From: Eggerthella timonensis
Lineage (GTDB): Bacteria > Actinomycetota > Coriobacteriia > Coriobacteriales > Eggerthellaceae
Direction: 5' to 3'
NCBI RefSeq assembly: GCF_900184265.1
Contig: NZ_FXXA01000002.1
Span: forward strand, 1,010,734 to 1,074,733
Length of the DNA: 64,000 nucleotides
Shown: positions 1 through 64,000 of the stretch, piece after piece
Layout of the letters: every line of letters starts with the position of its first letter
Position numbering within the stretch: position 1 is the stretch's first letter
The notes under the pieces: model-generated
The model's input: only the letters and a program-made list of their open reading frames with translations
What the model was told of the DNA's origin: nothing
The model's database searches: none
Position numbers and translations under genes: made by a program

Positions 1-1125
1 GCTGTTGAGCAGCAACAACAGTACGCACGTCATGACGAAGTAGAATGTGGTGATGGGCATCGAGGCGATGAACGACGACACGTCGGTGACGCTGAACAGC
101 AGCAGCCCCACGGTGAGCGCCAGCTCGTACACGCCGCGCCCGATGCCGAACACCACCAGCGGATGCGCCTCGCAATCGCGCACGGTGCGGTACAGCATGA
201 GGTACAGCAGGATGGTCACGAAGTTGCGCGCCGCCAGCGTCAGCGACGAGATGACCACGGTGGGCGAGTCGCCGAAGAAGATGCCCACGGTCACGCAGAA
301 CGCGCACGCCAGCAGCGCGCCGCGCAGGATGCGCTCCTTGCGCTCGTCGCTGCGCGGGATGGTGATCCACGCCAGCAGCAGCACCGGCAGCAGGATGCGG
401 AACAGGTGACCTACATACAACGACGCCGAGTCGTTCGACCATTCCGAGATGCCGTTGCGCAGCACCCCGAACACGAGGCCGTAGATGACGATCTCCACGA
501 AGAAGCCCATCGTGCCGGAGAAAGGCGGCTTCTCGGAGGCCGGGGCGGTCACGTCGTACGATTTCCGCAGCGCAAGCAGGCCCGGATCCACGCGCTCGCA
601 GCGATTCGCCAGGAACAGCGAGCAGAACGGCAATACGCACAGCACAGCCAGCATCGCCATTGATGAGAGCTGCGACAGCGGCACGAGCGCGAAGCGGATG
701 CACGACGACAGCGAGAACGCCATGAGCGTGTAGCTGACGGCCAGCTCCGTGCGGAACCGGCAGTACAGGCAGAACCAGCGCCCCAGGATCCACGCAGTGC
801 CCGCGCCGCTGAGCAGGCCGCCCGCCACGATGGACGCGACGTTGGCGGAGCCCGGCACGAACAACGCGAGCGGCACGAGTCCCATGGCGACCGTGGCCAG
901 CAGCGATGCCGTGCGCACGACGCGCGCGCTTGCCGCTGCCGGGTGCGGACGCAGCGACACCGCGAGCGCCAGCGCCACCAGCGTGCAGCCGAACCCCAGA
1001 TGATGAAAGAAATAGAACTGCTCGCCCACGAGCAGCGGCGCGTACACCCAGGCGAAGATGAGGCTGAGCCCCAGCAGCGGCAGCGCCGCCGCCGACCCGA
1101 AAACCTGCGTGCGAATATTCGTCAT
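1..1125 (-). CDS. LuxR-family membrane regulator, C-terminus cut by the window edge
   Basis: Reading leftward from ATG at 1125, 375 codons stay open to the window edge. The visible part is almost entirely hydrophobic, with about ten membrane segments, and starts MTNIRTQVFG. The start follows a strong AGGAGGGGG ribosome site. No helix-turn-helix is seen because the C-terminus lies outside the window. The LuxR assignment rests on similarity in size and layout to the complete regulators at 4951, 11080, 15438, 21452, 36770 and 44481, and on its divergent position beside the flavoprotein gene at 1375. It probably senses a ligand at the membrane and controls that reductase operon. A plain membrane protein cannot be excluded. 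Confidence 0.7.
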   Translation of the reverse strand, partial: MTNIRTQVFGSAAALPLLGLSLIFAWVYAPLLVGEQFYFFHHLGFGCTLVALALAVSLRPHPAAASARVVRTASLLATVAMGLVPLALFVPGSANVASIVAGGLLSGAGTAWILGRWFCLYCRFRTELAVSYTLMAFSLSSCIRFALVPLSQLSSMAMLAVLCVLPFCSLFLANRCERVDPGLLALRKSYDVTAPASEKPPFSGTMGFFVEIVIYGLVFGVLRNGISEWSNDSASLYVGHLFRILLPVLLLAWITIPRSDERKERILRGALLACAFCVTVGIFFGDSPTVVISSLTLAARNFVTILLYLMLYRTVRDCEAHPLVVFGIGRGVYELALTVGLLLFSVTDVSSFIASMPITTFYFVMTCVLLLLLNS

Positions 1126-1227
1126 ATCGTCGGACCCCCTCCTGCGATAACGGCTTCCCCTGCCGCACCGCCATCATACCCAACATGTCTCCGCCATGCC
1201 GCAAGATTCGGGGGTGAAATCCAGAAC

Positions 1228-1239
1228 CACACCTTTCGG
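1228..1239. promoter_or_regulatory. 12-base motif CACACCTTTCGG, possible operator
   Basis: The string CACACCTTTCGG lies mid-way in the divergent LuxR/flavoprotein intergenic region. The same string recurs at 36888-36899 in the equivalent position of another module. It is 103 bp from the LuxR start and 136 bp from the reductase start here. Function is inferred from position only. Confidence 0.25.
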
Positions 1240-1374
1240 GTAGAGCTCCCACCCAGTTCATGGAGTGATTTTGCCGATGGCCCCTGCAAGAATCGAAAGC
1301 GTTCCGAGGGCGACGGAGGCGAGGAGACGCCCCGCCTCGGATCACAAGGAAGGGTACGAGATAGGAGCGATACC

Positions 1375-3048
1375 ATGAAAACCGATCTTTCCCGCAGGAG
1401 CTTTCTCAAAGGTGCCGGCCTCGCGATGGCCGGAGCGGCCGGCGTGGCCACCGTGGGGCTCGCGGGGTGCTCGAGCGCCTCGGCAAGCGAAGAATGGATG
1501 CCGTCGTCGTGGACCGACGAAGCCGATCTCATCATCGTGGGCTACGGCGGATGCGGCTCCACCGCCGCCATCGCCGCGGCCGACGCGGGCGTGAGCGCCA
1601 TCGTGCTGGAGAAGTCGGCCGAGCGCGACGGCGGATCGACGGGGTGCTCGGGCGGCCATATCCACACGTGCGCCGAGGTTGACGTCGACGAGTGGTGGAA
1701 GACGTTCAACCACGGCGCGTTCGGCACCGTGCGCAACGACGACGACATGAAGGAATTCCTGCAGAAGTCCCAGCAGCTGCCCGCGTGGTGCGAGCAGTAC
1801 GGCATCAACATCGACTGGGTCGACGAGAGCAACGACGGCCACAAGCGCCCGAAGGAGTACCAGGGCGGCTATGTGTCCGGTCGCGACGGCATCGTGGGCA
1901 TGTACCTGTTCGAGGAGCTCGACGAGGTGGCCGAGGGCTACGGCGTGGACGTGCGCCTCAGCAACCGCGCCACGCGCCTCATCCAGAACCCGCACACGAA
2001 GGAGGTCTGCGGCGTGGTGGCGCAGGGCCCCGACGGCGAAGAGCTCACGTACAAGGCGAACAAGGCCGTGCTGCTGTGCTGCGGCGGCTACGAGAACAAC
2101 CCGTGGATCCAGTACAACTACAACAACCCCGGCGTGCGCGTGTACGGTTGGGGCACGCCGAACAACGAGGGCGACGGCTTCGCGCTGGCGCAGAGCGTGG
2201 GCGCCGACCTGTGGCACATGCACGGCCTCGAGTGGGCGGCGCTGTGCTTCAAGCAGCCCTCCGAGGAGGCGAACTGTTCCATCTCCACCGACGCCACGGA
2301 CGGCATCAAGCCGTACAACTACCTCATCGTGGACTACAACGGCAAGCGCTTCATGAAGGAGGATCGCACCGGCGCCCACGACATGGAGCACATCACGGGC
2401 CTCGACTTCGACGCCAAGGCGTGCGACTACCGCCATCTGCCGTTCTTCCTGGTGTTCGACCAGGCGTTCTTCGACGAGAAGCCGCTGTGGGAAGGCTCCG
2501 GCCGTGCCGGGATCATCAACACGTACGCCGGCGTGTACAACTACCACCATCCCGAGGAGCCGTGGTTCGAGTTCGGCACGAACGACGACGCTGTGAGCAA
2601 GGGCTGGATCTTCAAGGGCAACACGCTGGAGGAGCTGGCGGCCAACATCAAGGCCGAGCGCCCCTGCCGTTCCGCAGACGAGGCCATCAACGGCATCGAC
2701 GCGGAAGCGCTCAAGGCCACGGTGGCGCAGTACAACGAGTACGCGGCGGCGGGCGAAGACCCCGAGTTCGCGCGCGACGCCAAGCACATGCTCCCGCTGG
2801 GCGACGGTCCCTACTACGCCATCGAGCTGGGCTTCTCCAGCATCAACACGCAGGGCGGTCCCGTGCGCAACCAGAACTGCCAAACGATGTCGCCGGCCTA
2901 CGAGCCCATCCCGCGCCTGTACAACTGCGGCGAGTTCGGCTCCTTCAACGGCTTCGTGTACTGCCTGGGCAACATCTTCGAAGCGCTGTCGTCGGGCATG
3001 ATCGCCGCGCAGCACGCCATGACGCTTGAGCCGTGGGACGCAAAGTAG
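1375..3048 (+). CDS. Tat-exported FAD-dependent reductase (Cgr2/fumarate-reductase-like)
   Basis: A 557-residue flavoprotein. RR at residues 7-8 (RRSFLKG) begins a Tat signal that ends in a lipobox-like GLAGC at Cys32, so the enzyme should be lipid-anchored outside the membrane. A Rossmann motif G-x-G-x-x-G (VGYGGCG, residues 55-61) binds FAD. A later glycine-rich stretch (LLCCGGYENN) and a C-terminal YNCGEFGSFNGFVY segment fit the fumarate-reductase/3-ketosteroid-dehydrogenase fold. ATG 1375 was chosen over an upstream open frame because it restores the signal peptide and follows AGGAGC. It is followed by a lipoprotein gene (3151) and a multiheme cytochrome (3994), an arrangement like the E. 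lenta cgr1-cgr2 digoxin-reductase locus. Electrons likely pass from quinone through the cytochrome to this protein. The substrate is unknown. Confidence 0.85.
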   Translation: MKTDLSRRSFLKGAGLAMAGAAGVATVGLAGCSSASASEEWMPSSWTDEADLIIVGYGGCGSTAAIAAADAGVSAIVLEKSAERDGGSTGCSGGHIHTCAEVDVDEWWKTFNHGAFGTVRNDDDMKEFLQKSQQLPAWCEQYGINIDWVDESNDGHKRPKEYQGGYVSGRDGIVGMYLFEELDEVAEGYGVDVRLSNRATRLIQNPHTKEVCGVVAQGPDGEELTYKANKAVLLCCGGYENNPWIQYNYNNPGVRVYGWGTPNNEGDGFALAQSVGADLWHMHGLEWAALCFKQPSEEANCSISTDATDGIKPYNYLIVDYNGKRFMKEDRTGAHDMEHITGLDFDAKACDYRHLPFFLVFDQAFFDEKPLWEGSGRAGIINTYAGVYNYHHPEEPWFEFGTNDDAVSKGWIFKGNTLEELAANIKAERPCRSADEAINGIDAEALKATVAQYNEYAAAGEDPEFARDAKHMLPLGDGPYYAIELGFSSINTQGGPVRNQNCQTMSPAYEPIPRLYNCGEFGSFNGFVYCLGNIFEALSSGMIAAQHAMTLEPWDAK

Positions 3049-3076
3049 CCCGCTGATCTCGCATTACCCGAACTCC

Positions 3077-3124
3077 CTTGCCGGCGGCTCCCGCTCCCTC
3101 CCTCCCCGGGAGCCCGCTGGCAAG
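3077..3124 (+). other. Intercistronic hairpin
   Basis: CTTGCCGGCGGCTCCC (3077-3092) pairs with GGGAGCCCGCTGGCAAG (3108-3124) with one mismatch and one bulged base. No T-run follows, so it is more likely a processing or mRNA-stability stem, or a leaky terminator, between the flavoprotein and lipoprotein genes. Confidence 0.55.
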
Positions 3125-3150
3125 GCGAGCGATTTTGAAAGGATGCTCCG

Positions 3151-3969
3151 ATGAGTATGACGAAGCTCTCACTGTTACGGAAAACATGCGCGCTGCTGTG
3201 CGCCGCGCTGCTGGCGGTTGCCCTCGCGGGCTGCGCGAGCGGTCAGGGCGCCGGATCCCCCGATGCCGCGGACGCGCCGGGGACCGCGGCGCAGGACCAG
3301 GCGGCCGGCGAGGCCGACAAGCCCGCGAAAACCGAGAAGCAGGACAAGGACGCCGAGGCGCTCGAGCAGGGCATGACCTGCAAGTACATATCCTCGTACT
3401 TCAAGACCTTCGGCGAGGCGCTCGAGCAGGCCAACCAGAACGGCGGCGGCACGGTCACGCTGCTGGCCGACGCGCCGCTGTCGGCCGACGGCACCGTGCC
3501 CAAGGTGGGCTTCCGCACCACCATCACGGTGAAGAGCGACGGCGACGCTCCGTTCTCCATCGTGCGCGGCGACGCGGACGCGGGCCCCATGCTCCAGATC
3601 ACCGACGGGTTCGTGACGCTCAAGAACGTCGTGCTCGACGGCGCGAGCGCCGCGGCCCTCGAGAGCCCCCTGGTGCTCGTCTCCGACCTGGGTCGCCTGA
3701 CGCTTGACGAAGGCGCGGCGCTGACCGGCGGCAACGCAGCCAGCGGCGCCAGCGCCGTGCACGTGGCGGGCTCCGGCGCGTACCTCACGCTGGAGGCGGG
3801 CAGCGAGATATCGCAGTGCACCGCATCGGGCGACGCGGCGGCCATCGTCAGCGAAGGCGGCGTGGTGGCGAACAACGGCGCCACGTTCTCCGGCAATGCG
3901 GGCGGCAGCAACCCGAACTACCTCGAAACCGCGCCCGGCACGTTCGAGGGCACCGAGATCGCGGCCTAG
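3151..3969 (+). CDS. Lipoprotein with beta-helix-like repeats, unknown function
   Basis: A 272-residue protein with a classic Sec lipoprotein signal: KTCALLCAALLAVALAGC places the lipid Cys at residue 28. The linker is rich in Ala, Asp, Gly and Lys. The rest alternates short hydrophobic strands with Gly/Asn/Asp turns (FVTLKNVVLDG, LTLDEGAALTGG), as in right-handed beta-helix pectin-lyase-like proteins. No catalytic motif was recognised. It lies between the reductase and the cytochrome with only 24 bp to the latter, so it is probably co-expressed. It may hold the complex at the cell surface or bind substrate; this is inference. Confidence 0.7.
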   Translation: MSMTKLSLLRKTCALLCAALLAVALAGCASGQGAGSPDAADAPGTAAQDQAAGEADKPAKTEKQDKDAEALEQGMTCKYISSYFKTFGEALEQANQNGGGTVTLLADAPLSADGTVPKVGFRTTITVKSDGDAPFSIVRGDADAGPMLQITDGFVTLKNVVLDGASAAALESPLVLVSDLGRLTLDEGAALTGGNAASGASAVHVAGSGAYLTLEAGSEISQCTASGDAAAIVSEGGVVANNGATFSGNAGGSNPNYLETAPGTFEGTEIAA

Positions 3970-3993
3970 CGACAACGGAAGAAGGAAGGACCC

Positions 3994-4605
3994 ATGAAGA
4001 AACGAGTATGCACGGTCACGGTGTTGGCGATGGCCATCAGCCTCGTGGCGGGCGCGAGCGCGCTCGGCATGGCGGGTTGCGCGCCGCAGGAGTCCGCGGG
4101 CGACGCGGCGAAAGCGAACGCCAGCGAGCAGGCGGGCCTGTCGTTCACCTGGACGGCCGACGCCGAGTGCGCCACGTGCCACACGGCGGAGGGCGACTCG
4201 CTGACGAACGCTGCCTGCGAGATATCCGCGAGTCACGGCGACCTGGCCTGCGCATCCTGCCACACCGACACGTCGGGCTTGGAGAGCGCGCACGCCGAGG
4301 TGGACATGAACGACTACCAGGTGCCGAAGAAGCTCAAGAAAACCGACGTGCCGAAGGAGGCGTGCCTGTCGTGCCACGACCTGGCCGAGGTTGCCGCGGC
4401 AACCGCCGACCTCACGGTGCTCACCGACGACAACGGCCTGACGGTCAACCCGCACGAGCTTCCCGGCAACAGCGAGCACGACAAGCTCGTCTGTGCCAAG
4501 TGCCACACCATGCACGAGGAGGCCACGCCGGACGAGAACGCCGCCGACGCCTGCGCAAGCTGCCATCACGCCGGCGTCTACGAATGCCACACCTGCCACA
4601 GCTAG
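3994..4605 (+). CDS. Six-CXXCH multiheme cytochrome c lipoprotein
   Basis: A 203-residue exported protein with six CXXCH motifs: CATCH 59, CASCH 86, CLSCH 124, CAKCH 167, CASCH 187 and CHTCH 198. The N-terminus (LAMAISLVAGASALGMAGC) looks like a signal peptide with a lipobox-like Cys29. Such cytochromes relay electrons from the quinol pool to extracytoplasmic flavoproteins. Cgr1 is the closest functional parallel known to me. It is the last gene of the operon starting at 1375. The final motif sits at the extreme C-terminus and overlaps a CxC-type spacing, so whether all six bind heme is uncertain. It could also serve the partnerless flavoproteins elsewhere in the window. Confidence 0.85.
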   Translation: MKKRVCTVTVLAMAISLVAGASALGMAGCAPQESAGDAAKANASEQAGLSFTWTADAECATCHTAEGDSLTNAACEISASHGDLACASCHTDTSGLESAHAEVDMNDYQVPKKLKKTDVPKEACLSCHDLAEVAAATADLTVLTDDNGLTVNPHELPGNSEHDKLVCAKCHTMHEEATPDENAADACASCHHAGVYECHTCHS

Positions 4606-4607
4606 GA

Positions 4608-4647
4608 TGAGACAAAGGGACGGGGATAATGTCTCATTTCCCCGTCC
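4608..4647. repeat. Two interleaved inverted repeats (pseudoknot-like order)
   Basis: TGAGACA (4608-4614) pairs with TGTCTCA (4630-4636), and GGACGGGGA (4618-4626) pairs with TCCCCGTCC (4639-4647). The arms interleave as A-B-A'-B', so both stems can form together only as a pseudoknot. It begins three bases after the cytochrome stop codon. The pattern is reminiscent of REP sequences linked to REP-associated tyrosine transposases, but no such gene is seen here. Confidence 0.6.
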
Positions 4648-4933
4648 TCCCCTCCCGCTGCTCTGCGCGCGTGGCTCATCTTGACGCGCCTGGATGGTTG
4701 GGCGCAAAGCGTGAGCTGTGACAGTGTTCAGCTAGTGAAAGGCCGCATTTCCACGCTCAGAAATAATTCGACCAGGCGTTTTGTTCCCAGCGCGGCGCGG
4801 GCGAGTGTTTCGAGAGCTCGATTTTTGTCAGGACTCCCCATTTGCGCCCACTTCGCGCCAAAGCCACGCCGCAACGCCAATGCGCCGCCGAAGACCTTCG
4901 GTCGTTTCGCTCGATGGGGTACGTAAGCGGCGA

Positions 4934-4942
4934 TGGTATACT
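4934..4942 (+). promoter_or_regulatory. Extended -10 promoter element
   Basis: TGGTATACT (4934-4942) matches the extended -10 form TGnTATAAT. No good -35 lies 17 bp upstream. Transcription would begin near 4949, so the ATG at 4933 would not be transcribed and ATG 4951 would be nearly leaderless. The rest of 4648-4933 shows no gene or repeat. Confidence 0.45.
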
Positions 4943-4950
4943 CTAGGGCT

Positions 4951-6408
4951 ATGGAAGGGATCAAGGGGAAACATACGCTCGGCAAGGCCGATGTCGTGCC
5001 GTTGGCGGGCATGGCGCTGCTGTGGTTCTCGGTGCACGTGTCCCCGTACTATCCGTTCTCCCTGTCGCCCCAGTTCGACGGTGCCAACGTGGGCGCCGTT
5101 TCGGCCCAGCACATGGTGTACTCCATCATGCTCGTGCTGTTCCTGGCGATCGCCATCGCCCTGCGCGGGCGCATGGGGAAGCTGGACGCCCATCTGCCCG
5201 TCATCCGCGCCGTCGCGGGCGCCGCAGGCCTGGTGGGAAGCGTCATGCTGTTCTGCTCGCCGCTGTTCGGCGCCTTCTCCGAAGCTGCGAGCGGCGTGGC
5301 TATCTCGCTGGTGGCGCTGTACGTGGCCGTGTTCTCGATCAGCTGGTTCGCGTTCGCCAGCGCGCAGGGCATCGAACGCTCCGTGATGTACATCTGCCTG
5401 TCGTACTGCCTGTTCAGCCTGTTGTGGAGCCTGTTGCTGATCGTCGGGAACGGCGCCCTCGCCCTGTTCTCGTGCGCGTGCCCCGCGCTGTCGGCGATCT
5501 GCTTCGCCTTCGGCCCCCGCCGCGCCTACCGCGAGCCTGCATCCCACAGCTTCGCCTCGCTCAAGGTGCTGCCGTGGGGCGTCCTCGCGCTGTGCGCGGT
5601 GTTCATCTACTTCGGCGTGGTGGCGGTGCGGGCGTTCACCACCATGGGGACGGGCGTGTCGAGCGCCGGGAGCCTCGGCCTCATGCCGCAGTTGGTGACG
5701 GCGCTCGCCGGCCTTGCGGTGACGGGTTTTCTGGCCGGGCTGTTCGCGCGCAAGGGCATGACGTTCTCGAACGTGGTGACGGCCATCGCGGTTCTCACGT
5801 TGGCGTACATGGGCGCGCTGCTGATGGTGACGTTGGGCGATCCCGCAGGCGACGGGGTGCTGGTATGCAAGCGCATCCTCGTGGCTGCCGAGCATGGCGT
5901 GGAAGTGCTGCTGGCGGCCACGCTGGCGTACGAGACAGCGCGGCGCAGATTGTCGGCGTCGCTGGTGTTCGGGCTATTCGGCGTGTTCGTGCTGGCGGTG
6001 CCGCAGTTCATCGCGCTCGACGTGATGTACCGCAGCGGCGTGCTGGGCCTGCTGGCCGAGCTGCCGCTCGTGACGCCCGTTGCGGCCACGGGCGCGTTCG
6101 CCGCGGCGGCGGTGGGGATCGGCGTGCTCGTGTCGTTCTCGCGGCGCATGGCCACGCAGGCCGAGGCCCAGGGCGACAGCTGGCAGGAGAACCTGTGTCG
6201 AGAGGCCACGGGCGCATTCGACGTCACGCAGCGCGAGCTGGACGTGGTGGTGTACACGTATCGCGGCTACTCGGCGAAGAAGATCGCCGAGGCGCTCATC
6301 GTGTCCGAGTCGACGGTGAAGGCGCACCTGTCGCATGTGTACCGCAAGCTGGGCATCCATTCCAAGCAAGAGCTCATCGCGCTGATCGACGGGTACCGCG
6401 TCCATTGA
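4951..6408 (+). CDS. LuxR-family membrane regulator
   Basis: About 485 residues: a long polytopic domain (roughly 10-12 membrane segments, residues 10-400) followed by a LuxR helix-turn-helix at about 420-480 (TQRELDVVVYTYRGYSAKK, STVKAHLSHVYRKLGIHSKQ). The start is uncertain. ATG 4933 lies inside a likely -10 element, so 4951 is preferred although it would be nearly leaderless. This is the only module in the window where regulator and flavoprotein (6668) are in tandem. The membrane domain probably detects a substrate and the cytoplasmic helix-turn-helix switches on the reductase. Signal and DNA site are unknown. Confidence 0.85.
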   Translation: MEGIKGKHTLGKADVVPLAGMALLWFSVHVSPYYPFSLSPQFDGANVGAVSAQHMVYSIMLVLFLAIAIALRGRMGKLDAHLPVIRAVAGAAGLVGSVMLFCSPLFGAFSEAASGVAISLVALYVAVFSISWFAFASAQGIERSVMYICLSYCLFSLLWSLLLIVGNGALALFSCACPALSAICFAFGPRRAYREPASHSFASLKVLPWGVLALCAVFIYFGVVAVRAFTTMGTGVSSAGSLGLMPQLVTALAGLAVTGFLAGLFARKGMTFSNVVTAIAVLTLAYMGALLMVTLGDPAGDGVLVCKRILVAAEHGVEVLLAATLAYETARRRLSASLVFGLFGVFVLAVPQFIALDVMYRSGVLGLLAELPLVTPVAATGAFAAAAVGIGVLVSFSRRMATQAEAQGDSWQENLCREATGAFDVTQRELDVVVYTYRGYSAKKIAEALIVSESTVKAHLSHVYRKLGIHSKQELIALIDGYRVH

Positions 6409-6471
6409 CGACGCGGCGATCGATGGTCGCCCGCAAGTCCAAACGTCCGACAACTCGTCTCTCATCAGGCC

Positions 6472-6529
6472 TTTATACGTTTCGTACGACCTCGCTTCGC
6501 CTTTTTCAACCTCGTTTATACGTTTCGTA
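6472..6529. promoter_or_regulatory. Direct repeat TTTATACGTTTCGTA, two copies 43 bp apart
   Basis: The 15-mer TTTATACGTTTCGTA occurs at 6472-6486 and 6515-6529 in the gap upstream of the flavoprotein gene. The 43-bp period is close to four helical turns, which suits side-by-side regulator binding. Each copy also contains TATACG, so they could instead be tandem -10 elements. Confidence 0.5.
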
Positions 6530-6667
6530 GGATGCGCGAAGGCCGCGTTTTGCGGGATGCTCGCGGTGCCGAGGCGCATGCGGCGTGGCCGGATCCGACG
6601 GCGCGTCCGCGCTTTCCTCGGCGGCAAACACGCCCCCGAGCGGGGTTTGGGAGGAAGCGAGAGGTCT

Positions 6668-8653
6668 ATGAGCGAGAAGAGGATGGGGATCACCCCCGAA
6701 GGCATGTCGCGCCGCGCGTTCCTGCGCACCGGAGGCCTGGCCGCAGGCGGCCTGGGCATGATGGCGGCCCTCGGAGGCTGCGCGCCGCAGACGGCAGCCA
6801 CCGCCAGCGGCAGCGAGGCGAACGCCGCGACCGGCGAGCCGCGCACTACGGTCGAGTTGCCCGTACCGGAAGCGGCCGCGCCCGACACCACGACGTACGA
6901 GTGCGACGTGCTGGTCATCGGCGGCGGGTTCGCGGGGCTCAACGCGGCGATGGCGGCGAAGGAAGCGGGCGCCAGCGTGGTGCTCGTCGACAAGGGCTGC
7001 CCGGGCTATTCGGGCCTGTCGCCCTGGCCGAGCTCGCATCGATGGTTCGACCCCGACATGGGCGACGATGCCGACGCGTTCAAGAAAAGCATCATGATCG
7101 GCTCGGAATACGTGAGCAACCAAGACTGGTACCAGATGTGGATCGACCATTCCAAGGAGGCGTACGAGCGCCTGGCGGGATGGGGTCTCATGGACCGGTT
7201 CGACCGCTGCGTCGACACCGAGTATTGGGACGACCTGGACTTCCAGGGCTACCACGAGGCGAATCTCGACAAGGATCGCCATGCGCGCTGGCTGCCGTTG
7301 CTCGAGCAGAACGGCATCGAGGTGGTCAGCTATACGATGGTGGTAGACGTGGCGCGCGATGGCGACCGGGTGACGGGTGCGGTGGGCTTCCACGTGCCCA
7401 GCGGCGCCGTGATGACCTTTCACGCGAAGTCCGTCGTCATGGCGATGGGCGGCGGATGCTACAAACCCACTGGCTACCCGGTGGGCGGCGACACGTTCGA
7501 TGGCGAGTACATCGCTTACAACCTGGGCCTTCCCATCGTGGGCAAGGAGTACGACGACTTCCATGTGACCGCGTCGTACGCGTCCGGCGACTCCTTCGTC
7601 ACCAATTCGTGGGACTGGCTCGAGAACATCTGGCTGTGCGGCGGCGACATCACGGCCGATACGGCGGTCAGCTACGCGCAGACGAAAGAGAAGACCATGG
7701 TCATGGGTCGCGTGACCAACACCATCAACGGTCTCGCCGCCAACGACGGCACCAACATCGAAGACCAAGCGGCGGCCGACATCGGGCGACGCGGCGGCAG
7801 CCTGAGCGGCAAGGACGACGATATCCGCATCGGGAAGATGATGAGTCCCAAGCCGAAGGGCGACTGCTACGGTGCCGCGGTGGGCATGTGCTCCCACTTC
7901 TCGTCGGGCGTGTGGTGCGGCTTCGACGACCTCGAAGGCGCCACGGGCATCCCGGGCCTGTGGGTGGCCGGCGACGGCATCAACGGCTGCGCGGTGACGG
8001 GTTCCGCATACCCGGTGGGCGTGGGCTTCACCTCGAACTTCACGTCCATCCAGGGCGACATCGCAGGAAAGGCCGCCGCGGCGTACGCCGCCGGCGCCGC
8101 CGAGGCAAAGGTGCTGCAGGAGACGATCGACGCCGTGACGGCGGAGGTGGAGGCGCCGCTTGCCATGGAGAAGGGCTTCAGCCCCGACTGGGCCCGCGAC
8201 CAGCTGCACGCCATCATGGCGCCGTGGTGGGTGCTCATCTCGAAATCCGAGGAATCGCTGAACGCCGCGCTCGTGCAGGTGCAGCAGATGCGCGACAAGG
8301 TGATCCCCAAGCTGCAGGCCACGAACCCGCATCAGCAACGCTTGTGCCTGGAGATGAAGCACAAGGTGCTGTCCGCCGAGATGAAGCTGCGCGCCAGCTT
8401 GGAGCGCAAGGAGAGCCGCGGCACGAACTACCGCTCCGACTATCCCTACCGCGACGACGAGTCGTACCTGTGCTACATCGCCATCACGAAGGGCGACGAC
8501 GGTTCGATGGCGCTGGACAAGATTCCCGTGAAAGAAGAGTGGGCCGGCGACCGTTCCGAGGATTACGCCACGCGCTACGGCGTGAGGTTCCCCGGCGAAG
8601 CCAAGGCGAAGGGCTTACCCGAAGAAGAGTCGTCCGGCAGCTGGAAGAAATAA
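6668..8653 (+). CDS. Tat-exported FrdA/AprA-like flavoprotein with C-terminal helical domain
   Basis: A 661-residue flavoprotein. RR at residues 15-16 (SRRAFLRTGG) and LGGC at Cys38 indicate a Tat lipoprotein signal. FAD is bound by VIGGGFAGLNAA. Unlike the other flavoproteins here, it has an extra C-terminal helical region with RKESRGTNYRSDYPYRDD, resembling the RxESRG segment of succinate dehydrogenase, fumarate reductase and APS reductase A subunits. The start follows GAGAGG and removes 37 unlikely upstream codons. A two-cluster ferredoxin gene follows after 14 bp. Together they resemble an AprAB-type two-subunit reductase placed outside the membrane. Substrate unknown. Confidence 0.85.
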   Translation: MSEKRMGITPEGMSRRAFLRTGGLAAGGLGMMAALGGCAPQTAATASGSEANAATGEPRTTVELPVPEAAAPDTTTYECDVLVIGGGFAGLNAAMAAKEAGASVVLVDKGCPGYSGLSPWPSSHRWFDPDMGDDADAFKKSIMIGSEYVSNQDWYQMWIDHSKEAYERLAGWGLMDRFDRCVDTEYWDDLDFQGYHEANLDKDRHARWLPLLEQNGIEVVSYTMVVDVARDGDRVTGAVGFHVPSGAVMTFHAKSVVMAMGGGCYKPTGYPVGGDTFDGEYIAYNLGLPIVGKEYDDFHVTASYASGDSFVTNSWDWLENIWLCGGDITADTAVSYAQTKEKTMVMGRVTNTINGLAANDGTNIEDQAAADIGRRGGSLSGKDDDIRIGKMMSPKPKGDCYGAAVGMCSHFSSGVWCGFDDLEGATGIPGLWVAGDGINGCAVTGSAYPVGVGFTSNFTSIQGDIAGKAAAAYAAGAAEAKVLQETIDAVTAEVEAPLAMEKGFSPDWARDQLHAIMAPWWVLISKSEESLNAALVQVQQMRDKVIPKLQATNPHQQRLCLEMKHKVLSAEMKLRASLERKESRGTNYRSDYPYRDDESYLCYIAITKGDDGSMALDKIPVKEEWAGDRSEDYATRYGVRFPGEAKAKGLPEEESSGSWKK

Positions 8654-8667
8654 GAAGGGGGTTTGAG

Positions 8668-9021
8668 ATGAGCGTCATTCGCTACGATTTGAACAACTGC
8701 ATCGGGTGCAAGAACTGCGTCACCGTGTGCCCGATGGACGTGTTCCGCTTCGACGAGAACGAGATGAAGTCGGTGATCGCGTATCCCGAGAACTGTCAAA
8801 GCTGCGGTCAGTGCTTCGTCGGCTGCAAGGGGCGTTCGCTGGAGATATCGTTCGTCCAGGCGTCGTACGCCTTGGCCGCCGCTCGCGCCGCGACGTTCGA
8901 CGCCGCCACGCCGGCGGCGGTGAAGGAGGCGACGCTGGCCCAGCCCGAGAAGTCGGCGGAGGAGGCGGCTGCCGCCGCGGCCGAAGGCTCCGGCTCGGGA
9001 AGCTGGAGCGGCTCGAAGTAG
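8668..9021 (+). CDS. Two-[4Fe-4S] ferredoxin-like electron-transfer subunit
   Basis: A 117-residue protein. Residues 1-60 hold two cluster motifs, CIGCKNCVTVCPM and CQSCGQCFVGCKG. The tail is an Ala/Glu-rich helix ending in a Gly/Ser-rich linker (GSGSGSWSGSK). It has no signal peptide although its partner flavoprotein does, so it probably crosses the membrane folded and bound to that partner, as is known for Tat hitchhikers. It starts 14 bp after the flavoprotein stop, behind AAGGGGG. It resembles the AprB subunit of APS reductase more than a free ferredoxin. Confidence 0.85.
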   Translation: MSVIRYDLNNCIGCKNCVTVCPMDVFRFDENEMKSVIAYPENCQSCGQCFVGCKGRSLEISFVQASYALAAARAATFDAATPAAVKEATLAQPEKSAEEAAAAAAEGSGSGSWSGSK

Positions 9022-9033
9022 ATCGCTCGTTCG

Positions 9034-9068
9034 GAGGCCCCCGCCCGCGTGCTGCCGGCGGGGGCCTC
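9034..9068. terminator. Bidirectional terminator-like hairpin
   Basis: GAGGCCCCCGCC (9034-9045) and GGCGGGGGCCTC (9057-9068) form a perfect 12-bp stem with an 11-base loop. It sits between the convergent ferredoxin and flavoprotein genes. No T-run follows. Confidence 0.65.
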
Positions 9069-9114
9069 GAGGAGGGAGGGGCCTACGGATACGGGTGCAA
9101 GCGGTGCGGCGAGG

Positions 9115-10827
9115 TTACGCTTTGCCGCCCAAGACCTGGCCCACGGTGTAGCCCATGAGGCAGTTGCGGGTGTGGCTCAGGCAGTTCAGGTTGTGCGGGT
9201 ACGTGTTGAAGAACATGCCGCCCGACGTGAGGCCGATGGCGAACAGGCCGTCGATGGGTTGGCGATCCTTGGTCAGCACGCGGCACTCGGTGTCCACCAG
9301 CAGGCCGCCCGCGGTGCACAGGCCGTCGGCGAACTCCTTCGTGGCGTAGTAGGGCGGCGTGTCGATGGTCATCATCATTTCGCCGGGGAAGTTGAAGTCC
9401 TCATCCTTGCCGGCGGCAGCCATCTCGTTCCAGCGCTCGATGGTGGCCGTGAACTGGTCCTCGGGCACCTCCATGAGCTTCGCCAGCTCCTCCAGCGTGT
9501 CGGCCTTGAGGGCCTTCTCGCTCATGGCGGCCGCGGTCCACACTTCCTTCGGGCCGTAACACGACGAGCTGGGCGTCCAGATCTTGTCGATCTTCTCGCC
9601 GATGGCGCTGTCCACCACGTAGAAGTCGTACGTGCCCGGCTGCGCCTGGATGGCCAGCGCCAAGTGGCCGTACGGCTCGTACTCAGGCGTGAAGCGCTTG
9701 CCCAGCTTGTTCACGCGCAGATACGGCATGAGTTGCTCGGGGTCCAGCATGATGGCGTGCGGGAACTCGTCCTCGGCGGCGCCCACCGCCAGGCCCATCT
9801 GATGTCCGTCGCCCGTGTTGCCGAACGCGCCCGTCAGCCAGCTGCCCGGCACGCCGCGCGGGCGGCAGCGCTCCTTGAGCATCTGCTGGTTGAACTCGTA
9901 CCCGCCGGTTGCCAACACCACGCCCTTCGCGCAGTTGTACTGCTCAAAGCCCTGGTCGCTCTGCACGATGACGCCCGTCACCTTGCCCGAATCGTCGGTG
10001 ACCAGCTGGCAGGCGGGGCAGCTGTAGCGGATCTCCACGCCGGCCTGCTCGAGGATGCCGGCGAGGATGCCCGCCAGCTCGCCCGGAGGGTAGGGCAGGT
10101 TGAGCGACGTGTTCCACGAGCGCGACAGCGACGTCTTGTCCCATTCGTCGCGGAAATCGGGGAAGTCGCCCGCGGCGAACGTCAGCGGGTAGTCGTCGGG
10201 GTTCTGGTTGTCGAAGTGGCTGATGTACCAGTCCACGGCTTCGCCGTTCTTCTCAAGCCAGTGGCGGTACAGCTCCATGTCGCCTTGGAAGGCGCAATCC
10301 ACCATGGCGTCGCTGATCCAGGCGTCGGTGTCGTACGTCATGCCCCAATGCTCGTGCAGCTTGGAGTTCGTGCCGCCGATGGTGGCGGAGTTGTAGTTGC
10401 CGGTGGTCTGCTTCTCCACGGCCACCGTCTTGAGGCCCTGCTCGGCGCAGGCCAGCGCCGCTGCGTCGCCGGCGGGGCCGAGGCCGCACACCACCACGTC
10501 CACGTCGTGCGTGGCTACGATGTCGTTCGCGGCGATGGGCTCGGCCACGAAGGCGATCTTGCCCTCGCCGGCGGCGCCCACCTCCACCTCTTCCACCACG
10601 GGCCACACGGCTTGGGCGGGGTCGGTGGTCTGCATGACGCCCGCCGGGGCGCTGCCGGATGCCGAGGCGCCGGATGCGGTTGCCGCCGTCGCGGAGTCGC
10701 TTGCGGCGGTCTGCGGCGCGCAGCCGGCGAGCCCCGCGAAGGCGGCGAGGCCGGCGGTTGCGGCCGCTCCCGTCAGAAACGAGCGGCGGCTGAGACGGTT
10801 GGACGTGTTCTTGTCAGGCTGGTTCAT
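9115..10827 (-). CDS. Tat-exported FAD-dependent reductase
   Basis: A 570-residue flavoprotein starting MNQPDKNTSNRLSRRSFL, with the Tat RR at 14-15 and lipobox-like LAGC at Cys36. It has an FAD Rossmann motif (VCGLGPAGDAA) and late ATGGYEFN and TGDGHQMG flavin-contact segments of the fumarate-reductase superfamily. The start is set by GGGAGGATCTC just upstream. The adjacent divergent LuxR gene (11080) is the likely regulator. No cytochrome, ferredoxin or membrane anchor gene is linked, so its electron donor must be encoded elsewhere. The N-terminal glycine motif is G-L-G-P-A-G, still compatible with FAD binding. Substrate unknown. Confidence 0.85.
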   Translation of the reverse strand: MNQPDKNTSNRLSRRSFLTGAAATAGLAAFAGLAGCAPQTAASDSATAATASGASASGSAPAGVMQTTDPAQAVWPVVEEVEVGAAGEGKIAFVAEPIAANDIVATHDVDVVVCGLGPAGDAAALACAEQGLKTVAVEKQTTGNYNSATIGGTNSKLHEHWGMTYDTDAWISDAMVDCAFQGDMELYRHWLEKNGEAVDWYISHFDNQNPDDYPLTFAAGDFPDFRDEWDKTSLSRSWNTSLNLPYPPGELAGILAGILEQAGVEIRYSCPACQLVTDDSGKVTGVIVQSDQGFEQYNCAKGVVLATGGYEFNQQMLKERCRPRGVPGSWLTGAFGNTGDGHQMGLAVGAAEDEFPHAIMLDPEQLMPYLRVNKLGKRFTPEYEPYGHLALAIQAQPGTYDFYVVDSAIGEKIDKIWTPSSSCYGPKEVWTAAAMSEKALKADTLEELAKLMEVPEDQFTATIERWNEMAAAGKDEDFNFPGEMMMTIDTPPYYATKEFADGLCTAGGLLVDTECRVLTKDRQPIDGLFAIGLTSGGMFFNTYPHNLNCLSHTRNCLMGYTVGQVLGGKA

Positions 10828-10955
10828 GAGATCCTCCCTTGTTCGCTTGAAGCCGCGACTGAGGCCGACATGCTCGGCCTTGTGCCCCGTCATGCTTCTC
10901 GGCACGGCTTCCTTGTGTTGCAGCATGGCAAACGACGGGTCGAACCGCATCTGAC

Positions 10956-10979
10956 GAAACGGTAGATTTTTGCGTTTTC
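10956..10979. promoter_or_regulatory. Imperfect dyad GAAACG...CGTTTTC
   Basis: GAAACG (10956-10961) and CGTTTTC (10973-10979) form an imperfect dyad near the middle of the divergent intergenic region 10828-11079. It is a candidate operator for the LuxR regulator at 11080. Evidence is symmetry and position only. Confidence 0.3.
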
Positions 10980-11079
10980 CCAGGTGAGCATCGTTCGTTG
11001 TCGCGGCTTGGCGAGCGCGCATGCGGTAGGATACCCAGAAGCGACCTGATGGGCATGCGCGAGATTGGGGAGGGGGCGC

Positions 11080-12564
11080 ATGATGCGCGCGAACAACGTG
11101 AGGGTGGTTTTAGGCTCGGCGCTCTTGTGGGCGTGGGGGTTTCTCTGCTTTCTCAGCCCGGCGCTGTTTCCCGAGCGCGGCGGCCTCGATGCGAGCATCG
11201 GCTTGGAATACGGGTTCTTCGCGTCGCAGGCTTCGGTGCTGGTATGCGCGCTCGTCGTGGTGCTCGCGTCGCGCTGGCGGCGCTTCATCGTGAAGCGCGG
11301 GGCGTTCTTCGTTGCGGCGCTGCTGGCTGCGCTGACCACGCTCGTGCTGGCGTGGGCGGTGCGCGCGGGTGCGCTGGCCGTGATCGTGGCCTGCGGGGCG
11401 ATTGACGGCGGAGCGGTCATGCTGCTGGGCGTGGCGTGGGGCGCCCGTTACTCGCTGGGCTCTCGGCGCATGCGCTCGCTCGTGGTGCTGTCGTTTTTGG
11501 TGGCGTACCTGTTGTACCTCGTAGTGGCGCAGATCCCCGGTTCGGCGAGCATCGCGCTCGTCTGCGTGCTGCCCCTGGCGTCCTGGGCCCTGTGGCGCAG
11601 CGACGCGGCCATGCGCCACGAGCTGTCGTCGGAGGTGTTCCCCTCGCGCGCGATGGGAGACGAGGCCGAGACGCCCGGCGAGTTGATGGCGGGCTCGTGG
11701 GAGGCTCGCGTGCTTCCGTGGCGCGCCGTCAGCGTGCTGATCGCGGCCGCGTTCATCGGCAATCTCATGGCGTCGGTGCTGATGGGGCGCTCGTATGCGG
11801 GTGTGGACAGCCTGTTCTTCGGCGGTATCGTGGTGTGCGCGAGCATCGCGACCATGGTGCTCGTGCCCCTGACCGCGCGTCGCACGTCGTTTTCGGTTGA
11901 CGGCGTGTACCGTATCACCGTCACATTCACGGCGGTGGGGCTCGTGGCCATCATGGTATTCGGGACGGCGGCTGTTCCCGTGGGTGGCGCGCTCGTGCAG
12001 GGCAGCGCGTTTTTCCTCCAGGTGCTCGTGTTCCTCGTCATCACGCAGAGCACGCAGGAGCTGGGATTGTCGCCGCTACTGTCGTTCAGCGTGGGGCAAG
12101 GGCTCATCTCGGGCGTGGTGTTCGCCGGCAACGTGGTGGGCAAGCAAGTGTACGCTCTGTTCGGCTCCGGCGATTTCGTGATGGACGTGATGTGCGGCCT
12201 GGGCCTGCTGGCGTTGTTCTTCATGCTGGTGCGCCGCGCGGGCGAAGCGGAATCGGCAGGCGAGCGCTCCTCGGCCGACTCGCCGGCGCCCGTCGAGCCC
12301 TCGGGCGACCCGGGCGAGCCCGTGGCCGCCGACCCGGAGTCCGTCGTGCTCGAGCGCGCAGCGCGCTTCGCGCAGAGCCACGGCCTGACGAAGCGCGAGG
12401 CCGAGGTGCTGGGCTACCTGGCGCGCGGCCGGACGCTTCCCTACATCGCCGACGCCCTGTTCGTGACTACCGGCACGGTGAAGACCCACACCACCCACAT
12501 CTACCGCAAGCTCGACGTGAACTCCCGCCAAGAGCTCCTCGACCAGCTGGACGCGTTCGGGTAG
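11080..12564 (+). CDS. LuxR-family membrane regulator
   Basis: 494 residues from ATG 11080, which follows the strong site GGGGAGGGGG; an in-frame TTG at 11065 overlaps that site and is unlikely. The first ~370 residues form about 10-12 membrane segments. A Ser/Pro/Glu-rich linker (SSADSPAPVEPSGDPGEP) leads to the LuxR helix-turn-helix (LTKREAEVLGYLARGR, TGTVKTHTTHIYRKLDVNSR) at the C-terminus. It is divergent from the flavoprotein at 10827, its probable target. The class resembles membrane-bound LuxR regulators known to control substrate-induced reductases and dehydroxylases in Eggerthella. Confidence 0.88.
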   Translation: MMRANNVRVVLGSALLWAWGFLCFLSPALFPERGGLDASIGLEYGFFASQASVLVCALVVVLASRWRRFIVKRGAFFVAALLAALTTLVLAWAVRAGALAVIVACGAIDGGAVMLLGVAWGARYSLGSRRMRSLVVLSFLVAYLLYLVVAQIPGSASIALVCVLPLASWALWRSDAAMRHELSSEVFPSRAMGDEAETPGELMAGSWEARVLPWRAVSVLIAAAFIGNLMASVLMGRSYAGVDSLFFGGIVVCASIATMVLVPLTARRTSFSVDGVYRITVTFTAVGLVAIMVFGTAAVPVGGALVQGSAFFLQVLVFLVITQSTQELGLSPLLSFSVGQGLISGVVFAGNVVGKQVYALFGSGDFVMDVMCGLGLLALFFMLVRRAGEAESAGERSSADSPAPVEPSGDPGEPVAADPESVVLERAARFAQSHGLTKREAEVLGYLARGRTLPYIADALFVTTGTVKTHTTHIYRKLDVNSRQELLDQLDAFG

Positions 12565-12574
12565 GGGCTGGCCC

Positions 12575-12620
12575 TTGCGGGCTGCGGCGCTTCCCTCTAT
12601 ACTGTAGTACATGTACTACA
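12575..12620 (+). promoter_or_regulatory. Toxin-antitoxin promoter with 18-bp palindromic operator
   Basis: A -35 TTGCGG (12575-12580) and -10 TATACT (12598-12603) are 17 bp apart. A perfect palindrome TGTAGTACATGTACTACA (12603-12620) begins at the last base of the -10 and covers the expected start point. This is the typical placement for autorepression by a ribbon-helix-helix antitoxin. Confidence 0.75.
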
Positions 12621-12635
12621 TACGAAGGAGGTGCC

Positions 12636-12920
12636 ATGGAGTCGGTTATGACCGTGCGGTTGAACGGCGACATGAAGGATCGGGCCACCGCGATCATGCG
12701 ACGCGAAGGCTACACTCCGTCCTCGGCTGTCAGGCGTTTGTTCGAATACACCGTGAAGCACGACGGCCTTCCGTTCGAGAAAAGCGAGAAGCCCGACAAG
12801 GACGAGCTGCGCCGTCGCATCGAAGCGTTCGATCGGGTGCATACGAAGCGCCCCCTGACGATAACCGACGAAGAGCTGCGAGACGCGCGTTTGAAGGATC
12901 GCTATGGACTTGATGCTTGA
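12636..12920 (+). CDS. RelB/DinJ-type ribbon-helix-helix antitoxin
   Basis: 94 residues. The N-terminus MTVRLNGDMKDRATAIMRRE is a RelB/DinJ-type beta strand plus helix, the DNA-binding ribbon-helix-helix. The charged C-terminal half (RRRIEAFDRVHTKRP...DEELRDARL) should wrap the toxin. The start follows a perfect AAGGAGGTG site. It overlaps the PIN toxin gene by 17 bp, giving translational coupling. It probably represses its own promoter at the palindrome 12603-12620. The odd point is that RelB/DinJ antitoxins classically neutralise RelE/YafQ toxins rather than PIN nucleases. Confidence 0.8.
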   Translation: MESVMTVRLNGDMKDRATAIMRREGYTPSSAVRRLFEYTVKHDGLPFEKSEKPDKDELRRRIEAFDRVHTKRPLTITDEELRDARLKDRYGLDA

Positions 12921-13347
12921 TACCAGCATCATCCTCGATCATATCGGCCGGCGCGAACCGTTCTACGAGCTGTCTCGCCGCGCGTGCCTGCTGGGCGTGG
13001 TGCAGGAAGCGTCCACCTACATCAGCGTAAACATGCTGACCGATATCTACTACCTGCTGCGCAAAGACTACGGCAGCGACGCCGCTCAGGAGATGATCGA
13101 GCAAAACCTGTCGTTCCTCCAGGTCGTAGGAGTATCGCCGGAGGATGCAAAGCGTGCTCTCGGCTCGCGCTGGGCGGATTTCGAGGATTGCCTCGTCGCC
13201 CAGTGCGCCGCGAAAATCAAGGCGGACTACATCGTCACGCGCAACGTCAAGGACTTCAAAGCCTCGCCCGTCGAAGCGATCACCCCCGAAGAGCTGTTCG
13301 CCCGCCTCCGCGTGCAAGGCTTCGACTACGAGGAAATCGACTGGTAG
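12904..13347 (+). CDS. PIN-domain (VapC-like) ribonuclease toxin
   Basis: 147 residues. The N-terminal MLDTSIILDHIGRRE supplies the first PIN acid, WADFEDCLVAQCA a central acidic cluster, and ADYIVTRNVKDF the C-terminal conserved Asp region. Together these form the metal-binding site of VapC-type endoribonucleases. All key acids appear present, so it is probably active. The gene begins inside the antitoxin gene, so production depends on antitoxin translation. The cellular RNA target cannot be read from the sequence. Confidence 0.82.
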   Translation: MDLMLDTSIILDHIGRREPFYELSRRACLLGVVQEASTYISVNMLTDIYYLLRKDYGSDAAQEMIEQNLSFLQVVGVSPEDAKRALGSRWADFEDCLVAQCAAKIKADYIVTRNVKDFKASPVEAITPEELFARLRVQGFDYEEIDW

Positions 13348-13401
13348 TACGGTTCGAAGATGCCTCGCGCGGCGGGAGGGGCCGGCGGGGCCTAGGCTTG
13401 A

Positions 13402-13443
13402 AACGCGCCGGAGCCGAGGGAGGGAGGATGGCTCCGGCGCGTT
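13402..13443. terminator. Bidirectional terminator-like hairpin
   Basis: AACGCGCCGGAGCC (13402-13415) and GGCTCCGGCGCGTT (13430-13443) form a perfect 14-bp stem with a 14-base loop between convergent toxin and flavoprotein genes. Confidence 0.7.
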
Positions 13444-13497
13444 CTGGGAAGAGCGCGGCCGGCAGGCGCGAACGCGTGTCGGCCGCCGAGAAGTCGG

Positions 13498-15264
13498 TTA
13501 TGCCTCGGCGAGGTCCTTGCCCAGCATGTAGGCGAAGGTGTTGCAGTTCATGCCCAGGTTGTGTCCGCAGATGGCGAAGTTGTAGCAGTTCGCGTAGCTG
13601 TCGCCCACCATGATGCCCAGGTTGTACAGGCCCTCGATCGGCTCGTTCTGCTCGTCGCATACTTGCATGTTCTCGTTGGTGCGCAGGCCGCCCGTCACGC
13701 AGAGGAAGTTGGCGGGGCTCATCTCGAGCTTGCAACCGTAGAACGGTCCTTCCTTGATGGGTGCGAGGAGCGTCGCGCTTTTGTGGAAGTCGTCATCGTA
13801 CTTGGCTTCGCACAGCTCGTTGTAACGATCGACCGACTTCTTCGCGTTCTCGGGGTCGAGCCCGTCGAGTTGCGCGATGACCTCCTCGATCGTGTCGCCC
13901 TTGACGAACGTCCCCTTCTCCACGTTGCTGTCCCATGAGGCGAGGTATTCCTCAGGCGTGGTCGCGTTCTTGCCCTCGTTCTCCACGATGGTGGTGCCGA
14001 ACGTTTCCCACGTGTCGAACCAGTTCGCGTAGGCGGTATCCCAGATGCCGTAGCGCGTCATATCGGGCTGCATCATCATGGCGTAGGTGCCGTAGGAGAA
14101 GATGACGTCTTCGTTCGAATAGCGCTCGCCCTTCTTGTTGAGCAGCAATCCCGAGAAATCGGCGATGGATTGACGGTAGGGCATGGGGCCCACGGCGTCG
14201 ATCATCGGCGCGTTCGGGAGCGTTTGCTGCCAGGCGGCGCCTACCCACAGCCCCATCTTCTGGCCGTCGCCCGGTCCGAGACCGCCGAACTGGAACATGG
14301 CGTCGTAATCGACCTCGTTGTACTGCAAAAGCGGTGCGACCCAGGAGCAGTACTTCGCCATCATGTCCTGGTTGGCGGAGAAGTCGCCCGTTGCCAGCAC
14401 GATGGCCTTCTTGCCAACGTACTTCACGAAGTTTCCGTCGGGGTCCTTGGCGACGATGGCGGAAACGCGCCCGGTGTTGTCGTCCTCGCGGATGAGGTAC
14501 TGGCCGATGGCGCTGTAGTGGATCTGGCCGCCCTGCTCCTTGATCTTTTCCTCGTACATGGCGATGACGAGGTTCTCGCCCGTGGCCGCGCCCGATTCCT
14601 TGCCGTCGGTTTGCTCCACCCAGTTATGGGAGCCGGGGTGCGCGGTGAACACGCCCTCGGTATCGGTGTAGCCGATCTCCATCGTGGTGGTGTAGCCCTT
14701 CGCCTCCATGAGGTCGATGAGCCAGTTCATGGTGGAGGCGCTGTTGTTGATCCACTTGTACCACTTCTTTTGATCGACGCGGTAGCCGTTGCGCGCCAGC
14801 TCCTGGCGGATGAAGCCGTCGATGGTGTCCTTCGTGTAGTCGGTGATGCCCAAGCGCTCGTGGAATTTCGTGCCGATGCCGTGGTTGGAGCCGCCGCGCG
14901 CAACCGGCTGGGAGCTGGCGGCGAACAGGATCACGTCGGCTCCCTCTTCCGTAGCGGACGCTGCGCAGGCCAAACCGGAGACGCCTGCGCCTACAACGAT
15001 GATGTCGGCTTCGTAAGTTTGCGTGATCTCGCTGTCGGCCACGGGCTCGGGCGCGATCTCGAACGACCAGGTTCCCTTGTTGATGGCTTCGGCGCTCAAC
15101 TGTCCTGCGTTGCCGGACCCCGCCGATGCGTTCGATGCGGCATCGCTCGAGCCGCCCCCGTTTGCCGCGCAGCCCGCCAATCCGAATGCGGCGGTGCCCG
15201 CACCTGCAAGCATCGCGCCCTTGAGGAAGCTGCGGCGATCGAACGCCGTTCCCTTGGTGATCAT
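13498..15264 (-). CDS. Tat-exported FAD-dependent reductase
   Basis: A 588-residue flavoprotein. RR at 10-11 (DRRSFLKG) and FGLAGC with Cys32 form a Tat lipoprotein signal. A Ser/Ala/Gly-rich linker follows, then the FAD motif VVGAGVSGLACAAS. The substrate-domain half contains RGGSNHGIGTKFHERLG and, late, GPGDGQKMG and CYNFAICGHNLGMN. The start follows AAGGAGGACCGT. The divergent LuxR gene at 15438 and the dyad at 15353-15382 suggest dedicated induction. It has no linked electron donor. Beyond the regulator lies the HsdS/HsdM-like gene, a neighbour no other module in the window has. Confidence 0.85.
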   Translation of the reverse strand: MITKGTAFDRRSFLKGAMLAGAGTAAFGLAGCAANGGGSSDAASNASAGSGNAGQLSAEAINKGTWSFEIAPEPVADSEITQTYEADIIVVGAGVSGLACAASATEEGADVILFAASSQPVARGGSNHGIGTKFHERLGITDYTKDTIDGFIRQELARNGYRVDQKKWYKWINNSASTMNWLIDLMEAKGYTTTMEIGYTDTEGVFTAHPGSHNWVEQTDGKESGAATGENLVIAMYEEKIKEQGGQIHYSAIGQYLIREDDNTGRVSAIVAKDPDGNFVKYVGKKAIVLATGDFSANQDMMAKYCSWVAPLLQYNEVDYDAMFQFGGLGPGDGQKMGLWVGAAWQQTLPNAPMIDAVGPMPYRQSIADFSGLLLNKKGERYSNEDVIFSYGTYAMMMQPDMTRYGIWDTAYANWFDTWETFGTTIVENEGKNATTPEEYLASWDSNVEKGTFVKGDTIEEVIAQLDGLDPENAKKSVDRYNELCEAKYDDDFHKSATLLAPIKEGPFYGCKLEMSPANFLCVTGGLRTNENMQVCDEQNEPIEGLYNLGIMVGDSYANCYNFAICGHNLGMNCNTFAYMLGKDLAEA

Positions 15265-15352
15265 ACGGTCCTCCTTACCCCGAGCATGCGGTATTGCATG
15301 CTTGTTCAACGGTTCGCAGTCTACGAACATCCCGTTGGCAAACCTCACATGG

Positions 15353-15382
15353 CATGGGTGAATTTCGCCGTTTTCACCCATG
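15353..15382. promoter_or_regulatory. Perfect 10-bp inverted repeat, candidate operator
   Basis: CATGGGTGAA (15353-15362) and TTCACCCATG (15373-15382) flank a 10-bp spacer, so the half-site centres are 20 bp apart, about two helical turns. It lies between the divergent flavoprotein and LuxR genes. This is the cleanest dyad found in any of the module promoters. Confidence 0.55.
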
Positions 15383-15437
15383 GGAAGGGATGGGGAGGGT
15401 ATGGTGGCATCATGGGAAGAGCATCGGGGAGGGTGCC

Positions 15438-16988
15438 ATGTTGCGGAAGATCTCGCGCGCGTTCGACGCATACAGCGTCGGGTTCGCCATCTACCTGGTT
15501 TTGAGCTCCACGTCGGCATGGGGATTGCTGCATATCGCATCCATGACGTCGCTCTCGTTCAGCGGCATGAGCGGCGGCGAGACTGCGCGGTCGATCGGCT
15601 ACATCGGCATACTGCTCGCTTTCGGGTTGGGATGCCTCTATTTCCCCTCGCAATGCAAACGCGACACTACCTACCATTCCACGGTGTGCCTCGTGTTGGG
15701 ATACGCGGGCCTGTTCGCGACGGTATTCGTGCAGAACGCGGCACTGCAGAACCTTTCCGCGTTCCTCGTCGGGGCGGGGTCTTCGCTGTCCTTCGTGATG
15801 TGGCAGCGCTTGTTCGCCGAACAGGATGCGGACGATGCGGCGCGACGGATCATCGCCGGGTCCGCTTTGTCGGCGGTGTTCTACCTTATCGTGACGTGCG
15901 TCGCCTCGTATTGGCTGTACGCGATCGTAGTGTTTTGCGTCGTCGCACTCAATGCGCTGTTTTTGCGGCGGTGCCGCGGCGACGTGTTCCGGCGGGTGTC
16001 TTCGGGAATAGTCGTCGGGCAGAGCGGCGGCACCACGCTCACGAACATCGTGTCCAGCACATGGCGCTACATGCTGTGCATCGCCGCCATCGGATATGTC
16101 GGCGGGGTGTCGCGCATGTTCGCCCAGCAAAGCGGCGGCGATTCGGCTGTCTTGAACGTGACGCTCGCCTTGGGCATGCTGGTGGCGGCCGGCGGCCTGG
16201 CCTTGGTCTGGGACAAGGTGCGCGGCCGCCTTTCGTTTCCGGCGGTGTACACGGCGGTGTTTCTCGCGGTGATGACCGGTTTCCTGTTCCTGCCGTTCTT
16301 CGACGCAGGCTACCGCATGCTGTTCGCCGGCGTGGCGAACGCGGCGTTCTCGCTCGTGTCCATCTTCATGATGATCACCTGCATCAAGATCGCCCATTTG
16401 CGGCAAGTGGATCCGATCGCGGTGTTCGGGGTGTTCTCGAGCATCGTATACGGCGGGGTGCTGATCGGCCGCGCGGTGGGCGACGCTTTGGGGCAGACGT
16501 ACGACGTGTCGCAGATTCTCGTCATCGCGCTCATGTCGACCTACATGCTGTCGTTCGCGGGGGTCGTGGTCAACATGCGACGCAAGGGTAAGGTCGATCG
16601 GGCGTTCGATCCCATCGGCGGGACGGCGGATTCTGAGCCTGAAGGGAATGCGTCCTCCGATGAGGACGGTACGGCGGTGCGCGCATCCGACGACCGTCCC
16701 GCGCCCCGTCCCCTCGTGCGCAACGTCATCGTGGCGCAGGATATGGTTCCCGTGTACAGCCGGCTGCTGAAGAAGACTTACGGGCTGTCCAATCGCGAGA
16801 CCGACGTGCTCGAGCTGATCATGCGCGGCCGCGATGTGGCGCGCATGTCGGAGACGTTGTTCGTGTCGGAGAACACCGTGCGCTCGCACTGCAAGAACCT
16901 GTATCGGAAGCTCGATGTCCACAATCGTCAGCAGGTGTTCGACTTGGTTGAGGAGTTCAGGAAGAGAGAGGAATACGATGGCGATTGA
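15438..16988 (+). CDS. LuxR-family membrane regulator
   Basis: 516 residues from ATG 15438, behind GGGGAGGG. Roughly residues 10-390 form 10-12 membrane segments. An acidic linker (SEPEGNASSDEDG) precedes the LuxR helix-turn-helix (LSNRETDVLELIMRGRDVA, ENTVRSHCKNLYRKLDVHNR). It is divergent from the flavoprotein at 15264 and its 3' end overlaps the next gene (16978) by 11 bp, so the two are very likely co-translated. That overlap ties the HsdS/HsdM-like protein to the regulatory rather than the catalytic side of the module. Confidence 0.88.
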   Translation: MLRKISRAFDAYSVGFAIYLVLSSTSAWGLLHIASMTSLSFSGMSGGETARSIGYIGILLAFGLGCLYFPSQCKRDTTYHSTVCLVLGYAGLFATVFVQNAALQNLSAFLVGAGSSLSFVMWQRLFAEQDADDAARRIIAGSALSAVFYLIVTCVASYWLYAIVVFCVVALNALFLRRCRGDVFRRVSSGIVVGQSGGTTLTNIVSSTWRYMLCIAAIGYVGGVSRMFAQQSGGDSAVLNVTLALGMLVAAGGLALVWDKVRGRLSFPAVYTAVFLAVMTGFLFLPFFDAGYRMLFAGVANAAFSLVSIFMMITCIKIAHLRQVDPIAVFGVFSSIVYGGVLIGRAVGDALGQTYDVSQILVIALMSTYMLSFAGVVVNMRRKGKVDRAFDPIGGTADSEPEGNASSDEDGTAVRASDDRPAPRPLVRNVIVAQDMVPVYSRLLKKTYGLSNRETDVLELIMRGRDVARMSETLFVSENTVRSHCKNLYRKLDVHNRQQVFDLVEEFRKREEYDGD

Positions 16989-19272
16989 GATGAAACGCCT
17001 GGAAGGGGTCGCGCGCATATTCGACGACCGCTGCGCGCCCGTGAGGGGGGCGCAGCGCCTGCTGCGTAAGGGGCCGTACCGCCTCTACGTCGAGGCGGGC
17101 TTCGTCCCGTTCGACGACTATGCCTTCGAGGGGCGGTTCCTTCTGCTGGGGTCGGTGTGCAATGTGGAGGCCCCCACCGGATGCTTGCAGGTGACGGAAG
17201 CGCGTGGGAAGTTCTCGGCGACCGATCTGTACCACGTGATCGCGTGCGACGATGACGACGACACCGTCTATCTGCGGCACGTGCTATCGCGCATCCCGGC
17301 ATCCGCGCATGCGGACATGAGCGGGCAGACCGTGCGCCTCACGGAGAACAGCTTGCGGCATATTCCCGTGCCATGGCCTGAGGCGGACGTTCGCCGCGCG
17401 GTGGCGCGGTACTTGGACGAGTGCGAAGCGCGCTGCCGCGAGAGCGCGGCGCGCTGTCGGCGCCTGTTCGAGAAGGGAGTCGCAGTCTACCGCGAAGCCG
17501 CCGAGCGTTCGTCGCGGACGATGGAGCTGAGAAGCGCCTGCGCGATGCGCGAGGGCTCGCTCCTTCCGGCCGACAAGCGCAGCGCTCAGGGCGCGTTGCC
17601 GGCCGTATCGTCGCAGGGCGTTATGGCGCGTACGGACGAGGAAGGCGTGCGGGAGCCGTGCATCGTCGTGGGGCAGGCGGGGCAGTACCTTGTGGCGTGC
17701 ATGATGGCCGAAGGCGCGTACCCGTTGGCTGACACGGTGGCCTTGACGACGGACGCGTCTGCCCCGCTGACGGTGGATGCGCTCGTGTTCGCGCTCGCCT
17801 CGCTGGGCATCCGTCCGCGCTTGCGCGTGGCCGATCGTGCGGTTGAGGCGCTGGCGCTTCCGCTCGAGAGCCTTGGCTCGTTGGAGATTTCCCTGATCGG
17901 GGAGGACGAGCGGGATGAACGGTACGCCGAGATGCGGGCGATTCTCAGCGAGGTCGAAGAGGGCGAGCGCGCGGTGCGGGAGGCGCGCGCCGCCGCCGCA
18001 ACGCTGGTCGACGACTTGCTTGCTGGGCGCGAAGAGGCGATCAAGCGCTTTGCCGGGCCGACGACGTACGAGGCGCTGGAGGCGCTCGTGCAGGATGTCC
18101 GGTCGGATCTCGCCCATGCGGAAGGCGCGGCCGCGTCGTTGTTCGACGCGGCATGGGAGGTGCTGCCGGTACTGTTCGTGCGCCTGGTCGACGACGGTGA
18201 GGCCTGGGCGCGCGTCCTCGCAGCCGAGGACGCGCTGGCGCAGGTCGATGCGGAGCTCGAGCGTTTCGCTGCCGAGGACGAGGGGCTGTCGTTCCTGAGC
18301 GATCTCGCTTTGAGCGCGTCGTCGTTGGACGCCTCGTCGCAGCGGCGCATGATCGAGCGGGTGCGCGATCTGCGGATCGACCGCGAGGGCGGGACGCTGC
18401 TTCGTTGGCTCGCTCTGGGAAACGAGCCTGAGCCGGACGCGCCGTGCCCCGCTTCCCTCAGCGACCTCCTTGCGCGCATCGCGCTCGCGTTCAACCCTTC
18501 TGCCGCGCAAGCGTACGACCCGCACCTGGGTGCTGGCGATGCGCTGGCGGCGTTGCGACGCCTCGCCCCCGCAGCGCGCTGCGGGGGCCAGACCGCCCGC
18601 TTCTCCGATGCGCTCGCGGCGAAGCTGGCTGCGCGCTGTGAAGGATGGTCCTTCGGCGACGGCGCGCTGGCCGTGGGCTCCGCGTTGACCGAGGACGCGC
18701 ATGCGGGTGAGCTTGCCGACACGGTGGTGTCGGTGCTGCCTCCCAACCAGGGGGAATGGACCGACCATGCGCCCGACCCCGGCGATGCGCGCTGGAAGTT
18801 CGGCGTTCCTCCGCGGAACAAATCGAACCTCGCATGGGTGCAGCAGGCGTTTGCCCATCGGGCTCCGGACGGCATCGCCGTGCTGGCGGCGAGCAATGCC
18901 GTGCTGCACGAATCGAGGGGCTGCGAGCCTCAGGTGCGCGCCGCCATGATCGGATCGGGATGCGTCCGCGCGGTCGTGTCCCTGCCCGGGGGCCTGTTCG
19001 ATGACGGAAGGGCTCCGCTCAGCATCATCGTCCTGGGAGACGAGCGCGCGACGCCGTTCGAGACGCTGTTCGTCAATGCGCTGGAATGCGGCGTGCCGAG
19101 CGGATCGACGGCGGCACGCGAGCTTTCGATGGGGGCGCGCGACCGTGTCGTGTCGACCGTGGAGCGGTGGGTTGCGACCGGTTCGTGCGCGCACGTTCCC
19201 GGGTTCGCTCGCAGCGTGCCGATGGGCGAGGTTGCCGCCTTGGGCGATCTGACTCCCTGGTCGTACGTGTGA
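16978..19272 (+). CDS. Fused HsdS-like (two recognition domains) and degenerate HsdM-like methyltransferase
   Basis: 764 residues. Residues ~5-140 resemble a type I restriction specificity domain (VPFDDYAFEGRFLLLG, TENSLRHIPVPWPEADVRRA), followed by a helical spacer. Residues ~190-310 look like a second one (GALPAVSSQGVM, EEGVREPCIVVGQAGQYLVA). A long alpha-helical stretch (310-480) follows. Residues ~490-700 follow the HsdM fold: DPHLGAGDAL at 514-523 stands for motif I (DPxxGxG); then SVLPPNQGEW at 585-594, where NPPF/Y is expected; then SNLAWVQQAFAHRAPDGIAV and SLPGGLFDDGRAP. The motif IV Asn is replaced by Leu, and Asn instead of an aromatic residue follows the prolines, so adenine methylation is doubtful. 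It overlaps the LuxR gene by 11 bp. No HsdR nuclease is nearby. It may be a sequence-specific DNA-binding protein; this is inference. Confidence 0.7.
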   Translation: MAIEMKRLEGVARIFDDRCAPVRGAQRLLRKGPYRLYVEAGFVPFDDYAFEGRFLLLGSVCNVEAPTGCLQVTEARGKFSATDLYHVIACDDDDDTVYLRHVLSRIPASAHADMSGQTVRLTENSLRHIPVPWPEADVRRAVARYLDECEARCRESAARCRRLFEKGVAVYREAAERSSRTMELRSACAMREGSLLPADKRSAQGALPAVSSQGVMARTDEEGVREPCIVVGQAGQYLVACMMAEGAYPLADTVALTTDASAPLTVDALVFALASLGIRPRLRVADRAVEALALPLESLGSLEISLIGEDERDERYAEMRAILSEVEEGERAVREARAAAATLVDDLLAGREEAIKRFAGPTTYEALEALVQDVRSDLAHAEGAAASLFDAAWEVLPVLFVRLVDDGEAWARVLAAEDALAQVDAELERFAAEDEGLSFLSDLALSASSLDASSQRRMIERVRDLRIDREGGTLLRWLALGNEPEPDAPCPASLSDLLARIALAFNPSAAQAYDPHLGAGDALAALRRLAPAARCGGQTARFSDALAAKLAARCEGWSFGDGALAVGSALTEDAHAGELADTVVSVLPPNQGEWTDHAPDPGDARWKFGVPPRNKSNLAWVQQAFAHRAPDGIAVLAASNAVLHESRGCEPQVRAAMIGSGCVRAVVSLPGGLFDDGRAPLSIIVLGDERATPFETLFVNALECGVPSGSTAARELSMGARDRVVSTVERWVATGSCAHVPGFARSVPMGEVAALGDLTPWSYV

Positions 19273-19279
19273 CATCGAG

Positions 19280-19314
19280 AAGCCCCGTGCGGCGGGAGGG
19301 GGCCGGCGGGGCTT
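19280..19314. terminator. Terminator-like hairpin
   Basis: AAGCCCCG (19280-19287) pairs with CGGGGCTT (19307-19314) between convergent genes. The G-rich loop (GCGGCGGGAGGGGGCCGG) nearly repeats a segment at about 13373-13389, downstream of the toxin gene. Confidence 0.55.
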
Positions 19315-19366
19315 GGTGCTCGAGGCTCGGGGCTCGCTTGGGCGTGCCCCGAGCCTACGGGGAGGG

Positions 19367-21226
19367 CTACTTCGCGGAAGCCGTCACGGTATTGACGCGC
19401 TCGGCCTCGGGCATCATGGCGCTGACGATCTCGAGATCGGCGATCTCCTTCTCGGCGTCTCCTCCTGCGGCGTTGATGCCGGCGATGCGACCGAACGTCA
19501 GGCAGCGGCCGTGGTTCGTGCCGGGGCAGATGGTGGGGTAATCGTTCGAGAAGTACTCGCCGCCCGCGGCGCCGCACACGTACAGGCCCTCGATGGGGTT
19601 GTTCTCCTCGTCGAGGATGTGGCACGCCGTGTCCTGGCGCAGGCCGCCCGAGGCGGCAAGCAGCGTGGAGACCAGCTGACCGGCGAAGTACGGCGGCGTG
19701 TCGATAGGCCACAGGATCTCAGGACGCTTGCCGAAGTCATCGTCGTTGCCTTTGGCGGCCAGCTCGTTGTAGCGTGCGACGGTAGCCTTCAGCCCTTCGG
19801 CGTCGATGCCCGCCTTCTCGGCCAGTTCGTCCAGCGTGTCGGCCTGGAACAGCAGCCCCTGGTCGATCTTCGCCTGACGCAGTTTCAGCTCCACGTCCAT
19901 GTCGAACGGCACGCCGAAGCGACGGTACTGCTGGTCAGACGAGATGCCGCCCGAGATGCCGTCGTTGCACGACTGAGCGAACGATTCAAGCGAGTTCGCA
20001 TCGTAGATGGTGAACGCCTTGCCTTCAGGCTGGTACGATTTCACGCACGATTTCGACTGCGTGTTCACGTCCTCGTTCATGAAACGCTGCCCGTTCTTGT
20101 TCACGTGCAGGAAGTTATAGCTTTGGGCACCGGATTCCAGGTGGATGGTAGCGCAGTGCGGCTCGGAAGGCTGCATGGCGCCGCCGATCCACATGGCCTG
20201 CTTGTGCAGGTCGCCGGTGGAGATGCCGAAAGGGATGTACAGGCGGCTGTCGGCGTGCCAGGTGAAGGGCTGGTAACGCGTGCGCATCTCGTCGTCATCC
20301 AGGTAGTCGCCCGTGGCCACGATCACGGACTTCGCGTTGATTTGCTTGTACGAACCCTCCGCGCCCACAATGGCACCCGTAACGGGTCCGTTTCCGTCGC
20401 GCAGCAAGCGAGCGCACGGCGTTTCGTAGCGGTACTCCACGCCCAGCTTCTCTCCCTGTTCGATAACCGCGGGGATGAGCACGGCCATCCCAAGGCCCTT
20501 GGACACGCCGTCGAGGTACACGAAGTCGGTGGTGTCATCGTAGAAGAAGTGCGTGATGGGCTCCTCGGTGTAGTCGGGGCCCTTGTAGTAGCCGGCCCAC
20601 AGCGTGGGCTGCAAGCCCGACTCGGCCACGAGGTCCACGAGCCAGTCCATGCACGCGCCTGACTTCTTTGCGAATTGCCATAGCAGCGGCTCTTTCACGC
20701 GACCCGTGGCCCATTCGGTCAGCCGGCGCACGATGTGCGCGTAGTCGGCCTCCTCGAACCAGCCTTCTTCGACATACTGCTTCACGATCTTCGAGCCGTA
20801 TGCGGTGATGTGTCCGCCGCGGCCGGAATACGTGTTGCACTTCTCGATGCAAAGCGTTTTCGCGCCTTCCTGCGCAGCGGCGACCGAGGCGATGGCGCCT
20901 GCGAATCCGCAGCCCACCACGAGCACGTCCACATCCTCGGTACCGGTGATCTGATCGGCGGGAATGTCGGCCGGGGGCGTCATGAACGACCACTCGACGG
21001 CAGCGTTCGCGCCCAACGGGTTGTTGGCGAGGCTCGCGGAATCGGCCGCGCCGCCAGCCGACGCCGTGCCCTCGGCCCCCTTGCTCTCGGCGGCTTGGGT
21101 GCCGCTGGGCGCGCAACCGGCGAGGCCGGCTCCTGCGGCACCCAAGCCGGCCAGGCCCGCTCCGATGAGGAACTGGCGGCGAGAAACTCCCGTTGAGGCG
21201 TGTGCGGCGCATTCGTTTTTCGACAT
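19367..21226 (-). CDS. Tat-exported FAD-dependent reductase
   Basis: A 619-residue flavoprotein with a longer N-terminus: RR at 16-17 (SRRQFLIGAG) and GAGLAGC with Cys38. The FAD motif is VVGCGFAGAIASVAA. Later segments include YSGRGGHITAYGSK, ATGDYLDDDEM and VCGAAGGEYFSNDYPTICPG. The start follows GAGGGAG. The acidic Ala/Ser-rich linker after Cys38 probably spaces the enzyme from its lipid anchor. The divergent LuxR gene at 21452 is the likely regulator. No electron-transfer partner is adjacent. Substrate unknown. Confidence 0.85.
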   Translation of the reverse strand: MSKNECAAHASTGVSRRQFLIGAGLAGLGAAGAGLAGCAPSGTQAAESKGAEGTASAGGAADSASLANNPLGANAAVEWSFMTPPADIPADQITGTEDVDVLVVGCGFAGAIASVAAAQEGAKTLCIEKCNTYSGRGGHITAYGSKIVKQYVEEGWFEEADYAHIVRRLTEWATGRVKEPLLWQFAKKSGACMDWLVDLVAESGLQPTLWAGYYKGPDYTEEPITHFFYDDTTDFVYLDGVSKGLGMAVLIPAVIEQGEKLGVEYRYETPCARLLRDGNGPVTGAIVGAEGSYKQINAKSVIVATGDYLDDDEMRTRYQPFTWHADSRLYIPFGISTGDLHKQAMWIGGAMQPSEPHCATIHLESGAQSYNFLHVNKNGQRFMNEDVNTQSKSCVKSYQPEGKAFTIYDANSLESFAQSCNDGISGGISSDQQYRRFGVPFDMDVELKLRQAKIDQGLLFQADTLDELAEKAGIDAEGLKATVARYNELAAKGNDDDFGKRPEILWPIDTPPYFAGQLVSTLLAASGGLRQDTACHILDEENNPIEGLYVCGAAGGEYFSNDYPTICPGTNHGRCLTFGRIAGINAAGGDAEKEIADLEIVSAMMPEAERVNTVTASAK

Positions 21227-21359
21227 GATTGAACTCCCTCTCTCCCTGATGCTCGCTGATCGACTACGGTGGACGCGGTCGATCTCCTGGCGCAGACCAT
21301 ACCGAAGCTGCGGCGCGCCCGGCTATCCCCTTTGCGCGGTAAATCGCCAGAAATCGAAT

Positions 21360-21378
21360 CTACCCCCGGAAGGGGTAG
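21360..21378. promoter_or_regulatory. Inverted repeat CTACCCC / GGGGTAG
   Basis: CTACCCC (21360-21366) and GGGGTAG (21372-21378) form a 7-bp dyad with a 5-bp spacer in the divergent flavoprotein/LuxR gap 21227-21451. It is a candidate operator or a small hairpin. Confidence 0.4.
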
Positions 21379-21451
21379 GCGAACGATGTTGGCGCGGGCG
21401 TGCGCTGTGCTACCATGCAATCCACGGAAACAAGCAGCTCGGGGAGGGGCG

Positions 21452-23002
21452 ATGGAGACCGTGCCAAACGAACAGGAAAGCCGCAGCCGGGATGTTCCGC
21501 CCAGCTGCGGCTTGACGGGATGGCAGGAGCGTCACGGCATGCTGCGCTCGTTTCGCCGCGAGATGCGTGTGCATCCACGGTTGTCGGTGGGTTTCGGCCT
21601 GTTTTGGACGTGGGTGTGGCTGGTGTTCCAGACGACGTTCTTCAATCCCCCGTTCCTTGCGGCGCTCGACTTCCCGCTGCCCGGATGGATCGTGCCGTTG
21701 TCGGCGTACGCCTGCACGTTCCTGGTGTTGGGACTGGCTTTCAAATGGAAGCGTGCCGTGCCGCAGGGGAGGTGGTACTGCATCGCCGTGCCTGCTTCCA
21801 TGTCGGCGGGTGTGGCCACATGCGGCGTGCTCTCGTTCTCCCCGCTCACCGTGGCGCCGGTGAACGAAGCGGTCGTGTGCCTGGGAGGCTTGCTCATGGG
21901 GGCTGGCACGGCATGCTTGCACGTTGAATGGGGTCGTGCGTTCGGCGATTTGGGCCCGCGCATCACCATCTTGCACGGCGTGGTGGGAACGCTCGTCGCC
22001 GCCCTGATCACGGTTGTCATCACGCTGTTGCCGGCGTATGCGGTATGGGTCGTCGCGCTTCTCGTGCCCTCCGCCAGCATGATGCTGCTCGCGAAGGACG
22101 CTCCCGCAACGCCGCAGCTGCTTTCGTACGGCTTGGAAGCGCAGCTGCGCGTTCCGCGCAGGTTCCTCGTCACGTCGTTCATCCAGGGGGTTTCGTTCGG
22201 CATCGTGCAAGCCGTGTTGCTGCTCGGTGGCGGCGAAGAGCCCGTGGTCGCGCTCTCGGCAGTCAGCTTCGCCCTGTCCGCCTTGGCTTTGCTCACCTGT
22301 GCGCTCTTCTTCCGAATGGATTTCAACCAGCTGATCTACCAGGTGGGGTTCCTCATCATGTCGGTCGGATTTCTCGTGCTGGCCGTGATCGGCCCTGATG
22401 CGCTCGGCGGTCTGCTCATCCACGCGATGGGCTACCGTTTCGTCGACATCATGTTGTGGGCGCTCTGTGCGTTCCTCATCAGTCAACGCGGTCTGCCGGC
22501 CAACTGGGTGTTCGCCATCACGACGTGCGTTCTGCTGCTCGGGCAGATCGCCGGCGCTTTCGTGGGCAGCACCATGGTGGCGGCCATGCCCATCACGGTG
22601 CATACGGCTCGCGACCTGGCTACCGTCATGGTGTTCGTCCTGCTGGCAAGTTCGCTCGTGATGAGCGACCGCAAGAACCTGCAAATGGGGTGGGGCATGG
22701 CGCGGCCCGGCGACATCGGCGCGGTGCCCGACAGTTTCGATCAGGCGTGCGATCTGGTATGCCGCCGCAGCGATTTGACCGCGCGCGAATGCGAAGTGCT
22801 CGCCATGCTGGCGCGCGGGGCCAGCCGCGCGGTCATCTGCGACGAGCTGACGTTGTCGAAGGAGACGGTGAAAACCCATGTGCGCAACATCTACCGCAAG
22901 ATGGGCATTCACTCGCAACAGGATCTGCTGGCGGCCGTCGTGGCCGAGCAGCGCGCGCTTGGCATGCAGGAGGAGGGCGAGCTCATCGAGGCCGCCTTGT
23001 GA
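21452..23002 (+). CDS. LuxR-family membrane regulator
   Basis: 516 residues from ATG 21452, set by GGGGAGGGGC. A soluble N-terminal tail of about 50 residues is followed by 10-12 membrane segments and the LuxR helix-turn-helix (LTARECEVLAMLARGASRA, KETVKTHVRNIYRKMGIHSQ). It closely resembles the regulator at 44481-: both contain a KMDFNxLIYQVGF-type segment (RMDFNQLIYQVGF here), which suggests duplication of whole modules. Its probable target is the divergent flavoprotein gene at 21226. Confidence 0.88.
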   Translation: METVPNEQESRSRDVPPSCGLTGWQERHGMLRSFRREMRVHPRLSVGFGLFWTWVWLVFQTTFFNPPFLAALDFPLPGWIVPLSAYACTFLVLGLAFKWKRAVPQGRWYCIAVPASMSAGVATCGVLSFSPLTVAPVNEAVVCLGGLLMGAGTACLHVEWGRAFGDLGPRITILHGVVGTLVAALITVVITLLPAYAVWVVALLVPSASMMLLAKDAPATPQLLSYGLEAQLRVPRRFLVTSFIQGVSFGIVQAVLLLGGGEEPVVALSAVSFALSALALLTCALFFRMDFNQLIYQVGFLIMSVGFLVLAVIGPDALGGLLIHAMGYRFVDIMLWALCAFLISQRGLPANWVFAITTCVLLLGQIAGAFVGSTMVAAMPITVHTARDLATVMVFVLLASSLVMSDRKNLQMGWGMARPGDIGAVPDSFDQACDLVCRRSDLTARECEVLAMLARGASRAVICDELTLSKETVKTHVRNIYRKMGIHSQQDLLAAVVAEQRALGMQEEGELIEAAL

Positions 23003-23171
23003 CGCGTCGCCATCCTCGAAAACTTCTTGAAACATTTCGCCGTTAGTTTGATTACGGCAAGTTGATCACGTGGTTTGCCCGGCTGCCGTGCTATCGTATG
23101 CGGATGGCCCCTCCGCAGGCGCAGCGGACGGGCGCCCCGCTTTGAACGCAACGAGTAAGGAGCGCATCCTC

Positions 23172-25262
23172 ATGGCGAAGGTTTCGGATATTTACGGCTC
23201 GATGGTGTTCAACGAGCACACGATGCAGGAGCGCCTTCCTTCTGCAACGTACAAGAGCCTGATCAAAACCATGAAAGAGGGTAAGCCCCTCGAGATCGAG
23301 GTGGCCAACGTCGTGGCGCACGCCATGAAGGAATGGGCCATCGAGAAGGGGGCGACCCACTTCACGCACTGGTTCCAGCCTCTGACCGGCATCACGTCCG
23401 AGAAGCACGACAGCTTCCTCGATCCGTGCAGCGACGGTCGCGCCATCATGAGCTTTTCCGGCAAGGAGCTGATCCAAGGCGAGCCCGATGCGTCGAGCTT
23501 CCCGTCCGGCGGCTTGCGCGCCACCTTCGAGGCCCGCGGCTACACCGCTTGGGACCCCACCTCCTACGCGTTCATCAAAGACGAGGTGCTGTGCATTCCC
23601 ACCGCCTTCTGCTCCTACACCGGCGAGGCGCTCGACAAGAAGACGCCGCTGCTGCGTTCGATGAGCGCCGTCGAAGAGCAGGCCAACCGCGTGCTCGCCC
23701 TGTTCGGCGAGCCGCATCAGCGCATCGTGCCCACCTTGGGGGCCGAGCAGGAGTACTTCCTCGTCTCCGAGAAAGCCTATGCGCAGCGGCAGGACCTTAT
23801 CATGACGGGCCGCACGCTGTTCGGCTACGCGCCCTGCAAAGGCCAGGAGCTCGACGAGCACTACTTCGGCGCGATCCGCCCCACCGTCAACGAGTTCATG
23901 AAGGAGCTTGACGACGAGCTGTGGGCGCTCGGCGTGCCGGCGCGCACGAAGCACAACGAGGTGGCCCCGGCCCAGCACGAGCTGGCGCCCATCTTCACGA
24001 ACGTGAACCGCGGCGTGGACGAGAACCTCCTCACGATGGAGAAGATGCGCCTGCTGGCATCGCATCACGGCTTGGTGTGCCTGCAGCACGAGAAGCCGTT
24101 CGAGGGCATCAACGGCTCGGGCAAGCACAACAACTGGTCGCTGTCGGCCGGCAAGAAGAACCTGTTCGACCCCGGCGAGAGCCCCATGGACAACCTGCGC
24201 TTCCTCGTGTTTCTCACGGGCGTCATCCAGGCTGTGGACGACTACCAGGAGCTCCTGCGCATGTCGGTGGCCTCCGCCGGCAACGACCATCGCCTCGGCG
24301 CCGACGAGGCGCCGCCGGCCATCATCTCGATCTTCCTCGGCGACGAGCTTGACGCCATCGTGGACGCGCTCATCGACGACCACGAGTACACGAGCGCAGA
24401 CAAAGTGGCCATGGACCTGGGCGTGGCCGTGCTGCCGAACTTCCTCAAGGACAACACCGACCGCAACCGCACCTCTCCGTTCGCGTTCACGGGCAACAAG
24501 TTCGAGTTCCGCATGCCGGGCTCGTCGGTGAACCTGTCGGACGCGAACATGATCCTGAACACGGCGATGGCGAAGAGCCTCAAGGATTTCGCCGACGCGA
24601 TGGAAGGCAAGGCGGGCGAGGAGTTCGAAGCCGCCGCCATCTCCTATATTCGCGACGTGCTGACGGCGCATCAGCGCATCATCTTCAACGGCAACGGGTA
24701 CGCCGACGAGTGGACGATCGAGGCCGAGCGCCGCGGTCTGGCCAACCACCCCACGACGGCCGACGCCCTGCCGTGCTTCGTCGATCCGAAGAGCATCGCG
24801 CTGTTCGAGGAGTTCGGCGTGCTCACGGAGACCGAGGTGCGCAGCCGCTACGAGGTGAAGCTGGAGAAGTACAACAAGCTGCTGAACATCGAGGTGCGCA
24901 CGATGAAGCGCATGGTTCGGCGCGCGTTTCTGCCGGCGATCAACGACTATGCGGCCGAGGTGGCCGGCAACATCAACGCCATTCGCGCGGCCTGCGCCGG
25001 TGCCGACACCGATCAGCAGGAAGAGCTGCTGCGCCGTCTGCTGCTGGGCATCAAAGAGATCGACACGCAGCTGCGCACCCTGGGCAAGCTGCATCACGAG
25101 ACGCTAGAGATCGAAAGCGAGCAGGAGAAGGCGAACACCTACGCGCACGAGGTGATCCCGGTCATGGACAAGCTGCGCGCCGCCGTCGATGGGCTCGAAG
25201 TGCTCGTGGACCGCGACCATTGGCCCGTTCCGACGTACAACGACATCCTGTTCTACGTGTAA
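23172..25262 (+). CDS. glnN: Type III glutamine synthetase
   Basis: 696 residues, the usual length of the GSIII family (~700) and much longer than GlnA. It makes glutamine from glutamate, ammonia and ATP in the cytoplasm. Family motifs are clear: ARTKHNEVAPAQHELAPIF, NGSGKHNNWSLSAGKKN, ALPCFVDPKS, and FRMPGSSVNLSDANMILN near the nucleotide and metal sites. The start follows AAGGAGCGC; upstream in-frame codons lack a ribosome site. It stands alone with its own terminator at 25286. The 169-bp upstream gap holds AT-rich promoter-like sequence but no clear -35/-10 pair. Confidence 0.95.
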   Translation: MAKVSDIYGSMVFNEHTMQERLPSATYKSLIKTMKEGKPLEIEVANVVAHAMKEWAIEKGATHFTHWFQPLTGITSEKHDSFLDPCSDGRAIMSFSGKELIQGEPDASSFPSGGLRATFEARGYTAWDPTSYAFIKDEVLCIPTAFCSYTGEALDKKTPLLRSMSAVEEQANRVLALFGEPHQRIVPTLGAEQEYFLVSEKAYAQRQDLIMTGRTLFGYAPCKGQELDEHYFGAIRPTVNEFMKELDDELWALGVPARTKHNEVAPAQHELAPIFTNVNRGVDENLLTMEKMRLLASHHGLVCLQHEKPFEGINGSGKHNNWSLSAGKKNLFDPGESPMDNLRFLVFLTGVIQAVDDYQELLRMSVASAGNDHRLGADEAPPAIISIFLGDELDAIVDALIDDHEYTSADKVAMDLGVAVLPNFLKDNTDRNRTSPFAFTGNKFEFRMPGSSVNLSDANMILNTAMAKSLKDFADAMEGKAGEEFEAAAISYIRDVLTAHQRIIFNGNGYADEWTIEAERRGLANHPTTADALPCFVDPKSIALFEEFGVLTETEVRSRYEVKLEKYNKLLNIEVRTMKRMVRRAFLPAINDYAAEVAGNINAIRAACAGADTDQQEELLRRLLLGIKEIDTQLRTLGKLHHETLEIESEQEKANTYAHEVIPVMDKLRAAVDGLEVLVDRDHWPVPTYNDILFYV

Positions 25263-25285
25263 GAACCTGCATAATTCGGCATACG

Positions 25286-25324
25286 AAGCGCCCCGGTTCG
25301 GAATGGACCGAGGCGCTTCTTTTC
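25286..25324 (+). terminator. Rho-independent terminator of glnN
   Basis: GAAGCGCCCCGGT and GACCGAGGCGCTTC pair over about 13 bp with one G-T wobble, and TTTT follows at 25321. It lies 24 bp after the glnN stop. Confidence 0.8.
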
Positions 25325-25411
25325 GGGCGGTACGCATAAGGTCACGCGCGATTCGCTTGCCACGCCGTTGCGCTTACCGATTACCCTTTGGTGTCGTGCG
25401 ATGTCGCAGAC

Positions 25412-25534
25412 TTTGGCAAAAAAATCGACTTAGGAAGATTCTGGCAGTCATGGATAATTAGCGACCTGGGGTTTCGTGATGAGCTTACCCTGGAAACCGT
25501 CGAATCATCTTCCTAAGTCGATTTTTTTGCCAAA
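25412..25534. repeat. 123-bp element with perfect 28-bp terminal inverted repeats
   Basis: The left arm 25412-25439 begins TTTGGCAAAAAAATCGAC and the right arm 25507-25534 ends GTCGATTTTTTTGCCAAA. The arms are perfect reverse complements over 28 bp and flank a 67-bp core with no gene. It lies between glnN and the convergent SMR genes. It could be a MITE-like relic or a large cruciform/transcript structure. The rest of 25325-25613 holds only the hairpin at 25561. Confidence 0.8.
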
Positions 25535-25560
25535 TTCGCTATCCTCTGACGACCAGATTG

Positions 25561-25592
25561 GCGGTGTCGCTCGAGGTTTCGTGCGACACCGC
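25561..25592. terminator. Hairpin downstream of the SMR operon
   Basis: GCGGTGTCGC (25561-25570) and GCGACACCGC (25583-25592) form a perfect 10-bp stem with a 12-base loop, 21 bp past the stop of the minus-strand SMR gene. No T-run is present, so the terminator role is tentative. Confidence 0.45.
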
Positions 25593-25613
25593 ACGAGGGG
25601 GTCGGCGTTTGCC

Positions 25614-25982
25614 TTACCGTGCATCGCCTGCTTGCTTGCGCCGATCTTCGATCTCCTGCGTGCCCTGGTTCAGCAGCACCACGCCGCCGACGACGAGCGC
25701 GATGCCGACGCACGTGATCCAGTTGAAGGGGTCTCCCCAGACGATGATGCCGATGGCGGCCGTCAGCACGGTGCCCACGCCGCCCCAGATGCCGTACACG
25801 AGGCCCAGCGGCAAATGCTTCAGCGTGAATGTGAGCAGCGTGAACGACGCGAGGTAGCCGATAAGGGTCAGCACCGTGAACAGCGGCACGGTGAACCCAA
25901 CCGAGAGCTTCATCATCGTGGTGGCGAACACTTCGAGCACGATGGATACGCTCAACAGCGCATACGGATGAATGCGGTCCAT
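25614..25982 (-). CDS. SMR-family efflux subunit (larger partner)
   Basis: 122 residues with four membrane segments typical of small multidrug resistance proteins (SugE/EmrE/EbrAB). The conserved acidic membrane residue is in SIVLEVFATTMMKLS, and LPLGLVYGIWGGVGTVLTA is the family signature. A short charged tail (EIEDRRKQAGDAR) extends beyond the usual ~105 residues. It lies 2 bp after the partner gene at 25985-26302, so the pair likely forms a heterodimeric proton-coupled exporter of cationic compounds. The start follows GGGAGCG. Confidence 0.9.
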   Translation of the reverse strand: MDRIHPYALLSVSIVLEVFATTMMKLSVGFTVPLFTVLTLIGYLASFTLLTFTLKHLPLGLVYGIWGGVGTVLTAAIGIIVWGDPFNWITCVGIALVVGGVVLLNQGTQEIEDRRKQAGDAR

Positions 25983-25984
25983 GA

Positions 25985-26302
25985 TTACGCTCCCATCTTC
26001 AATACGACCACGCCGGCGATGATGGCCACGAGGCCCATCGCCTTCTTCGCGTTGAATCCCTCGTGCCAGAACGCCGTGCCCACTACGGCGGTCAGAGCGA
26101 TGCCGAGGCCGGTCCACACCGCGTAGGCGAAGCCGAGCGGCAATTGCTCCAACGTTTGCGCGATCAGGTAGAACGCGACGATGTATCCGACGACGATGCC
26201 GACGACGGGCAGCTTGCGCGTGAACCCGTTCGACAGCTTCATCATGGAGTCGGCGAACACCTCGAAGACGACGGCGATGCCGAGCAGCACGTAGGGTGAC
26301 AT
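25985..26302 (-). CDS. SMR-family efflux subunit (smaller partner)
   Basis: 105 residues, four membrane segments. The essential Glu is in GIAVVFEVFADSMMKLS, and LPLGFAYAVWTGLGIALTA is the family signature. It is the first gene of the SMR pair, preceded by AGGAGG. It is transcribed from a MerR-type promoter (26345-26375) shared with the divergent regulator gene at 26407. Paired SMR genes of this kind, such as EbrAB and YkkCD, usually work together. Confidence 0.9.
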   Translation of the reverse strand: MSPYVLLGIAVVFEVFADSMMKLSNGFTRKLPVVGIVVGYIVAFYLIAQTLEQLPLGFAYAVWTGLGIALTAVVGTAFWHEGFNAKKAMGLVAIIAGVVVLKMGA

Positions 26303-26344
26303 GATTCCTCCTATTCGCTTGACCCTGATTGATCAAGTTCTGAT

Positions 26345-26375
26345 ATCCTAAAGTATCCCCTAAGGGACGAGTCAA
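26345..26375 (-). promoter_or_regulatory. MerR-type promoter with 19-bp spacer and central dyad
   Basis: On the minus strand a -35 TTGACT (26370-26375) and a -10 TAGGAT (26345-26350) are 19 bp apart, the stretched spacing untwisted by MerR activators. The spacer carries TCCC-CTAA-GGGA symmetry. It should drive the SMR pair under control of the MerR protein at 26407. Confidence 0.75.
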
Positions 26376-26406
26376 TCGCCCCATGTGCAGAATGTGGAGG
26401 AGCGCC

Positions 26407-27261
26407 ATGAGAAACGACCTGCTTTCCATCGGCGAGGTTGCCCACCTCAAGGGCGTGGGCGTGAAGGCGCTGCGCTACTACGAGCGTATCGGCATCCTGC
26501 GCCCCGCGTATGTGAACCCCGACACGGGCTACCGCTACTACGCGCTGCGCCAGATGAACGAGCTCGACGTGATCGTGTCGTGCGTGCAGCTGGGCGTACC
26601 CCTCAAAGAACTGGCCGACTACGTATCCGAGCGCGGCGTGATGGATATATCGTCCCTGTTGGAGCGCGCATACGGTCTGGCGAAGGAGAAGCTGCGCGCA
26701 ACGCAGGCCATTCTCATGGAGTTGGACGGCTATCGCTCGGAGATCGCCGTGCAGGATGCGCTGCGCACCTCGCCGACCCCGTACGAGCGCACGCTGGGCG
26801 ACCGCACGTTCCTGGCGATACCGTGGGATCGTCCGGCGTTCGACGCGAAGCGCTACACGAAGGCCATGACCGAGCTGTACGGCGAAACGAAGCGCGCCGG
26901 CATCGCGCCGCTGTTTTTGCAGGGCATGATCTGCCTGCAGCGTGGCGCAACGGGGAGGGCGATGGCCGGCGCGGAGGAGGGGGCGGGGCCGTCCTGGTAC
27001 GTCGCGCTCGAAGTGAGGGCGTTGCCGGGCGAGAAGCTAACGGCGCCGCACGAGGCCAACATGTGCCTGCTCGAGCTGCCCGGCGGCATGTTTCGAGGTT
27101 GGCGCGTCGAGCGCGAGACGTTCGAGCTGTGCTATCGCGAGGTCTTCGAAGAAGCGCAGGCCGCAGCCGTCGAAGAAGCGCATGAAACCCTGCTGGCGTT
27201 CGAGGTCTGGGACGCCGAGCTCCGCACCGACCGTACCATCGTCGAAGTTCTGAGGGGATAG
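26407..27261 (+). CDS. MerR-family regulator with effector-binding domain (BmrR-like)
   Basis: 284 residues. The N-terminal MerR DNA-binding domain (SIGEVAHLKGVGVKALRYYERIG, PDTGYRYYALRQMNELDVI) is followed by a dimer helix and a C-terminal domain from about residue 125. That domain (RTFLAIPWDRPAFDAKRYTKAM) resembles the GyrI-like drug-binding domain of BmrR and BltR. ATG 26407 follows GGAGGAGCGCC; the ATG at 26383 has no site. It is divergent from the SMR pair and should activate it on binding a toxic cation. It ends 3 bp from the convergent MFS gene. Confidence 0.9.
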   Translation: MRNDLLSIGEVAHLKGVGVKALRYYERIGILRPAYVNPDTGYRYYALRQMNELDVIVSCVQLGVPLKELADYVSERGVMDISSLLERAYGLAKEKLRATQAILMELDGYRSEIAVQDALRTSPTPYERTLGDRTFLAIPWDRPAFDAKRYTKAMTELYGETKRAGIAPLFLQGMICLQRGATGRAMAGAEEGAGPSWYVALEVRALPGEKLTAPHEANMCLLELPGGMFRGWRVERETFELCYREVFEEAQAAAVEEAHETLLAFEVWDAELRTDRTIVEVLRG

Positions 27262-27264
27262 ATC

Positions 27265-28554
27265 CTACCCCTCGTCGTAGGCGGGTTCGGCTTCGCCCTC
27301 CGCGCTGGGGGACGCGGGGCGCGCTGCGTCGACGTCTTTAATGCCCTTGAGCGGGATGCGGGAGCGCAGGAGCGCCACCCAGCCGATGAGGGCGACGCCC
27401 ATCGAGACGACGATGATCGCGCCCACGCCCACCACGTAGTTCGGCCACGGCAGCACGGCCACCAGCATCCCCAAGCAGCCGATGGCCGTATGCGCGAAGT
27501 TGATGAGCGACGACGCGGCCCCGGTGTCGCCGTCTTGCTGCGACAGCAAGACGTTCGTGCTGTAGGGGCGAACGGCGGCTTCCGTCAGCGCGAACACGAG
27601 GAACGTGACGCAGAACAGCGTCGGGCCCAGCTCGCCCACGGCCAGCATGGCCGCACCGGATGCGAGCGCGACTGCCAGCAGGATGCTCGTGAAGCGGCGC
27701 GCCGACACGAAGCGCGATGCTGCCAGCCAGATGAACGGCCCTGCCGCCGTCAGCAGCGCGGCGAAGGCGAAGTACATGCTGTAACCCAGCTCGGTCAGCC
27801 CGAAGAACGTGATGTACACGTACGATCCTACGGCGATGTACGCCATGAACGGCAGGTTGTACAGGCCGACGATGCCGAGGAACGCCGAGAACCCCTTGTT
27901 GCGCGCCACCGCGCCCAGCTGCCTCATGCTGCCCAGCACGGTGCCCTCGTAGCGATCTTGGGCGGGGAGCGTCTCGTCGAACAGCAGAGCCAGCACCGCG
28001 CAGACGAGCCCGATGGCCGCGAGCACCCAGAACGTCATGCGCCAGTCGGCGACCTGCAGGATGAGCGCGCCCGCCACCGGTGCGAGCACGGGCCCTACCA
28101 CGAACATCACCTGCACCACGGACAGCAGCGCCTCGCGCCGCTCGGGAACGACGGCGTCCTTCACCACCGCCGTGGACACCGCGCTCACCGCTCCGGCGCC
28201 GAGGGCTTGCAGAATGCGCATGGCGATGAGCATGACGATGTCCGCCGACAGCGCACACAACGCGCTGGCCAGCGCATACGTGAGAATACCTGCAAGCAGC
28301 ACGGGCTTGCGGCCGTAGCGGTCGCTCGTGGGGCCGAACGCCAGCAGGCCCACGGCGAAGAACAGGAAATACCCCACGAGCGTGAGGTTTACCATGCCCT
28401 CCGACGTGTTGAAATGTTCGGTCATGTGCGGGACGGCCGGCGTGTACATGTCCAGCGACAGGGGAGTGACGAGCGACGTGATGACCAGCAGTACGATAAG
28501 CCCCAACGGCCCCAATCGCCGTTGCGGTTGCGCCAGCCACGAGTGCAGTGCCAT
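27265..28554 (-). CDS. Bcr/CflA-like MFS drug exporter
   Basis: 429 residues with 12 predicted membrane segments. The loop 2-3 motif (FGPTSDRYGRKPVLLAG) and the motif C region of antiporters (VVGPVLAPVAGALI) are present. The N-terminal PLSLDMYTPAVPHMTEHF is characteristic of the Bcr/CflA DHA1 group. It probably expels an antibiotic or other small molecule in exchange for protons. It is a single gene, convergent with merR and followed downstream by the sensor kinase operon. The substrate cannot be inferred. Confidence 0.88.
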   Translation of the reverse strand: MALHSWLAQPQRRLGPLGLIVLLVITSLVTPLSLDMYTPAVPHMTEHFNTSEGMVNLTLVGYFLFFAVGLLAFGPTSDRYGRKPVLLAGILTYALASALCALSADIVMLIAMRILQALGAGAVSAVSTAVVKDAVVPERREALLSVVQVMFVVGPVLAPVAGALILQVADWRMTFWVLAAIGLVCAVLALLFDETLPAQDRYEGTVLGSMRQLGAVARNKGFSAFLGIVGLYNLPFMAYIAVGSYVYITFFGLTELGYSMYFAFAALLTAAGPFIWLAASRFVSARRFTSILLAVALASGAAMLAVGELGPTLFCVTFLVFALTEAAVRPYSTNVLLSQQDGDTGAASSLINFAHTAIGCLGMLVAVLPWPNYVVGVGAIIVVSMGVALIGWVALLRSRIPLKGIKDVDAARPASPSAEGEAEPAYDEG

Positions 28555-28641
28555 GTGCGTGATTCTCCTTGCAAAGCAGCGCCCGACAGGCGCATGAAGG
28601 TTCAGGTTGAACTCCCAGTATAAAAGACTTCGCGCCCGCCG

Positions 28642-29942
28642 TCAGGCGGGCAAGGTTGGCAACGTGAGGGTGAAGGTGGTGCCGCGGGCCTCGTCGCTGG
28701 CGGCAACGAGGGTGCCGCCGTGCTCCTCGGCAATGGCGTGCGCGATGGCCAGCCCCAGGCCGTAGCCGCTGTCGTCGCGCGTGCGCGCCTTGTCGGCGCG
28801 GTAGAAGCGGTCGAACACGTGGGGGAGGTCCTCGGGCGCGATAGCGAAGCCGGTGTTGTGCACTGACAGCTCGACGCGCCGCGCGCCCCGTCGCAGCGCG
28901 ACATCCACGCTACCGCCGTCGTCGACGTACTTGCACGCGTTGTCCAGCAGCGTGCCCACCAGCTTGCGCAGCCGCATCGCGTTGCCGCGCACCAGCACGC
29001 TCTCGTCGAGGCGCGATTGCAGGTCGATGGCGCGCTCGAAGGCAACGGACTCGAACTGCAGCAGCTCACCTTCCACGAGATCGGCAAGGTCGAGCCGCTC
29101 CATCGTCGGTTTCGAGGCGCCTTCGTCCACCTGTGCAAGCAGCAGCAGGTCGCCCACGAGTTCCTGCATCTGTTCCGCTTCGTGTTGGGTGCTCTCGATC
29201 CACTGGCTTTGGCTGGCGATGCTGCGCTCGGGGTGCTCGAGCAGGATGGACGTGTTCGCGAGGATCACGGTGAGGGGCGTCTTCAGATCATGGGACGCAT
29301 CGGCCACGAACTGCCGTTGCTGGCGCCATGCGCGGTCGACGGGCCGCAGCGCCCAGCGCGAGAAGAACATGCTGACCACGAAGAACGCCGCCAACGCCGC
29401 CACGCCCACGCCCGCCAGCGTGAGGGCCAGGGTCTGCCAGCCGCTGGCGGCGCTCATGTCCACGAACGCGAGGTACGTGGTGCCTCCCACGACGCGCTTC
29501 TCGTAGAACAGCCCCAGGCCGTCCAGGTTGCCGGTGCCGTCGGGTTGGTCGGCCAGCGCTTCTGCGGCCTGCGTCCGCACGTCGTCGGCGATGGAGGCCG
29601 TCGTGCGCGTGGGGACGGCGGTCAGCGCGCCGTCGTCGCCCACCGAGAACACGGCCACGGGGATGGTGGGGTCCGATCCGCCGCGCTTGCCGCCGATCTC
29701 GGGTGGCGTGGAGCCTTCGCGATCGACGTCGGTCGGCGCCTGCGCGCCGGCGCCTCCTCCGGGCTGGCCGCCGCCCGGCGCGCCGGACGCGTCGCTCACG
29801 TGGGCAAGGGCGCCGTCGAGCGTCTCGTGCACATGGGCGACGCTCTGCTGGTAGTTGATGACGCAGATGGCGGTGAACACCGCGGCCAGCACCACGGCCA
29901 CGGTGGCCATGTTGAGCGCGATGAACTTGATGCGCAGCTTCT

Positions 29943-29949
<7 letters not shown>
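28642..29949 (-). CDS. Sensor histidine kinase
   Basis: 435 residues. An N-terminal membrane helix (15-35), an extracytoplasmic region (about 36-175) with a Gly/Pro-rich insert (GAPGGGQPGGGAGAQAP), and a second helix frame the sensor. HAMP-like R-P-V-D-R-A-W leads to the His box FVADASHDLKTPLTVI. N box (LLDNACKYVDDGG), F box and G2 box (DDSGYGLGLAIAHAI) complete the kinase. The start overlaps the response-regulator gene by 7 bp, so the two are translationally coupled. It likely governs the divergent VTC operon at 30921 and perhaps other genes. Confidence 0.92.
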
Positions 29950-30677
<728 letters not shown>

Positions 30678-30920
30678 GCCGACCCGCTTTCCTTCGAGTG
30701 CCTCGCTTCCATTGTAGCGGCAACCCTGAAAAGCATCTGAAAGAAACGCGTCGAATCCCCCTGCGGGGATGCTGAGGACAGGGGGAGGGAACCCTCTCGG
30801 GCGTGAGACCTTCCCGGCCTTGGCGTTCCTGCACGGTCGCCCGCGGGCGGCGGGGCCTTTCAGGGAACTTTCAGGCTGCGCGACTAGGATGCGGTGTCTG
30901 ATGGAAAGGAGCGGTATCCC

Positions 30921-31862
30921 ATGACAACGTTCACCGACGTATTCGAACGCAAGGAAGTGAAGTATCGCCTCGATGCGCGGCAGCACCGCGCGATGACGGC
31001 CGCGCTGCGCGGCCGCATGGCGCCCGACGCGTTCGGCCGCACGCGCATCGTGAGCCGCTACCTCGACACGCCCGAGCGCGCGCTCATCGAGCGGTCGCTG
31101 GACAAGCCGCTGTACAAGGAGAAGCTGCGGCTGCGCGGGTACGGCGCGCCGCAGGCTCACGACCGCGTGTTCGTGGAGATCAAGACGAAGTACAAGGGCA
31201 TCGTGTACAAGCGCCGGGTGGGGTGCTCGCTGGCCGCCGCCTGCGCCTATCTGGACGGAACGCCGTACGAGAAAGCCTGCGAGCGCTTCCCGCTGGCCGA
31301 CGCGGAGATGGCTGCCGAATCGCTGTCGCCGCGCAGCGTGCAGATCGCCCGCGAGATCGATGCGTTCGCGGCGCGCCATCGGCCGCTGCGGCCCTCGATG
31401 CTCATCACCTGCGAGCGCACGGCGTACGCGTCGCTCGCGTGCGGCGACGGGGCCGCTGGCTCAGGGGTGCTGGCGTCCGTCGCGCCTGCCGACGTGCCGG
31501 ATGACCTGCGCATCACCTTCGACGCCGCCATCGCTTACCGCGACCTGTTCGCGCCGCGTTCCGACGCCGCGCACGCGCTGCTGTCGTCCGGCGACGCCGT
31601 GATGGAGATCAAGTCGTCGGGCCCGTTTCCGTTGTGGCTCGTCCGGGCCCTCGATGCGTGCGAGGCGTACCCGTCGTCGTTCTCGAAGTACGGGGAAGCG
31701 TACCGGGCCTGCACGGCCGCTGCTGGTCGGGGCGGGGCGATGCCCTCTGTGGCGCGCGCGTCCCAAGCGGCCGCCGAGCAGAAGGCCGAGCGGTTCGCCG
31801 CCGCGCTGCGCAGCCGCCCGCGCCGCTTTCGCGCCCCGTCCCACACGCCCACCCGTTGCTGA
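30921..31862 (+). CDS. VTC-domain (polyphosphate polymerase-like) protein
   Basis: 313 residues, predicted cytoplasmic. The VTC tunnel fold is indicated by FERKEVKYRLDARQ, IVSRYLDTPER, LRLRGYG, VFVEIKTKYKGIVYKRR and MEIKSSGPFPLWLV, which provide the basic and Glu residues that bind polyphosphate and metal. In yeast Vtc4 this domain makes polyphosphate. Here it heads an operon with a DUF4956 membrane protein and a beta-helix lipoprotein, a combination seen in many bacteria but without a settled role. The start follows AAAGGAGCGG. The C-terminal tail is rich in Arg and Ala. Confidence 0.85.
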   Translation: MTTFTDVFERKEVKYRLDARQHRAMTAALRGRMAPDAFGRTRIVSRYLDTPERALIERSLDKPLYKEKLRLRGYGAPQAHDRVFVEIKTKYKGIVYKRRVGCSLAAACAYLDGTPYEKACERFPLADAEMAAESLSPRSVQIAREIDAFAARHRPLRPSMLITCERTAYASLACGDGAAGSGVLASVAPADVPDDLRITFDAAIAYRDLFAPRSDAAHALLSSGDAVMEIKSSGPFPLWLVRALDACEAYPSSFSKYGEAYRACTAAAGRGGAMPSVARASQAAAEQKAERFAAALRSRPRRFRAPSHTPTRC

Positions 31863-31893
31863 GTTGCTGAGGCGCTGCGGGCACGGAAATCGG

Positions 31894-32050
31894 CTCGAAG
31901 TAAGCAATTTTGACGTTTTGCGAACGTTTCCCGCTCCGAAACGACTTCGCATTTCAAGACGCTTCGCAAAAGGCCAGGTGAGCGATTCCGCTGGAGGCTT
32001 ACTGCGGTGTTCGAAGTACGCAAAACGAAAAAATTGCTTGGAACTTCGAG
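31894..32050. repeat. 157-bp element with imperfect terminal inverted repeats
   Basis: The left end (31894 onward: CTCGAAGTAAGCAATTTTG then CGTTTTGCG) is largely the reverse complement of the right end (CGCAAAACG at 32019-32027, AAATTGCTTG, CTTCGAG to 32050). It fills most of the gap between the VTC gene and the DUF4956 gene, so the operon messenger would contain a long stem-loop. Confidence 0.65.
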
Positions 32051-32108
32051 ATTCGCGTGTCCGAAGGCCTCGAAGAGCCCCCATCCCTCTACCTGAAAGG
32101 AACCAATC

Positions 32109-32804
32109 GTGCTAGATGCGGCTTTAACCTCGATATTCGGATCGGCGGAATCGCTCGTTGCGGGCGTGTCCACCGTCGACTTCTTGCTGTGCTGCCTCGC
32201 GTCCATCGTGCTGGGCGCGGCGGTGGCCGCCATCTACATGTTCCGCCACACGTACTCCAAGAACTTCGTCGTGACGTTGGCGCTGCTGCCGCTCATCGTG
32301 CAGATGGTCATCACGCTGGTGAACGGCAACCTGGGTGCGGGCATCGCGGTGATGGGCGTGTTCAACCTCGTGCGCTTCCGCTCCATCCCTGGCAGCGCGA
32401 AGGACATCGGCAGCGTGTTCCTCGCGATGGCCATCGGCTTGGCCACGGGCATGGGATTCATCGCGCTGGCCGTGCTGTTCACCATTATCGTGGCCATCGT
32501 GAACGTGGGCTACGTGCTGTCGCCCTTCGGCAAGCAGAAGGAGCCGGAGAAGACGCTGAAGATCACCATTCCCGATGACCTCGAGTACGACGGCGTGTTC
32601 GACGACGTGCTGAAACGCTACACCGACGAGCATGAGCTGACGCTCGTGCAAACCACGAACATGGGCAGCCTGTTCTTGCTCGAGTACGCCGTGCGCATGA
32701 AGCAGCCCGGCCTTGAGAAGCGCATGATCGACGAACTGCGCTGCCGCAACGGCAATCTCAAGATCACCTGCGGCCGCGCTGCCGCGAGTAAGGATGTGTT
32801 GTGA
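32109..32804 (+). CDS. DUF4956 membrane protein
   Basis: 231 residues from a GTG start behind AAAGGA. Three to four membrane segments lie in residues 20-135 (FLLCCLASIVLGAAVAAIYMF is the first), with the DUF4956 hallmark VMGVFNLVRFRSIPGSAKDI. A cytoplasmic C-terminal domain follows. It sits between VTC and the beta-helix lipoprotein and overlaps the latter by one base. It may form a channel or anchor for the VTC protein; that is inference. Confidence 0.85.
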   Translation: MLDAALTSIFGSAESLVAGVSTVDFLLCCLASIVLGAAVAAIYMFRHTYSKNFVVTLALLPLIVQMVITLVNGNLGAGIAVMGVFNLVRFRSIPGSAKDIGSVFLAMAIGLATGMGFIALAVLFTIIVAIVNVGYVLSPFGKQKEPEKTLKITIPDDLEYDGVFDDVLKRYTDEHELTLVQTTNMGSLFLLEYAVRMKQPGLEKRMIDELRCRNGNLKITCGRAAASKDVL

Positions 32805-34837
32805 TGAACGGAAAACTGCAGGGCTTGAGCCCCTTCGTGTGCGGCATCGTGCTGTTGATGATCTTGTGTTCGGCACTGCTGATGCACGGGTGCGCGTCAA
32901 GCGGCGACGCCGAACCCGCCGCCTCCGCTAGCGTCTCCTCCGCCGACGCGACGGCGGACAGCGACGCTTCCGACGCCACGTCGTTCGCCGATGTCGCGGC
33001 TTCTTTCGACGCGTCGGCGCTCGACCTCGACTACAGCAACCGCGACCAGGACCCCTCCTACGACGATGCTGCCGCGACGCATGTCGTGCTTGCAGGCAGC
33101 GCGGCTACCGTCGAAGGGTCTGGCGCGACGGCGGACGGCTCCACGGTGACCATCACGGCTGCGGGCGTCTATGTGGTGTCGGGCTCGCTCGACGACGGCC
33201 AGCTGGTGGTCGAGGCGCCCGAGGACGCGAAGGTGCAGATGGTGCTCGCGGGTGCGACCATCCACAACGAGGACGGGCCCGCCGTGTACGTGAAGCAGGC
33301 CGACAAGTGCTTCGTCACGCTGGCCGACGGGACGCAGAACGCGCTCACCGACGGGGCGGAGTACGTGCTGGAAGACGGCTCCGACGAGCCGTACGCCACG
33401 CTGTTCAGCCGCGCCGACCTCACGTTGAACGGCTCGGGCACGCTGACGGTGACCGGCGCGTACCGTCACGCGGTGTGCTCGAAGGACGACCTCGTCGTCA
33501 CGGGCGGTACCTACGCGGTGTCGGCGGCGGAGGACGCGCTGCGCGGTCGTGACTGCGTGAAGATCCTCGACGGCGACTTCACGCTGACGGCCGGCGGCGA
33601 CGGCATCAAGTCGAACAAAGACACGAACGCCGTGAAGGGCTTCGTCTCCATCGACGGCGGCACGTTCGCCATCGAGGCGGGCGACGACGGCATCCAGGCG
33701 CAAACCTATCTGCGCATCGCGGGCGGCGAATTCTCCATCGCCGCGACGGACGACGCGCTGCATTCCGGCCTCGAGGGGCTGCTGGCGGGTGGCACGCTCG
33801 ACATCGAGACCGGCGACGACGCGTTCCATGCCGAGACGAAGCTCGTCATCGACGACGGCACGGTGAACGTGACCGCGTGCTACGAGGGCTACGAAGCCGA
33901 GAAGCTGTACATCAACGGCGGCGATACCCACATCGTGGCCAGCGACGATGCCATCAACGCAGCACCGGCCGACTTGGCCGACGGAGAGGAGGGCTCTGCC
34001 ACGGCGGACGCGACTGGAAGCGCTGCTGCTGCGATCGATGCCGCTCCCGCAGCGCCGTCGGGCGACGGCGCCCCCGCGGACGGCGAGGCTCCCACGATGG
34101 GCGATGCCCCTGCCGACGGCGAACCGCCCGCTGGCGGCGAACCCCCGAGCGAGCGCGACTTCAACAACGGCGCGCCCGACAACGCGTTTGCCGAGGGCGG
34201 CGCGGGCGGCCAAGGCGGCGGCATGGGGATGGGCGACGAGAACTGCCTCATCCAGATCAACGGCGGCTACACCGTGCTCGACGCCGCGGGCGACGCCGTG
34301 GACAGCAACGGATCCGTCGAGGTCGCGGGCGGCGTGCTGCTGGTCAACGGTCCCACGAGCGGCGGCGACGGCGCGTTCGACTACGATCTCACGGCCACCG
34401 TCACGGGCGGCACCGTGCTCATGGTGGGCTCCACGGGCATGGCGCAGAACTTCACGAGCGGCGAGCAGCCCTTCGCGTTCGCCACCGTCGGCGGCAACGC
34501 GGGCGACAGCGTCGCGGTCGTCGACGCCGACGGCACGGTGGTAGCCTCGCTCACGGCCTCCAAGCAGTTCGGCATGGTGCTGGCATCCAGCCCCGCGTTC
34601 GAGGAGGGCGGTTCGTACTCGCTCGTGACAGGCGCCACCGTGACCGGCGCGAACGCCGACGGCTACACCGATTCCGGTACGATCAGCGGCGGCGCTTCCA
34701 CCGAGGTTACTGCGTCCACCACCGCAACCGGCGGCATGGGCGGCCTCGGCGCCGGAGGCGGCGGCATGCCCGCCGGCCAAGGCGGCGACGTCCAGCGCGG
34801 CATGCGCGGCAGAGGCGCATCCGCCGACATGACCTAA
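32804..34837 (+). CDS. Beta-helix carbohydrate-binding lipoprotein (Cthe_2159-like)
   Basis: 677 residues. The lipobox is LMHGC within the first 30 residues. From about 80 to 400 runs a repetitive beta-helix of the PF14262/Cthe_2159 type (GVYVVSGSLDDGQLVVEAP, GPAVYVKQADKCFVTLADG, LRIAGGEFSIAATDDALHS, LVIDDGTVNVTACYEGYEAEK). An acidic Pro/Gly-rich insert (GDGAPADGEAPTMGDAPADG) interrupts it, and it resumes to about 630. The tail is Gly/Met-rich. It starts as ATGA overlapping the DUF4956 stop. It should coat or bind polysaccharide at the cell surface. The Asp/Gly-rich composition also suggests calcium binding. Confidence 0.85.
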   Translation: MNGKLQGLSPFVCGIVLLMILCSALLMHGCASSGDAEPAASASVSSADATADSDASDATSFADVAASFDASALDLDYSNRDQDPSYDDAAATHVVLAGSAATVEGSGATADGSTVTITAAGVYVVSGSLDDGQLVVEAPEDAKVQMVLAGATIHNEDGPAVYVKQADKCFVTLADGTQNALTDGAEYVLEDGSDEPYATLFSRADLTLNGSGTLTVTGAYRHAVCSKDDLVVTGGTYAVSAAEDALRGRDCVKILDGDFTLTAGGDGIKSNKDTNAVKGFVSIDGGTFAIEAGDDGIQAQTYLRIAGGEFSIAATDDALHSGLEGLLAGGTLDIETGDDAFHAETKLVIDDGTVNVTACYEGYEAEKLYINGGDTHIVASDDAINAAPADLADGEEGSATADATGSAAAAIDAAPAAPSGDGAPADGEAPTMGDAPADGEPPAGGEPPSERDFNNGAPDNAFAEGGAGGQGGGMGMGDENCLIQINGGYTVLDAAGDAVDSNGSVEVAGGVLLVNGPTSGGDGAFDYDLTATVTGGTVLMVGSTGMAQNFTSGEQPFAFATVGGNAGDSVAVVDADGTVVASLTASKQFGMVLASSPAFEEGGSYSLVTGATVTGANADGYTDSGTISGGASTEVTASTTATGGMGGLGAGGGGMPAGQGGDVQRGMRGRGASADMT

Positions 34838-34889
34838 AGACGCTACGGGTTGGACTCCGCTTCGGCGCATCCAACCCGCGACGCGTCTT
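34837..34889 (+). terminator. Terminator-like hairpin after the VTC operon
   Basis: CGGGTTGGA (34846-34854) and TCCAACCCG (34870-34878) pair perfectly, extended by AAGACGC and GCGTCTT across a small internal loop. It begins at the stop codon of the lipoprotein gene. Confidence 0.7.
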
Positions 34890-34894
34890 CAGAG

Positions 34895-34953
34895 CCATCT
34901 TCGCTCCTAAAACACGCCACAGCAGCTGTGGCGTGTTTTAGGAGCGAAGATGG
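34895..34953. repeat. 59-bp perfect palindrome
   Basis: Each arm is 29 bp (34895-34923 and 34925-34953) with a single A between, centred on CACAGCAGCTGTG. The inner flank reads AAAACACGCC/GGCGTGTTTT and the outer CCATCTTCG/CGAAGATGG. It lies between the lipoprotein terminator and a decayed regulator gene. Such perfection suggests selection or very recent origin. Confidence 0.85.
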
Positions 34954-34991
34954 GTACCCAGCATGCAGCAAGCTTCCGCGGCTCCCCCTTT

Positions 34992-35079
34992 CTAGCGATC
35001 GCGCATCCCGGCTGCACGATCGACCAGCTCCTGCTTGGTGTGCACGTCCGCTTTCCGATAGATGCTTTTGGCGTGGGAC
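34992..35079 (-). pseudogene. C-terminal remnant of a LuxR-family regulator
   Basis: On the minus strand from about 35079 to the TAG at 34992 the frame reads SHAKSIYRKADVHTKQELVD and ends AAGMRDR. This is the recognition helix and last helix of a LuxR domain; compare SHASSIYHKLGVHTQQELLD in the gene at 42973-44481. An in-frame stop lies immediately upstream, so only the last ~29 codons survive. It abuts an FMN-binding remnant on the opposite strand. Confidence 0.75.
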
Positions 35080-35259
35080 TACGCCGCGGTGGACGTGCTC
35101 GAGCAGAACGAGACGCCCTCCATCGCCGGGGATGCGATCGCCTCGATGCCGGCGAGCATCGTCGCGGCGGGGTCGGTCGACGTCGACGTGGTGTCGGGTG
35201 CCACCATCACCAGCAAAGCGATCATCGCCGCCGTCGAAGATGCCCTGAGCAAGGCGTAG
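35080..35259 (+). pseudogene. C-terminal remnant of an FMN-binding reductase domain
   Basis: The plus-strand frame ending at 35259 reads DYAAVDVLEQNETPSIAGDA, then ASMPASIV and VDVVSGATITSKAIIAAVED, and stops in ALSKA. It matches the last ~60 residues of FMN_bind domains, including the SGAT flavinylation site. There is no upstream gene body or ribosome site. With the LuxR tail at 34992 it forms the two outer ends of a lost divergent regulator-reductase module. Confidence 0.75.
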
Positions 35260-35345
35260 CCGGCACGTTTGGAGGGAAGCGCTGCGCTCCAGGATCAAGA
35301 AAGACCTGGGGCGCAGCAGGGAGGCTGTTGGACGCGTGGCCGTGT

Positions 35346-36770
35346 CTAGCTGATTCGGCTTTCGACCAGGCTGAGAAGCGTCTGACGGGTATGTACGTTG
35401 AGTTTGCGATAGATGTTGCGCGTATGAGTACGCACGGTGGAATTCGAGATGAAGAGCTGCTCTTCGATGTATGGAAGGCTCCTGCCCCGTGCAAGCAGCA
35501 TCAGCACGTCGAGCTCTCGTTTCGACAGTCCGTATTCTGCTGCCAACCGCTCGCAATTTGTCGTCAGGTCGGTTTCCGATGCGATGGGCCTCGTGTCGGT
35601 CTGTTCCACCTTGATGGGATCGACGAACGACATGAAGTCCTGTTCCGAAAGGGCGTTTACGGCCACGGTGACGACCAGCAGCGTCATGAGCATGCAGCCT
35701 GCAGTGGCGGCCGAATCGGTGAGCCAAGATTGACCGAGCAGCCAGTTGCCCACCACGATGCCGGCAAAGGCGCTGGCGTGAACGACGATGCGATTCCATC
35801 CGAACAGCTTGAGGTCGCGTTTTCCGAGTTTAATCTCAATTTCCGGCTGCATTAGCCAGACGAGCTCGCAGAATATGGAATACCCAAGCATCATCGCCGC
35901 TGAGACAAGCCATTTGAAACTATCGGGCAGAGCGAAGAGCGATACCAGGCTGAAAAGCACCAAGGTGAGCGTGAACCGATACATCCTCCCTATGAACGGC
36001 TTTCCTCTGCCCAGTACGATGAAGGCCATGATGATGGCGAAACCGGCAAATGCCGCCATGACGTTGCGATACGATTCGCCGAACAGGGCCAGGCTGTCCT
36101 GGAGAAAGAGCGCGCGCATCAAGCTATAGGCTATGGGGATGGTTACGATTCCCGAGAGCAGCTTCCAGATCGAAGGCGCCACGGTCGCATGTTCGTCAGG
36201 GCGCCTTCGAGGTTCGTTGGAGCATCGCATGAGGGTGAGAGCCGACGCGAGCGGCAAGACCGCGATGGCGGCAACCAGCGTCTCTGCCGGCAATGCGGCG
36301 AAAACAACGTACAGCACTACGGCGAACAGGCTTGATGCTATCAAGTGAAGGCTCATCCTGTCGGTGTTGATGATGGACCAGAACTTTCCCCAATACATCA
36401 TCAAAGCCGCCGTACCCACGTCGACCAGCATGATGCCCGCTATGGTTAGATGGAGGTCGCTGCTGGAAGCGAATCCCATGAGCAGCGTTCCCAAGCCCGC
36501 AACCAGGCTTGAGGCAAAAAGGAATGACGGGTTTTCGAAGATAGGTTTCGCGGCATTGATTAAAACGAGCATCAGGATGCTCGCGCAAAGGAAGCCTGAG
36601 AGCATCAGCATAATGTAAGGCGATTCGGTCTCGTAAAAGGAGCTTCGCGAGAACATCACCGGATTAAGAGCGGCGAAGTACACCCAAGCTTGGAAGTATC
36701 CAAAACCGAGCAATCTGAAAAACCCGAGTGCGCTGTTGCGTTTAGAGGCGCCGGTTTCCGTATTTCCCAT
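35346..36770 (-). CDS. LuxR-family membrane regulator
   Basis: 474 residues from ATG 36770, behind AAGGGGGAC. About 10-12 membrane segments fill residues 15-380; the LuxR helix-turn-helix follows (LSKRELDVLMLLARGRSLP, NSTVRTHTRNIYRKLNVHTR). Base composition looks less GC-rich than in most neighbours, as does the reductase gene at 37006, which may indicate later acquisition of this module. It is divergent from that reductase and lies beside the collapsed module at 34992-35259, in the same orientation. Confidence 0.88.
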   Translation of the reverse strand: MGNTETGASKRNSALGFFRLLGFGYFQAWVYFAALNPVMFSRSSFYETESPYIMLMLSGFLCASILMLVLINAAKPIFENPSFLFASSLVAGLGTLLMGFASSSDLHLTIAGIMLVDVGTAALMMYWGKFWSIINTDRMSLHLIASSLFAVVLYVVFAALPAETLVAAIAVLPLASALTLMRCSNEPRRRPDEHATVAPSIWKLLSGIVTIPIAYSLMRALFLQDSLALFGESYRNVMAAFAGFAIIMAFIVLGRGKPFIGRMYRFTLTLVLFSLVSLFALPDSFKWLVSAAMMLGYSIFCELVWLMQPEIEIKLGKRDLKLFGWNRIVVHASAFAGIVVGNWLLGQSWLTDSAATAGCMLMTLLVVTVAVNALSEQDFMSFVDPIKVEQTDTRPIASETDLTTNCERLAAEYGLSKRELDVLMLLARGRSLPYIEEQLFISNSTVRTHTRNIYRKLNVHTRQTLLSLVESRIS

Positions 36771-36887
36771 ATAGTCCCCCTTGCGTGCTCTCCCCTGCGC
36801 AAGCCTTCGATTTTGCGGCAAGTATACCCCGTTTTCTTTGCGACGAGCTGTCGCAGAACGTGCTGCTTTGCTCACGTTTTGAGAAAT

Positions 36888-36899
36888 CACACCTTTCGG
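36888..36899. promoter_or_regulatory. 12-base motif CACACCTTTCGG, possible operator
   Basis: Identical to 1228-1239 and equally placed within a divergent LuxR/reductase gap, 118 bp from the LuxR start and 107 bp from the reductase start. It may be a shared operator for two related regulators. The match could be chance. Confidence 0.25.
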
Positions 36900-37005
36900 A
36901 CGAGCCTGCAACGGCGTTTTCGGCTGTTTCCGACGAAGTCGCTCTGCGATGCGAACGCCATAGTGCTCGTCAAGCGCAAAAGCGTGATCACGACAGGAGG
37001 GAACC

Positions 37006-39234
37006 ATGGGAAACATCGATAAGAGCGCGGTAAGCCGAAGGGACGTTCTGAAATTCGGAGCTTTGGCTGCTTTGGGCACGTCGAGCATTGCGGCTTTGGG
37101 AGGATGCGCTCCGCAGGCGGCGTCGGATCGTGCGGCTGTCACCGACGGGGCGCATATGGAGCCGGGGACGTACGTGGGCAAGGCTCTTGGCCATAAAGGC
37201 CTGTTCGAGCTGCCCGTTACCGTTACGGTTAACGAGACTTCTATCTTGGAAATCAACGTGCCCGAGGATAGATTCGAGCATGGGGAGACGACGCCCATTC
37301 TTATGAGCGTTCGCGATCGGCTATTTCCCCGGATCATCGCAGCGCAATCGCTTGATGTGGATGCGATCACGGGTGCTACGAGCTCCTCGATGACCTCCAA
37401 AAACGCCATTGAAGACGCCCTTAAGCAGGCATATGCGGCGGCGGGGTACGACGAGAGCGCGGTTGAGGCGTTCCACAATCCGGTTGAGCGAGCGGAGGAA
37501 GGGGTCGTGGAGGAAATCGATGTCGATCTCCTGATCGTCGGGCTGAGCGTGGGAGGATGCTTCGCGCTCAAGGCGGCAACCGAGCGCATGCAGGCTCTGA
37601 ACGGAGGAGGCCGCGTGAGCATCATGGCCATCGATCGCGCCGGAAAGGTGGGCGGGCGGTCGTGCCTCACGCACATGATCCAATCGGTCAATCCGAAAGA
37701 GCCCATGAAGATGTTCAACGATGGGCAGCCCTTTCTTGATCCCGACGAGTATTTCAGCTTGTGGACCGATTGGGTGAGCGACGATGAAGGCTCTCCGCTG
37801 GCCGACCTCGACGTCGTTCGAATGTTCATCGATAATTCGGGAGACACGTTGGATTGGCAGCTGGCAAACGGGTGGCGAATCGGCGGTGCCGATCCCGAAG
37901 GCTGCCAGAACGGAACCGTTTCGTTCCATACGATGCCCGCCCCCATGCACCAACCCGGAACGTTCGAAGATCGCCGTATCATCGTCGATGGTTTTCTGCG
38001 GCAGTTCGTGGCCGGCGCGCAAGCGCAAGGAGCTCGTATAGAGCTTGAGGCCGAAGGCTATGAAATTGTGTATGACGATGAGGTGGATGCGGTTTCGGGC
38101 GTCAAGGCGCGCAACGTCGCTACCGGCAAAGAGTACGTGATCAACGCAAAAGCGGTCGTCATGGGCACGGGCGGATTCGGCGCTAACGGGGATATGCTCT
38201 CCAAGCTGCTTCCCGAGCCGTACAACGGACCGTATCCGTTTTTGGGAACGGGCACCGACACGGGGCTCATGGTGCAGTCTGCCATCGACCTCGGAGCCGG
38301 CACGCGCAATATCGGCATGTCTCCTATCATCATGCATATAGGTTTGCCTCATTTCCTCAAGAAGTATCCGATCAACGTGGATGAGGGCTCCCTGAACAAC
38401 TTCACCGGCCGATACAGCACGTGGACGATCAACGACGCGCCGCTTGGTTTGGGTTTGAGCGGCAATCAACTAGCCGTTGGACCCGATGGCAAACGTTTCG
38501 CTGACGAGAACCAGATCATGCAGCTCTTCTCGGCGGGAATTCACGTCTCGTCGTGGCCATCGTACAAATGCGGGCATTTCTTTTACTCCCTTTGGTCGAA
38601 AAAGGCTTTGGACGAGGTGGCTCGCGAAGGTCTCAACAAGGTGGGTCGCTGGGAAGTCTATCAGTGCCAAGGCGGCGTTCCTCGCGAAATGCCCGTGCCG
38701 GAAATATACGATGCCCTTGACGCGTGCGTGGAGGAGGGCATGGCGTGGAAGGCCGACACGATCGGAGACCTTGCCGGCCAGATGGGGGTCGATCCCGACA
38801 CGTTGAAAGCGACGGTCGGCGAATACAACGAGCTGTGCAAGAAGGGGAGCGACGATGCTTTCGGGAAAGACCCCTCGCTTCTCGATGCCCTCGAAGAGGG
38901 CCCGTTTTACGCGATCAAGCTCATGAACGTCATGTTCGCGACCTGCGGAGGGCTTTCCGTGGACGCTCAAGTGCGTGTATGCCGCGAGGACGGATCGACT
39001 CCGATCGGAGGGCTGTATGCGTTCGGCTGCGATTCGCTCGGCAATTTGTTGAACCCTCGGCAGAATTACACGGTGTTCCCCGCCATCGCGGCTGGCTGGA
39101 ATCAAACGGGGGGTCGCATGGCGGCATTGAACGCCGTCGATTATATTGCCGGGACTTACGGGCTGACCGCGGTGAGCACGCAAACGCTTCCCGAAGGCAT
39201 GGAGCCCCCGAACGCAGACAAGCCGATATGGTAG
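37006..39234 (+). CDS. Tat-exported FMN-binding/FAD reductase
   Basis: 742 residues, the largest flavoprotein here and the only intact one with an FMN_bind domain. RR at 11-12 (SRRDVLKFG) and LGGC at Cys34 give a Tat lipoprotein signal. Residues ~50-150 form the FMN_bind domain with DAITGATSSSMTSK, where an ApbE-type flavinyltransferase would attach FMN to a Thr or Ser. The FAD domain begins at ~170 with LLIVGLSVGGCFALKAA, in which the usual second Gly of GxGxxG is Ser. It ends in VRVCREDGSTPIGGLYAFG. Urocanate, fumarate and related extracellular reductases share this layout. Covalent FMN probably receives electrons from the membrane. Substrate unknown. Confidence 0.87.
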   Translation: MGNIDKSAVSRRDVLKFGALAALGTSSIAALGGCAPQAASDRAAVTDGAHMEPGTYVGKALGHKGLFELPVTVTVNETSILEINVPEDRFEHGETTPILMSVRDRLFPRIIAAQSLDVDAITGATSSSMTSKNAIEDALKQAYAAAGYDESAVEAFHNPVERAEEGVVEEIDVDLLIVGLSVGGCFALKAATERMQALNGGGRVSIMAIDRAGKVGGRSCLTHMIQSVNPKEPMKMFNDGQPFLDPDEYFSLWTDWVSDDEGSPLADLDVVRMFIDNSGDTLDWQLANGWRIGGADPEGCQNGTVSFHTMPAPMHQPGTFEDRRIIVDGFLRQFVAGAQAQGARIELEAEGYEIVYDDEVDAVSGVKARNVATGKEYVINAKAVVMGTGGFGANGDMLSKLLPEPYNGPYPFLGTGTDTGLMVQSAIDLGAGTRNIGMSPIIMHIGLPHFLKKYPINVDEGSLNNFTGRYSTWTINDAPLGLGLSGNQLAVGPDGKRFADENQIMQLFSAGIHVSSWPSYKCGHFFYSLWSKKALDEVAREGLNKVGRWEVYQCQGGVPREMPVPEIYDALDACVEEGMAWKADTIGDLAGQMGVDPDTLKATVGEYNELCKKGSDDAFGKDPSLLDALEEGPFYAIKLMNVMFATCGGLSVDAQVRVCREDGSTPIGGLYAFGCDSLGNLLNPRQNYTVFPAIAAGWNQTGGRMAALNAVDYIAGTYGLTAVSTQTLPEGMEPPNADKPIW

Positions 39235-39299
39235 GGCCCTCGACCGATCGGAGCACGTAGGCGCTTCCGCGGGGCAACCTGTCCATTCAAGAGGGAACT

Positions 39300-39599
39300 T
39301 TGCGAGACTGCGGAGGCGGTCATGCAAGGTTCCCTCCCTGTCTGCTGAAAGAACCTGGAAATACCTATCGCGAGCTTTCCGGTGGCGACTCGTGCTTTCT
39401 CGGTGCTATGCTCGTGGACGATCGGGACAGCAAGCTTTCTGACGTGGCGGAGCGCATGGGCGTGAAAAGCAACTACGCCTCGCAGTACAAGCGGCGTTTG
39501 CTTGCTCAGGGGATTATCGGCGAATCGGGGCGCGACTCTGTGCGCTTCGATATGCCGGTGTTTCGCGACTTCTTGCAGGAACACCTCGAAGAGCTGTAG
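39300..39599 (+). pseudogene. C-terminal winged-helix remnant of an AAA ATPase
   Basis: The frame ending at 39599 contains LSDVAERMGVKSNYASQYKR, RLLAQGIIGE and VRFDMPVFRDFLQEHLEEL, which resembles the C-terminal winged helix of DNA-binding AAA ATPases found widely in these bacteria. No ATPase domain precedes it. A TTG at 39300 behind GAGGGA, or ATG 39408, could start a small protein of up to 99 residues. A decayed gene end seems more likely. The gap 39235-39299 holds nothing recognisable. Confidence 0.5.
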
Positions 39600-39702
39600 A
39601 GCGCTTCCGGCCAATCGAACGCATTCGTCCAACGTTTTTTGTCCCTTTCGTCGAATCGGTGACCCTTTGCCGGAATCCTTCGCGCACTTTAGCCGATTGG
39701 AG

Positions 39703-39708
39703 TACAAT
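39703..39708 (+). promoter_or_regulatory. -10 element TACAAT upstream of ilvE
   Basis: TACAAT at 39703-39708 matches a -10 hexamer. The best -35 18 bp upstream (TTCGCG) is poor. A 71-base leader would follow, containing a possible GGCT/AGCC stem before the AGAAGGGA region. Confidence 0.4.
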
Positions 39709-39779
39709 GATCGGACGAATCAGGAACGAACCCGCACGTCAGGCTGGGGACCGAAGCCCATGCGAGAAGGGATGCGAAC

Positions 39780-40712
39780 ATGGCAGACATCACCGAAGTG
39801 GATTACATCTGGAAGAACGGGGAAATGCTCCCCTGGGCCGAGGCTACCACGCATGTCTTGTCCCACTCGCTGCATTACGGCTCCGGCGTGTTCGAGGGCA
39901 TCCGCTGCTATCAGAACCCCGAGACGAAGAAGAGCTACGTCTTCCGCCTGCGCGACCACATGGAGCGCCTGCACCGCAGCTGCAAGATCGCGCTGATCGA
40001 CCTGCCCTACACGGTGGACGAGCTGTGCGAGGCGACGCTCGAGGTCATCCGCAAGAACAACCTGCCGTCGTGCTACATCCGCCCCATCGTGTACCGCGGG
40101 TACGGCGTGATGGGCGTGGACCCCACCGGCGCATCCACCGACGTGGCCATCGCCGCGTGGCCGTGGGATACCTACCTGGGTGCCGACGCGCTCGAAAGCG
40201 GCGTGGCCGTGGGCGTGTCGTCGTGGCGTCAGCGCTCGAACAACGCCATCCCGCCGTCGATGAAGTCCACGGCTTCCTACATGAACTCCATCCTGGCGAA
40301 GCTCGAAGCCAAGCAGCACGGCTATGTCGAGGCCATCATGCTGAACGAAGCGGGCCTCGTGTGCGAGGGCACGGGCGAGAACCTGTTCATCGTGCGCGAC
40401 GGCATCCTGTCGACGCCGCCGCTGTCCGACGGCCTGCTCGAAGGCATCACGCGCGACACCATTCTGTGCCTGGCCGACGACCTGGAGATTCCCGCCATCG
40501 AGGAAAGCCTCACGCGCAGCGATCTCTACGTGGCCGACGAGGTGTTCATGACCGGCTCGGCCGCCGAGCTCACGCCCATCGGCAGCGTCGACGGTCGCGA
40601 GGTGGGCAAGCCGGGCGAGATCACCCGCCTGCTGCAAGACCGCTTCTTCGCCGTGGTGTACGGCAACATCGAAGAGTACGGCGAGTGGTTGGACGAGGTT
40701 ACGCCGGCTTAA
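39780..40712 (+). CDS. ilvE: Branched-chain amino acid aminotransferase
   Basis: 310 residues, the normal length for class IV transaminases. It interconverts valine, leucine and isoleucine with their 2-keto acids using PLP and 2-oxoglutarate/glutamate. Family signatures are HYGSGVFEGIRCY, SSWRQRSNNAIPPSMKSTASYMNS-type substrate-loop residues with the PLP-binding Lys in the MKST segment, and EAIMLNEAGLVCEGTGENLF. It precedes cimA by 171 bp in the same direction, linking it to isoleucine synthesis. Confidence 0.93.
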   Translation: MADITEVDYIWKNGEMLPWAEATTHVLSHSLHYGSGVFEGIRCYQNPETKKSYVFRLRDHMERLHRSCKIALIDLPYTVDELCEATLEVIRKNNLPSCYIRPIVYRGYGVMGVDPTGASTDVAIAAWPWDTYLGADALESGVAVGVSSWRQRSNNAIPPSMKSTASYMNSILAKLEAKQHGYVEAIMLNEAGLVCEGTGENLFIVRDGILSTPPLSDGLLEGITRDTILCLADDLEIPAIEESLTRSDLYVADEVFMTGSAAELTPIGSVDGREVGKPGEITRLLQDRFFAVVYGNIEEYGEWLDEVTPA

Positions 40713-40738
40713 CAGCCGTCGTCACTGGTCGACGCTAC

Positions 40739-40839
40739 GGGGCGCTGAGGCACCCAATCTTGCCACTTTTTCGCTTGCCCTCACGTGCGAAAGCACGCTC
40801 GGTCGCGAAACGGGGCAATCTCGGGCACCTCAGCGCCCC
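40739..40839. repeat. 101-bp nested hairpin between ilvE and cimA
   Basis: GGGGCGCTGAGG (40739-40750) and CCTCAGCGCCCC (40828-40839) are perfect 12-bp arms. Inside, TTTCGC and GCGAAA, then CGTGC-GAAA-GCACG, form further stems. It could act as an attenuator-like structure ahead of cimA, or be another palindromic repeat of the type seen elsewhere here. Confidence 0.65.
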
Positions 40840-40883
40840 TCGCTGACTTTATTGGACCTGTAGATTCTAAAGGAGCGCCTCAG

Positions 40884-42467
40884 GTGAATCGAATCCTCAC
40901 GTATGACAGCACGCTGCGGGACGGAGAGCAGTGCGAAGGCATCACGTTGTCGCTTGAGGACAAGCTGCGCATCGTCGAGCGGCTGGATGCGTTCGGCGTC
41001 GACTTCATCGAAGGCGGGTTCCCGGCGTCGAACCCGAAGGACATCGCGTTCTTCCAGCGCGTGCAGGACATGCCGCTCAAGCACGCGCGCATCGCGGCGT
41101 TCGGCTCCACCTGCAAGAAGGACGTGGCGGCCGAGGACGACCGCGGTTTGGCCGACCTCGTTGCCAGCGGCGCCCCCGTGGTCACCATCGTGGGCAAGAC
41201 GTGGGACGAGCAGGTCACGCGCGCGCTCTTGACCACGCTCGACGAGAACCTCCGCATGATCCGCGACTCCGTGGCGCACCTTAAAGCGCAGGGGCTTACG
41301 GTGGTGTTCGACGCCGAGCACTTCTTCGACGGCTACAAGGCGAACGCCGACTACGCGATGGCCTGCGTGCGCGCGGCGAGCGTTGCGGGCGCCGACTCCA
41401 TCGACCTGTGCGAGACGAACGGCGGCGCGCTGCCGCACGAGGTGGAAGCCATCGTCGCCGCGGTCGCGCGCGAGCTTCCCGAGCAGCAGCTGGGCATCCA
41501 CTGTCACAACGACTCGGGCTGCGCCGTGGCCAATACGCTCGCCGCCGTGCGCGCGGGCGCCGTGCAGGTGCAGGGCACGGTCAACGGTTTCGGCGAGCGC
41601 GTGGGCAACACCGACCTGCTCACCGTCATCGCCGACCTCGAGCTCAAAATGGGCTGCACCTGCGTGGGCGAGGAGCGGCTGCGCGACCTGACCGGCGTCG
41701 CGCAGTTCGTGGCCGAGACGTGCAACCTCTCGGTGCCGAACCATCATCCTTACACGGGCGCCTCGGCGTTCGCGCACAAGGGCGGCCTGCACGCCAGCGC
41801 CATTGCGCGCTTCCCCGAGGCCTACGAGCACACGCGCCCCGAAGCGGTTGGCAACACGCAGCGCATGCTGGTCAGCGAGTTGGCTGGAAAGGCGTCGCTC
41901 ATCGCGAAGGCGAAGAACCTGCGTATCGACCTGACGCAGCACGCCGACAAGACGCAGGAGATCCTCGACGACATCAAGCGCCGCGAGGCGGTGGGCTATT
42001 CCTACGAAGTGGCCGATGGCTCGCTCGCACTGCTGCTGCAGTGGCACCTCGGCGCGTACCGCCCGCACTTCACGCTGGAGAGCTTCCGCGTCATCGTGGA
42101 CGACCACGAGGACACCGGCGCGCTGGCGAAGGACGCCATGTCCGAAGCCACGATCAAGATCCACGTGGGCGACCAGCGCTTCGTTGCCACGGGCGAGGGA
42201 GCGGGCCCCGTCGGCGCTCTCGACAACGCGCTGCGCATGGCCATCACGGCCTTCTACCCGGAAGTCGCCGACATCGAGCTCGTCGACTACAAGGTGCGCA
42301 TCCTCGACGAGAACGTGGGCACCGACGCCATCACGCGCGTCGTCATCACCACGCGCGACAAGCACGGCAGCTGGGGCACGGTGGGCGTATCGGAGAACAT
42401 CATCGAGGCGTCGTGGAACGCGCTGGTCGATTCCATCGAATACGGCCTGATGAGGATTGGGGAGTAG
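40884..42467 (+). CDS. cimA: (R)-citramalate synthase
   Basis: 527 residues from a GTG start behind AAAGGAG. It condenses acetyl-CoA and pyruvate to citramalate, the threonine-independent entry to isoleucine. The N-terminal barrel has YDSTLRDGEQCEGITLSLED and DFIEGGFPASNPKD, followed by the HxH metal site in LGIHCHNDSGCAVANTLAAV and the KGGLHASAI signature. The C-terminal LeuA-type allosteric domain (from about 395) should bind isoleucine. The GFPASNPKD form and the ~530 length favour CimA over 2-isopropylmalate synthase. A trpR-like gene follows one base downstream. Confidence 0.88.
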   Translation: MNRILTYDSTLRDGEQCEGITLSLEDKLRIVERLDAFGVDFIEGGFPASNPKDIAFFQRVQDMPLKHARIAAFGSTCKKDVAAEDDRGLADLVASGAPVVTIVGKTWDEQVTRALLTTLDENLRMIRDSVAHLKAQGLTVVFDAEHFFDGYKANADYAMACVRAASVAGADSIDLCETNGGALPHEVEAIVAAVARELPEQQLGIHCHNDSGCAVANTLAAVRAGAVQVQGTVNGFGERVGNTDLLTVIADLELKMGCTCVGEERLRDLTGVAQFVAETCNLSVPNHHPYTGASAFAHKGGLHASAIARFPEAYEHTRPEAVGNTQRMLVSELAGKASLIAKAKNLRIDLTQHADKTQEILDDIKRREAVGYSYEVADGSLALLLQWHLGAYRPHFTLESFRVIVDDHEDTGALAKDAMSEATIKIHVGDQRFVATGEGAGPVGALDNALRMAITAFYPEVADIELVDYKVRILDENVGTDAITRVVITTRDKHGSWGTVGVSENIIEASWNALVDSIEYGLMRIGE

Positions 42468-42468
42468 C

Positions 42469-42771
42469 ATGAGCGATCTCAGAACGCCCGAAGTCGAAGA
42501 CCTCCTGCGCGTGTTCGCGGCGCTCGACGACGAAGACGTGATCTTCTCCCTGCTCGAAGACTTGTTCACCATCCGCGAGATCAAAGAGACGTCCCAGCGT
42601 TTGGCCGTGGCGCGCCAGCTGGACGCCGGCAAGTCCTACGCTGCCATCGAGGAGGCCACTGGCGCGTCGGCCACCACCATCGCGCGCGTGTCGAAGTGCC
42701 TCTCTTACGGAGCCGGCGGCTACAACGCCGCCCTCAACGCCCTCGACGACGCCGAGAAGAAGCGCCGGTAG
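42469..42771 (+). CDS. TrpR-like YerC/YecD protein
   Basis: 100 residues, all alpha. It starts LRTPEVEDLLRVFAALDDED and carries the TrpR-type helix-turn-helix FTIREIKETSQRLAVARQLD and SYAAIEEATGASATTIARVS. YerC/YecD proteins are close in fold to the tryptophan repressor, but their effector is not settled. ATG 42469 follows GGGGAG inside the cimA stop region, so the two are translationally coupled. It may tune amino-acid biosynthesis; this is inference from context. Confidence 0.85.
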   Translation: MSDLRTPEVEDLLRVFAALDDEDVIFSLLEDLFTIREIKETSQRLAVARQLDAGKSYAAIEEATGASATTIARVSKCLSYGAGGYNAALNALDDAEKKRR

Positions 42772-42790
42772 AACGCGGGCGCCCCGCTTT

Positions 42791-42942
42791 TGGGCGCAAA
42801 ACGGCACCCATGACAATTTTCGGGGCAGCAGTGAACCCTAGGAGCGGAAAGGGTTTTCCGTCACCTGGGGTTTCTCTTGCAGTCGAAGCAGCGAAATCCG
42901 AATCGCACGTCCAAAATTGTCATGGGTGCCGTTTTACGCCCA
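42791..42942 (+). repeat. Palindromic 152-bp element, copy A
   Basis: Terminal inverted repeats of 30 bp (42791-42820, 42913-42942; one mismatch) begin TGGGCGCAAAACGGCACC and contain CATGACAATTTT. The core holds CGGAAA-GGGT-TTTCCG and CACCTGGGGTTTCTCTTG. The right flank CGGCG is shared by all copies. It lies 3' of yerC and 3' of the convergent LuxR gene. No transposase is present, so it is MITE-like or REP-like. Confidence 0.85.
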
Positions 42943-42972
42943 CGGCGAGGTACGGCGGGGCGCACCCCCCCC

Positions 42973-44481
42973 CTACGCGAACGGCGTTTCCTGCTCGGCT
43001 TCGCGCAGCAGGGCGGCGCGGGCTTCCACCAGGTCGAGCAGCTCTTGCTGGGTATGCACGCCCAGCTTGTGGTAGATGCTCGACGCATGGCTCTTCACCG
43101 TCTCCTCCGACACCACCAGCTCCTCGCTGATGTGCTTGCGGTTGCGGCCGCGCGCCAGCAGCGCGAGCGTGTCTGCCTCGCGCGGCGTGATGCCGTTCTC
43201 CACGACGATCACCTGCACGGCCGCGTCGAGGCTGCCGTCCGAGCGCGCCGTGCCGCCCGGTTGCGCGATGCCCCATCCGGTGGTCAGATTGCGGTTGCTC
43301 ATCATCAAAAGCGCCGCCATCAGCAGGACAAACGACACCACCGTGGCCATGACCTGCATCCAATAGCCCGCGTCTTCCTGCTGGATGAGCATGCTCGCCG
43401 ACGATCCGCCGATCAGCTGCCCCAGCATGAGACAGCATGTCGGCAACGCCACCACCCAGGTCGCGGGCAGGTCGAACGTTTTGGTCAGGTAGGCGCACAG
43501 GCCCCACATGATGAGGTGCACATAGCAGAATCCCACGAACTGCACCGACTGGCCGAGCGCCGGGATCGTCCCGAACAGCGCGATGAGCAGCGCGCCGGTT
43601 GCCATGATGCCGAATCCTACCTGGTAGATCAGATGGTTGAAGTCCATCTTCACGAACACTGCGGTCAGCAACAACAGCAGCGCCGCCACCACGAAGCTCA
43701 AGGCGTTCAGCAGGATGGTGTTCGACTCGTCGGCCTGCACCACGGTGCTGCCCAGCAGCACGCCCAGCGCGAGGCCGTGCAGCAGTGCGGTGATCAGGAA
43801 CTTGTACGGCGTGCGCAAGGTGGCGTCCATGCCGTGGTCGAACAGCGTCTTGCGCGGGAAGCTGCGCATGGCCCGATACCAGCACGCGGCAAGCGGAACG
43901 GGGATCATCACGAACAGCATCTGCCCGAACATGAGGGGCAGAAACGACAGCAAGCAGATGAGCAGCGCCGAGAGCAGCATGGCCACGATGCCGTGGAACA
44001 GCACCTCGCGCGGGCCCAGATAGCCGAACACGCGCCCCCATTCGATGAGCAGGCATGCCGTGCCCAAACCGATCCCCGAGGATCCCAGCGCGTACAGGGC
44101 GATGCCCGGAACCTGTCCGAGCGAGGCGTCGCACAGCTCGATCCAGAGATACGAGAGCAACGCGCCGCACGCCATGACCGCAGCGATGGCGCCGATGTAC
44201 CATCGCTGGCGAAACACGACGTTCGTGCGCTTGAACCATGCGCCCAGCACGAAGTAGGCAAGCGCGCTCACGCCCACCGGCCCGATCCATGAAGGGAACA
44301 GCAGCCCGGATGCCAGCGTGACGGACGGGAAGAACAGCGGCCCCTGGAAGGCCATGTTCACCCATGTCCAATACAGCGTGAGGGCTGCGAGCAAAAACGG
44401 GCGCGCGGCGATGCTTTCCGCAAGCCGATGGAGCACGAGCGAGCGCTCTCGCTGCTCGTTGATGAGCGCATGGTGATTCAC
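42973..44481 (-). CDS. LuxR-family membrane regulator
   Basis: 502 residues. A polytopic domain of 10-12 segments is followed by the LuxR helix-turn-helix (ITPREADTLALLARGRNRK, EETVKSHASSIYHKLGVHTQ). KMDFNHLIYQVGF matches RMDFNQLIYQVGF in the regulator at 21452, indicating close paralogy. The start at 44481 is the first Met of the hydrophilic tail MNHHALINEQRERS, behind GGGGAGGGG. It is divergent from the flavoprotein at 44749. Confidence 0.88.
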   Translation of the reverse strand: MNHHALINEQRERSLVLHRLAESIAARPFLLAALTLYWTWVNMAFQGPLFFPSVTLASGLLFPSWIGPVGVSALAYFVLGAWFKRTNVVFRQRWYIGAIAAVMACGALLSYLWIELCDASLGQVPGIALYALGSSGIGLGTACLLIEWGRVFGYLGPREVLFHGIVAMLLSALLICLLSFLPLMFGQMLFVMIPVPLAACWYRAMRSFPRKTLFDHGMDATLRTPYKFLITALLHGLALGVLLGSTVVQADESNTILLNALSFVVAALLLLLTAVFVKMDFNHLIYQVGFGIMATGALLIALFGTIPALGQSVQFVGFCYVHLIMWGLCAYLTKTFDLPATWVVALPTCCLMLGQLIGGSSASMLIQQEDAGYWMQVMATVVSFVLLMAALLMMSNRNLTTGWGIAQPGGTARSDGSLDAAVQVIVVENGITPREADTLALLARGRNRKHISEELVVSEETVKSHASSIYHKLGVHTQQELLDLVEARAALLREAEQETPFA

Positions 44482-44551
44482 GATCGAGACCCCTCCCCTT
44501 GATCAAGCGTTTCCCACGGTACCCCTCAGCAGAACATCCGTCCTCCCCCGA

Positions 44552-44589
44552 GCCGGGGGAAACCGCCGTTTTCGGCTGCTTCCCCCGGC
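44552..44589. other. Two-tier hairpin in the divergent promoter region
   Basis: GCCGGGGGAA (44552-44561) pairs with TTCCCCCGGC (44580-44589), and inside it GCCG-TTTT-CGGC pairs again. It lies between the LuxR start (44481) and flavoprotein start (44749). It could be an operator dyad or a 5' leader structure of the reductase messenger. Confidence 0.5.
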
Positions 44590-44748
44590 GGCGGGGTGGC
44601 GCTCGCGACGCTTCGCTCGCACACTGGCCTTCGACGGATCGCTGGCGGGCGCTGGCATCACAGCATAGCGCAAGCGAGCCGATCCGCGCCGCTCGATGCG
44701 AGGGAGCCGGGCGGCAACGGAATGAATCATCAAGGAAGGGAGTTCGAT

Positions 44749-46365
44749 ATGTTCAAGAACGCTGCGGGCGAGGGCGTGCGGATGGATCTGTCGCGCCGGT
44801 CGTTCCTGACGGGCGTGGCCGGCGTGGGCGCCATCGCGGCGCTCGGCGGTCTGGCGGGATGCGCTCCGTCGCAGGAGAAAGCCGATGCGTCCGACGCGAA
44901 GGCGGATGCGGCCGCGGGCCCGAAGACCTACGACAAGGTGGACGCCACCTACGATACCGATCTGCTCATCGTGGGCGGAGGCGGCAGCGGCTTGGCCTGC
45001 GCGGTGCAGGCGGCGCTCAACAACACCAGCTTCATCCTCATCGAGAAGGGCTCCGAGCTGGGCGGCAACGCCAGCTTCGTGGAGGGCATGTTCGCCATCG
45101 AGTCGAAGATGGCCGAGGAGCAGGGCATTCACGTGACGCCGTCCGAGATCATCGAGGCCGAGCTCGTGCGCGGCCAGCATCGCCAGAACGGCGCGCTGTG
45201 GATGGACTTGTGCGCGAAGTCTGCCGAGAACATCGAATGGTGCCTGGAGCAGGGCGTCATGTACAGCGGGGTCATCGACGAGTACAACGGCGGCCTGTAC
45301 CCCACGTTCCACTGGTTCAAGGACGGCAAGTGCAAGATCGGCTACGTCGAGCCCATGATCAAGCGCGTGGAAGAGCTGGGCATCGAGGTGCACCTCAACA
45401 CGGCCGCCACCGCGCTCATCCAGAAGGACGGCGCGATCGTCGGCGCGTACGCCGAGGGCGACGAGGGCGTGGTTCAGTACAACTGCAAGGCCGTCGTGTT
45501 CGCCACCGGCGGCTTCGGCGGCAACCCCGAGCTCATCGAGAAGCAGGGCTGGGACATCGAGAACCTGTTCGTGGTGGGCTCGTCCAATGCGGCGGGCGAC
45601 GCCTACCGCATGGCGCTCGAGGTGGGCGCGAAGGACTTCATGACCGACTCCGCGCAGAGTATCCTGTACAACATCCCCGCGCTGCCTCCCATCGACTTCC
45701 ACAAAGACGCGCTCAACCCCGTGAACGGCTACTTCGGCATCGCGGCGGGCGGCCCGGTGCTGTGGGTCAACGAGGACGGCGACCGCTATACGCGCGAGAA
45801 CCTCACCGACGACAACCTCGTGCTCCAGTGCATCCCCGGCAAGGACAACCTGGCGAACTACGTAGTGTTCGATCAGGGGATCTTCGACACGTTCTTCGGC
45901 ACCACCGATGAGGGCCGCGCCATGTTCGAGGACGCGGTGAGCGGCGACAAGACTGAGACGCTGTTCAAGGCGGACAGCATCAAGGGACTGGCCGACGCAT
46001 GCGGCCTCGATGCGGACGCGCTGGCGAAGACGGTCGAACGCTACAACGAGTTGGCGAAGAAGGGCAACGACGACGACTTCGGCAAGCCGGCCGAGAAGAT
46101 GGTGGCCATCGAGAACGGCCCGTTCTATCTGGCCAAGCTGGGATACAGCTTCTTCTTCGAAGTGGGCGGCGTCACCACCGACAAGCAGCGTCGCGTGCTC
46201 GACGACCAGCTGCAGCCCATCCCCGGCCTGTACGCTATCGGCAACGACGGCAACATGCTGTACCGCCACGTGTACACCATCAACATGCCGGGCACTGCGT
46301 TCGGCAACCAGGTGAACTCGGGTCGCGAGGCGGCCAACAACGTGGCCGCGTTTCTGAAAGCCTAA
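44749..46365 (+). CDS. Tat-exported FAD-dependent reductase
   Basis: A 538-residue flavoprotein. RR at 16-17 (SRRSFLTGVAG) and GGLAGC with Cys38 form a Tat lipoprotein signal. FAD motif: LLIVGGGGSGLACAVQAA. Later motifs are ATGGFGGNPEL and SSNAAGDAYRMALEVGA, and the end GTAFGNQVNSGREAANNVA is typical of the fumarate-reductase/urocanate-reductase group. ATG 44749 was chosen because GGAAGGGAG sits 6 bases upstream; the ATG at 44722 has no such site. The divergent LuxR gene at 44481 is the likely regulator. No electron partner is linked. Confidence 0.86.
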   Translation: MFKNAAGEGVRMDLSRRSFLTGVAGVGAIAALGGLAGCAPSQEKADASDAKADAAAGPKTYDKVDATYDTDLLIVGGGGSGLACAVQAALNNTSFILIEKGSELGGNASFVEGMFAIESKMAEEQGIHVTPSEIIEAELVRGQHRQNGALWMDLCAKSAENIEWCLEQGVMYSGVIDEYNGGLYPTFHWFKDGKCKIGYVEPMIKRVEELGIEVHLNTAATALIQKDGAIVGAYAEGDEGVVQYNCKAVVFATGGFGGNPELIEKQGWDIENLFVVGSSNAAGDAYRMALEVGAKDFMTDSAQSILYNIPALPPIDFHKDALNPVNGYFGIAAGGPVLWVNEDGDRYTRENLTDDNLVLQCIPGKDNLANYVVFDQGIFDTFFGTTDEGRAMFEDAVSGDKTETLFKADSIKGLADACGLDADALAKTVERYNELAKKGNDDDFGKPAEKMVAIENGPFYLAKLGYSFFFEVGGVTTDKQRRVLDDQLQPIPGLYAIGNDGNMLYRHVYTINMPGTAFGNQVNSGREAANNVAAFLKA

Positions 46366-46392
46366 CGCACCTACGCGCACCTACGCGAAGCA

Positions 46393-46427
46393 GGGGCCGC
46401 AGCCTCTCCCTCCCCGGCTGCGGGCCC
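46393..46427 (+). terminator. Terminator-like hairpin
   Basis: GGGGCCGCAGCC (46393-46404) and GGCTGCGGGCCC (46416-46427) form an 11-bp stem with a bulge, 28 bp after the flavoprotein stop. CTGGTTTATT follows. Confidence 0.55.
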
Positions 46428-46461
46428 GTGCTGGTTTATTCGGCTCCTTGTGTCGCTGACG

Positions 46462-46614
46462 TGGACGCAAAACGGCAGCTATGACAATTTCAGGGGCAAT
46501 AGCGAACCCCAGGCGGCACGAGAATTTCCGGCCACCTGGGGTTTCTGTTGTCGCCTCACAGTGAAGCTGGAGTTGCGCGTCCCGAACATTGTCATGGGTG
46601 CCCTTTTGCGCCCA
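46462..46614 (+). repeat. Palindromic ~152-bp element, copy B
   Basis: Same family and orientation as copy A at 42791. The left end TGGACGCAAAACGGCAGC and right end GGGTGCCCTTTTGCGCCCA keep the arms with several mismatches. The core keeps CACCTGGGGTTTCTGTTG. It is the most diverged of the three copies. It lies 3' of the flavoprotein gene. Confidence 0.8.
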
Positions 46615-46626
46615 CGGCGGGGCGCG

Positions 46627-46650
46627 CTCTATATTAAACCACCGTTGACA
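46627..46650 (-). repeat. 24-bp dispersed repeat, copy 1 (inverted)
   Basis: Read on the minus strand it is TGTCAACGG then TGGTTTAATATAGAG. Copies 2 and 3 at 46779 and 46993 are on the plus strand. Pairwise differences are about 3-5 bases in 24. Confidence 0.55.
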
Positions 46651-46778
46651 CGTACTGACGTTCGCCCGCAAATCGGCTCAGCTGCTTGCGATCGGGCCCG
46701 ATCGCAAGCCTTCCTTGCCGGGCTGCAGCATGCATGGGGGGCGGCTCGACCCCGTCGGTCCCGGTACGGCCCGGCGTA

Positions 46779-46802
46779 TGTCGACGGCGGTTCAACATAG
46801 GG
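46779..46802 (+). repeat. 24-bp dispersed repeat, copy 2
   Basis: TGTCGACGG then CGGTTCAACATAGGG. It lies 129 bp right of copy 1 and 191 bp left of copy 3. Flanking sequences are not similar. Confidence 0.55.
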
Positions 46803-46992
46803 ATTCTCGTTTCGCGGCCGTTTTCGACGGGTACACGTCGCCGTTCAAGGCGTCTCGCGGCGCGGAAAAATGCACCGAGCCGCTGAGCTGGCCCTTTGGA
46901 AAACGTCCTCCTATGATCGGTGCGCTTGCTCGGGCGAAGCCCTTCCGAACGACGGATACCCGTCGGAAACGGCCACGACTGGAGGATCTCTA

Positions 46993-47016
46993 TGTCGATG
47001 GTGGTTTAACATAGAG
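46993..47016 (+). repeat. 24-bp dispersed repeat, copy 3
   Basis: TGTCGATGG then TGGTTTAACATAGAG. It is the closest match to copy 1 once that copy is inverted. Possible recombination-site or protein-binding repeat; no function seen. Confidence 0.55.
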
Positions 47017-47109
47017 GGGGCGCGGCGGTGCACGGAGGGGCGCGGCGGGGCATGATGCGCGGCGGGGCACGCCGGTGCACGGCCCTGCTCGGCTTCGCAC
47101 AGCGATCCT

Positions 47110-47156
47110 TTTTGTAGCTTTGGCTACAAAATACTTGTTCCCGCGTTACATATTAC
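47110..47156 (+). promoter_or_regulatory. Crp/Fnr-type dyad upstream of a -10 element
   Basis: TTTTGTAGC-TTTG-GCTACAAAA (47110-47131) is a perfect 9-bp dyad. It contains TGTAG-N6-CTACA, the geometry of Crp/Fnr sites. Its centre (47120.5) lies about 30 bp before a -10-like TATTAC (47151-47156), close to the -41.5 position of class II activators. No -35 is evident. The probable activator is the Crp/Fnr protein at 57108. Confidence 0.5.
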
Positions 47157-47245
47157 TCGTGACGTGATTGACTGCTTCCAAAAACCGCCCCTTTTACTAT
47201 AGAGATGCCAAGAATTCTTGGTAGCCGACAAGGAAGGGGTTTCTT

Positions 47246-47707
47246 ATGACTGAAGTTGATCCGCAAGTGAGGTTCGAGTACACCCACGGCCCGTGCCTGT
47301 ATTCCAACCTGGCGGGAATCGAGCCGGAAGTGATCGAGGACCGTCACATCCGCCTGCGCATGCCGCTGAGCTTCATCCATGTCAACCACGTGGGCGTCGC
47401 GTATGCAGGGAGCCTCTTCGTTCTGGCAGAGGTCTCCGCTGGCGCGCTGTTCACCCAGGTGTTCGGCACCGGGAAGTTCGTCCCGATCATCCAGAGCGCG
47501 TCCATCAAGTACGTCGCGCCCGGCAAGTCGGCGATGATCGTCGACGTCGAGGTGCCGGAAGAGGAGGCTGCAGCGAAGGTCAAGATGATCGAAGAGCGCG
47601 GTCGCGGTCGCGTTCCCTTCAACCTCACGATCACCGACGAGGACGGAACGGTCCTCTCCGAGGCGGAGTTCGTGACGTACGCGCTTCCGGCCAACGCGAA
47701 CCTGTAG
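47246..47707 (+). CDS. Hotdog-fold thioesterase-like protein (DUF4442-like)
   Basis: 153 residues with a single hotdog domain: HVNHVGVAYAGSLFVLAEVS carries the central helix, and VPIIQSASIKYVAPGKSAMIV the strand region. Such proteins cleave acyl-CoA thioesters or act as dehydratases. It is the first gene of the acyl-CoA operon and follows AAGGAAGGGG-type sequence. In that setting it may release CoA from a product or rescue trapped CoA esters. No counterpart exists in the E. coli cai operon. Confidence 0.75.
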   Translation: MTEVDPQVRFEYTHGPCLYSNLAGIEPEVIEDRHIRLRMPLSFIHVNHVGVAYAGSLFVLAEVSAGALFTQVFGTGKFVPIIQSASIKYVAPGKSAMIVDVEVPEEEAAAKVKMIEERGRGRVPFNLTITDEDGTVLSEAEFVTYALPANANL

Positions 47708-47805
47708 GACGAAACAAGAGCCTCTGAACCGGGGCGAAAGACTTCACGTATGCACTTCCAATCAGAGCGTCCAACGCTAGCAGCACCTGAACAAAGGAGA
47801 GTGTT

Positions 47806-48957
47806 ATGGATTTCAGTTTCACCGACGAGCAAATGCTTCTTGCCGACAGCCTGACCGAATGCCTCAAGCGCAACTTCACGCAGGAGGATTTCAACAAGGC
47901 CTACGAGAATGAAGAGTTCCCCATGGACGCGTGGAAGGCGCTGGCCGACAACGGCTTCCTCGCGATCGGCGCGCCCGAGGAGTTCGGCGGCACCCCGGCC
48001 GACCTCGTGACGCAGACTCTCGTCGCCTACCTCATCAACAAGTACGGCGGCCCGCTCGCGGGCTTCTACACCCTGGGCATGACCACGCTGCGCGACCTGC
48101 ACGAGTTCGGCTCCGACGAGCACAAGAAGCTGATCGTCGAGCAGTACCTCAAGGGCGGCACCCCCTTCGCGCTCGGCATGTCCGAGCCGAACGCCGGCTC
48201 CGACGTGGCCGGCCTACAGACCTCGTACGTGCACGACGGCGACAACGTCATCATCAACGGCAGCAAGCACTACAACACCATCGCGAACCAGGTGGACTAC
48301 ATCCTCCTGCTCGCCAAGGACGCCGCCGTCGAGAACGTCTACCAGGCGGTGACGATGTTCATCCTGCCCGCCGACACGCCGGGCGTGGAGATCACCACGC
48401 TGCCGAAGCTGGGCGGCAAGAACCCCCTGCACATCTGCGAGATCTTCCTCAAGGACGTCGTGCTGCCGAAATCCATGATCCTGGGCGCTGAGCACGCCGG
48501 GTTCAAGCAGAGCATGAAGAACTTCGAGATCGAGCGCATCGCCTCCGTCGCCGGCTCGCTGGCCGTGGCGGAGAACGCCTTCGAGGACGCCGCCGCGTAC
48601 GCCAACCAGCGCGTGCAGTACGGCCGTCCCATCGGCGAGAACCAGCTGATCCAGGAGAAGATCTTCGAGATGAAGATGAACGTCGAGCTGATGCGCTCGT
48701 ACCTGTTCCGCGTCGCCTGGATGAAGGATCAGGACATGGACGTCCGCGTCGACCATGCGCTGCTCAAGTACTTCATGGTCCAGACCTGCCAGAAGGTCGT
48801 CGACGACGCGGTGCAGGTGCTGGGCGGCCTCGGCCTCGTCGGCAACCATCGCGTGATGAAGTACTACTGCGAGTGCCGTTCGTCCCGCATCGGCGCCGGC
48901 AGCGACCAGGTGATGATCTTCAGCACCGCTCCGCAGATCCTCAAGCAGTTCAAGTAG
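47806..48957 (+). CDS. Acyl-CoA dehydrogenase/reductase, CaiA-like
   Basis: 383 residues. FAD and substrate motifs: FALGMSEPNAGSDVAGLQT, ANQRVQYGRPIGENQLIQEK and VQVLGGLGLVGNHRVMKYY. The C-terminal segment reads RIGAGSDQVMIFSTAPQILK, where typical short-chain enzymes have IYEGTSEIQ with the catalytic Glu. As I recall, CaiA (crotonobetainyl-CoA reductase) has the same kind of Glu-free RIGGGTDE segment, so this enzyme may work in the reducing direction with electrons from EtfAB. It has the typical length. The start follows AAAGGAGAG. Upstream is the thioesterase, downstream the CoA-transferase. Confidence 0.85.
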   Translation: MDFSFTDEQMLLADSLTECLKRNFTQEDFNKAYENEEFPMDAWKALADNGFLAIGAPEEFGGTPADLVTQTLVAYLINKYGGPLAGFYTLGMTTLRDLHEFGSDEHKKLIVEQYLKGGTPFALGMSEPNAGSDVAGLQTSYVHDGDNVIINGSKHYNTIANQVDYILLLAKDAAVENVYQAVTMFILPADTPGVEITTLPKLGGKNPLHICEIFLKDVVLPKSMILGAEHAGFKQSMKNFEIERIASVAGSLAVAENAFEDAAAYANQRVQYGRPIGENQLIQEKIFEMKMNVELMRSYLFRVAWMKDQDMDVRVDHALLKYFMVQTCQKVVDDAVQVLGGLGLVGNHRVMKYYCECRSSRIGAGSDQVMIFSTAPQILKQFK

Positions 48958-49026
48958 GCCTCGGGGCGGTTGCCCGATGGGGTTCGGCAACCGCCCTGCT
49001 CACCGGATCAAGGAAGGATGGACAGT

Positions 49027-50304
49027 ATGGCTCATACATTTGACGTCCCTGCGTTCGGCCCGCTTTCAGGGGTGAAGGTCCTCGATACGGGCCAGATCAT
49101 CGCAGGCCCCTTCGCCGGTTGCCTCATGGCGGAGAGCGGCGCGACGGTCATCCATGTGGACAGCGTGCGCGCTCCCGATGGGACGCGCGGCACCTACGGC
49201 TGGTCGCAGGAGCATCGCAACCAGCTCAACATGGCCCTCGATATCCCTTCCGAGGAGGGCAGGAAGGTCTTCTTGAGGCTCATCAAGTGGGCCGACATCT
49301 GGATCGAGTCCTCCAAGGGCGGCACGTACGAGAAGTGGGGGCTCACCGACGAGCTTCTGTGGGAGTACAACCCCCGGCTCGCCATCGTGCACACGTCGGG
49401 ATACGGCCAGACGGGCCTCCCCGAGTACGTGAAGCAGGGTTCCTACGATGCCGCAGGCCAGGCGTTCTCCGGGTACATGTCGCTCAACGGCATGCCGGAC
49501 ACCCCGATGAAGGTCAACCCCTACATCTGCGACTACGTGACGGCGCTCAACACGTGCTGGTGCGCCATGGCGTGCTACATCTCCTCCCTGCGCAGCGGCA
49601 AGGGGGAGTCGGCCGACGTCGCCCAGTACGAGACGATGGTCAAGATCATGAACACGAAGCCCGCGGATTGGCTGAACGATCGCAAGGTCACGCCGCGCAC
49701 GGGCAACGCCGACAACCTGGCGGCGGCGTTCAGCTTCTACACCTGCAAGGACGGCGTGCCCATCTTCATCGGCATGTCGGGCGCCGGCCCCGCCAAGGCC
49801 GGGTATCCGATCGTCGGGCTGCCCGAGCCGGGCACGGGCGACCCTGACTTCCCCGCAGGGATGGGCGGCGACGTCATCTGGTCCGAGCGCGGCCAGCGCA
49901 TCGACAAGGCTGTCGCCGACTACTGCGCGGCGCACGACTCGCAAGAGGTCGAGGCCGTGATGAAGGAGAAGAAGATCCCCTGCCAGCGCGTCTACACGCT
50001 CGAGGATTGCGAGAACGACCCCCATTTCCAGGCGCGCGAAGTGTTCACCGAATGGGAGGATCCGATCTTCGGCAAGCTCAAGGGCATCGGCCTGATCAAC
50101 AAGTTCAAGGTGAATCCCGCTCAGATCTGGCGAGGCGCCCCGTTGTTCGGCAACGACAACGACGACATCCTGGGCGAGCTCGGGTTCTCGGAGGACGAGA
50201 TCAAGGCGCTTTACGACGGCGGCACCATCAAGCAGTGGGACCGCGACGAGTCGATCAGGTACCTCGGGCTCGACCAAAAGTTTGGTCTCGAGCCCTCGCA
50301 ATAA
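49027..50304 (+). CDS. Class III CoA-transferase, CaiB-like
   Basis: 425 residues. It starts with PLSGVKVLDTGQIIAGPFAG, the family III signature, and has SYDAAGQAFSGYMSLNG with the Asp that forms the acyl-aspartyl intermediate. It moves CoA between carboxylic acids in the cytoplasm, so one ATP-activated molecule can start a cycle. The start is ATG 49027, eight bases after AAGGAAGG; ATG 49018 lies too near the site. It probably swaps CoA between the reduced product and a new substrate. The actual acid is unknown. Confidence 0.87.
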   Translation: MAHTFDVPAFGPLSGVKVLDTGQIIAGPFAGCLMAESGATVIHVDSVRAPDGTRGTYGWSQEHRNQLNMALDIPSEEGRKVFLRLIKWADIWIESSKGGTYEKWGLTDELLWEYNPRLAIVHTSGYGQTGLPEYVKQGSYDAAGQAFSGYMSLNGMPDTPMKVNPYICDYVTALNTCWCAMACYISSLRSGKGESADVAQYETMVKIMNTKPADWLNDRKVTPRTGNADNLAAAFSFYTCKDGVPIFIGMSGAGPAKAGYPIVGLPEPGTGDPDFPAGMGGDVIWSERGQRIDKAVADYCAAHDSQEVEAVMKEKKIPCQRVYTLEDCENDPHFQAREVFTEWEDPIFGKLKGIGLINKFKVNPAQIWRGAPLFGNDNDDILGELGFSEDEIKALYDGGTIKQWDRDESIRYLGLDQKFGLEPSQ

Positions 50305-50421
50305 CGGTACAGCGGAAAGCTGCTGCGGGCGCGGGAGTCGTCTTGGAGAGGAAGATCTCTCGCGCCTGCACGGCCACTTGCGTTTGTAGTCCGTAAGCAA
50401 CATCTCGAATAAGCAGTTCGC

Positions 50422-50496
50422 GCTCGCCCGTCGAAACGCAGGCATTTCGTAAGGGCTTGGAAAGACATTGCCTCCGTAGCAAGCCGGCGGGCGAGC
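50422..50496 (+). other. Structured leader upstream of the MFS gene
   Basis: GCTCGCCCG (50422-50430) and CGGGCGAGC (50488-50496) are perfect 9-bp arms; GGCTTG (50454-50459) and CAAGCC (50480-50485) pair inside. The 247-bp gap 50305-50551 is by far the longest in the operon and holds no gene. A cis-acting RNA or internal promoter region is possible. Confidence 0.45.
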
Positions 50497-50551
50497 TCGA
50501 CGCTGTCAGCACTCGACAAGACTATCCGTGCAAGGAAGGGGATGAGAGACC

Positions 50552-51979
50552 ATGTCCGACGTGCAATTGAAGAACCCGACGCGATCGTTGTACATTCTCT
50601 TTGCCGGCGTGTTCATCATGATGGTCGTGGTGACGGTCAACACGCCCGCTTATCCGGCCATCATGGCCGATCTGAAGTTCGAAGCGGTGTACATCACGTG
50701 GATCAACGTGTTCTACGCGCTTGCCGCCGCCGTTCTGGCACCGGTGATGGGCCGGTTCGGCGACTTGGCCGGTTTGAAGAAGGCGCTGGTGGCCGGTCTG
50801 ATTGTGTTCGCGATCGGCACGCTCCTGCTGGCCATCGCTCCTGCTCTGCCCGTGTACCTCGGCGGCCGCTTCGCCCAGGGCCTCGGCGTGGCGTGCGCGA
50901 TGCCCGCCTGCATGACGTTCATCGGGCGTTTTTTCCCGCCCGACAAGATCGCGAAGAACTTCACCATCTTCGGCGCTTGCTGCACCGCCGGCCCGATCTT
51001 CGGGCCGCTCATCGCGAGCGCGTTCCTGTCAGCCGACTTCCTCGGTTGGCGGCTGATGTACGCGACCGGCGCGGCTCTCGCGGGCCTGGTCGGCATCATC
51101 GTGATATTCGTCCTGCCCAAGATTCCCGCCGTAGTCCAGGAGAAGACGAAGTTCGACGTCTCCGGCGCGGTCTGCATGTTCATCGCCGTCGGCAGCTTCC
51201 TGCTCTCGCCGACGCTCGCAAGCCTCAACGGGTGGACGTCGCCCATCGTCATCGGGCTGCTCGCCCTGTTCCTGGTCTTCGGCATCGCCTTCATCGTGCT
51301 TGAAACCAAGAAGGCGAACCCGCTGGTCAACTTGAAGTTCGTGAAGTCGAAGAACTTCAGCATCCCCATCGTGATCTACATGGTGTTCAGCGCCATGCTC
51401 CAGGCTTTCATGTACATGCTCTCGTACGTCGTCGTGCTCGGCATGGGCCATCCTGCAGCCATGACGGGAACCATCTTCTCCTTCATGTACATCATCATGA
51501 CGGCTTCGGCGGTGCTCGTCGGCAAGCTGATGGCCAAGGTCAACTGGCGCACGGTCGCGTTCATCCCGATCATCCTCAACATAGCAGGTTGCGTGACGTT
51601 CATGCTCACGAACGCGCAAAGCCCCATCTGGATGGTGTTCCTCGCGTGCGGCTTCCTGGGCGTTGCGAACGCGTTCAACACCCCGCTCTTCACCACGAGC
51701 GCCATGGCCAAGGTTCCCGACGAGAGCGCTCGCGGCTCGGCATCGGGCACGTTCAGGATGCTCGGCGACTTGGGCGGTCCTATCGGCGTCGCGGTGTTCA
51801 TCCCGATGCTGACCGGCCTCGCCCTGCGTCCCGACGGCGTGATGGACTACAGCGCCGCCTTCCCCCAGGTTGCCATGACGATGGGCATCGTCATCGCGCT
51901 GTGCCTGATCCTCGCGTTCTTCTATCCCCGTCATGATCCGAAGGAAGACGCGGAAGCCGGCGCCGCAAGCGCCGAATAG
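50552..51979 (+). CDS. MFS transporter of the DHA2 (EmrB/QacA-like) type
   Basis: 475 residues with about 14 membrane segments, as usual for DHA2. Loop motif GRFGDLAGLKKALVAGLIVF resembles motif A, and AGPIFGPLIASAF the antiporter motif C. The C-terminus is an acidic Ala-rich tail. Its place in the middle of the acyl-CoA operon suggests it brings in the acid substrate or expels the reduced product, replacing the BCCT antiporter CaiT of carnitine operons. Family relatives are mostly exporters, so product efflux is plausible. ATG 50552 follows AAGGAAGGGG. Confidence 0.82.
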   Translation: MSDVQLKNPTRSLYILFAGVFIMMVVVTVNTPAYPAIMADLKFEAVYITWINVFYALAAAVLAPVMGRFGDLAGLKKALVAGLIVFAIGTLLLAIAPALPVYLGGRFAQGLGVACAMPACMTFIGRFFPPDKIAKNFTIFGACCTAGPIFGPLIASAFLSADFLGWRLMYATGAALAGLVGIIVIFVLPKIPAVVQEKTKFDVSGAVCMFIAVGSFLLSPTLASLNGWTSPIVIGLLALFLVFGIAFIVLETKKANPLVNLKFVKSKNFSIPIVIYMVFSAMLQAFMYMLSYVVVLGMGHPAAMTGTIFSFMYIIMTASAVLVGKLMAKVNWRTVAFIPIILNIAGCVTFMLTNAQSPIWMVFLACGFLGVANAFNTPLFTTSAMAKVPDESARGSASGTFRMLGDLGGPIGVAVFIPMLTGLALRPDGVMDYSAAFPQVAMTMGIVIALCLILAFFYPRHDPKEDAEAGAASAE

Positions 51980-52015
51980 ACGGTTTATGAGATCGAGTTA
52001 GAAAGAAGGTAGTGC

Positions 52016-52807
52016 ATGGATATTCTATTCTGCTACAAGTTGTCGCCCGACAGCGAGGACGTGAAGGGCCTGCCCAACGGCGACATTACGTACGAGAAGG
52101 CGAAGTGGATCGTGGGCGATTACGACTTGTCGGCTGCGGAGGCGGCGGTCTCGCTCGCGAAGACCTGCGATGCCACGGTGAAGGGTCTGAGCGTCGGCAA
52201 CGAGGAGCTGAAGAACTCCCGGACGCGCAAGGGCGTGCTGGCGCGCGGCTGCGACGAGCTGGTGCTGCTCCAGGACGCGTCGCTCGAACAGCTCGACAGC
52301 CATCAGACCGCCGCTTTGCTGGCGAAGATGGTGCAGACGCTCGAGGGCTACGACCTCGTCGTGTGCGGCGAGGGCTCGAGCGACGAGTACGCCCGCCAGG
52401 TCGGGCTGCAGCTCGGCGAGATGCTCGGCGTCCCGACGACCAACGCCGTCAGCAAGCTCGTGGGCATCGAGGACGGCAAGCTCGTCGCCGAGCGCACGGT
52501 CGGCAACGCGGTGCACACGTTGGAGATCCCGCTCCCAGCTGTGGTGAGCGTCACCTCTGATATCTTCGAACCCTGCATCCCTTCGATGCGGGACATCCTG
52601 GACGCCGGCAAGAAGCCCGTCACGGAGCTGTCGCTCGCCGACATCGGCGAGGTTCCCGCGGCTTCCACCGTTCTTGAGCTGCGCGCTCCTAAGGAGAAGG
52701 ACCGCAAGCGCATCGTCATCGAGGGCAGCGCCGAGGAGATCGCGACCGAGTTCGTGAACGCCTTGGAACGCGACGGCCTACTGGAAGGAGGTTTCGCCAA
52801 TGTCTAG
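52016..52807 (+). CDS. fixA: Electron-transfer flavoprotein beta subunit (FixA-like)
   Basis: 263 residues with ETF beta features: MDILFCYKLSPDSEDVKGLP at the N-terminus, GYDLVVCGEGSSDEYARQVGLQLGEMLGVP in the nucleotide-binding half, and ALPAVVSVTSD-like PLPAVVSVTSDIFEPCIPS. It binds AMP or FAD and dimerises with the alpha subunit, which overlaps it by 8 bp. With FixB, FixC and FixX it passes electrons between the CaiA-like enzyme and the quinone/ferredoxin pool. The start follows GAAGG. Confidence 0.88.
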   Translation: MDILFCYKLSPDSEDVKGLPNGDITYEKAKWIVGDYDLSAAEAAVSLAKTCDATVKGLSVGNEELKNSRTRKGVLARGCDELVLLQDASLEQLDSHQTAALLAKMVQTLEGYDLVVCGEGSSDEYARQVGLQLGEMLGVPTTNAVSKLVGIEDGKLVAERTVGNAVHTLEIPLPAVVSVTSDIFEPCIPSMRDILDAGKKPVTELSLADIGEVPAASTVLELRAPKEKDRKRIVIEGSAEEIATEFVNALERDGLLEGGFANV

Positions 52808-53714
52808 GATCTGGGTTTACGCCGACACGCAGTCGGCTGTCGCGGAGCTGGTTGCGGGCGCACGGTCGATCGGGAAGGAAAAGCCTGCCGTCCTGGTGGT
52901 TCCCGGAACGCTCGACCCGCAGGAAGTCGTGCGGATCGGGGCCGATGCGTACGTTCTCGGAGCCGGCGGGTCCTCGCCCGAGGACTACGTCCCGACCATG
53001 GAGAAGCTTGTGAGGGACGAAGGCCCTGCAGCGCTGTTCTTCGGCACGACGGTCGTCTGCCGAGCGCTGGCGGCCCGCCTTGCGGCGCGCCTCGGCGTGA
53101 ACGTGTTCTCCGACGTGAAGGACATGGGCGACGATCTTGTTGCAAGCCAGCTCGTGTACGGAGGCGGCGCGCACCGGAAGGTCAAGAGCGACGGGATCTG
53201 CATGGCGATGTTCGGGCCGAGCTCCTTCGCTGCGGAGGAGGCGGACGAGGACGGTTCCGTCATCGAGGCGGCGTACGTGGAGCCGGCGTGGTCCATCCGC
53301 GTGCTCGAGACGAAGGAGAAGGCCTCGGAGGCGGTCGACATCGCAGCGGCGAAGCGCATCGTAGCCGTCGGCAGGGGCATCTCCGAAGAGTCCGACTTGG
53401 AGATGATCGGGAAGCTGGCGAAGCTCCTGCATGCGGAGGTCGGCTGCACCCGTCCGCTCGCCGAAGGCAACGGCTGGATGCCCACCGAGCGCTACATCGG
53501 CATTTCCGGCAACTTCGTGAAGCCCGACCTGATCGTGGAGATCGGCATCTCCGGTCAGGTGCAGCATACGGTCGGCATCGGCGATTCCAAGGTCATCGCC
53601 ACGATCAACAAGGATGAGGACTGCGCCTTGATGAAGCAATCGGACTACTGCATGCCGGCAGACCTCTACGAAGCCGTCCCCGCCTTGATCGCGGAGCTGG
53701 AGAAGCGCGCCTAG
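52800..53714 (+). CDS. fixB: Electron-transfer flavoprotein alpha subunit (FixB-like)
   Basis: 304 residues. The C-terminal FAD domain is clear: IVAVGRGISEESDLEMI, CTRPLAEGNGWMPTERYIGI, EIGISGQVQHTVGIGDSKVI and ATINKDEDCALMKQSDY. It holds the FAD that exchanges electrons with the CaiA-like enzyme. The gene starts inside the end of the beta-subunit gene, which secures equal production. A Cys replaces the usual Ser in the SRP motif near the flavin; this is unusual but may be harmless. Confidence 0.9.
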   Translation: MSRIWVYADTQSAVAELVAGARSIGKEKPAVLVVPGTLDPQEVVRIGADAYVLGAGGSSPEDYVPTMEKLVRDEGPAALFFGTTVVCRALAARLAARLGVNVFSDVKDMGDDLVASQLVYGGGAHRKVKSDGICMAMFGPSSFAAEEADEDGSVIEAAYVEPAWSIRVLETKEKASEAVDIAAAKRIVAVGRGISEESDLEMIGKLAKLLHAEVGCTRPLAEGNGWMPTERYIGISGNFVKPDLIVEIGISGQVQHTVGIGDSKVIATINKDEDCALMKQSDYCMPADLYEAVPALIAELEKRA

Positions 53715-53757
53715 CGGGGATCGCGCGGCACGTTGCGGTAGGCACGGAAGGATGAAC

Positions 53758-55257
53758 ATGGACCTGAACGCTTTTCGTCCCATAGGCGAGATCATGGACG
53801 GCTACGCGGAGGAGCGTCCCGACGAGGATGTGCTCGTCGAGGTGTCCCGCTCGGGCGAGCGTCGCGCGATGACGTACGCGCAGCTGCGGGATGCGAGCGA
53901 CAGCGTTGCGGCCCTGCTTTGGGATGCGAGCGAAAAGCGCCCCTTCTGTGCCATCGTGGAACTTCCCAATTGCTCGGACCACATCGTCTGGGCAATTGGG
54001 ATATGGAAAGCCGGGGGATGCTACGTCCCCGTCTCGACAAGGCTTTCCGAGGAGGTGCGGCAGATGGTGCTCGACGCCCTCGACCCCGCCGTGATGGTGA
54101 CGGAGAGGGAATGCGGGCATCGCGAGAACTGCCATGTGTACGCCCCCAGAGACCCCCGGCTTCAAGACGTCGACCCGAGCGCCCTGCCCGCCGACGCCGC
54201 ATGCACGTCGTGCAAGATCATCCTGACGGCGGGAACGACCGGCACGCCGAAAGCGGTCATGCAGGACTCGGCGATCGGCGCATCGGCCGAGATCCTCGCG
54301 GACTGGTTCCGCATGAGCGGTCAGGACTACGATCAGACCCAGCTGCTCATCGGGCCGTTGAACCACGGTGCGGCCGGGAGCTCGGCCTTCATGGGGCTGA
54401 TGGCGGGGCATCGACTGGCGATCATGGAGAAGGCCGACGCCCGGCAGGCGCTCGAGCTTATCGTGGACTTGAAGGTGAACGCGATCTCCATGGTTCCGAC
54501 GATGATGAGGCGCATCGCCGCCTTGCCCGAGGTCGACGACGCCGACCTCTCGTCCCTCACGGCGCTCTGCCATACGGGAGGCTTCTGCACCCAGGAGCTG
54601 AAGCGCCGCTGGATAGGCCTTGTCGGGGCGGAGCACGTCTACGAGATCTATTCCATGTCCGAGCTGATCGGGATGACGGTCATCCGCGGCGACGAGTGGC
54701 TGCAGCATCCGGGCAGCGTCGGGAAGGCCGTCGATTGCGAGATCGCCATCCGCGAGGACGGCGTGGAGTTGCCTCCGGGCGTCGTCGGGGAGATTTACAT
54801 GCGGAGGACGGGAGGGGTCGCGATGCGCCTCTCCGATGACGAGGAGGCGAAGCGGGTCAAGAGCCCCGACGGCTTCTACTGCGTGGGGGACATGGGCTAT
54901 CTGGACGACGAGGGCTATCTGCACTTCTCGGACCGCCGCACCGACATGATCGTGACCGGGGGGATGAACGTCTACGTGTGCGAGGTGGAGCGGGAGATCC
55001 TGCGCCATCCGGAGGTGAGCGAGGCCGCTGTCGTGGGGGTTCCCGACCCCGAATGGGGCAAGAAGATATGCGCGTACGTCGTCATGAAGCCCCAAGATCA
55101 TCCTGCTTCCGACGAGGATCGCGCGCAGGTTTTGAAAGCGTTCTTGAAGCTGCGCTTGGATTCGTACAAGATTCCCAAGCAGTTCCATTTTGTAGAGTCC
55201 CTGCCGACGAACGAGGCAGGGAAGGTGCTGCGCCATAGGCTTATCTCGCACGAGTGA
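53758..55257 (+). CDS. Acyl-CoA synthetase, CaiC-like AMP-forming ligase
   Basis: 499 residues. It activates a carboxylic acid with ATP and CoA. ILTAGTTGTPKAVMQDS is the phosphate loop, YEIYSMSELIGMTVI the acyl/AMP motif, FYCVGDMGYLDDEGYLHFSDRRTDM the hinge region, and NEAGKVLRHRL carries the catalytic Lys near the C-terminus. Start: ATG 53758, six bases after GGAAGG; ATG 53752 would overlap that site. In cai-type pathways this enzyme primes the CoA cycle that the CoA-transferase then sustains. The acid is unknown. Confidence 0.87.
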   Translation: MDLNAFRPIGEIMDGYAEERPDEDVLVEVSRSGERRAMTYAQLRDASDSVAALLWDASEKRPFCAIVELPNCSDHIVWAIGIWKAGGCYVPVSTRLSEEVRQMVLDALDPAVMVTERECGHRENCHVYAPRDPRLQDVDPSALPADAACTSCKIILTAGTTGTPKAVMQDSAIGASAEILADWFRMSGQDYDQTQLLIGPLNHGAAGSSAFMGLMAGHRLAIMEKADARQALELIVDLKVNAISMVPTMMRRIAALPEVDDADLSSLTALCHTGGFCTQELKRRWIGLVGAEHVYEIYSMSELIGMTVIRGDEWLQHPGSVGKAVDCEIAIREDGVELPPGVVGEIYMRRTGGVAMRLSDDEEAKRVKSPDGFYCVGDMGYLDDEGYLHFSDRRTDMIVTGGMNVYVCEVEREILRHPEVSEAAVVGVPDPEWGKKICAYVVMKPQDHPASDEDRAQVLKAFLKLRLDSYKIPKQFHFVESLPTNEAGKVLRHRLISHE

Positions 55258-55314
55258 GGATCGGCTCGGGGTTCTGTTTGCGTTTGGCGTTGGTAATTCG
55301 ACTAGGGAGGGCAT

Positions 55315-56604
55315 ATGGCTGATTTTGACGCAATCGTCGTCGGCTCGGGTTGCGCGGGTCCGATCGCCGCGTACGAGCTTGCGAAAGCAGGGAAGAGCGT
55401 GCTCGTCATCGAACGAGGGAACTATGCGGGCGCGAAGAACATGACGGGAGGGCGTCTGTACGCCCATTCCCTGAAAGAAGTGTTCCCCGACTTCGAGAAG
55501 GACGCGCCGCTCGAGCGCGAGATCACGCATGAGCGCATCTCCATGCTGGCTCCGGATGCGAACTTCACCGTCGACTTCACGTCGGACCTCATGCAGCGCG
55601 AGGGCAGCAACTCGTACTCCGTGCTTCGCGGGCCGTTCGACCAGTGGCTGGCCATGCAGGCGGAGGACGCCGGAGCTGAGTACATCTACGGCATCGCCGT
55701 CGAGCGCCTTCTGAAGGACGATGCCGGCAAGGTCATCGGCGTGAGCGCCGGCGAGGACGAGATCACGGCCGACGTGGTCATCCTGTGCGACGGCGTGAAC
55801 TCGCTCCTCATCGACCAGGCGGTTGGCTTCAGGCGTCCCGCTGCGTCCGCGATGGCGGTGGGCATCAAGCAGGTCATCGAGGTCCCGGACTCGCAGATCG
55901 AGGATCGCCTGCTGTGCGGGAAGGGCAAGGGAGCCGCGTGGCTTTTCGTGGGCGATGCGACGCACGGCTCCATCGGCGGCGGCTTCATGTACGCCAACAA
56001 ATCGTCCATCTCCCTGGGTTTGGTCGCGACCATCTCCACGCTGGCGGAGTCTCCGACGCCGATCTACCAGATGCTCGAGGACTTCAAGGGCCATCCGGCG
56101 GTGGCTCCCCTCATCGAAGGGGGGAAGGTCGTCGAGCATTCGGGGCACATGGTGCCTGAGGGCGGTTTGGACATGATGCCCGAGCTCGTGGGCGACGGCG
56201 TGATGCTCGCCGGAGAATCGGCCATGATGTGCGTCAACCTCGGGTACATGGTACGCGGCATGGACTACGCCATCGCTGCGGGCATGCATGCCGGCCGATG
56301 CGCGGCGAAGGCCCTCGATGCGGGCGACACCTCGAAGGCGGGCCTGGGCGGTTACGTCGCGGCGCTTGAAAGCGGCTTCGTCTTGCAGGATCTGAGCCAG
56401 TTCAGACGGTTCCCGCATTTCATGGAGGAGACGACCCGGCTTTTCAACGAGTACCCCGCCATGATCCGCGACATCATGAACGAAATGTTCGTGGTGGACG
56501 GCAGCCCGGTGAAACCGCTGAAGAAATCGATCATGCCCATCGTCAAGCGCGTTGGGTTTGGCGCCATCTTCAAAGATGCGAGGAAGGGGATGAAGGCCCT
56601 ATGA
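55315..56604 (+). CDS. fixC: FixC-type flavoprotein (ETF-quinone oxidoreductase-like)
   Basis: 429 residues. The FAD motif DAIVVGSGCAGPIAAYELAK is followed by RGNYAGAKNMTGGRLYAHSL, the FixC signature, and GDGVMLAGESAMMCVNLGYMVRG near the flavin. The last third should lie on the membrane, where it takes electrons from quinol or NADH-linked donors and passes them to EtfAB or FixX. FixABCX complexes can bifurcate electrons. The gene overlaps fixX by 4 bases (ATGA). The start follows GGGAGGGC. Confidence 0.9.
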   Translation: MADFDAIVVGSGCAGPIAAYELAKAGKSVLVIERGNYAGAKNMTGGRLYAHSLKEVFPDFEKDAPLEREITHERISMLAPDANFTVDFTSDLMQREGSNSYSVLRGPFDQWLAMQAEDAGAEYIYGIAVERLLKDDAGKVIGVSAGEDEITADVVILCDGVNSLLIDQAVGFRRPAASAMAVGIKQVIEVPDSQIEDRLLCGKGKGAAWLFVGDATHGSIGGGFMYANKSSISLGLVATISTLAESPTPIYQMLEDFKGHPAVAPLIEGGKVVEHSGHMVPEGGLDMMPELVGDGVMLAGESAMMCVNLGYMVRGMDYAIAAGMHAGRCAAKALDAGDTSKAGLGGYVAALESGFVLQDLSQFRRFPHFMEETTRLFNEYPAMIRDIMNEMFVVDGSPVKPLKKSIMPIVKRVGFGAIFKDARKGMKAL

Positions 56605-56900
56605 GCGAGCTGTGCCCGATCACCGTCAACGTGGACGAGTGCCTGAGCCTGAACAAGTACAACGTCGATGAAGGACATGCCCATATCCTGCTCGATGAGA
56701 ACGGTCCGCTGGACGAGTTCATGAAGCTCGTCCGCGTGTGTCCTGCGGCGCTGTACAAGATCGACGACGAGGGAGCGAGGTCCTTCGACTACGCAGGCTG
56801 CCTGGAATGCGGCACGTGCCGCATAGCATGCGGGGATACGATCGTCGTAAGTTGGGAGAATCCTCAGCCCTCGATGGGGATTGAATACCGGTACGGGTAA
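56601..56900 (+). CDS. fixX: FixX ferredoxin-like protein
   Basis: 99 residues, normal FixX length. The C-terminal half has CLECGTCRIACGDT, and an earlier Cys in VRVCPAALYK completes the [4Fe-4S] site. NVDECLSLNKYNVDEGHAHI is the FixX-type N-terminus. It acts with FixC as the iron-sulfur part of an ETF:quinone oxidoreductase or bifurcating complex. It is the last gene of the operon, followed by a hairpin at 56941. Confidence 0.9.
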   Translation: MSELCPITVNVDECLSLNKYNVDEGHAHILLDENGPLDEFMKLVRVCPAALYKIDDEGARSFDYAGCLECGTCRIACGDTIVVSWENPQPSMGIEYRYG

Positions 56901-56940
56901 GTTTCGGCGTGTTCGCCGCGCCCGTAAAAGATGATATGCG

Positions 56941-56981
56941 CGTTCGGAAGGGACTCCGGTTTTCGGGATCCCTTTCGGACG
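56941..56981 (+). terminator. Terminator-like hairpin after fixX
   Basis: CGTTCGGAAGGGA (56941-56953) pairs with TCCCTTTCGGACG (56969-56981) with wobbles, around an inner TCCGG-TTTT-CGGGA stem. It separates fixX from the regulator gene. Confidence 0.55.
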
Positions 56982-56999
56982 TACAGGGGATTTTGGCAT

Positions 57000-57028
57000 T
57001 TGATCGCGTGCCGCTCTGCATGTAAAGT
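57000..57028 (+). promoter_or_regulatory. Putative promoter of the Crp/Fnr gene
   Basis: TTGATC (57000-57005) and TAAAGT (57023-57028) are 17 bp apart, in a locally AT-rich stretch. Together with the hairpin at 56941 this suggests independent transcription of the regulator. Confidence 0.4.
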
Positions 57029-57107
57029 ATAGGTATCATCTAGAATATATAAGGCAGCGCGAAAGGGGATTCGCTTGCTTTTCAATCGAGCGTTACGGGG
57101 TGAGTCC

Positions 57108-57740
57108 ATGAGTAAAAGCACCAGCAAGCCATGCACGTGTCTGAATCCGTTTTGCGCGCAAATTGCCCCCGAGGTTCGCACGCATCTATGCGATGTGTGC
57201 ACGTCCGTACACTACGGAAAGTATAAACGGCTTTACGTCCCCACGTACAATCCGAGACTGTTCATCATCAAGGAGGGGCTGGCGGTCCAAAAGATCGTGC
57301 TTCCGAATGGAAAGCAATTCGGATTGTCGTTCGACGGCCCCGGATGTGCTCTCGGCACGTTTTTCGGTACTCCTTTGACCGATCCCTTTCCCCACAAAAG
57401 CTCGTTCTCCGAAGTGTTGCAGCCGGTCAGGGGAGGGCTGATATCCGTTGCCGATGCGCGGAGCCTGGCAGATAGGTTCCCTGTGCTTACCAACCTGTTC
57501 TTGAAGAACATGGAGAGCAACTTGGCGCGGATGATCGACTTCTCCTATCACCTCGCCCTGCCCGATAGCGTTGACAAGATCGTATACGTGCTCAAGCATT
57601 TGAAAAGCCAGGGGATAGGGCTTGACGAGCTCACGCATGAGGACATCGCTTCGTTGTTGAACATGAACCGAGTGACGGTGACGAAGACGATGAGGGCCGC
57701 ATTGGCCCGGTTGGACGATGGAGAGGCCGGAAGCGTCTAG
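57108..57740 (+). CDS. Crp/Fnr-family regulator with Cys-rich N-terminus
   Basis: 210 residues from ATG 57108 (GGGGTGAG upstream). A TTG at 57075 behind GAAAGGGG would add 11 codons and cannot be excluded. The N-terminus has CTCLNPFC and LCDVC, five Cys that could hold an iron-sulfur cluster as in Fnr. A cyclic-nucleotide-binding-type barrel follows, then a long dimer helix and a helix-turn-helix (LTHEDIASLLNMNRVTVTKT). It ends the cai-fix-like region and is the obvious candidate to control it through the dyad at 47110. Redox or acyl-CoA signals are both possible. Confidence 0.82.
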   Translation: MSKSTSKPCTCLNPFCAQIAPEVRTHLCDVCTSVHYGKYKRLYVPTYNPRLFIIKEGLAVQKIVLPNGKQFGLSFDGPGCALGTFFGTPLTDPFPHKSSFSEVLQPVRGGLISVADARSLADRFPVLTNLFLKNMESNLARMIDFSYHLALPDSVDKIVYVLKHLKSQGIGLDELTHEDIASLLNMNRVTVTKTMRAALARLDDGEAGSV

Positions 57741-57769
57741 CGCTGTCGAGCGATCGCGCCGGTCGTTCG

Positions 57770-57921
57770 TGGCGGAAAGGGGGAGAAATTCGTCGTCGAA
57801 ACGCCTTCCCGCATGCGAAGCGCCCTGAGGCCATAGAGCCGACCTGGTAGAATTCGAGCGGTGCTCGTTCCGGGAGCCCAAACGGGACGTTTCGACGACG
57901 AATTTCTCCCCCTTTCCGCCA
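57770..57921. repeat. 152-bp element with perfect 34-bp inverted repeats
   Basis: The left arm 57770-57803 begins TGGCGGAAAGGGGGAGAAAT and the right arm 57888-57921 ends TCTCCCCCTTTCCGCCA. The arms are perfect reverse complements over 34 bp around an 84-bp core. The sequence is unrelated to the element family at 42791, although the total length is equal. It lies 29 bp past the Crp/Fnr stop. Confidence 0.85.
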
Positions 57922-57995
57922 TGGAACCCTCGCTCTCTCGGGGCGCGCGGTGCGGCATCCCTCTCCGTTCCATCCCGGCTTCGGCATTGCTCTTT

Positions 57996-58148
57996 TGGGC
58001 GCAAAACGCCACCCATGACAATTTCCGCGACGGCGGCGAACTCCGGAAAGGGAAAGGGTTTTCCGCCACCTGGGGTTTTTCTTGCCGTCGAACCGGCAAA
58101 ACCCGAATCGCACGTCCTGAAATTGTCACGGGTGCCGTTTTGCGCCCA
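57996..58148 (+). repeat. Palindromic ~152-bp element, copy C
   Basis: Same family and orientation as copies A (42791) and B (46462): left TGGGCGCAAAACGCCACC, core CACCTGGGGTTTTTCTTG, right GGTGCCGTTTTGCGCCCA followed by CGGCG. It sits 74 bp right of the 34-bp-arm element. The remaining gap to 58355 shows a possible -10 TATAGT (58253-58258) for the next gene but nothing else. Confidence 0.85.
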
Positions 58149-58355
58149 CGGCGGCCTGGGCGTCGGCGACGTTATGGAACCCTTGGAATTCGAATCGCCA
58201 TCTGCGGCTACGTGCAGGACGTGAAGATTGTGAAACCGTCAAGTCGCCGTGTTATAGTTGTCACGAATTCGTTGCTCGTTGCGGTGCCGAATCGTCCAAA
58301 ATAAGAGGATACGACTCAACGGTGAGGTATGCGCAGCGAATACGAGGAGGTTTAC

Positions 58356-59438
58356 ATGACTGACTTCGCGCGCGGCATCGATCGCCGCACGTTTATATTC
58401 GGTGCAGCCGCCTTGGGCGCGGCCACGCTGTTGCGGCCGACGCTTGCGTTCGCCGACCCCACGTCCGCCGATAAGTTCGCAGAAGCCGATTCCGTCCGCG
58501 CCCGCATCAACGAGATGCAAGAGCAGCTGACCATCGCCGGCGAGAACTACTACAAGGCGCTCGACGAGCACGAAGCGGCGGTGCAGGCCGTTGCCGACGC
58601 TCAGGCGCGCATCGACGAGGCGAACGCCCAGATCGCCGATTTGCAGGACAAGCTGAGCAAGCGTGCGCGCAGCATGTACCGCAACGGCCAAACCACGGCG
58701 CTCGACATCATCTTGGGCGCCGCCACGTTCGAAGAGTTCGCCACGAGCTGGGACTTGCTGAACGACATCAACGACAACGATGCCGCGATGGTGCAGGAGA
58801 CGAAAGACCTGCGCGCCGAGGTTGAAGCGGCGAAGCTCGAGTTGGAAGAGCAGGAGCGCATCGCCGCGGAGAAGACCGAGGAAGCGGCGCGCATCAAAGC
58901 CGACGCCGAGCTGACCATCGCCGAGCTGGAAACCACGTTGCAGCAGTTGGACGCCGAGGCGCAGGCGCTGCTGGTACAGGAGCAGGAAGCGGCGCGCGCC
59001 GCCGAAGCCGCCGCTGTCGCGGCCCAGGTCACGCGCACGTACGCGTACAGCACGAACACCGCCTCCATCCCGTCGCAGGGCTCGGTGGTGGACTACGCGC
59101 TGTCGCGTATCGGCTGCCCCTACGTGTGGGGCGCGGCCGGCCCGAACGAGTTCGACTGCTCGGGCCTGGTGACGTGGGCGTACGCCCAGGTGGGCATCTC
59201 GGTGCCGCACCAGACCGAATCCATGTACTACGCCGCGGCCGCGCGTCTGCCGGTTTCCGAGGCGCAGCCGGGCGACGTGCTGTGGATCAGCTACGGCGAC
59301 GGCTATAACGGGCACGCGGGCATCGCGTGCAGCGCGGGCGGCTCGCACTACGTTCACGCCCCCACCTTTGGCGCGCGTGTGCGCGACACCGACCCGCTCA
59401 GCTGGGCCGGGTTCACCCACGCGCTTCGGTTCGCATAG
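58356..59438 (+). CDS. NlpC/P60 peptidoglycan hydrolase with coiled coil
   Basis: 360 residues. The N-terminal RRTFIFGAAALGAATLL with LAFADP is a Tat-like or Sec signal. Residues 45-230 are a long coiled coil rich in Ala, Glu and Gln. The C-terminal NlpC/P60 domain (from about 245) has the catalytic Cys in NEFDCSGLVTWAYAQVG, His in NGHAGIAC and a further His in HYVHAP. Such D,L-endopeptidases cut stem peptides during growth and division; the coiled coil is typical of the RipA/CwlO type, where it keeps the enzyme off or places it. The start follows ACGAGGAGG. Confidence 0.9.
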   Translation: MTDFARGIDRRTFIFGAAALGAATLLRPTLAFADPTSADKFAEADSVRARINEMQEQLTIAGENYYKALDEHEAAVQAVADAQARIDEANAQIADLQDKLSKRARSMYRNGQTTALDIILGAATFEEFATSWDLLNDINDNDAAMVQETKDLRAEVEAAKLELEEQERIAAEKTEEAARIKADAELTIAELETTLQQLDAEAQALLVQEQEAARAAEAAAVAAQVTRTYAYSTNTASIPSQGSVVDYALSRIGCPYVWGAAGPNEFDCSGLVTWAYAQVGISVPHQTESMYYAAAARLPVSEAQPGDVLWISYGDGYNGHAGIACSAGGSHYVHAPTFGARVRDTDPLSWAGFTHALRFA

Positions 59439-59453
59439 ACAGAAGGAGAACGA

Positions 59454-60014
59454 ATGACCACGCTGTTCGTCAACGCGTGCATGCGCGGCGAGGCCTCGCG
59501 CACGCTTGCGCTGTGCCGTGAATACCTGGAACGCTTCGATGACGTCACGGAAGTCGACGTCGCGGCGCTCGACCTCAAGCCGTTCGACGCCGAGATGGTG
59601 GCCTACCGCACGGAGAAGCAGAAGGCGGGGGAGTGGGACGATCCCATCTTCAGCCTGTCGCGCCAGTTCGCCGAAGCGGACGACATCGTCATCGGCGTTC
59701 CGTACTGGGACCTCTCGTTCCCGGCTGCGTTCAAGACCTACCTCGAGCACGTCAGCGTGTGCGAGCTGACGTTCCATTACACCGAAGACGCGCGTTGCGA
59801 GGGCATCTGCAAGGCCAAGCGCATCACGTACATCACCACGTGCGGCGGCTTCGTGGAGGGGGCGAACTTCGGCTTCGAGTACGTCAGCGGCATCGCCAAG
59901 ATGTTCGGCATCCCCGAGATCCGCTTCGTGGCGGCCGAGGGCCTCGACATCGTGGGCATCGACGTGCAGGCGCAGCTGGACAAGGCGCGCGCCCAGATGG
60001 CGAAGCTCGATTGA
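59454..60014 (+). CDS. Flavodoxin-fold NAD(P)H-dependent oxidoreductase
   Basis: 186 residues resembling the NQO1/AzoR flavodoxin-like family: TTLFVNACMRGEASRTLALC at the FMN phosphate loop, VIGVPYWDLSFPAAFKTYLE in the FMN-binding middle, and ITYITTCGGFVEG. It likely reduces quinones, azo or nitro compounds in the cytoplasm with NAD(P)H. It follows the NlpC/P60 gene by 15 bp behind AGAAGGAG, and overlaps the next gene by 4 bases. The physiological substrate is unclear. Confidence 0.8.
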   Translation: MTTLFVNACMRGEASRTLALCREYLERFDDVTEVDVAALDLKPFDAEMVAYRTEKQKAGEWDDPIFSLSRQFAEADDIVIGVPYWDLSFPAAFKTYLEHVSVCELTFHYTEDARCEGICKAKRITYITTCGGFVEGANFGFEYVSGIAKMFGIPEIRFVAAEGLDIVGIDVQAQLDKARAQMAKLD

Positions 60015-61378
60015 GCGGCTTTCCCGCAGGATCGTACGAGGGAGGGCTGACGGTTTCGCGTGAGCCTCGCTTCTCGCATCCTGAGGGATTCGATGACGGT
60101 CTGTCCATCGTGGCGGTGTCCGTCATGGTGCAACGCGCGCTCAACTGCGTGGACCCGCGGCTTGTCGATCACGGGCTGCGGGTTGCCACGTTGTTCGACG
60201 CCATGCTGGAAGTGAGCGGCATGGTCGACGCGACGCAGCGGCGGGCGGCCTACTTCGTCGCGCTGCTGCACGACGTGGGGGCGTACCGCACGGAGGAGAT
60301 CGATCGCATGGTGGCGTTCGAGACCGACAGCGTGTGGGAGCACTCGTTTTACGGCTATCTGTTCTTCAAGGAGCTGTCGCCCCTCGTCGATTACGCTGAG
60401 GTGATCCTGTACCACCACATGCCCTACGACGGGTTCACGAACCAAGACCCGTACGTGAAATTCCTGGCCAGCGCCTTGCATGTGGCCGATCGCGTGGACA
60501 TCCTGCTGCTCGAGCACCCGCAGGTCGACGCGGCCGAGGTGGAGCGTTTGCTGGCGGATGTGCGTCCGGGGCTGTTCTCGCCCGATGCGCTGGCGCTGTT
60601 CTCCGAGGCGCAGCGACGCTTCGACATGCTGTCGGTGCTGCGCGACGGGGTGAGCGCGCCCGATCTCGCACATATCGTGGCCGATCCGTCGGGAACGGGC
60701 TCGGCCACGTCGTATCTCGACATGCTCGTGCACGTCATCGATTTCCGCAGCCGTCACACCGTCACCCATACGGTAACCACGGCATGGGTTGCTTACGAGC
60801 TGGCGTTGCGTCTGATGGGCGACCAGCCGTCCGCCGCGCGCGTGTATGCGAGCGCGCTCGTGCACGACGTGGGCAAGATCGGCATCCCGCTGTCCATTCT
60901 GGAGAAGCCGGGCCGTCTCGACGACGATGAAATGGCGGTCATGCGCACGCATGTGGCGCTGACCGAGGGCATTCTCGAAGACTGCGTGGAGCTCTCCATG
61001 ATTTTGCCGGCTGTGCGCCACCACGAGAAGCTCGACGGAACGGGGTACCCGCGCGGGCTGCATGCCGACGAGCTGGCGCTGCCCGATCGCATCATCGCGG
61101 TGGCCGACATCGTGAGCGCGCTCGTGGGCACGCGCAGCTACAAGAAGGCGTATCCTAAGGAAAAGGTGCTCGAGTTGCTGGCCGAGCAGGTCGCCGCAGG
61201 CAAGATCGATGCCGCGGTGGTGGACGCGATGACGTGCGACTACGATGCCATCATGGTTTCGGTCGCCGCTGCGTGCCTGCCGGTGGCGGCGGCGTACGAG
61301 CGCGTGCAGGATCAGTACCTGTGGCTGCTGAGCGAGCTGAGGAGCATGCAAGCCGAGAGTGAGGAGAAGAGCGCATGA
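60011..61378 (+). CDS. HD/HD-GYP domain phosphodiesterase-like protein
   Basis: About 455 residues from TTG 60011, which overlaps the previous stop as TTGA; the ribosome site is weak and GTG 60110 or ATG 60125 is possible. Residues ~40-190 hold a first HD-like domain (LVDHGLRVATLFD, YFVALLHDVGAYRTEE, YHHMPYDG). Residues ~225-420 hold an HD-GYP domain with ALVHDVGKIGIPLSILEKPG, RHHEKLDGTGYPRGL and PDRIIAVADIVSALVGTRSY. HD-GYP proteins hydrolyse cyclic di-GMP. There is no sensor or receiver domain, so the first HD unit may be regulatory. Confidence 0.82.
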   Translation: MSGFPAGSYEGGLTVSREPRFSHPEGFDDGLSIVAVSVMVQRALNCVDPRLVDHGLRVATLFDAMLEVSGMVDATQRRAAYFVALLHDVGAYRTEEIDRMVAFETDSVWEHSFYGYLFFKELSPLVDYAEVILYHHMPYDGFTNQDPYVKFLASALHVADRVDILLLEHPQVDAAEVERLLADVRPGLFSPDALALFSEAQRRFDMLSVLRDGVSAPDLAHIVADPSGTGSATSYLDMLVHVIDFRSRHTVTHTVTTAWVAYELALRLMGDQPSAARVYASALVHDVGKIGIPLSILEKPGRLDDDEMAVMRTHVALTEGILEDCVELSMILPAVRHHEKLDGTGYPRGLHADELALPDRIIAVADIVSALVGTRSYKKAYPKEKVLELLAEQVAAGKIDAAVVDAMTCDYDAIMVSVAAACLPVAAAYERVQDQYLWLLSELRSMQAESEEKSA

Positions 61379-61932
61379 AACGCCTGTTGATCGTTGTGGA
61401 CTATCAGAACGATTTCGTGGACGGGGCGCTGGGCTTTCCCGGGGCAGAGAAGCTGGCGGGCCCCATCGCCGCGAAGGTCGCCGAATATCGAGAGCGCGCC
61501 GACGAGATCGTGTGGACGCTCGACACGCATCGTCGCGACTACCTAAAAACGCGCGAAGGGCGCAACCTGCCGGTGGAGCATTGCGTCGAGGGGACGCCCG
61601 GGCACGCGCTGTACGGCGAGATCGCGTCGCTCGTGCGCCCGATAGACGAGGTGTTCAGCAAGCCGACGTTCGGCTCGGCCGACCTGTTCGAGTGGCTGCG
61701 CGTGGCGCAGCGAGCCGCCGCCGAGCTGGACAAGCCGCCGTTCGAGAGCATCGAGCTGGTAGGCCTCGTGTCCAACATCTGCGTGATCTCGAACGCCGTG
61801 CTCGCGCAGGCGGCCTGCCCCGAGGTGCCCATCATCGTGGATGCCGCCTGCACCGCGTCGTTCGACCCCGCCCTGCATGAGAAGGCCCTCGACGTGATGG
61901 AGGGTTTGCAGGTCGAGGTGACCAACCGCTAG
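61375..61932 (+). CDS. Isochorismatase/nicotinamidase-like cysteine hydrolase
   Basis: 185 residues. LLIVVDYQNDFVDGALGFPG supplies the catalytic Asp and metal region, EHCVEGTPGHALYG the Lys/His region equivalent, and LVGLVSNICVISNAVLA the catalytic Cys. Bacterial nicotinamidase (PncA), which turns nicotinamide into nicotinate for NAD salvage, is the best guess. Other amidases of the family are possible. It overlaps the HD-GYP gene by 4 bases and is followed by a strong hairpin. Confidence 0.8.
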   Translation: MKRLLIVVDYQNDFVDGALGFPGAEKLAGPIAAKVAEYRERADEIVWTLDTHRRDYLKTREGRNLPVEHCVEGTPGHALYGEIASLVRPIDEVFSKPTFGSADLFEWLRVAQRAAAELDKPPFESIELVGLVSNICVISNAVLAQAACPEVPIIVDAACTASFDPALHEKALDVMEGLQVEVTNR

Positions 61933-61939
61933 CCTGACC

Positions 61940-61964
61940 CGCGGCGGCCTCGACGGCCGCCGCG
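61940..61964. terminator. Bidirectional terminator-like hairpin
   Basis: CGCGGCGGCC-TCGAC-GGCCGCCGCG forms a perfect 10-bp stem between the convergent hydrolase and flavoprotein genes. Confidence 0.65.
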
Positions 61965-61980
61965 ACGCTTCGATGCCCGG

Positions 61981-63654
61981 TTACGCCAGCGCTTCCACGT
62001 CGGCTTCCGTGACGGGGCTCTTGGATTCCAGCTTGCCGCCGGTGGCTGCCTGTATGCCGCAGATGCGTCCCGTCATGATGCAATGCCCGGCCGACATGCC
62101 GCCCTGGTACATCGACCAATCGGGGCTGCCGCACAGCTGGCCGGCGCTGAAACCGGTCACCCAAAGGTTCGGGATGACTTCTCCGTCGGTGCGCAGCGCC
62201 TGGTAGTTCTCGTTCACGGTGACGCCGGCGCACAGCGCGGATACGCGCACATGCTTATGGATGCCCCAGAACGGCGCCTTCTCGATCTTCTTGAGGTACT
62301 TCGCCTGCTTGCCGAAGTCCTCGTCGAACCCGGCTTCGACCAGCTCGTTGTAACGCGCGACGGACTTCTTGAGCGCGTCGGCGGGGATTTCCAGCTTCGC
62401 GGCAAGCTCGTCGAGGGTGTCGCAGCGATACGTGCCGATGAGGCTTTCGATGACGTTCGCGCCGCTTTCGGCCGAGCGATCCATCTCGACGTCGGGCATG
62501 TACACCTGGATCTTTTCCTTGTCGGTGGGCTTGCCGCCCCATTCTGTGACCTGCTCCACGTAGTCGTCGTCGAAGATCTGCGAGTACCAGCCAGGTTTCG
62601 GCTGGTTGCGCAGTACGCAGTTCACTTCCTCGAACACGCAGTCCTCGTTCATGAACCGCTCGCCGTTCTCGTTCACGAACAGGAACGGCTCGTCGAACAT
62701 GGGGCCGGAGTCGAAATCGTGCATCATGTGGGAGTGGCCCACGGGCACGAACCCGGCGCCTACGGCCATGGACATGAGGATGCCGTCGCCGGTCTTGTTG
62801 CTCTGCTTGCGGTCGAACTCCTTCACGTCGGGGCAGTAGCGCTCCACGAGGCTCTGGTTGTTCTGGTAGTCGCCGGTGGAGAGGATGACGCCCTTCGTCG
62901 CGTTGAACTTGATGTACGAGCTGCCGCTTTTGCCGATCACGCCCGTGACGGTTCCGGAGTCGTCGGTGACCAGCTGCACGCCTGGCGTCGAATAGAAGAA
63001 TTCCACGCCCTTGCTTGCGGCCAGCTCGGCCAAATGCTCCACCATCGTGCCGTTGTTGTACGGCTTCGGTCCGAACATGATGCTGCGACGCGCGCACTTC
63101 GAGCCGTCCTCGTATTCGGTCACGGCCGTGGGGCGCACCGTGTAGGGCGGAAAGCCCGCTTCGGCCGTGCGCACCTGCGTCCAGCGGATGGCCTCGCCCG
63201 AGTACCTGCAGTACGTTTCGGCCAGCTTGCGGTCGGCGCGCCAACGGCAATCCTCGAGGTATCCTTGCAGGTAGTTCATCACGCCCTGCTCGTCGCTTTG
63301 GTCGAGCAGCACGCCCGAGCAGGTGCCGCCCTGGGCGATGGGCTTCGACTCCTTCTGCAGCACGGCGACGGTCGCGCCTTCTTCAAGCGCGCTCAGCGCA
63401 GCGGGGACGCCGCCCGTGCCGGCGCCGACGACCACGACGTCGAACGTCTTCTCCTCGGCGATGTCGGTGATGGGCTCGACGACGACGGGCGACTCCTCGA
63501 AGTCGCTCGCTTGAAGCCCTGCGGGGTAGGTCGATGCGGTCTCGCCGCCGTTCGCTTCCGGCGCGGCCGGCGAACAGCCTGCGAGCCCTGCCCCCGTGGC
63601 GACGATGCCGGTGGCAAGCGCCCCTTTCAGAAAATCTCGACGATTCAGTTCCAT
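61981..63654 (-). CDS. Tat-exported FAD-dependent reductase
   Basis: A 557-residue flavoprotein. RR at 5-6 (NRRDFLKGA) and GAGLAGC with Cys27 give a short Tat lipoprotein signal. FAD motif: VVVGAGTGGVPAALSA. Later segments are QGGTCSGVLLDQSDEQG, STGDYQNNQSLVERYCP, NENGERFMNEDCVFEEV and WVTGFSAGQLCGSPDWS. The start follows AGGAGAGGG. The partial LuxR-type gene at 63865 is divergent, as in the other modules; the gap contains an AACGTAT string also present, inverted, in the TTTATACGTTTCGTA repeats at 6472. No electron partner is linked. Confidence 0.86.
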   Translation of the reverse strand: MELNRRDFLKGALATGIVATGAGLAGCSPAAPEANGGETASTYPAGLQASDFEESPVVVEPITDIAEEKTFDVVVVGAGTGGVPAALSALEEGATVAVLQKESKPIAQGGTCSGVLLDQSDEQGVMNYLQGYLEDCRWRADRKLAETYCRYSGEAIRWTQVRTAEAGFPPYTVRPTAVTEYEDGSKCARRSIMFGPKPYNNGTMVEHLAELAASKGVEFFYSTPGVQLVTDDSGTVTGVIGKSGSSYIKFNATKGVILSTGDYQNNQSLVERYCPDVKEFDRKQSNKTGDGILMSMAVGAGFVPVGHSHMMHDFDSGPMFDEPFLFVNENGERFMNEDCVFEEVNCVLRNQPKPGWYSQIFDDDYVEQVTEWGGKPTDKEKIQVYMPDVEMDRSAESGANVIESLIGTYRCDTLDELAAKLEIPADALKKSVARYNELVEAGFDEDFGKQAKYLKKIEKAPFWGIHKHVRVSALCAGVTVNENYQALRTDGEVIPNLWVTGFSAGQLCGSPDWSMYQGGMSAGHCIMTGRICGIQAATGGKLESKSPVTEADVEALA

Positions 63655-63864
63655 AGCTCCCTCTCCTTTCCTTGATGCGTGCATGCCTGGATGCGGACCT
63701 TGAGCCGCATGGGAGGGAGGGCGGTTCGCGGCCCGGCATCCAAGCTTGTTCGAACCTACCAAGCGAGAGGGGGAATTTCCTCCTACAAACGGTATGAAGT
63801 TGCAGGCGGCGGATCATCTCATCCTGGTTTTCTGATATAAACGTATCGTGGGAGGAGGGGTTTC

Positions 63865-64000
63865 ATGGGATCGGTTCGTTTGTTCTTCTCGCGAACGCCC
63901 GGCATCGGCTGCGCGGTCGTCGGGTTGGCGTGCGCGCTCATGGCGCTTGAGATCCAGCGCATGCCCGTTGCTCGCTTCGTGAGCTTTTCCATGTTCGCGC
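63865..64000 (+). CDS. Probable LuxR-family membrane regulator, N-terminal fragment
   Basis: 45 codons to the window edge, starting MGSVRLFFSRTPGIGCAVVG and running into a first membrane helix (GLACALMALEI). The ATG follows the strong site GGGAGGAGGGG. Length and helix-turn-helix are not visible. Its divergent position beside a flavoprotein gene is the main reason for the assignment. Confidence 0.55.
   Translation, partial: MGSVRLFFSRTPGIGCAVVGLACALMALEIQRMPVARFVSFSMFA

Follow-up and report, generated by a model that had tools for sequence, protein, structure and literature searches.

What does a protein do that joins the specificity and modification subunits of a type I restriction system in one chain, and whose gene lies beside those of a membrane LuxR-type regulator and a flavin reductase? 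We addressed this question in a 64,000-nucleotide stretch of the Eggerthella timonensis genome, referred to here as the window. The analysis suggests that a defence protein has been recruited to regulate genes, and a co-regulator role fits the gene context. The locus comprises the following features:

13498..15264, minus strand: flavin reductase gene (FAD_binding_2), divergent from luxR
15284..15301, no strand: GCATGC-N6-GCATGC, adjoining the reductase start; candidate operator
15357..15378, no strand: GGTGAA-N10-TTCACC dyad
15438..16988, plus strand: membrane LuxR-type regulator gene (luxR), 516 aa, C-terminal GerE HTH
16978..16988, plus strand: 11 bp shared by the end of luxR and the start of the fusion gene
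16978..19272, plus strand: fusion of hsdS-like and hsdM-like genes, encoding 764 aa and devoid of motif IV
16978..18030, plus strand: HsdS-like part, residues 1-351: TRD1 (about 1-150) and TRD2 (about 182-310), each followed by a helical region, the first of which links them
18058..19269, plus strand: HsdM-like part, residues 361-764; its helical N-terminal domain is of the HsdM type
18517..18543, plus strand: motif I remnant DPHLGAGDA, from residue 514
18736..18759, plus strand: site of motif IV, reading LPPNQGEW instead of NPPF/Y, residues 587-594

Fold of the fusion protein

The fusion reading frame is uninterrupted over its 764 residues. PADLOC specificity models match it at residues 3-151 (E 4.8e-6) and 182-275 (E 2.9e-8), and an ordinary Coriobacteriia HsdS carrying Pfam Methylase_S matches residues 1-172 (E 1.9e-16; the local database searched was small). 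The AF2 model (P0001), which is of low confidence with a mean pLDDT of 61 and values below 50 across most of TRD1, aligns with the HsdS 1ydx over residues 1-351 (Z 13.0, rmsd 7.3) and with the HsdM of PacII over residues 361-764 (Z 21.4, rmsd 9.0). PADLOC, the HsdS match and the 1ydx alignment thus agree on a specificity subunit fold with TRDs, as the original prediction had proposed in describing two type I specificity-like domains. Both TRDs are slightly acidic (-4 for TRD1, -7 for TRD2), which counts against DNA binding; several ordinary HsdS proteins are acidic as well.

The sole Pfam domain found in the chain is N6_Mtase (PF02384), at residues 492-754 with E 1.6e-19 and 70.8 bits, above the curated cut-off of 20.4; the same scan did not report Methylase_S. 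TIGR00497, the NCBIfam equivalog for type I HsdM, scores 28.3 bits, below its curated cut-off of 242.75. PF02384 and the PacII alignment both place the C-terminal half in the N6-adenine methyltransferase fold, the point on which the original prediction had asked for a check. Its HsdM-like domain at 490-700 therefore stands as to fold and not as to its end, as the HsdM-like region reaches the C-terminus. Furthermore, because the PacII alignment covers all of residues 361-764, the "long helical stretch" described earlier largely corresponds to the HsdM N-terminal domain. Judged from the matches and the predicted model, which assigns 1-351 to S and 361-764 to M, the fusion is a full specificity subunit and an HsdM-like subunit in one chain, with S before M. 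For a comparison with BcgI-type and type IIG single-chain RM enzymes, which have a nuclease domain in the chain or on a partner subunit, the observations are N6_Mtase as the only Pfam domain here and, for partners, a genome search with HSDR_N (below).

Loss of the methyltransferase motifs

Motif I and the altered motif IV were read as first described, the latter at the position where ordinary Coriobacteriia HsdMs read NPPFN..DW. The motif I pattern is kept in four of 18 fused members, the window protein included, and is gone from the Enteroscipio orthologue and from six short members (456-512 aa) that also lack the SAM-binding half. The motif IV loss is general: none of NPP[FY], [DS]PP[FYW] and [NDS]PP[FYW] occurs in any of the 18 fused members, whereas 15 of the 17 proteins used for comparison have NPPF. 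The examined loci encode 53 distinct proteins, and NPP[FY] is found in 35 of these, none of them family members; the 18 without it comprise two fragments, the split protein of G085 and 15 members of the family. Methylation by the fusion protein is, on these motifs, very unlikely, and the doubt originally expressed about it was well placed. The epigenetic switch offered alongside it is unsupported, as none of the 18 fused members retains motif IV; we rejected an active methyltransferase on the same loss of motifs.

The genome also appears to lack the rest of a type I system. HSDR_N gave no match in the E. timonensis genome (nine of 14 control genomes matched), in agreement with the earlier statement that no nuclease gene lies nearby, as far as a search with HSDR_N extends. 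Methylase_S gave no match in the genome either, which is weak evidence, since this model misses the fusion protein too. On these two results, membership of a type I system was rejected.

Family and distribution

The family comprises 18 fused members from Coriobacteriia and from two termite-gut MAGs, some of them incomplete, together with one split HsdM+HsdS pair (G085), giving 19 loci; the six short members exist beside the long type. Orthologues in three genomes are 81-85% identical to the window protein and one in a fourth genome about 50-55%, and in these four other genomes the long-type frames are open and the gene order is conserved. Distribution is patchy, with a member in at least 10 of 138 family genomes, and one copy (G315b) is frameshifted.

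A single-protein search of genome contigs found no relative, and an alignment-based contig scan returned 31 loci, ten of which (L121-L130) are family members. L131 and the two Streptomyces loci checked, of nine, keep NPPF and were excluded; the remaining seven from Streptomyces, together with L142-L151, were left out on weak similarity without a motif check. L135, which reads DFPF and has no NPPF, was excluded too. Among the matches listed, the 53 distinct proteins of the examined loci contain no further split M+S pair. The layout thus recurs elsewhere in Coriobacteriia, where a neighbourhood search had been suggested, and in keeping with the original prediction no description of it was found within the open-licence papers searched.

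Linkage to flavin reductase and LuxR genes

A FAD_binding_2-type gene lies within 2 kb at 16 of the 19 family loci, compared with none of 13 ordinary HsdM loci, of which 12 carry NPPF and the thirteenth (L049, G135) is a 245-residue fragment reading IPPF; five of these controls belong to other families, whose reductase density may differ, and for five the sequence stops short of 2 kb on one side. Neighbours were identified by blastp with four reductase queries, one of them the G085 gene itself, and Pfam was run on the linked reductases of the window and G085 only. The linkage occurs in five arrangements, the split M+S pair among them; the family loci are not independent, and counting five groups by arrangement, with 0.18 as the base rate, gives a probability of about 2e-4. 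No reductase is seen at three loci: two contigs are cut upstream, and G315b, with 7.6 kb available there, is a real negative.

The window reductase carries a twin-arginine motif (RRSFLKG) and a lipobox-like LAGCA, both read directly, with Pfam TAT_signal below cut-off. Given this export-type signal, the DNA-binding fold is unlikely to be a subunit of the reductase.

The window LuxR has a GerE match (Pfam, E 8.9e-16) at its C-terminus and 11 TM segments in its N-terminal domain by a rough hydropathy count, and fits the 10-12-TM class described in PMC9734109. According to that paper, the membrane LuxRs DadR, HcdR and CadR of E. lenta activate nearby reductase genes in response to substrate, and a nearby flavin- or Mo-dependent enzyme gene, a feature of those clusters, is represented in the window by the FAD_binding_2 gene. 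The 11-bp overlap between luxR and the fusion gene, noted at the outset, has, by the gene coordinates, the same length in 5/5 long-type loci, and the two genes are probably co-translated. A LuxR gene is in the cluster at 13 of the 19 loci, and at ten the order is reductase, luxR, fusion gene, with the last two running the same way. No LuxR was seen in the available sequence at G084, G132, G315a and G374, where the flavin reductase gene is present. Of the two neighbours, the reductase varies less and the LuxR more.

The linked reductases are spread over several clades, and the LuxRs beside short members are not the closest paralogues of the window LuxR. The cassette was therefore not inherited as one unchanged block, which weakens a single-origin account. 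The original prediction had not recognised the reductase as the steadier of the two neighbours, nor the short and split versions of the protein, nor the class to which the LuxR belongs.

Selection and intergenic elements

The long-type fusion is under purifying selection, as estimated from dN/dS values of 0.17-0.30. The gene evolves faster than the adjoining LuxR and reductase genes. Within it, TRD1 has the lowest dN in 4/4 comparisons and the lowest ratio in 3/4, and the 35-codon helical link (150-185) exceeds a ratio of 1 in two of four, with few synonymous changes. TRDs of restriction-modification systems are usually hypervariable, so the constraint on TRD1 would imply one fixed target. A pseudogene was rejected for the long type, to which the dN/dS values apply, on these values and the open frames.

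Two elements between the divergent genes recur in 5/5 long-type loci. The GGTGAA-N10-TTCACC dyad is kept and is probably the LuxR operator; GCATGC-N6-GCATGC keeps its arms and varies in its spacer. The latter has five sites in the genome. Its four other sites there and two from G052/G053 have no reductase of the queried types within about 2.5 kb, and one of these six lies at a LuxR-type ORF. A genome-wide signal was rejected, as other promoters of the queried reductase types are unmarked, and so was an RNA hairpin, whose z of -0.60 is no improvement on shuffled sequence. The upstream regions of seven short-type reductases have no bipartite 4-N5-9-4 motif in common; shuffles yielded none as well.

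Proposed role and alternatives

We lean, by a modest degree, toward a domesticated, methylation-dead type I complex that acts as a DNA-binding co-regulator of the adjacent reductase. We infer DNA binding, target, direction of regulation, LuxR contact and co-translation alike. The TRDs probably still recognise a fixed DNA sequence, the HsdM-like part, no longer an enzyme, would be a scaffold or a clamp on the DNA, and the DNA-bound fusion would act on the flavin reductase gene jointly with the membrane LuxR, the presumed sensor of the substrate.

The strongest competitor, which we consider unlikely but credible, holds that the protein binds DNA as specificity subunits do but has a task separate from the reductase, for instance as a decoy, an anti-phage sensor or a chromosome-structure protein, its location explained by reductase and LuxR genes being everywhere. 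The genome holds 113 LuxR and 100 FAD_binding_2 matches, and with the latter so dense, part of the linkage comes cheap; a reductase falls within 2 kb at a base rate of 0.11-0.18, about 0.15. The patchy distribution and the several reductase clades point the same way. However, this reading has to accommodate the contrast of 16/19 with 0/13 loci and the invariant luxR overlap. Moreover, among similar reductases, the linked one is the top match to that of the window in G374, G315 and G084 and the second or third in G089, G052, G061 and G132.

Control exerted on the LuxR or the reductase purely by contact between proteins, with the TRD fold reused as an adaptor, would agree with the slightly acidic S part, the luxR overlap and the missing bipartite motif in the seven promoters. 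We hold it to be distinctly improbable: TRD1 is the most constrained segment, and the TRD is kept in G084, G132 and G315a, where no LuxR was seen on contigs that are short. Retained DNA methylation, through an altered motif or with another M subunit, has little to recommend it beyond motif I in 4/18 members and the activity of engineered M-S and M-half-S fusions reported in PMC6158711; no [NDS]PP[FYW] occurs in any fused member, the short members lack the motif I region, and the only other N6_Mtase match in the genome lies within a 2137-aa open frame. A decaying type I remnant, to which the lost catalytic motifs, the frameshifted G315b copy and the fast-changing helical link could speak, is largely contradicted by the dN/dS analysis, the open frames in four other genomes and the conserved gene order, and deserves scarcely any weight.

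Returning to the co-regulator, we propose tentatively, and with somewhat less than even confidence, a new bacterial regulator class: dead type I S-M proteins that would control flavin reductases of gut Coriobacteriia as sequence-addressed DNA-binding partners of membrane LuxR sensors, or alone, perhaps in G084 and G132. A whole S-M protein would read a bipartite site and half-S dimers a palindromic one, with GCATGC-N6-GCATGC at the reductase start as candidate site in the window type. Engineered half-S fusions dimerise (PMC6158711) and offer a model for the short members.

Comparison with known systems

If the proposal is true, the sequence-reading apparatus of a restriction enzyme can become a transcription regulator by loss of catalysis, and a second regulatory layer would act on the reductase clusters with which Eggerthella and its relatives process compounds from diet and drugs. 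An orthologue lies at 474,348-476,639 in the E. lenta type strain, DSM 2243, for which a genetic toolkit is published (PMC9734109), and this makes the proposal directly testable. The DadR, HcdR and CadR clusters of Coriobacteriia have the same LuxR class adjoining a reductase gene; the words "methyltransferase" and "methylase" are absent from the main text of the paper, and the second regulator gene at dadh, DadS, is of LysR type (PMC9734109).

Engineered M-S and M-half-S fusions likewise carry M and a whole or half S in one chain (PMC6158711; see also PMC3510504); they differ from the window fusion in being man-made, M-first and catalytically active. Type I M.S methyltransferases (EcoKI, EcoR124I, PacII M1M2S) share the HsdS and HsdM folds and two TRDs with helical spacers. 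In contrast to them, the fusion has S before M in one chain, a lost motif IV, a conserved TRD1, recurrent metabolic neighbours and a genome without an HSDR_N match. More distant parallels exist in TldR proteins, which are nuclease-dead TnpB repressors, and in the pseudo-methyltransferases DNMT3L and METTL14: mobile-element or modification enzymes that are catalytically dead and reused as regulators or cofactors, through folds or guidance mechanisms unrelated to those of the fusion.

Architecture of the fusion protein and its relatives

The fusion (P0001) is encoded behind a membrane LuxR regulator and a flavin reductase, in a cluster with the following features:

13498-15264, reverse strand: flavin reductase gene (FAD_binding_2) with a twin-arginine-type signal, upstream of the LuxR gene and in the opposite direction
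15284-15301: GCATGC-N6-GCATGC, kept with varied spacer in five long-type loci
15357-15378: GGTGAA-N10-TTCACC, kept in five long-type loci
15438-16988: membrane LuxR gene, overlapping the start of the fusion gene
16978-19272, forward strand: fusion gene, 764 residues

Pfam places an N6_Mtase domain at residues 492-754 (E 1.6e-19), and PADLOC models place specificity domains at residues 3-151 and 182-275. The AlphaFold2 model was built from 11 sequences and has low mean confidence (pLDDT 61). In structural alignments of its Foldseek matches, residues 1-351 pair with the whole HsdS 1ydx (Z 13.0, rmsd 7.3, 292 residues) and residues 361-764 with PacII HsdM (Z 21.4, rmsd 9.0, 325 residues). S therefore precedes M in the chain, and most of the helical stretch belongs to the HsdM N-terminal domain. 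The description in the original prediction, of two specificity-like domains and an HsdM-like domain, was accurate, and the C-terminal half lies inside the N6-adenine methyltransferase fold. The methyltransferase core (residues 566-706) also matches phrog_2713, a PHROG family of unknown function (E 7.5e-15).

Profile and contig searches recovered 18 fused proteins, of which some are cut short by contig ends.

Long members: window genome, G052, G053 (E. lenta DSM 2243), Gordonibacter sp. An230, Enteroscipio rubneri, G132
Long members, uncultured Coriobacteriales: G315 (two copies), G359, G374
Short members (six, 456-512 residues): G052, G054, Enteroscipio, Rubneribacter, Gordonibacter, G084
Two further fused members: metagenome-assembled genomes (MAGs), loci L128 and L130, presumably of termite gut origin, judging from isolate names

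Short members carry a single target recognition domain (TRD), and their methyltransferase domain is reduced to its second half; in the alignment, the motif I region is absent from them. In the Rubneribacter model (pLDDT 76), residue 223 onward matches HsdM (Z 25.4, rmsd 2.3) and residues 26-205 match HsdS (Z 12.6, rmsd 3.7). Since engineered half-S fusions dimerise and function, according to sections of PMC6158711, it is plausible by analogy that short members act as dimers. Genome G085 holds a split version, with overlapping frames for a 442-residue HsdM-like protein, which reads MPPLNQG at motif IV, and a 356-residue HsdS-like protein.

This split arrangement, with dead HsdM and HsdS (L046:6125-12291) divergent from a reductase and then a LuxR, possibly represents an ancestral-like state; it is the single case among the loci inspected. 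L128:19-2727 holds a fusion fragment with a LuxR gene behind it, in a MAG assigned to Bifidobacteriaceae; the assignment or the binning may be wrong.

Recurrent linkage to a reductase

By blastp, 16 of the 19 family loci (those of the 18 fused members and the split pair) have a FAD_binding_2-type reductase gene no more than 2 kb away. Two of the other three contigs end within 0.8 kb upstream, and the third locus, the frameshifted G315b, is a true negative. The corresponding count for ordinary HsdM control loci is 0/13 within 2 kb and 1/13 within 4 kb; reductase genes are dense in the window genome (100 matches), giving a base rate of 0.11-0.18. A LuxR gene, whose recurrence beside the fusion was a question raised by the original prediction, is within the cluster in 13/19 loci; none was found in the available sequence of the remaining six, of which G084, G132 and G374 have little flanking DNA (in G084, 369 bp upstream of the reductase). 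By these counts the reductase is the steadier partner and LuxR the usual third.

Five loci: reductase and LuxR divergent, fusion gene behind LuxR
Five loci: reductase, LuxR and fusion all in the same direction
G084, G132 and MAG locus L130: reductase then fusion directly (LuxR on the far side in L130)
G315a and G374: reductase, one apparent other gene, fusion
G085: separate M and S genes, divergent from the reductase and LuxR genes

The second, frameshifted G315 copy (L085:929-4622) has a 37-kD nucleoid-associated protein (PF04245) encoded beside it and no reductase nearby. A second divergent reductase/LuxR pair lies directly downstream in the window (19367-23002) and is also present in Enteroscipio (L034); no counterpart was seen in the corresponding region of G052 (L031), G053 (L032) or Gordonibacter An230 (L033). 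A RelB-type antitoxin gene (PF04221, E 2.6e-7) followed by one for a PIN_3-domain protein (E 1.4e-19) at 12624-13347, flanked by another LuxR gene and the reductase, is likely a toxin-antitoxin pair; in G052 (L031), the matching ORFs lie only about 110 bp apart.

Probable loss of catalysis under constraint

All 18 fused members lack an [NDS]PP[FYW] motif, and their aligned motif IV positions read LPPNQG, PPPNQG, LPDNEG and similar; NPPF is present in 15/17 comparison proteins and missing from the split G085 protein and L135. A wider survey of the recovered loci covered 53 distinct proteins, of which 35 carry NPP[FY]; the other 18 comprise 15 members of the family, the protein of G085, and fragments from G135 (IPPF) and G403. 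The motif I pattern is left in 4/18 fused members and lost in the Enteroscipio orthologue. Given the known role of motif IV, its loss makes DNA methylation by the family very unlikely, as the original prediction had suspected.

Against four orthologues, the fusion gene shows dN/dS of 0.17-0.30, and its neighbours evolve more slowly (LuxR 0.06-0.16, reductase 0.03-0.10). TRD1 has the lowest dN in all four comparisons (dN/dS 0.08-0.19), and the 35-codon helical link exceeds 1 in two of four, with few synonymous changes. By these codon measures the fusion gene is under maintenance, and TRD1 looks fixed and not switching.

Promoter footprints

The reductase and LuxR genes are separated by 173 bp in the window. 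TCACC-N5-GGTGTGA is kept in the reductase promoters of five short-type loci with LuxR between, and is not shown by L130. By eye, G084 (L039, upstream of 370), a short cassette with no LuxR seen, has TTCGC-N9-GCGAA at a place comparable to that of the TTCAC-N9-GTGAA-type dyad. LuxR boxes resemble the TTCACC dyads in size, and we therefore read the dyads as putative LuxR operators. The GCATGC pair is possibly a second site; no shared bipartite motif was found in the promoters searched and no GCATGC pairs at other reductases of the types queried, so this reading stays a lead.

Proposed role and relation to known systems

Dong et al. 2022 (PMC9734109) show substrate-dependent activation of reductase genes by the membrane-spanning LuxRs DadR, HcdR and CadR, and count 83 transmembrane LuxRs in E. 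lenta DSM 2243, 50 of them near flavin-dependent enzymes; the words methyltransferase and methylase are absent from the main text of that paper. No published description of the fusion layout was found in open-licence literature, including sections of PMC13174815 and PMC12839542. In the scheme we propose, LuxR would detect substrate at the membrane, and the fusion protein, still shaped like an M.S complex, would occupy its fixed site close to the promoter of the reductase gene, there to aid or limit activation. The analysis shows the fold, the loss of catalytic motifs, maintenance and linkage; DNA binding and control of the reductase are what we infer, and the fusion may be a regulator. The observations behind the original prediction were borne out, and its interpretation, a DNA-binding co-regulator or an epigenetic switch in place of a restriction enzyme, is supported in part: the co-regulator fits the gene context, and the switch is not supported.

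The window genome has no HSDR_N match, in agreement with the original prediction, which saw no nuclease gene nearby, and no Methylase_S match, a weak test, as the same model misses the fusion too. Its one other N6_Mtase match (G000:C2:3714192-3714767, L153) lies inside a 2137-residue open frame, perhaps a mobile-element helicase/methylase. By the tests of membership, the fusion is a derived relative of restriction systems rather than one of them.
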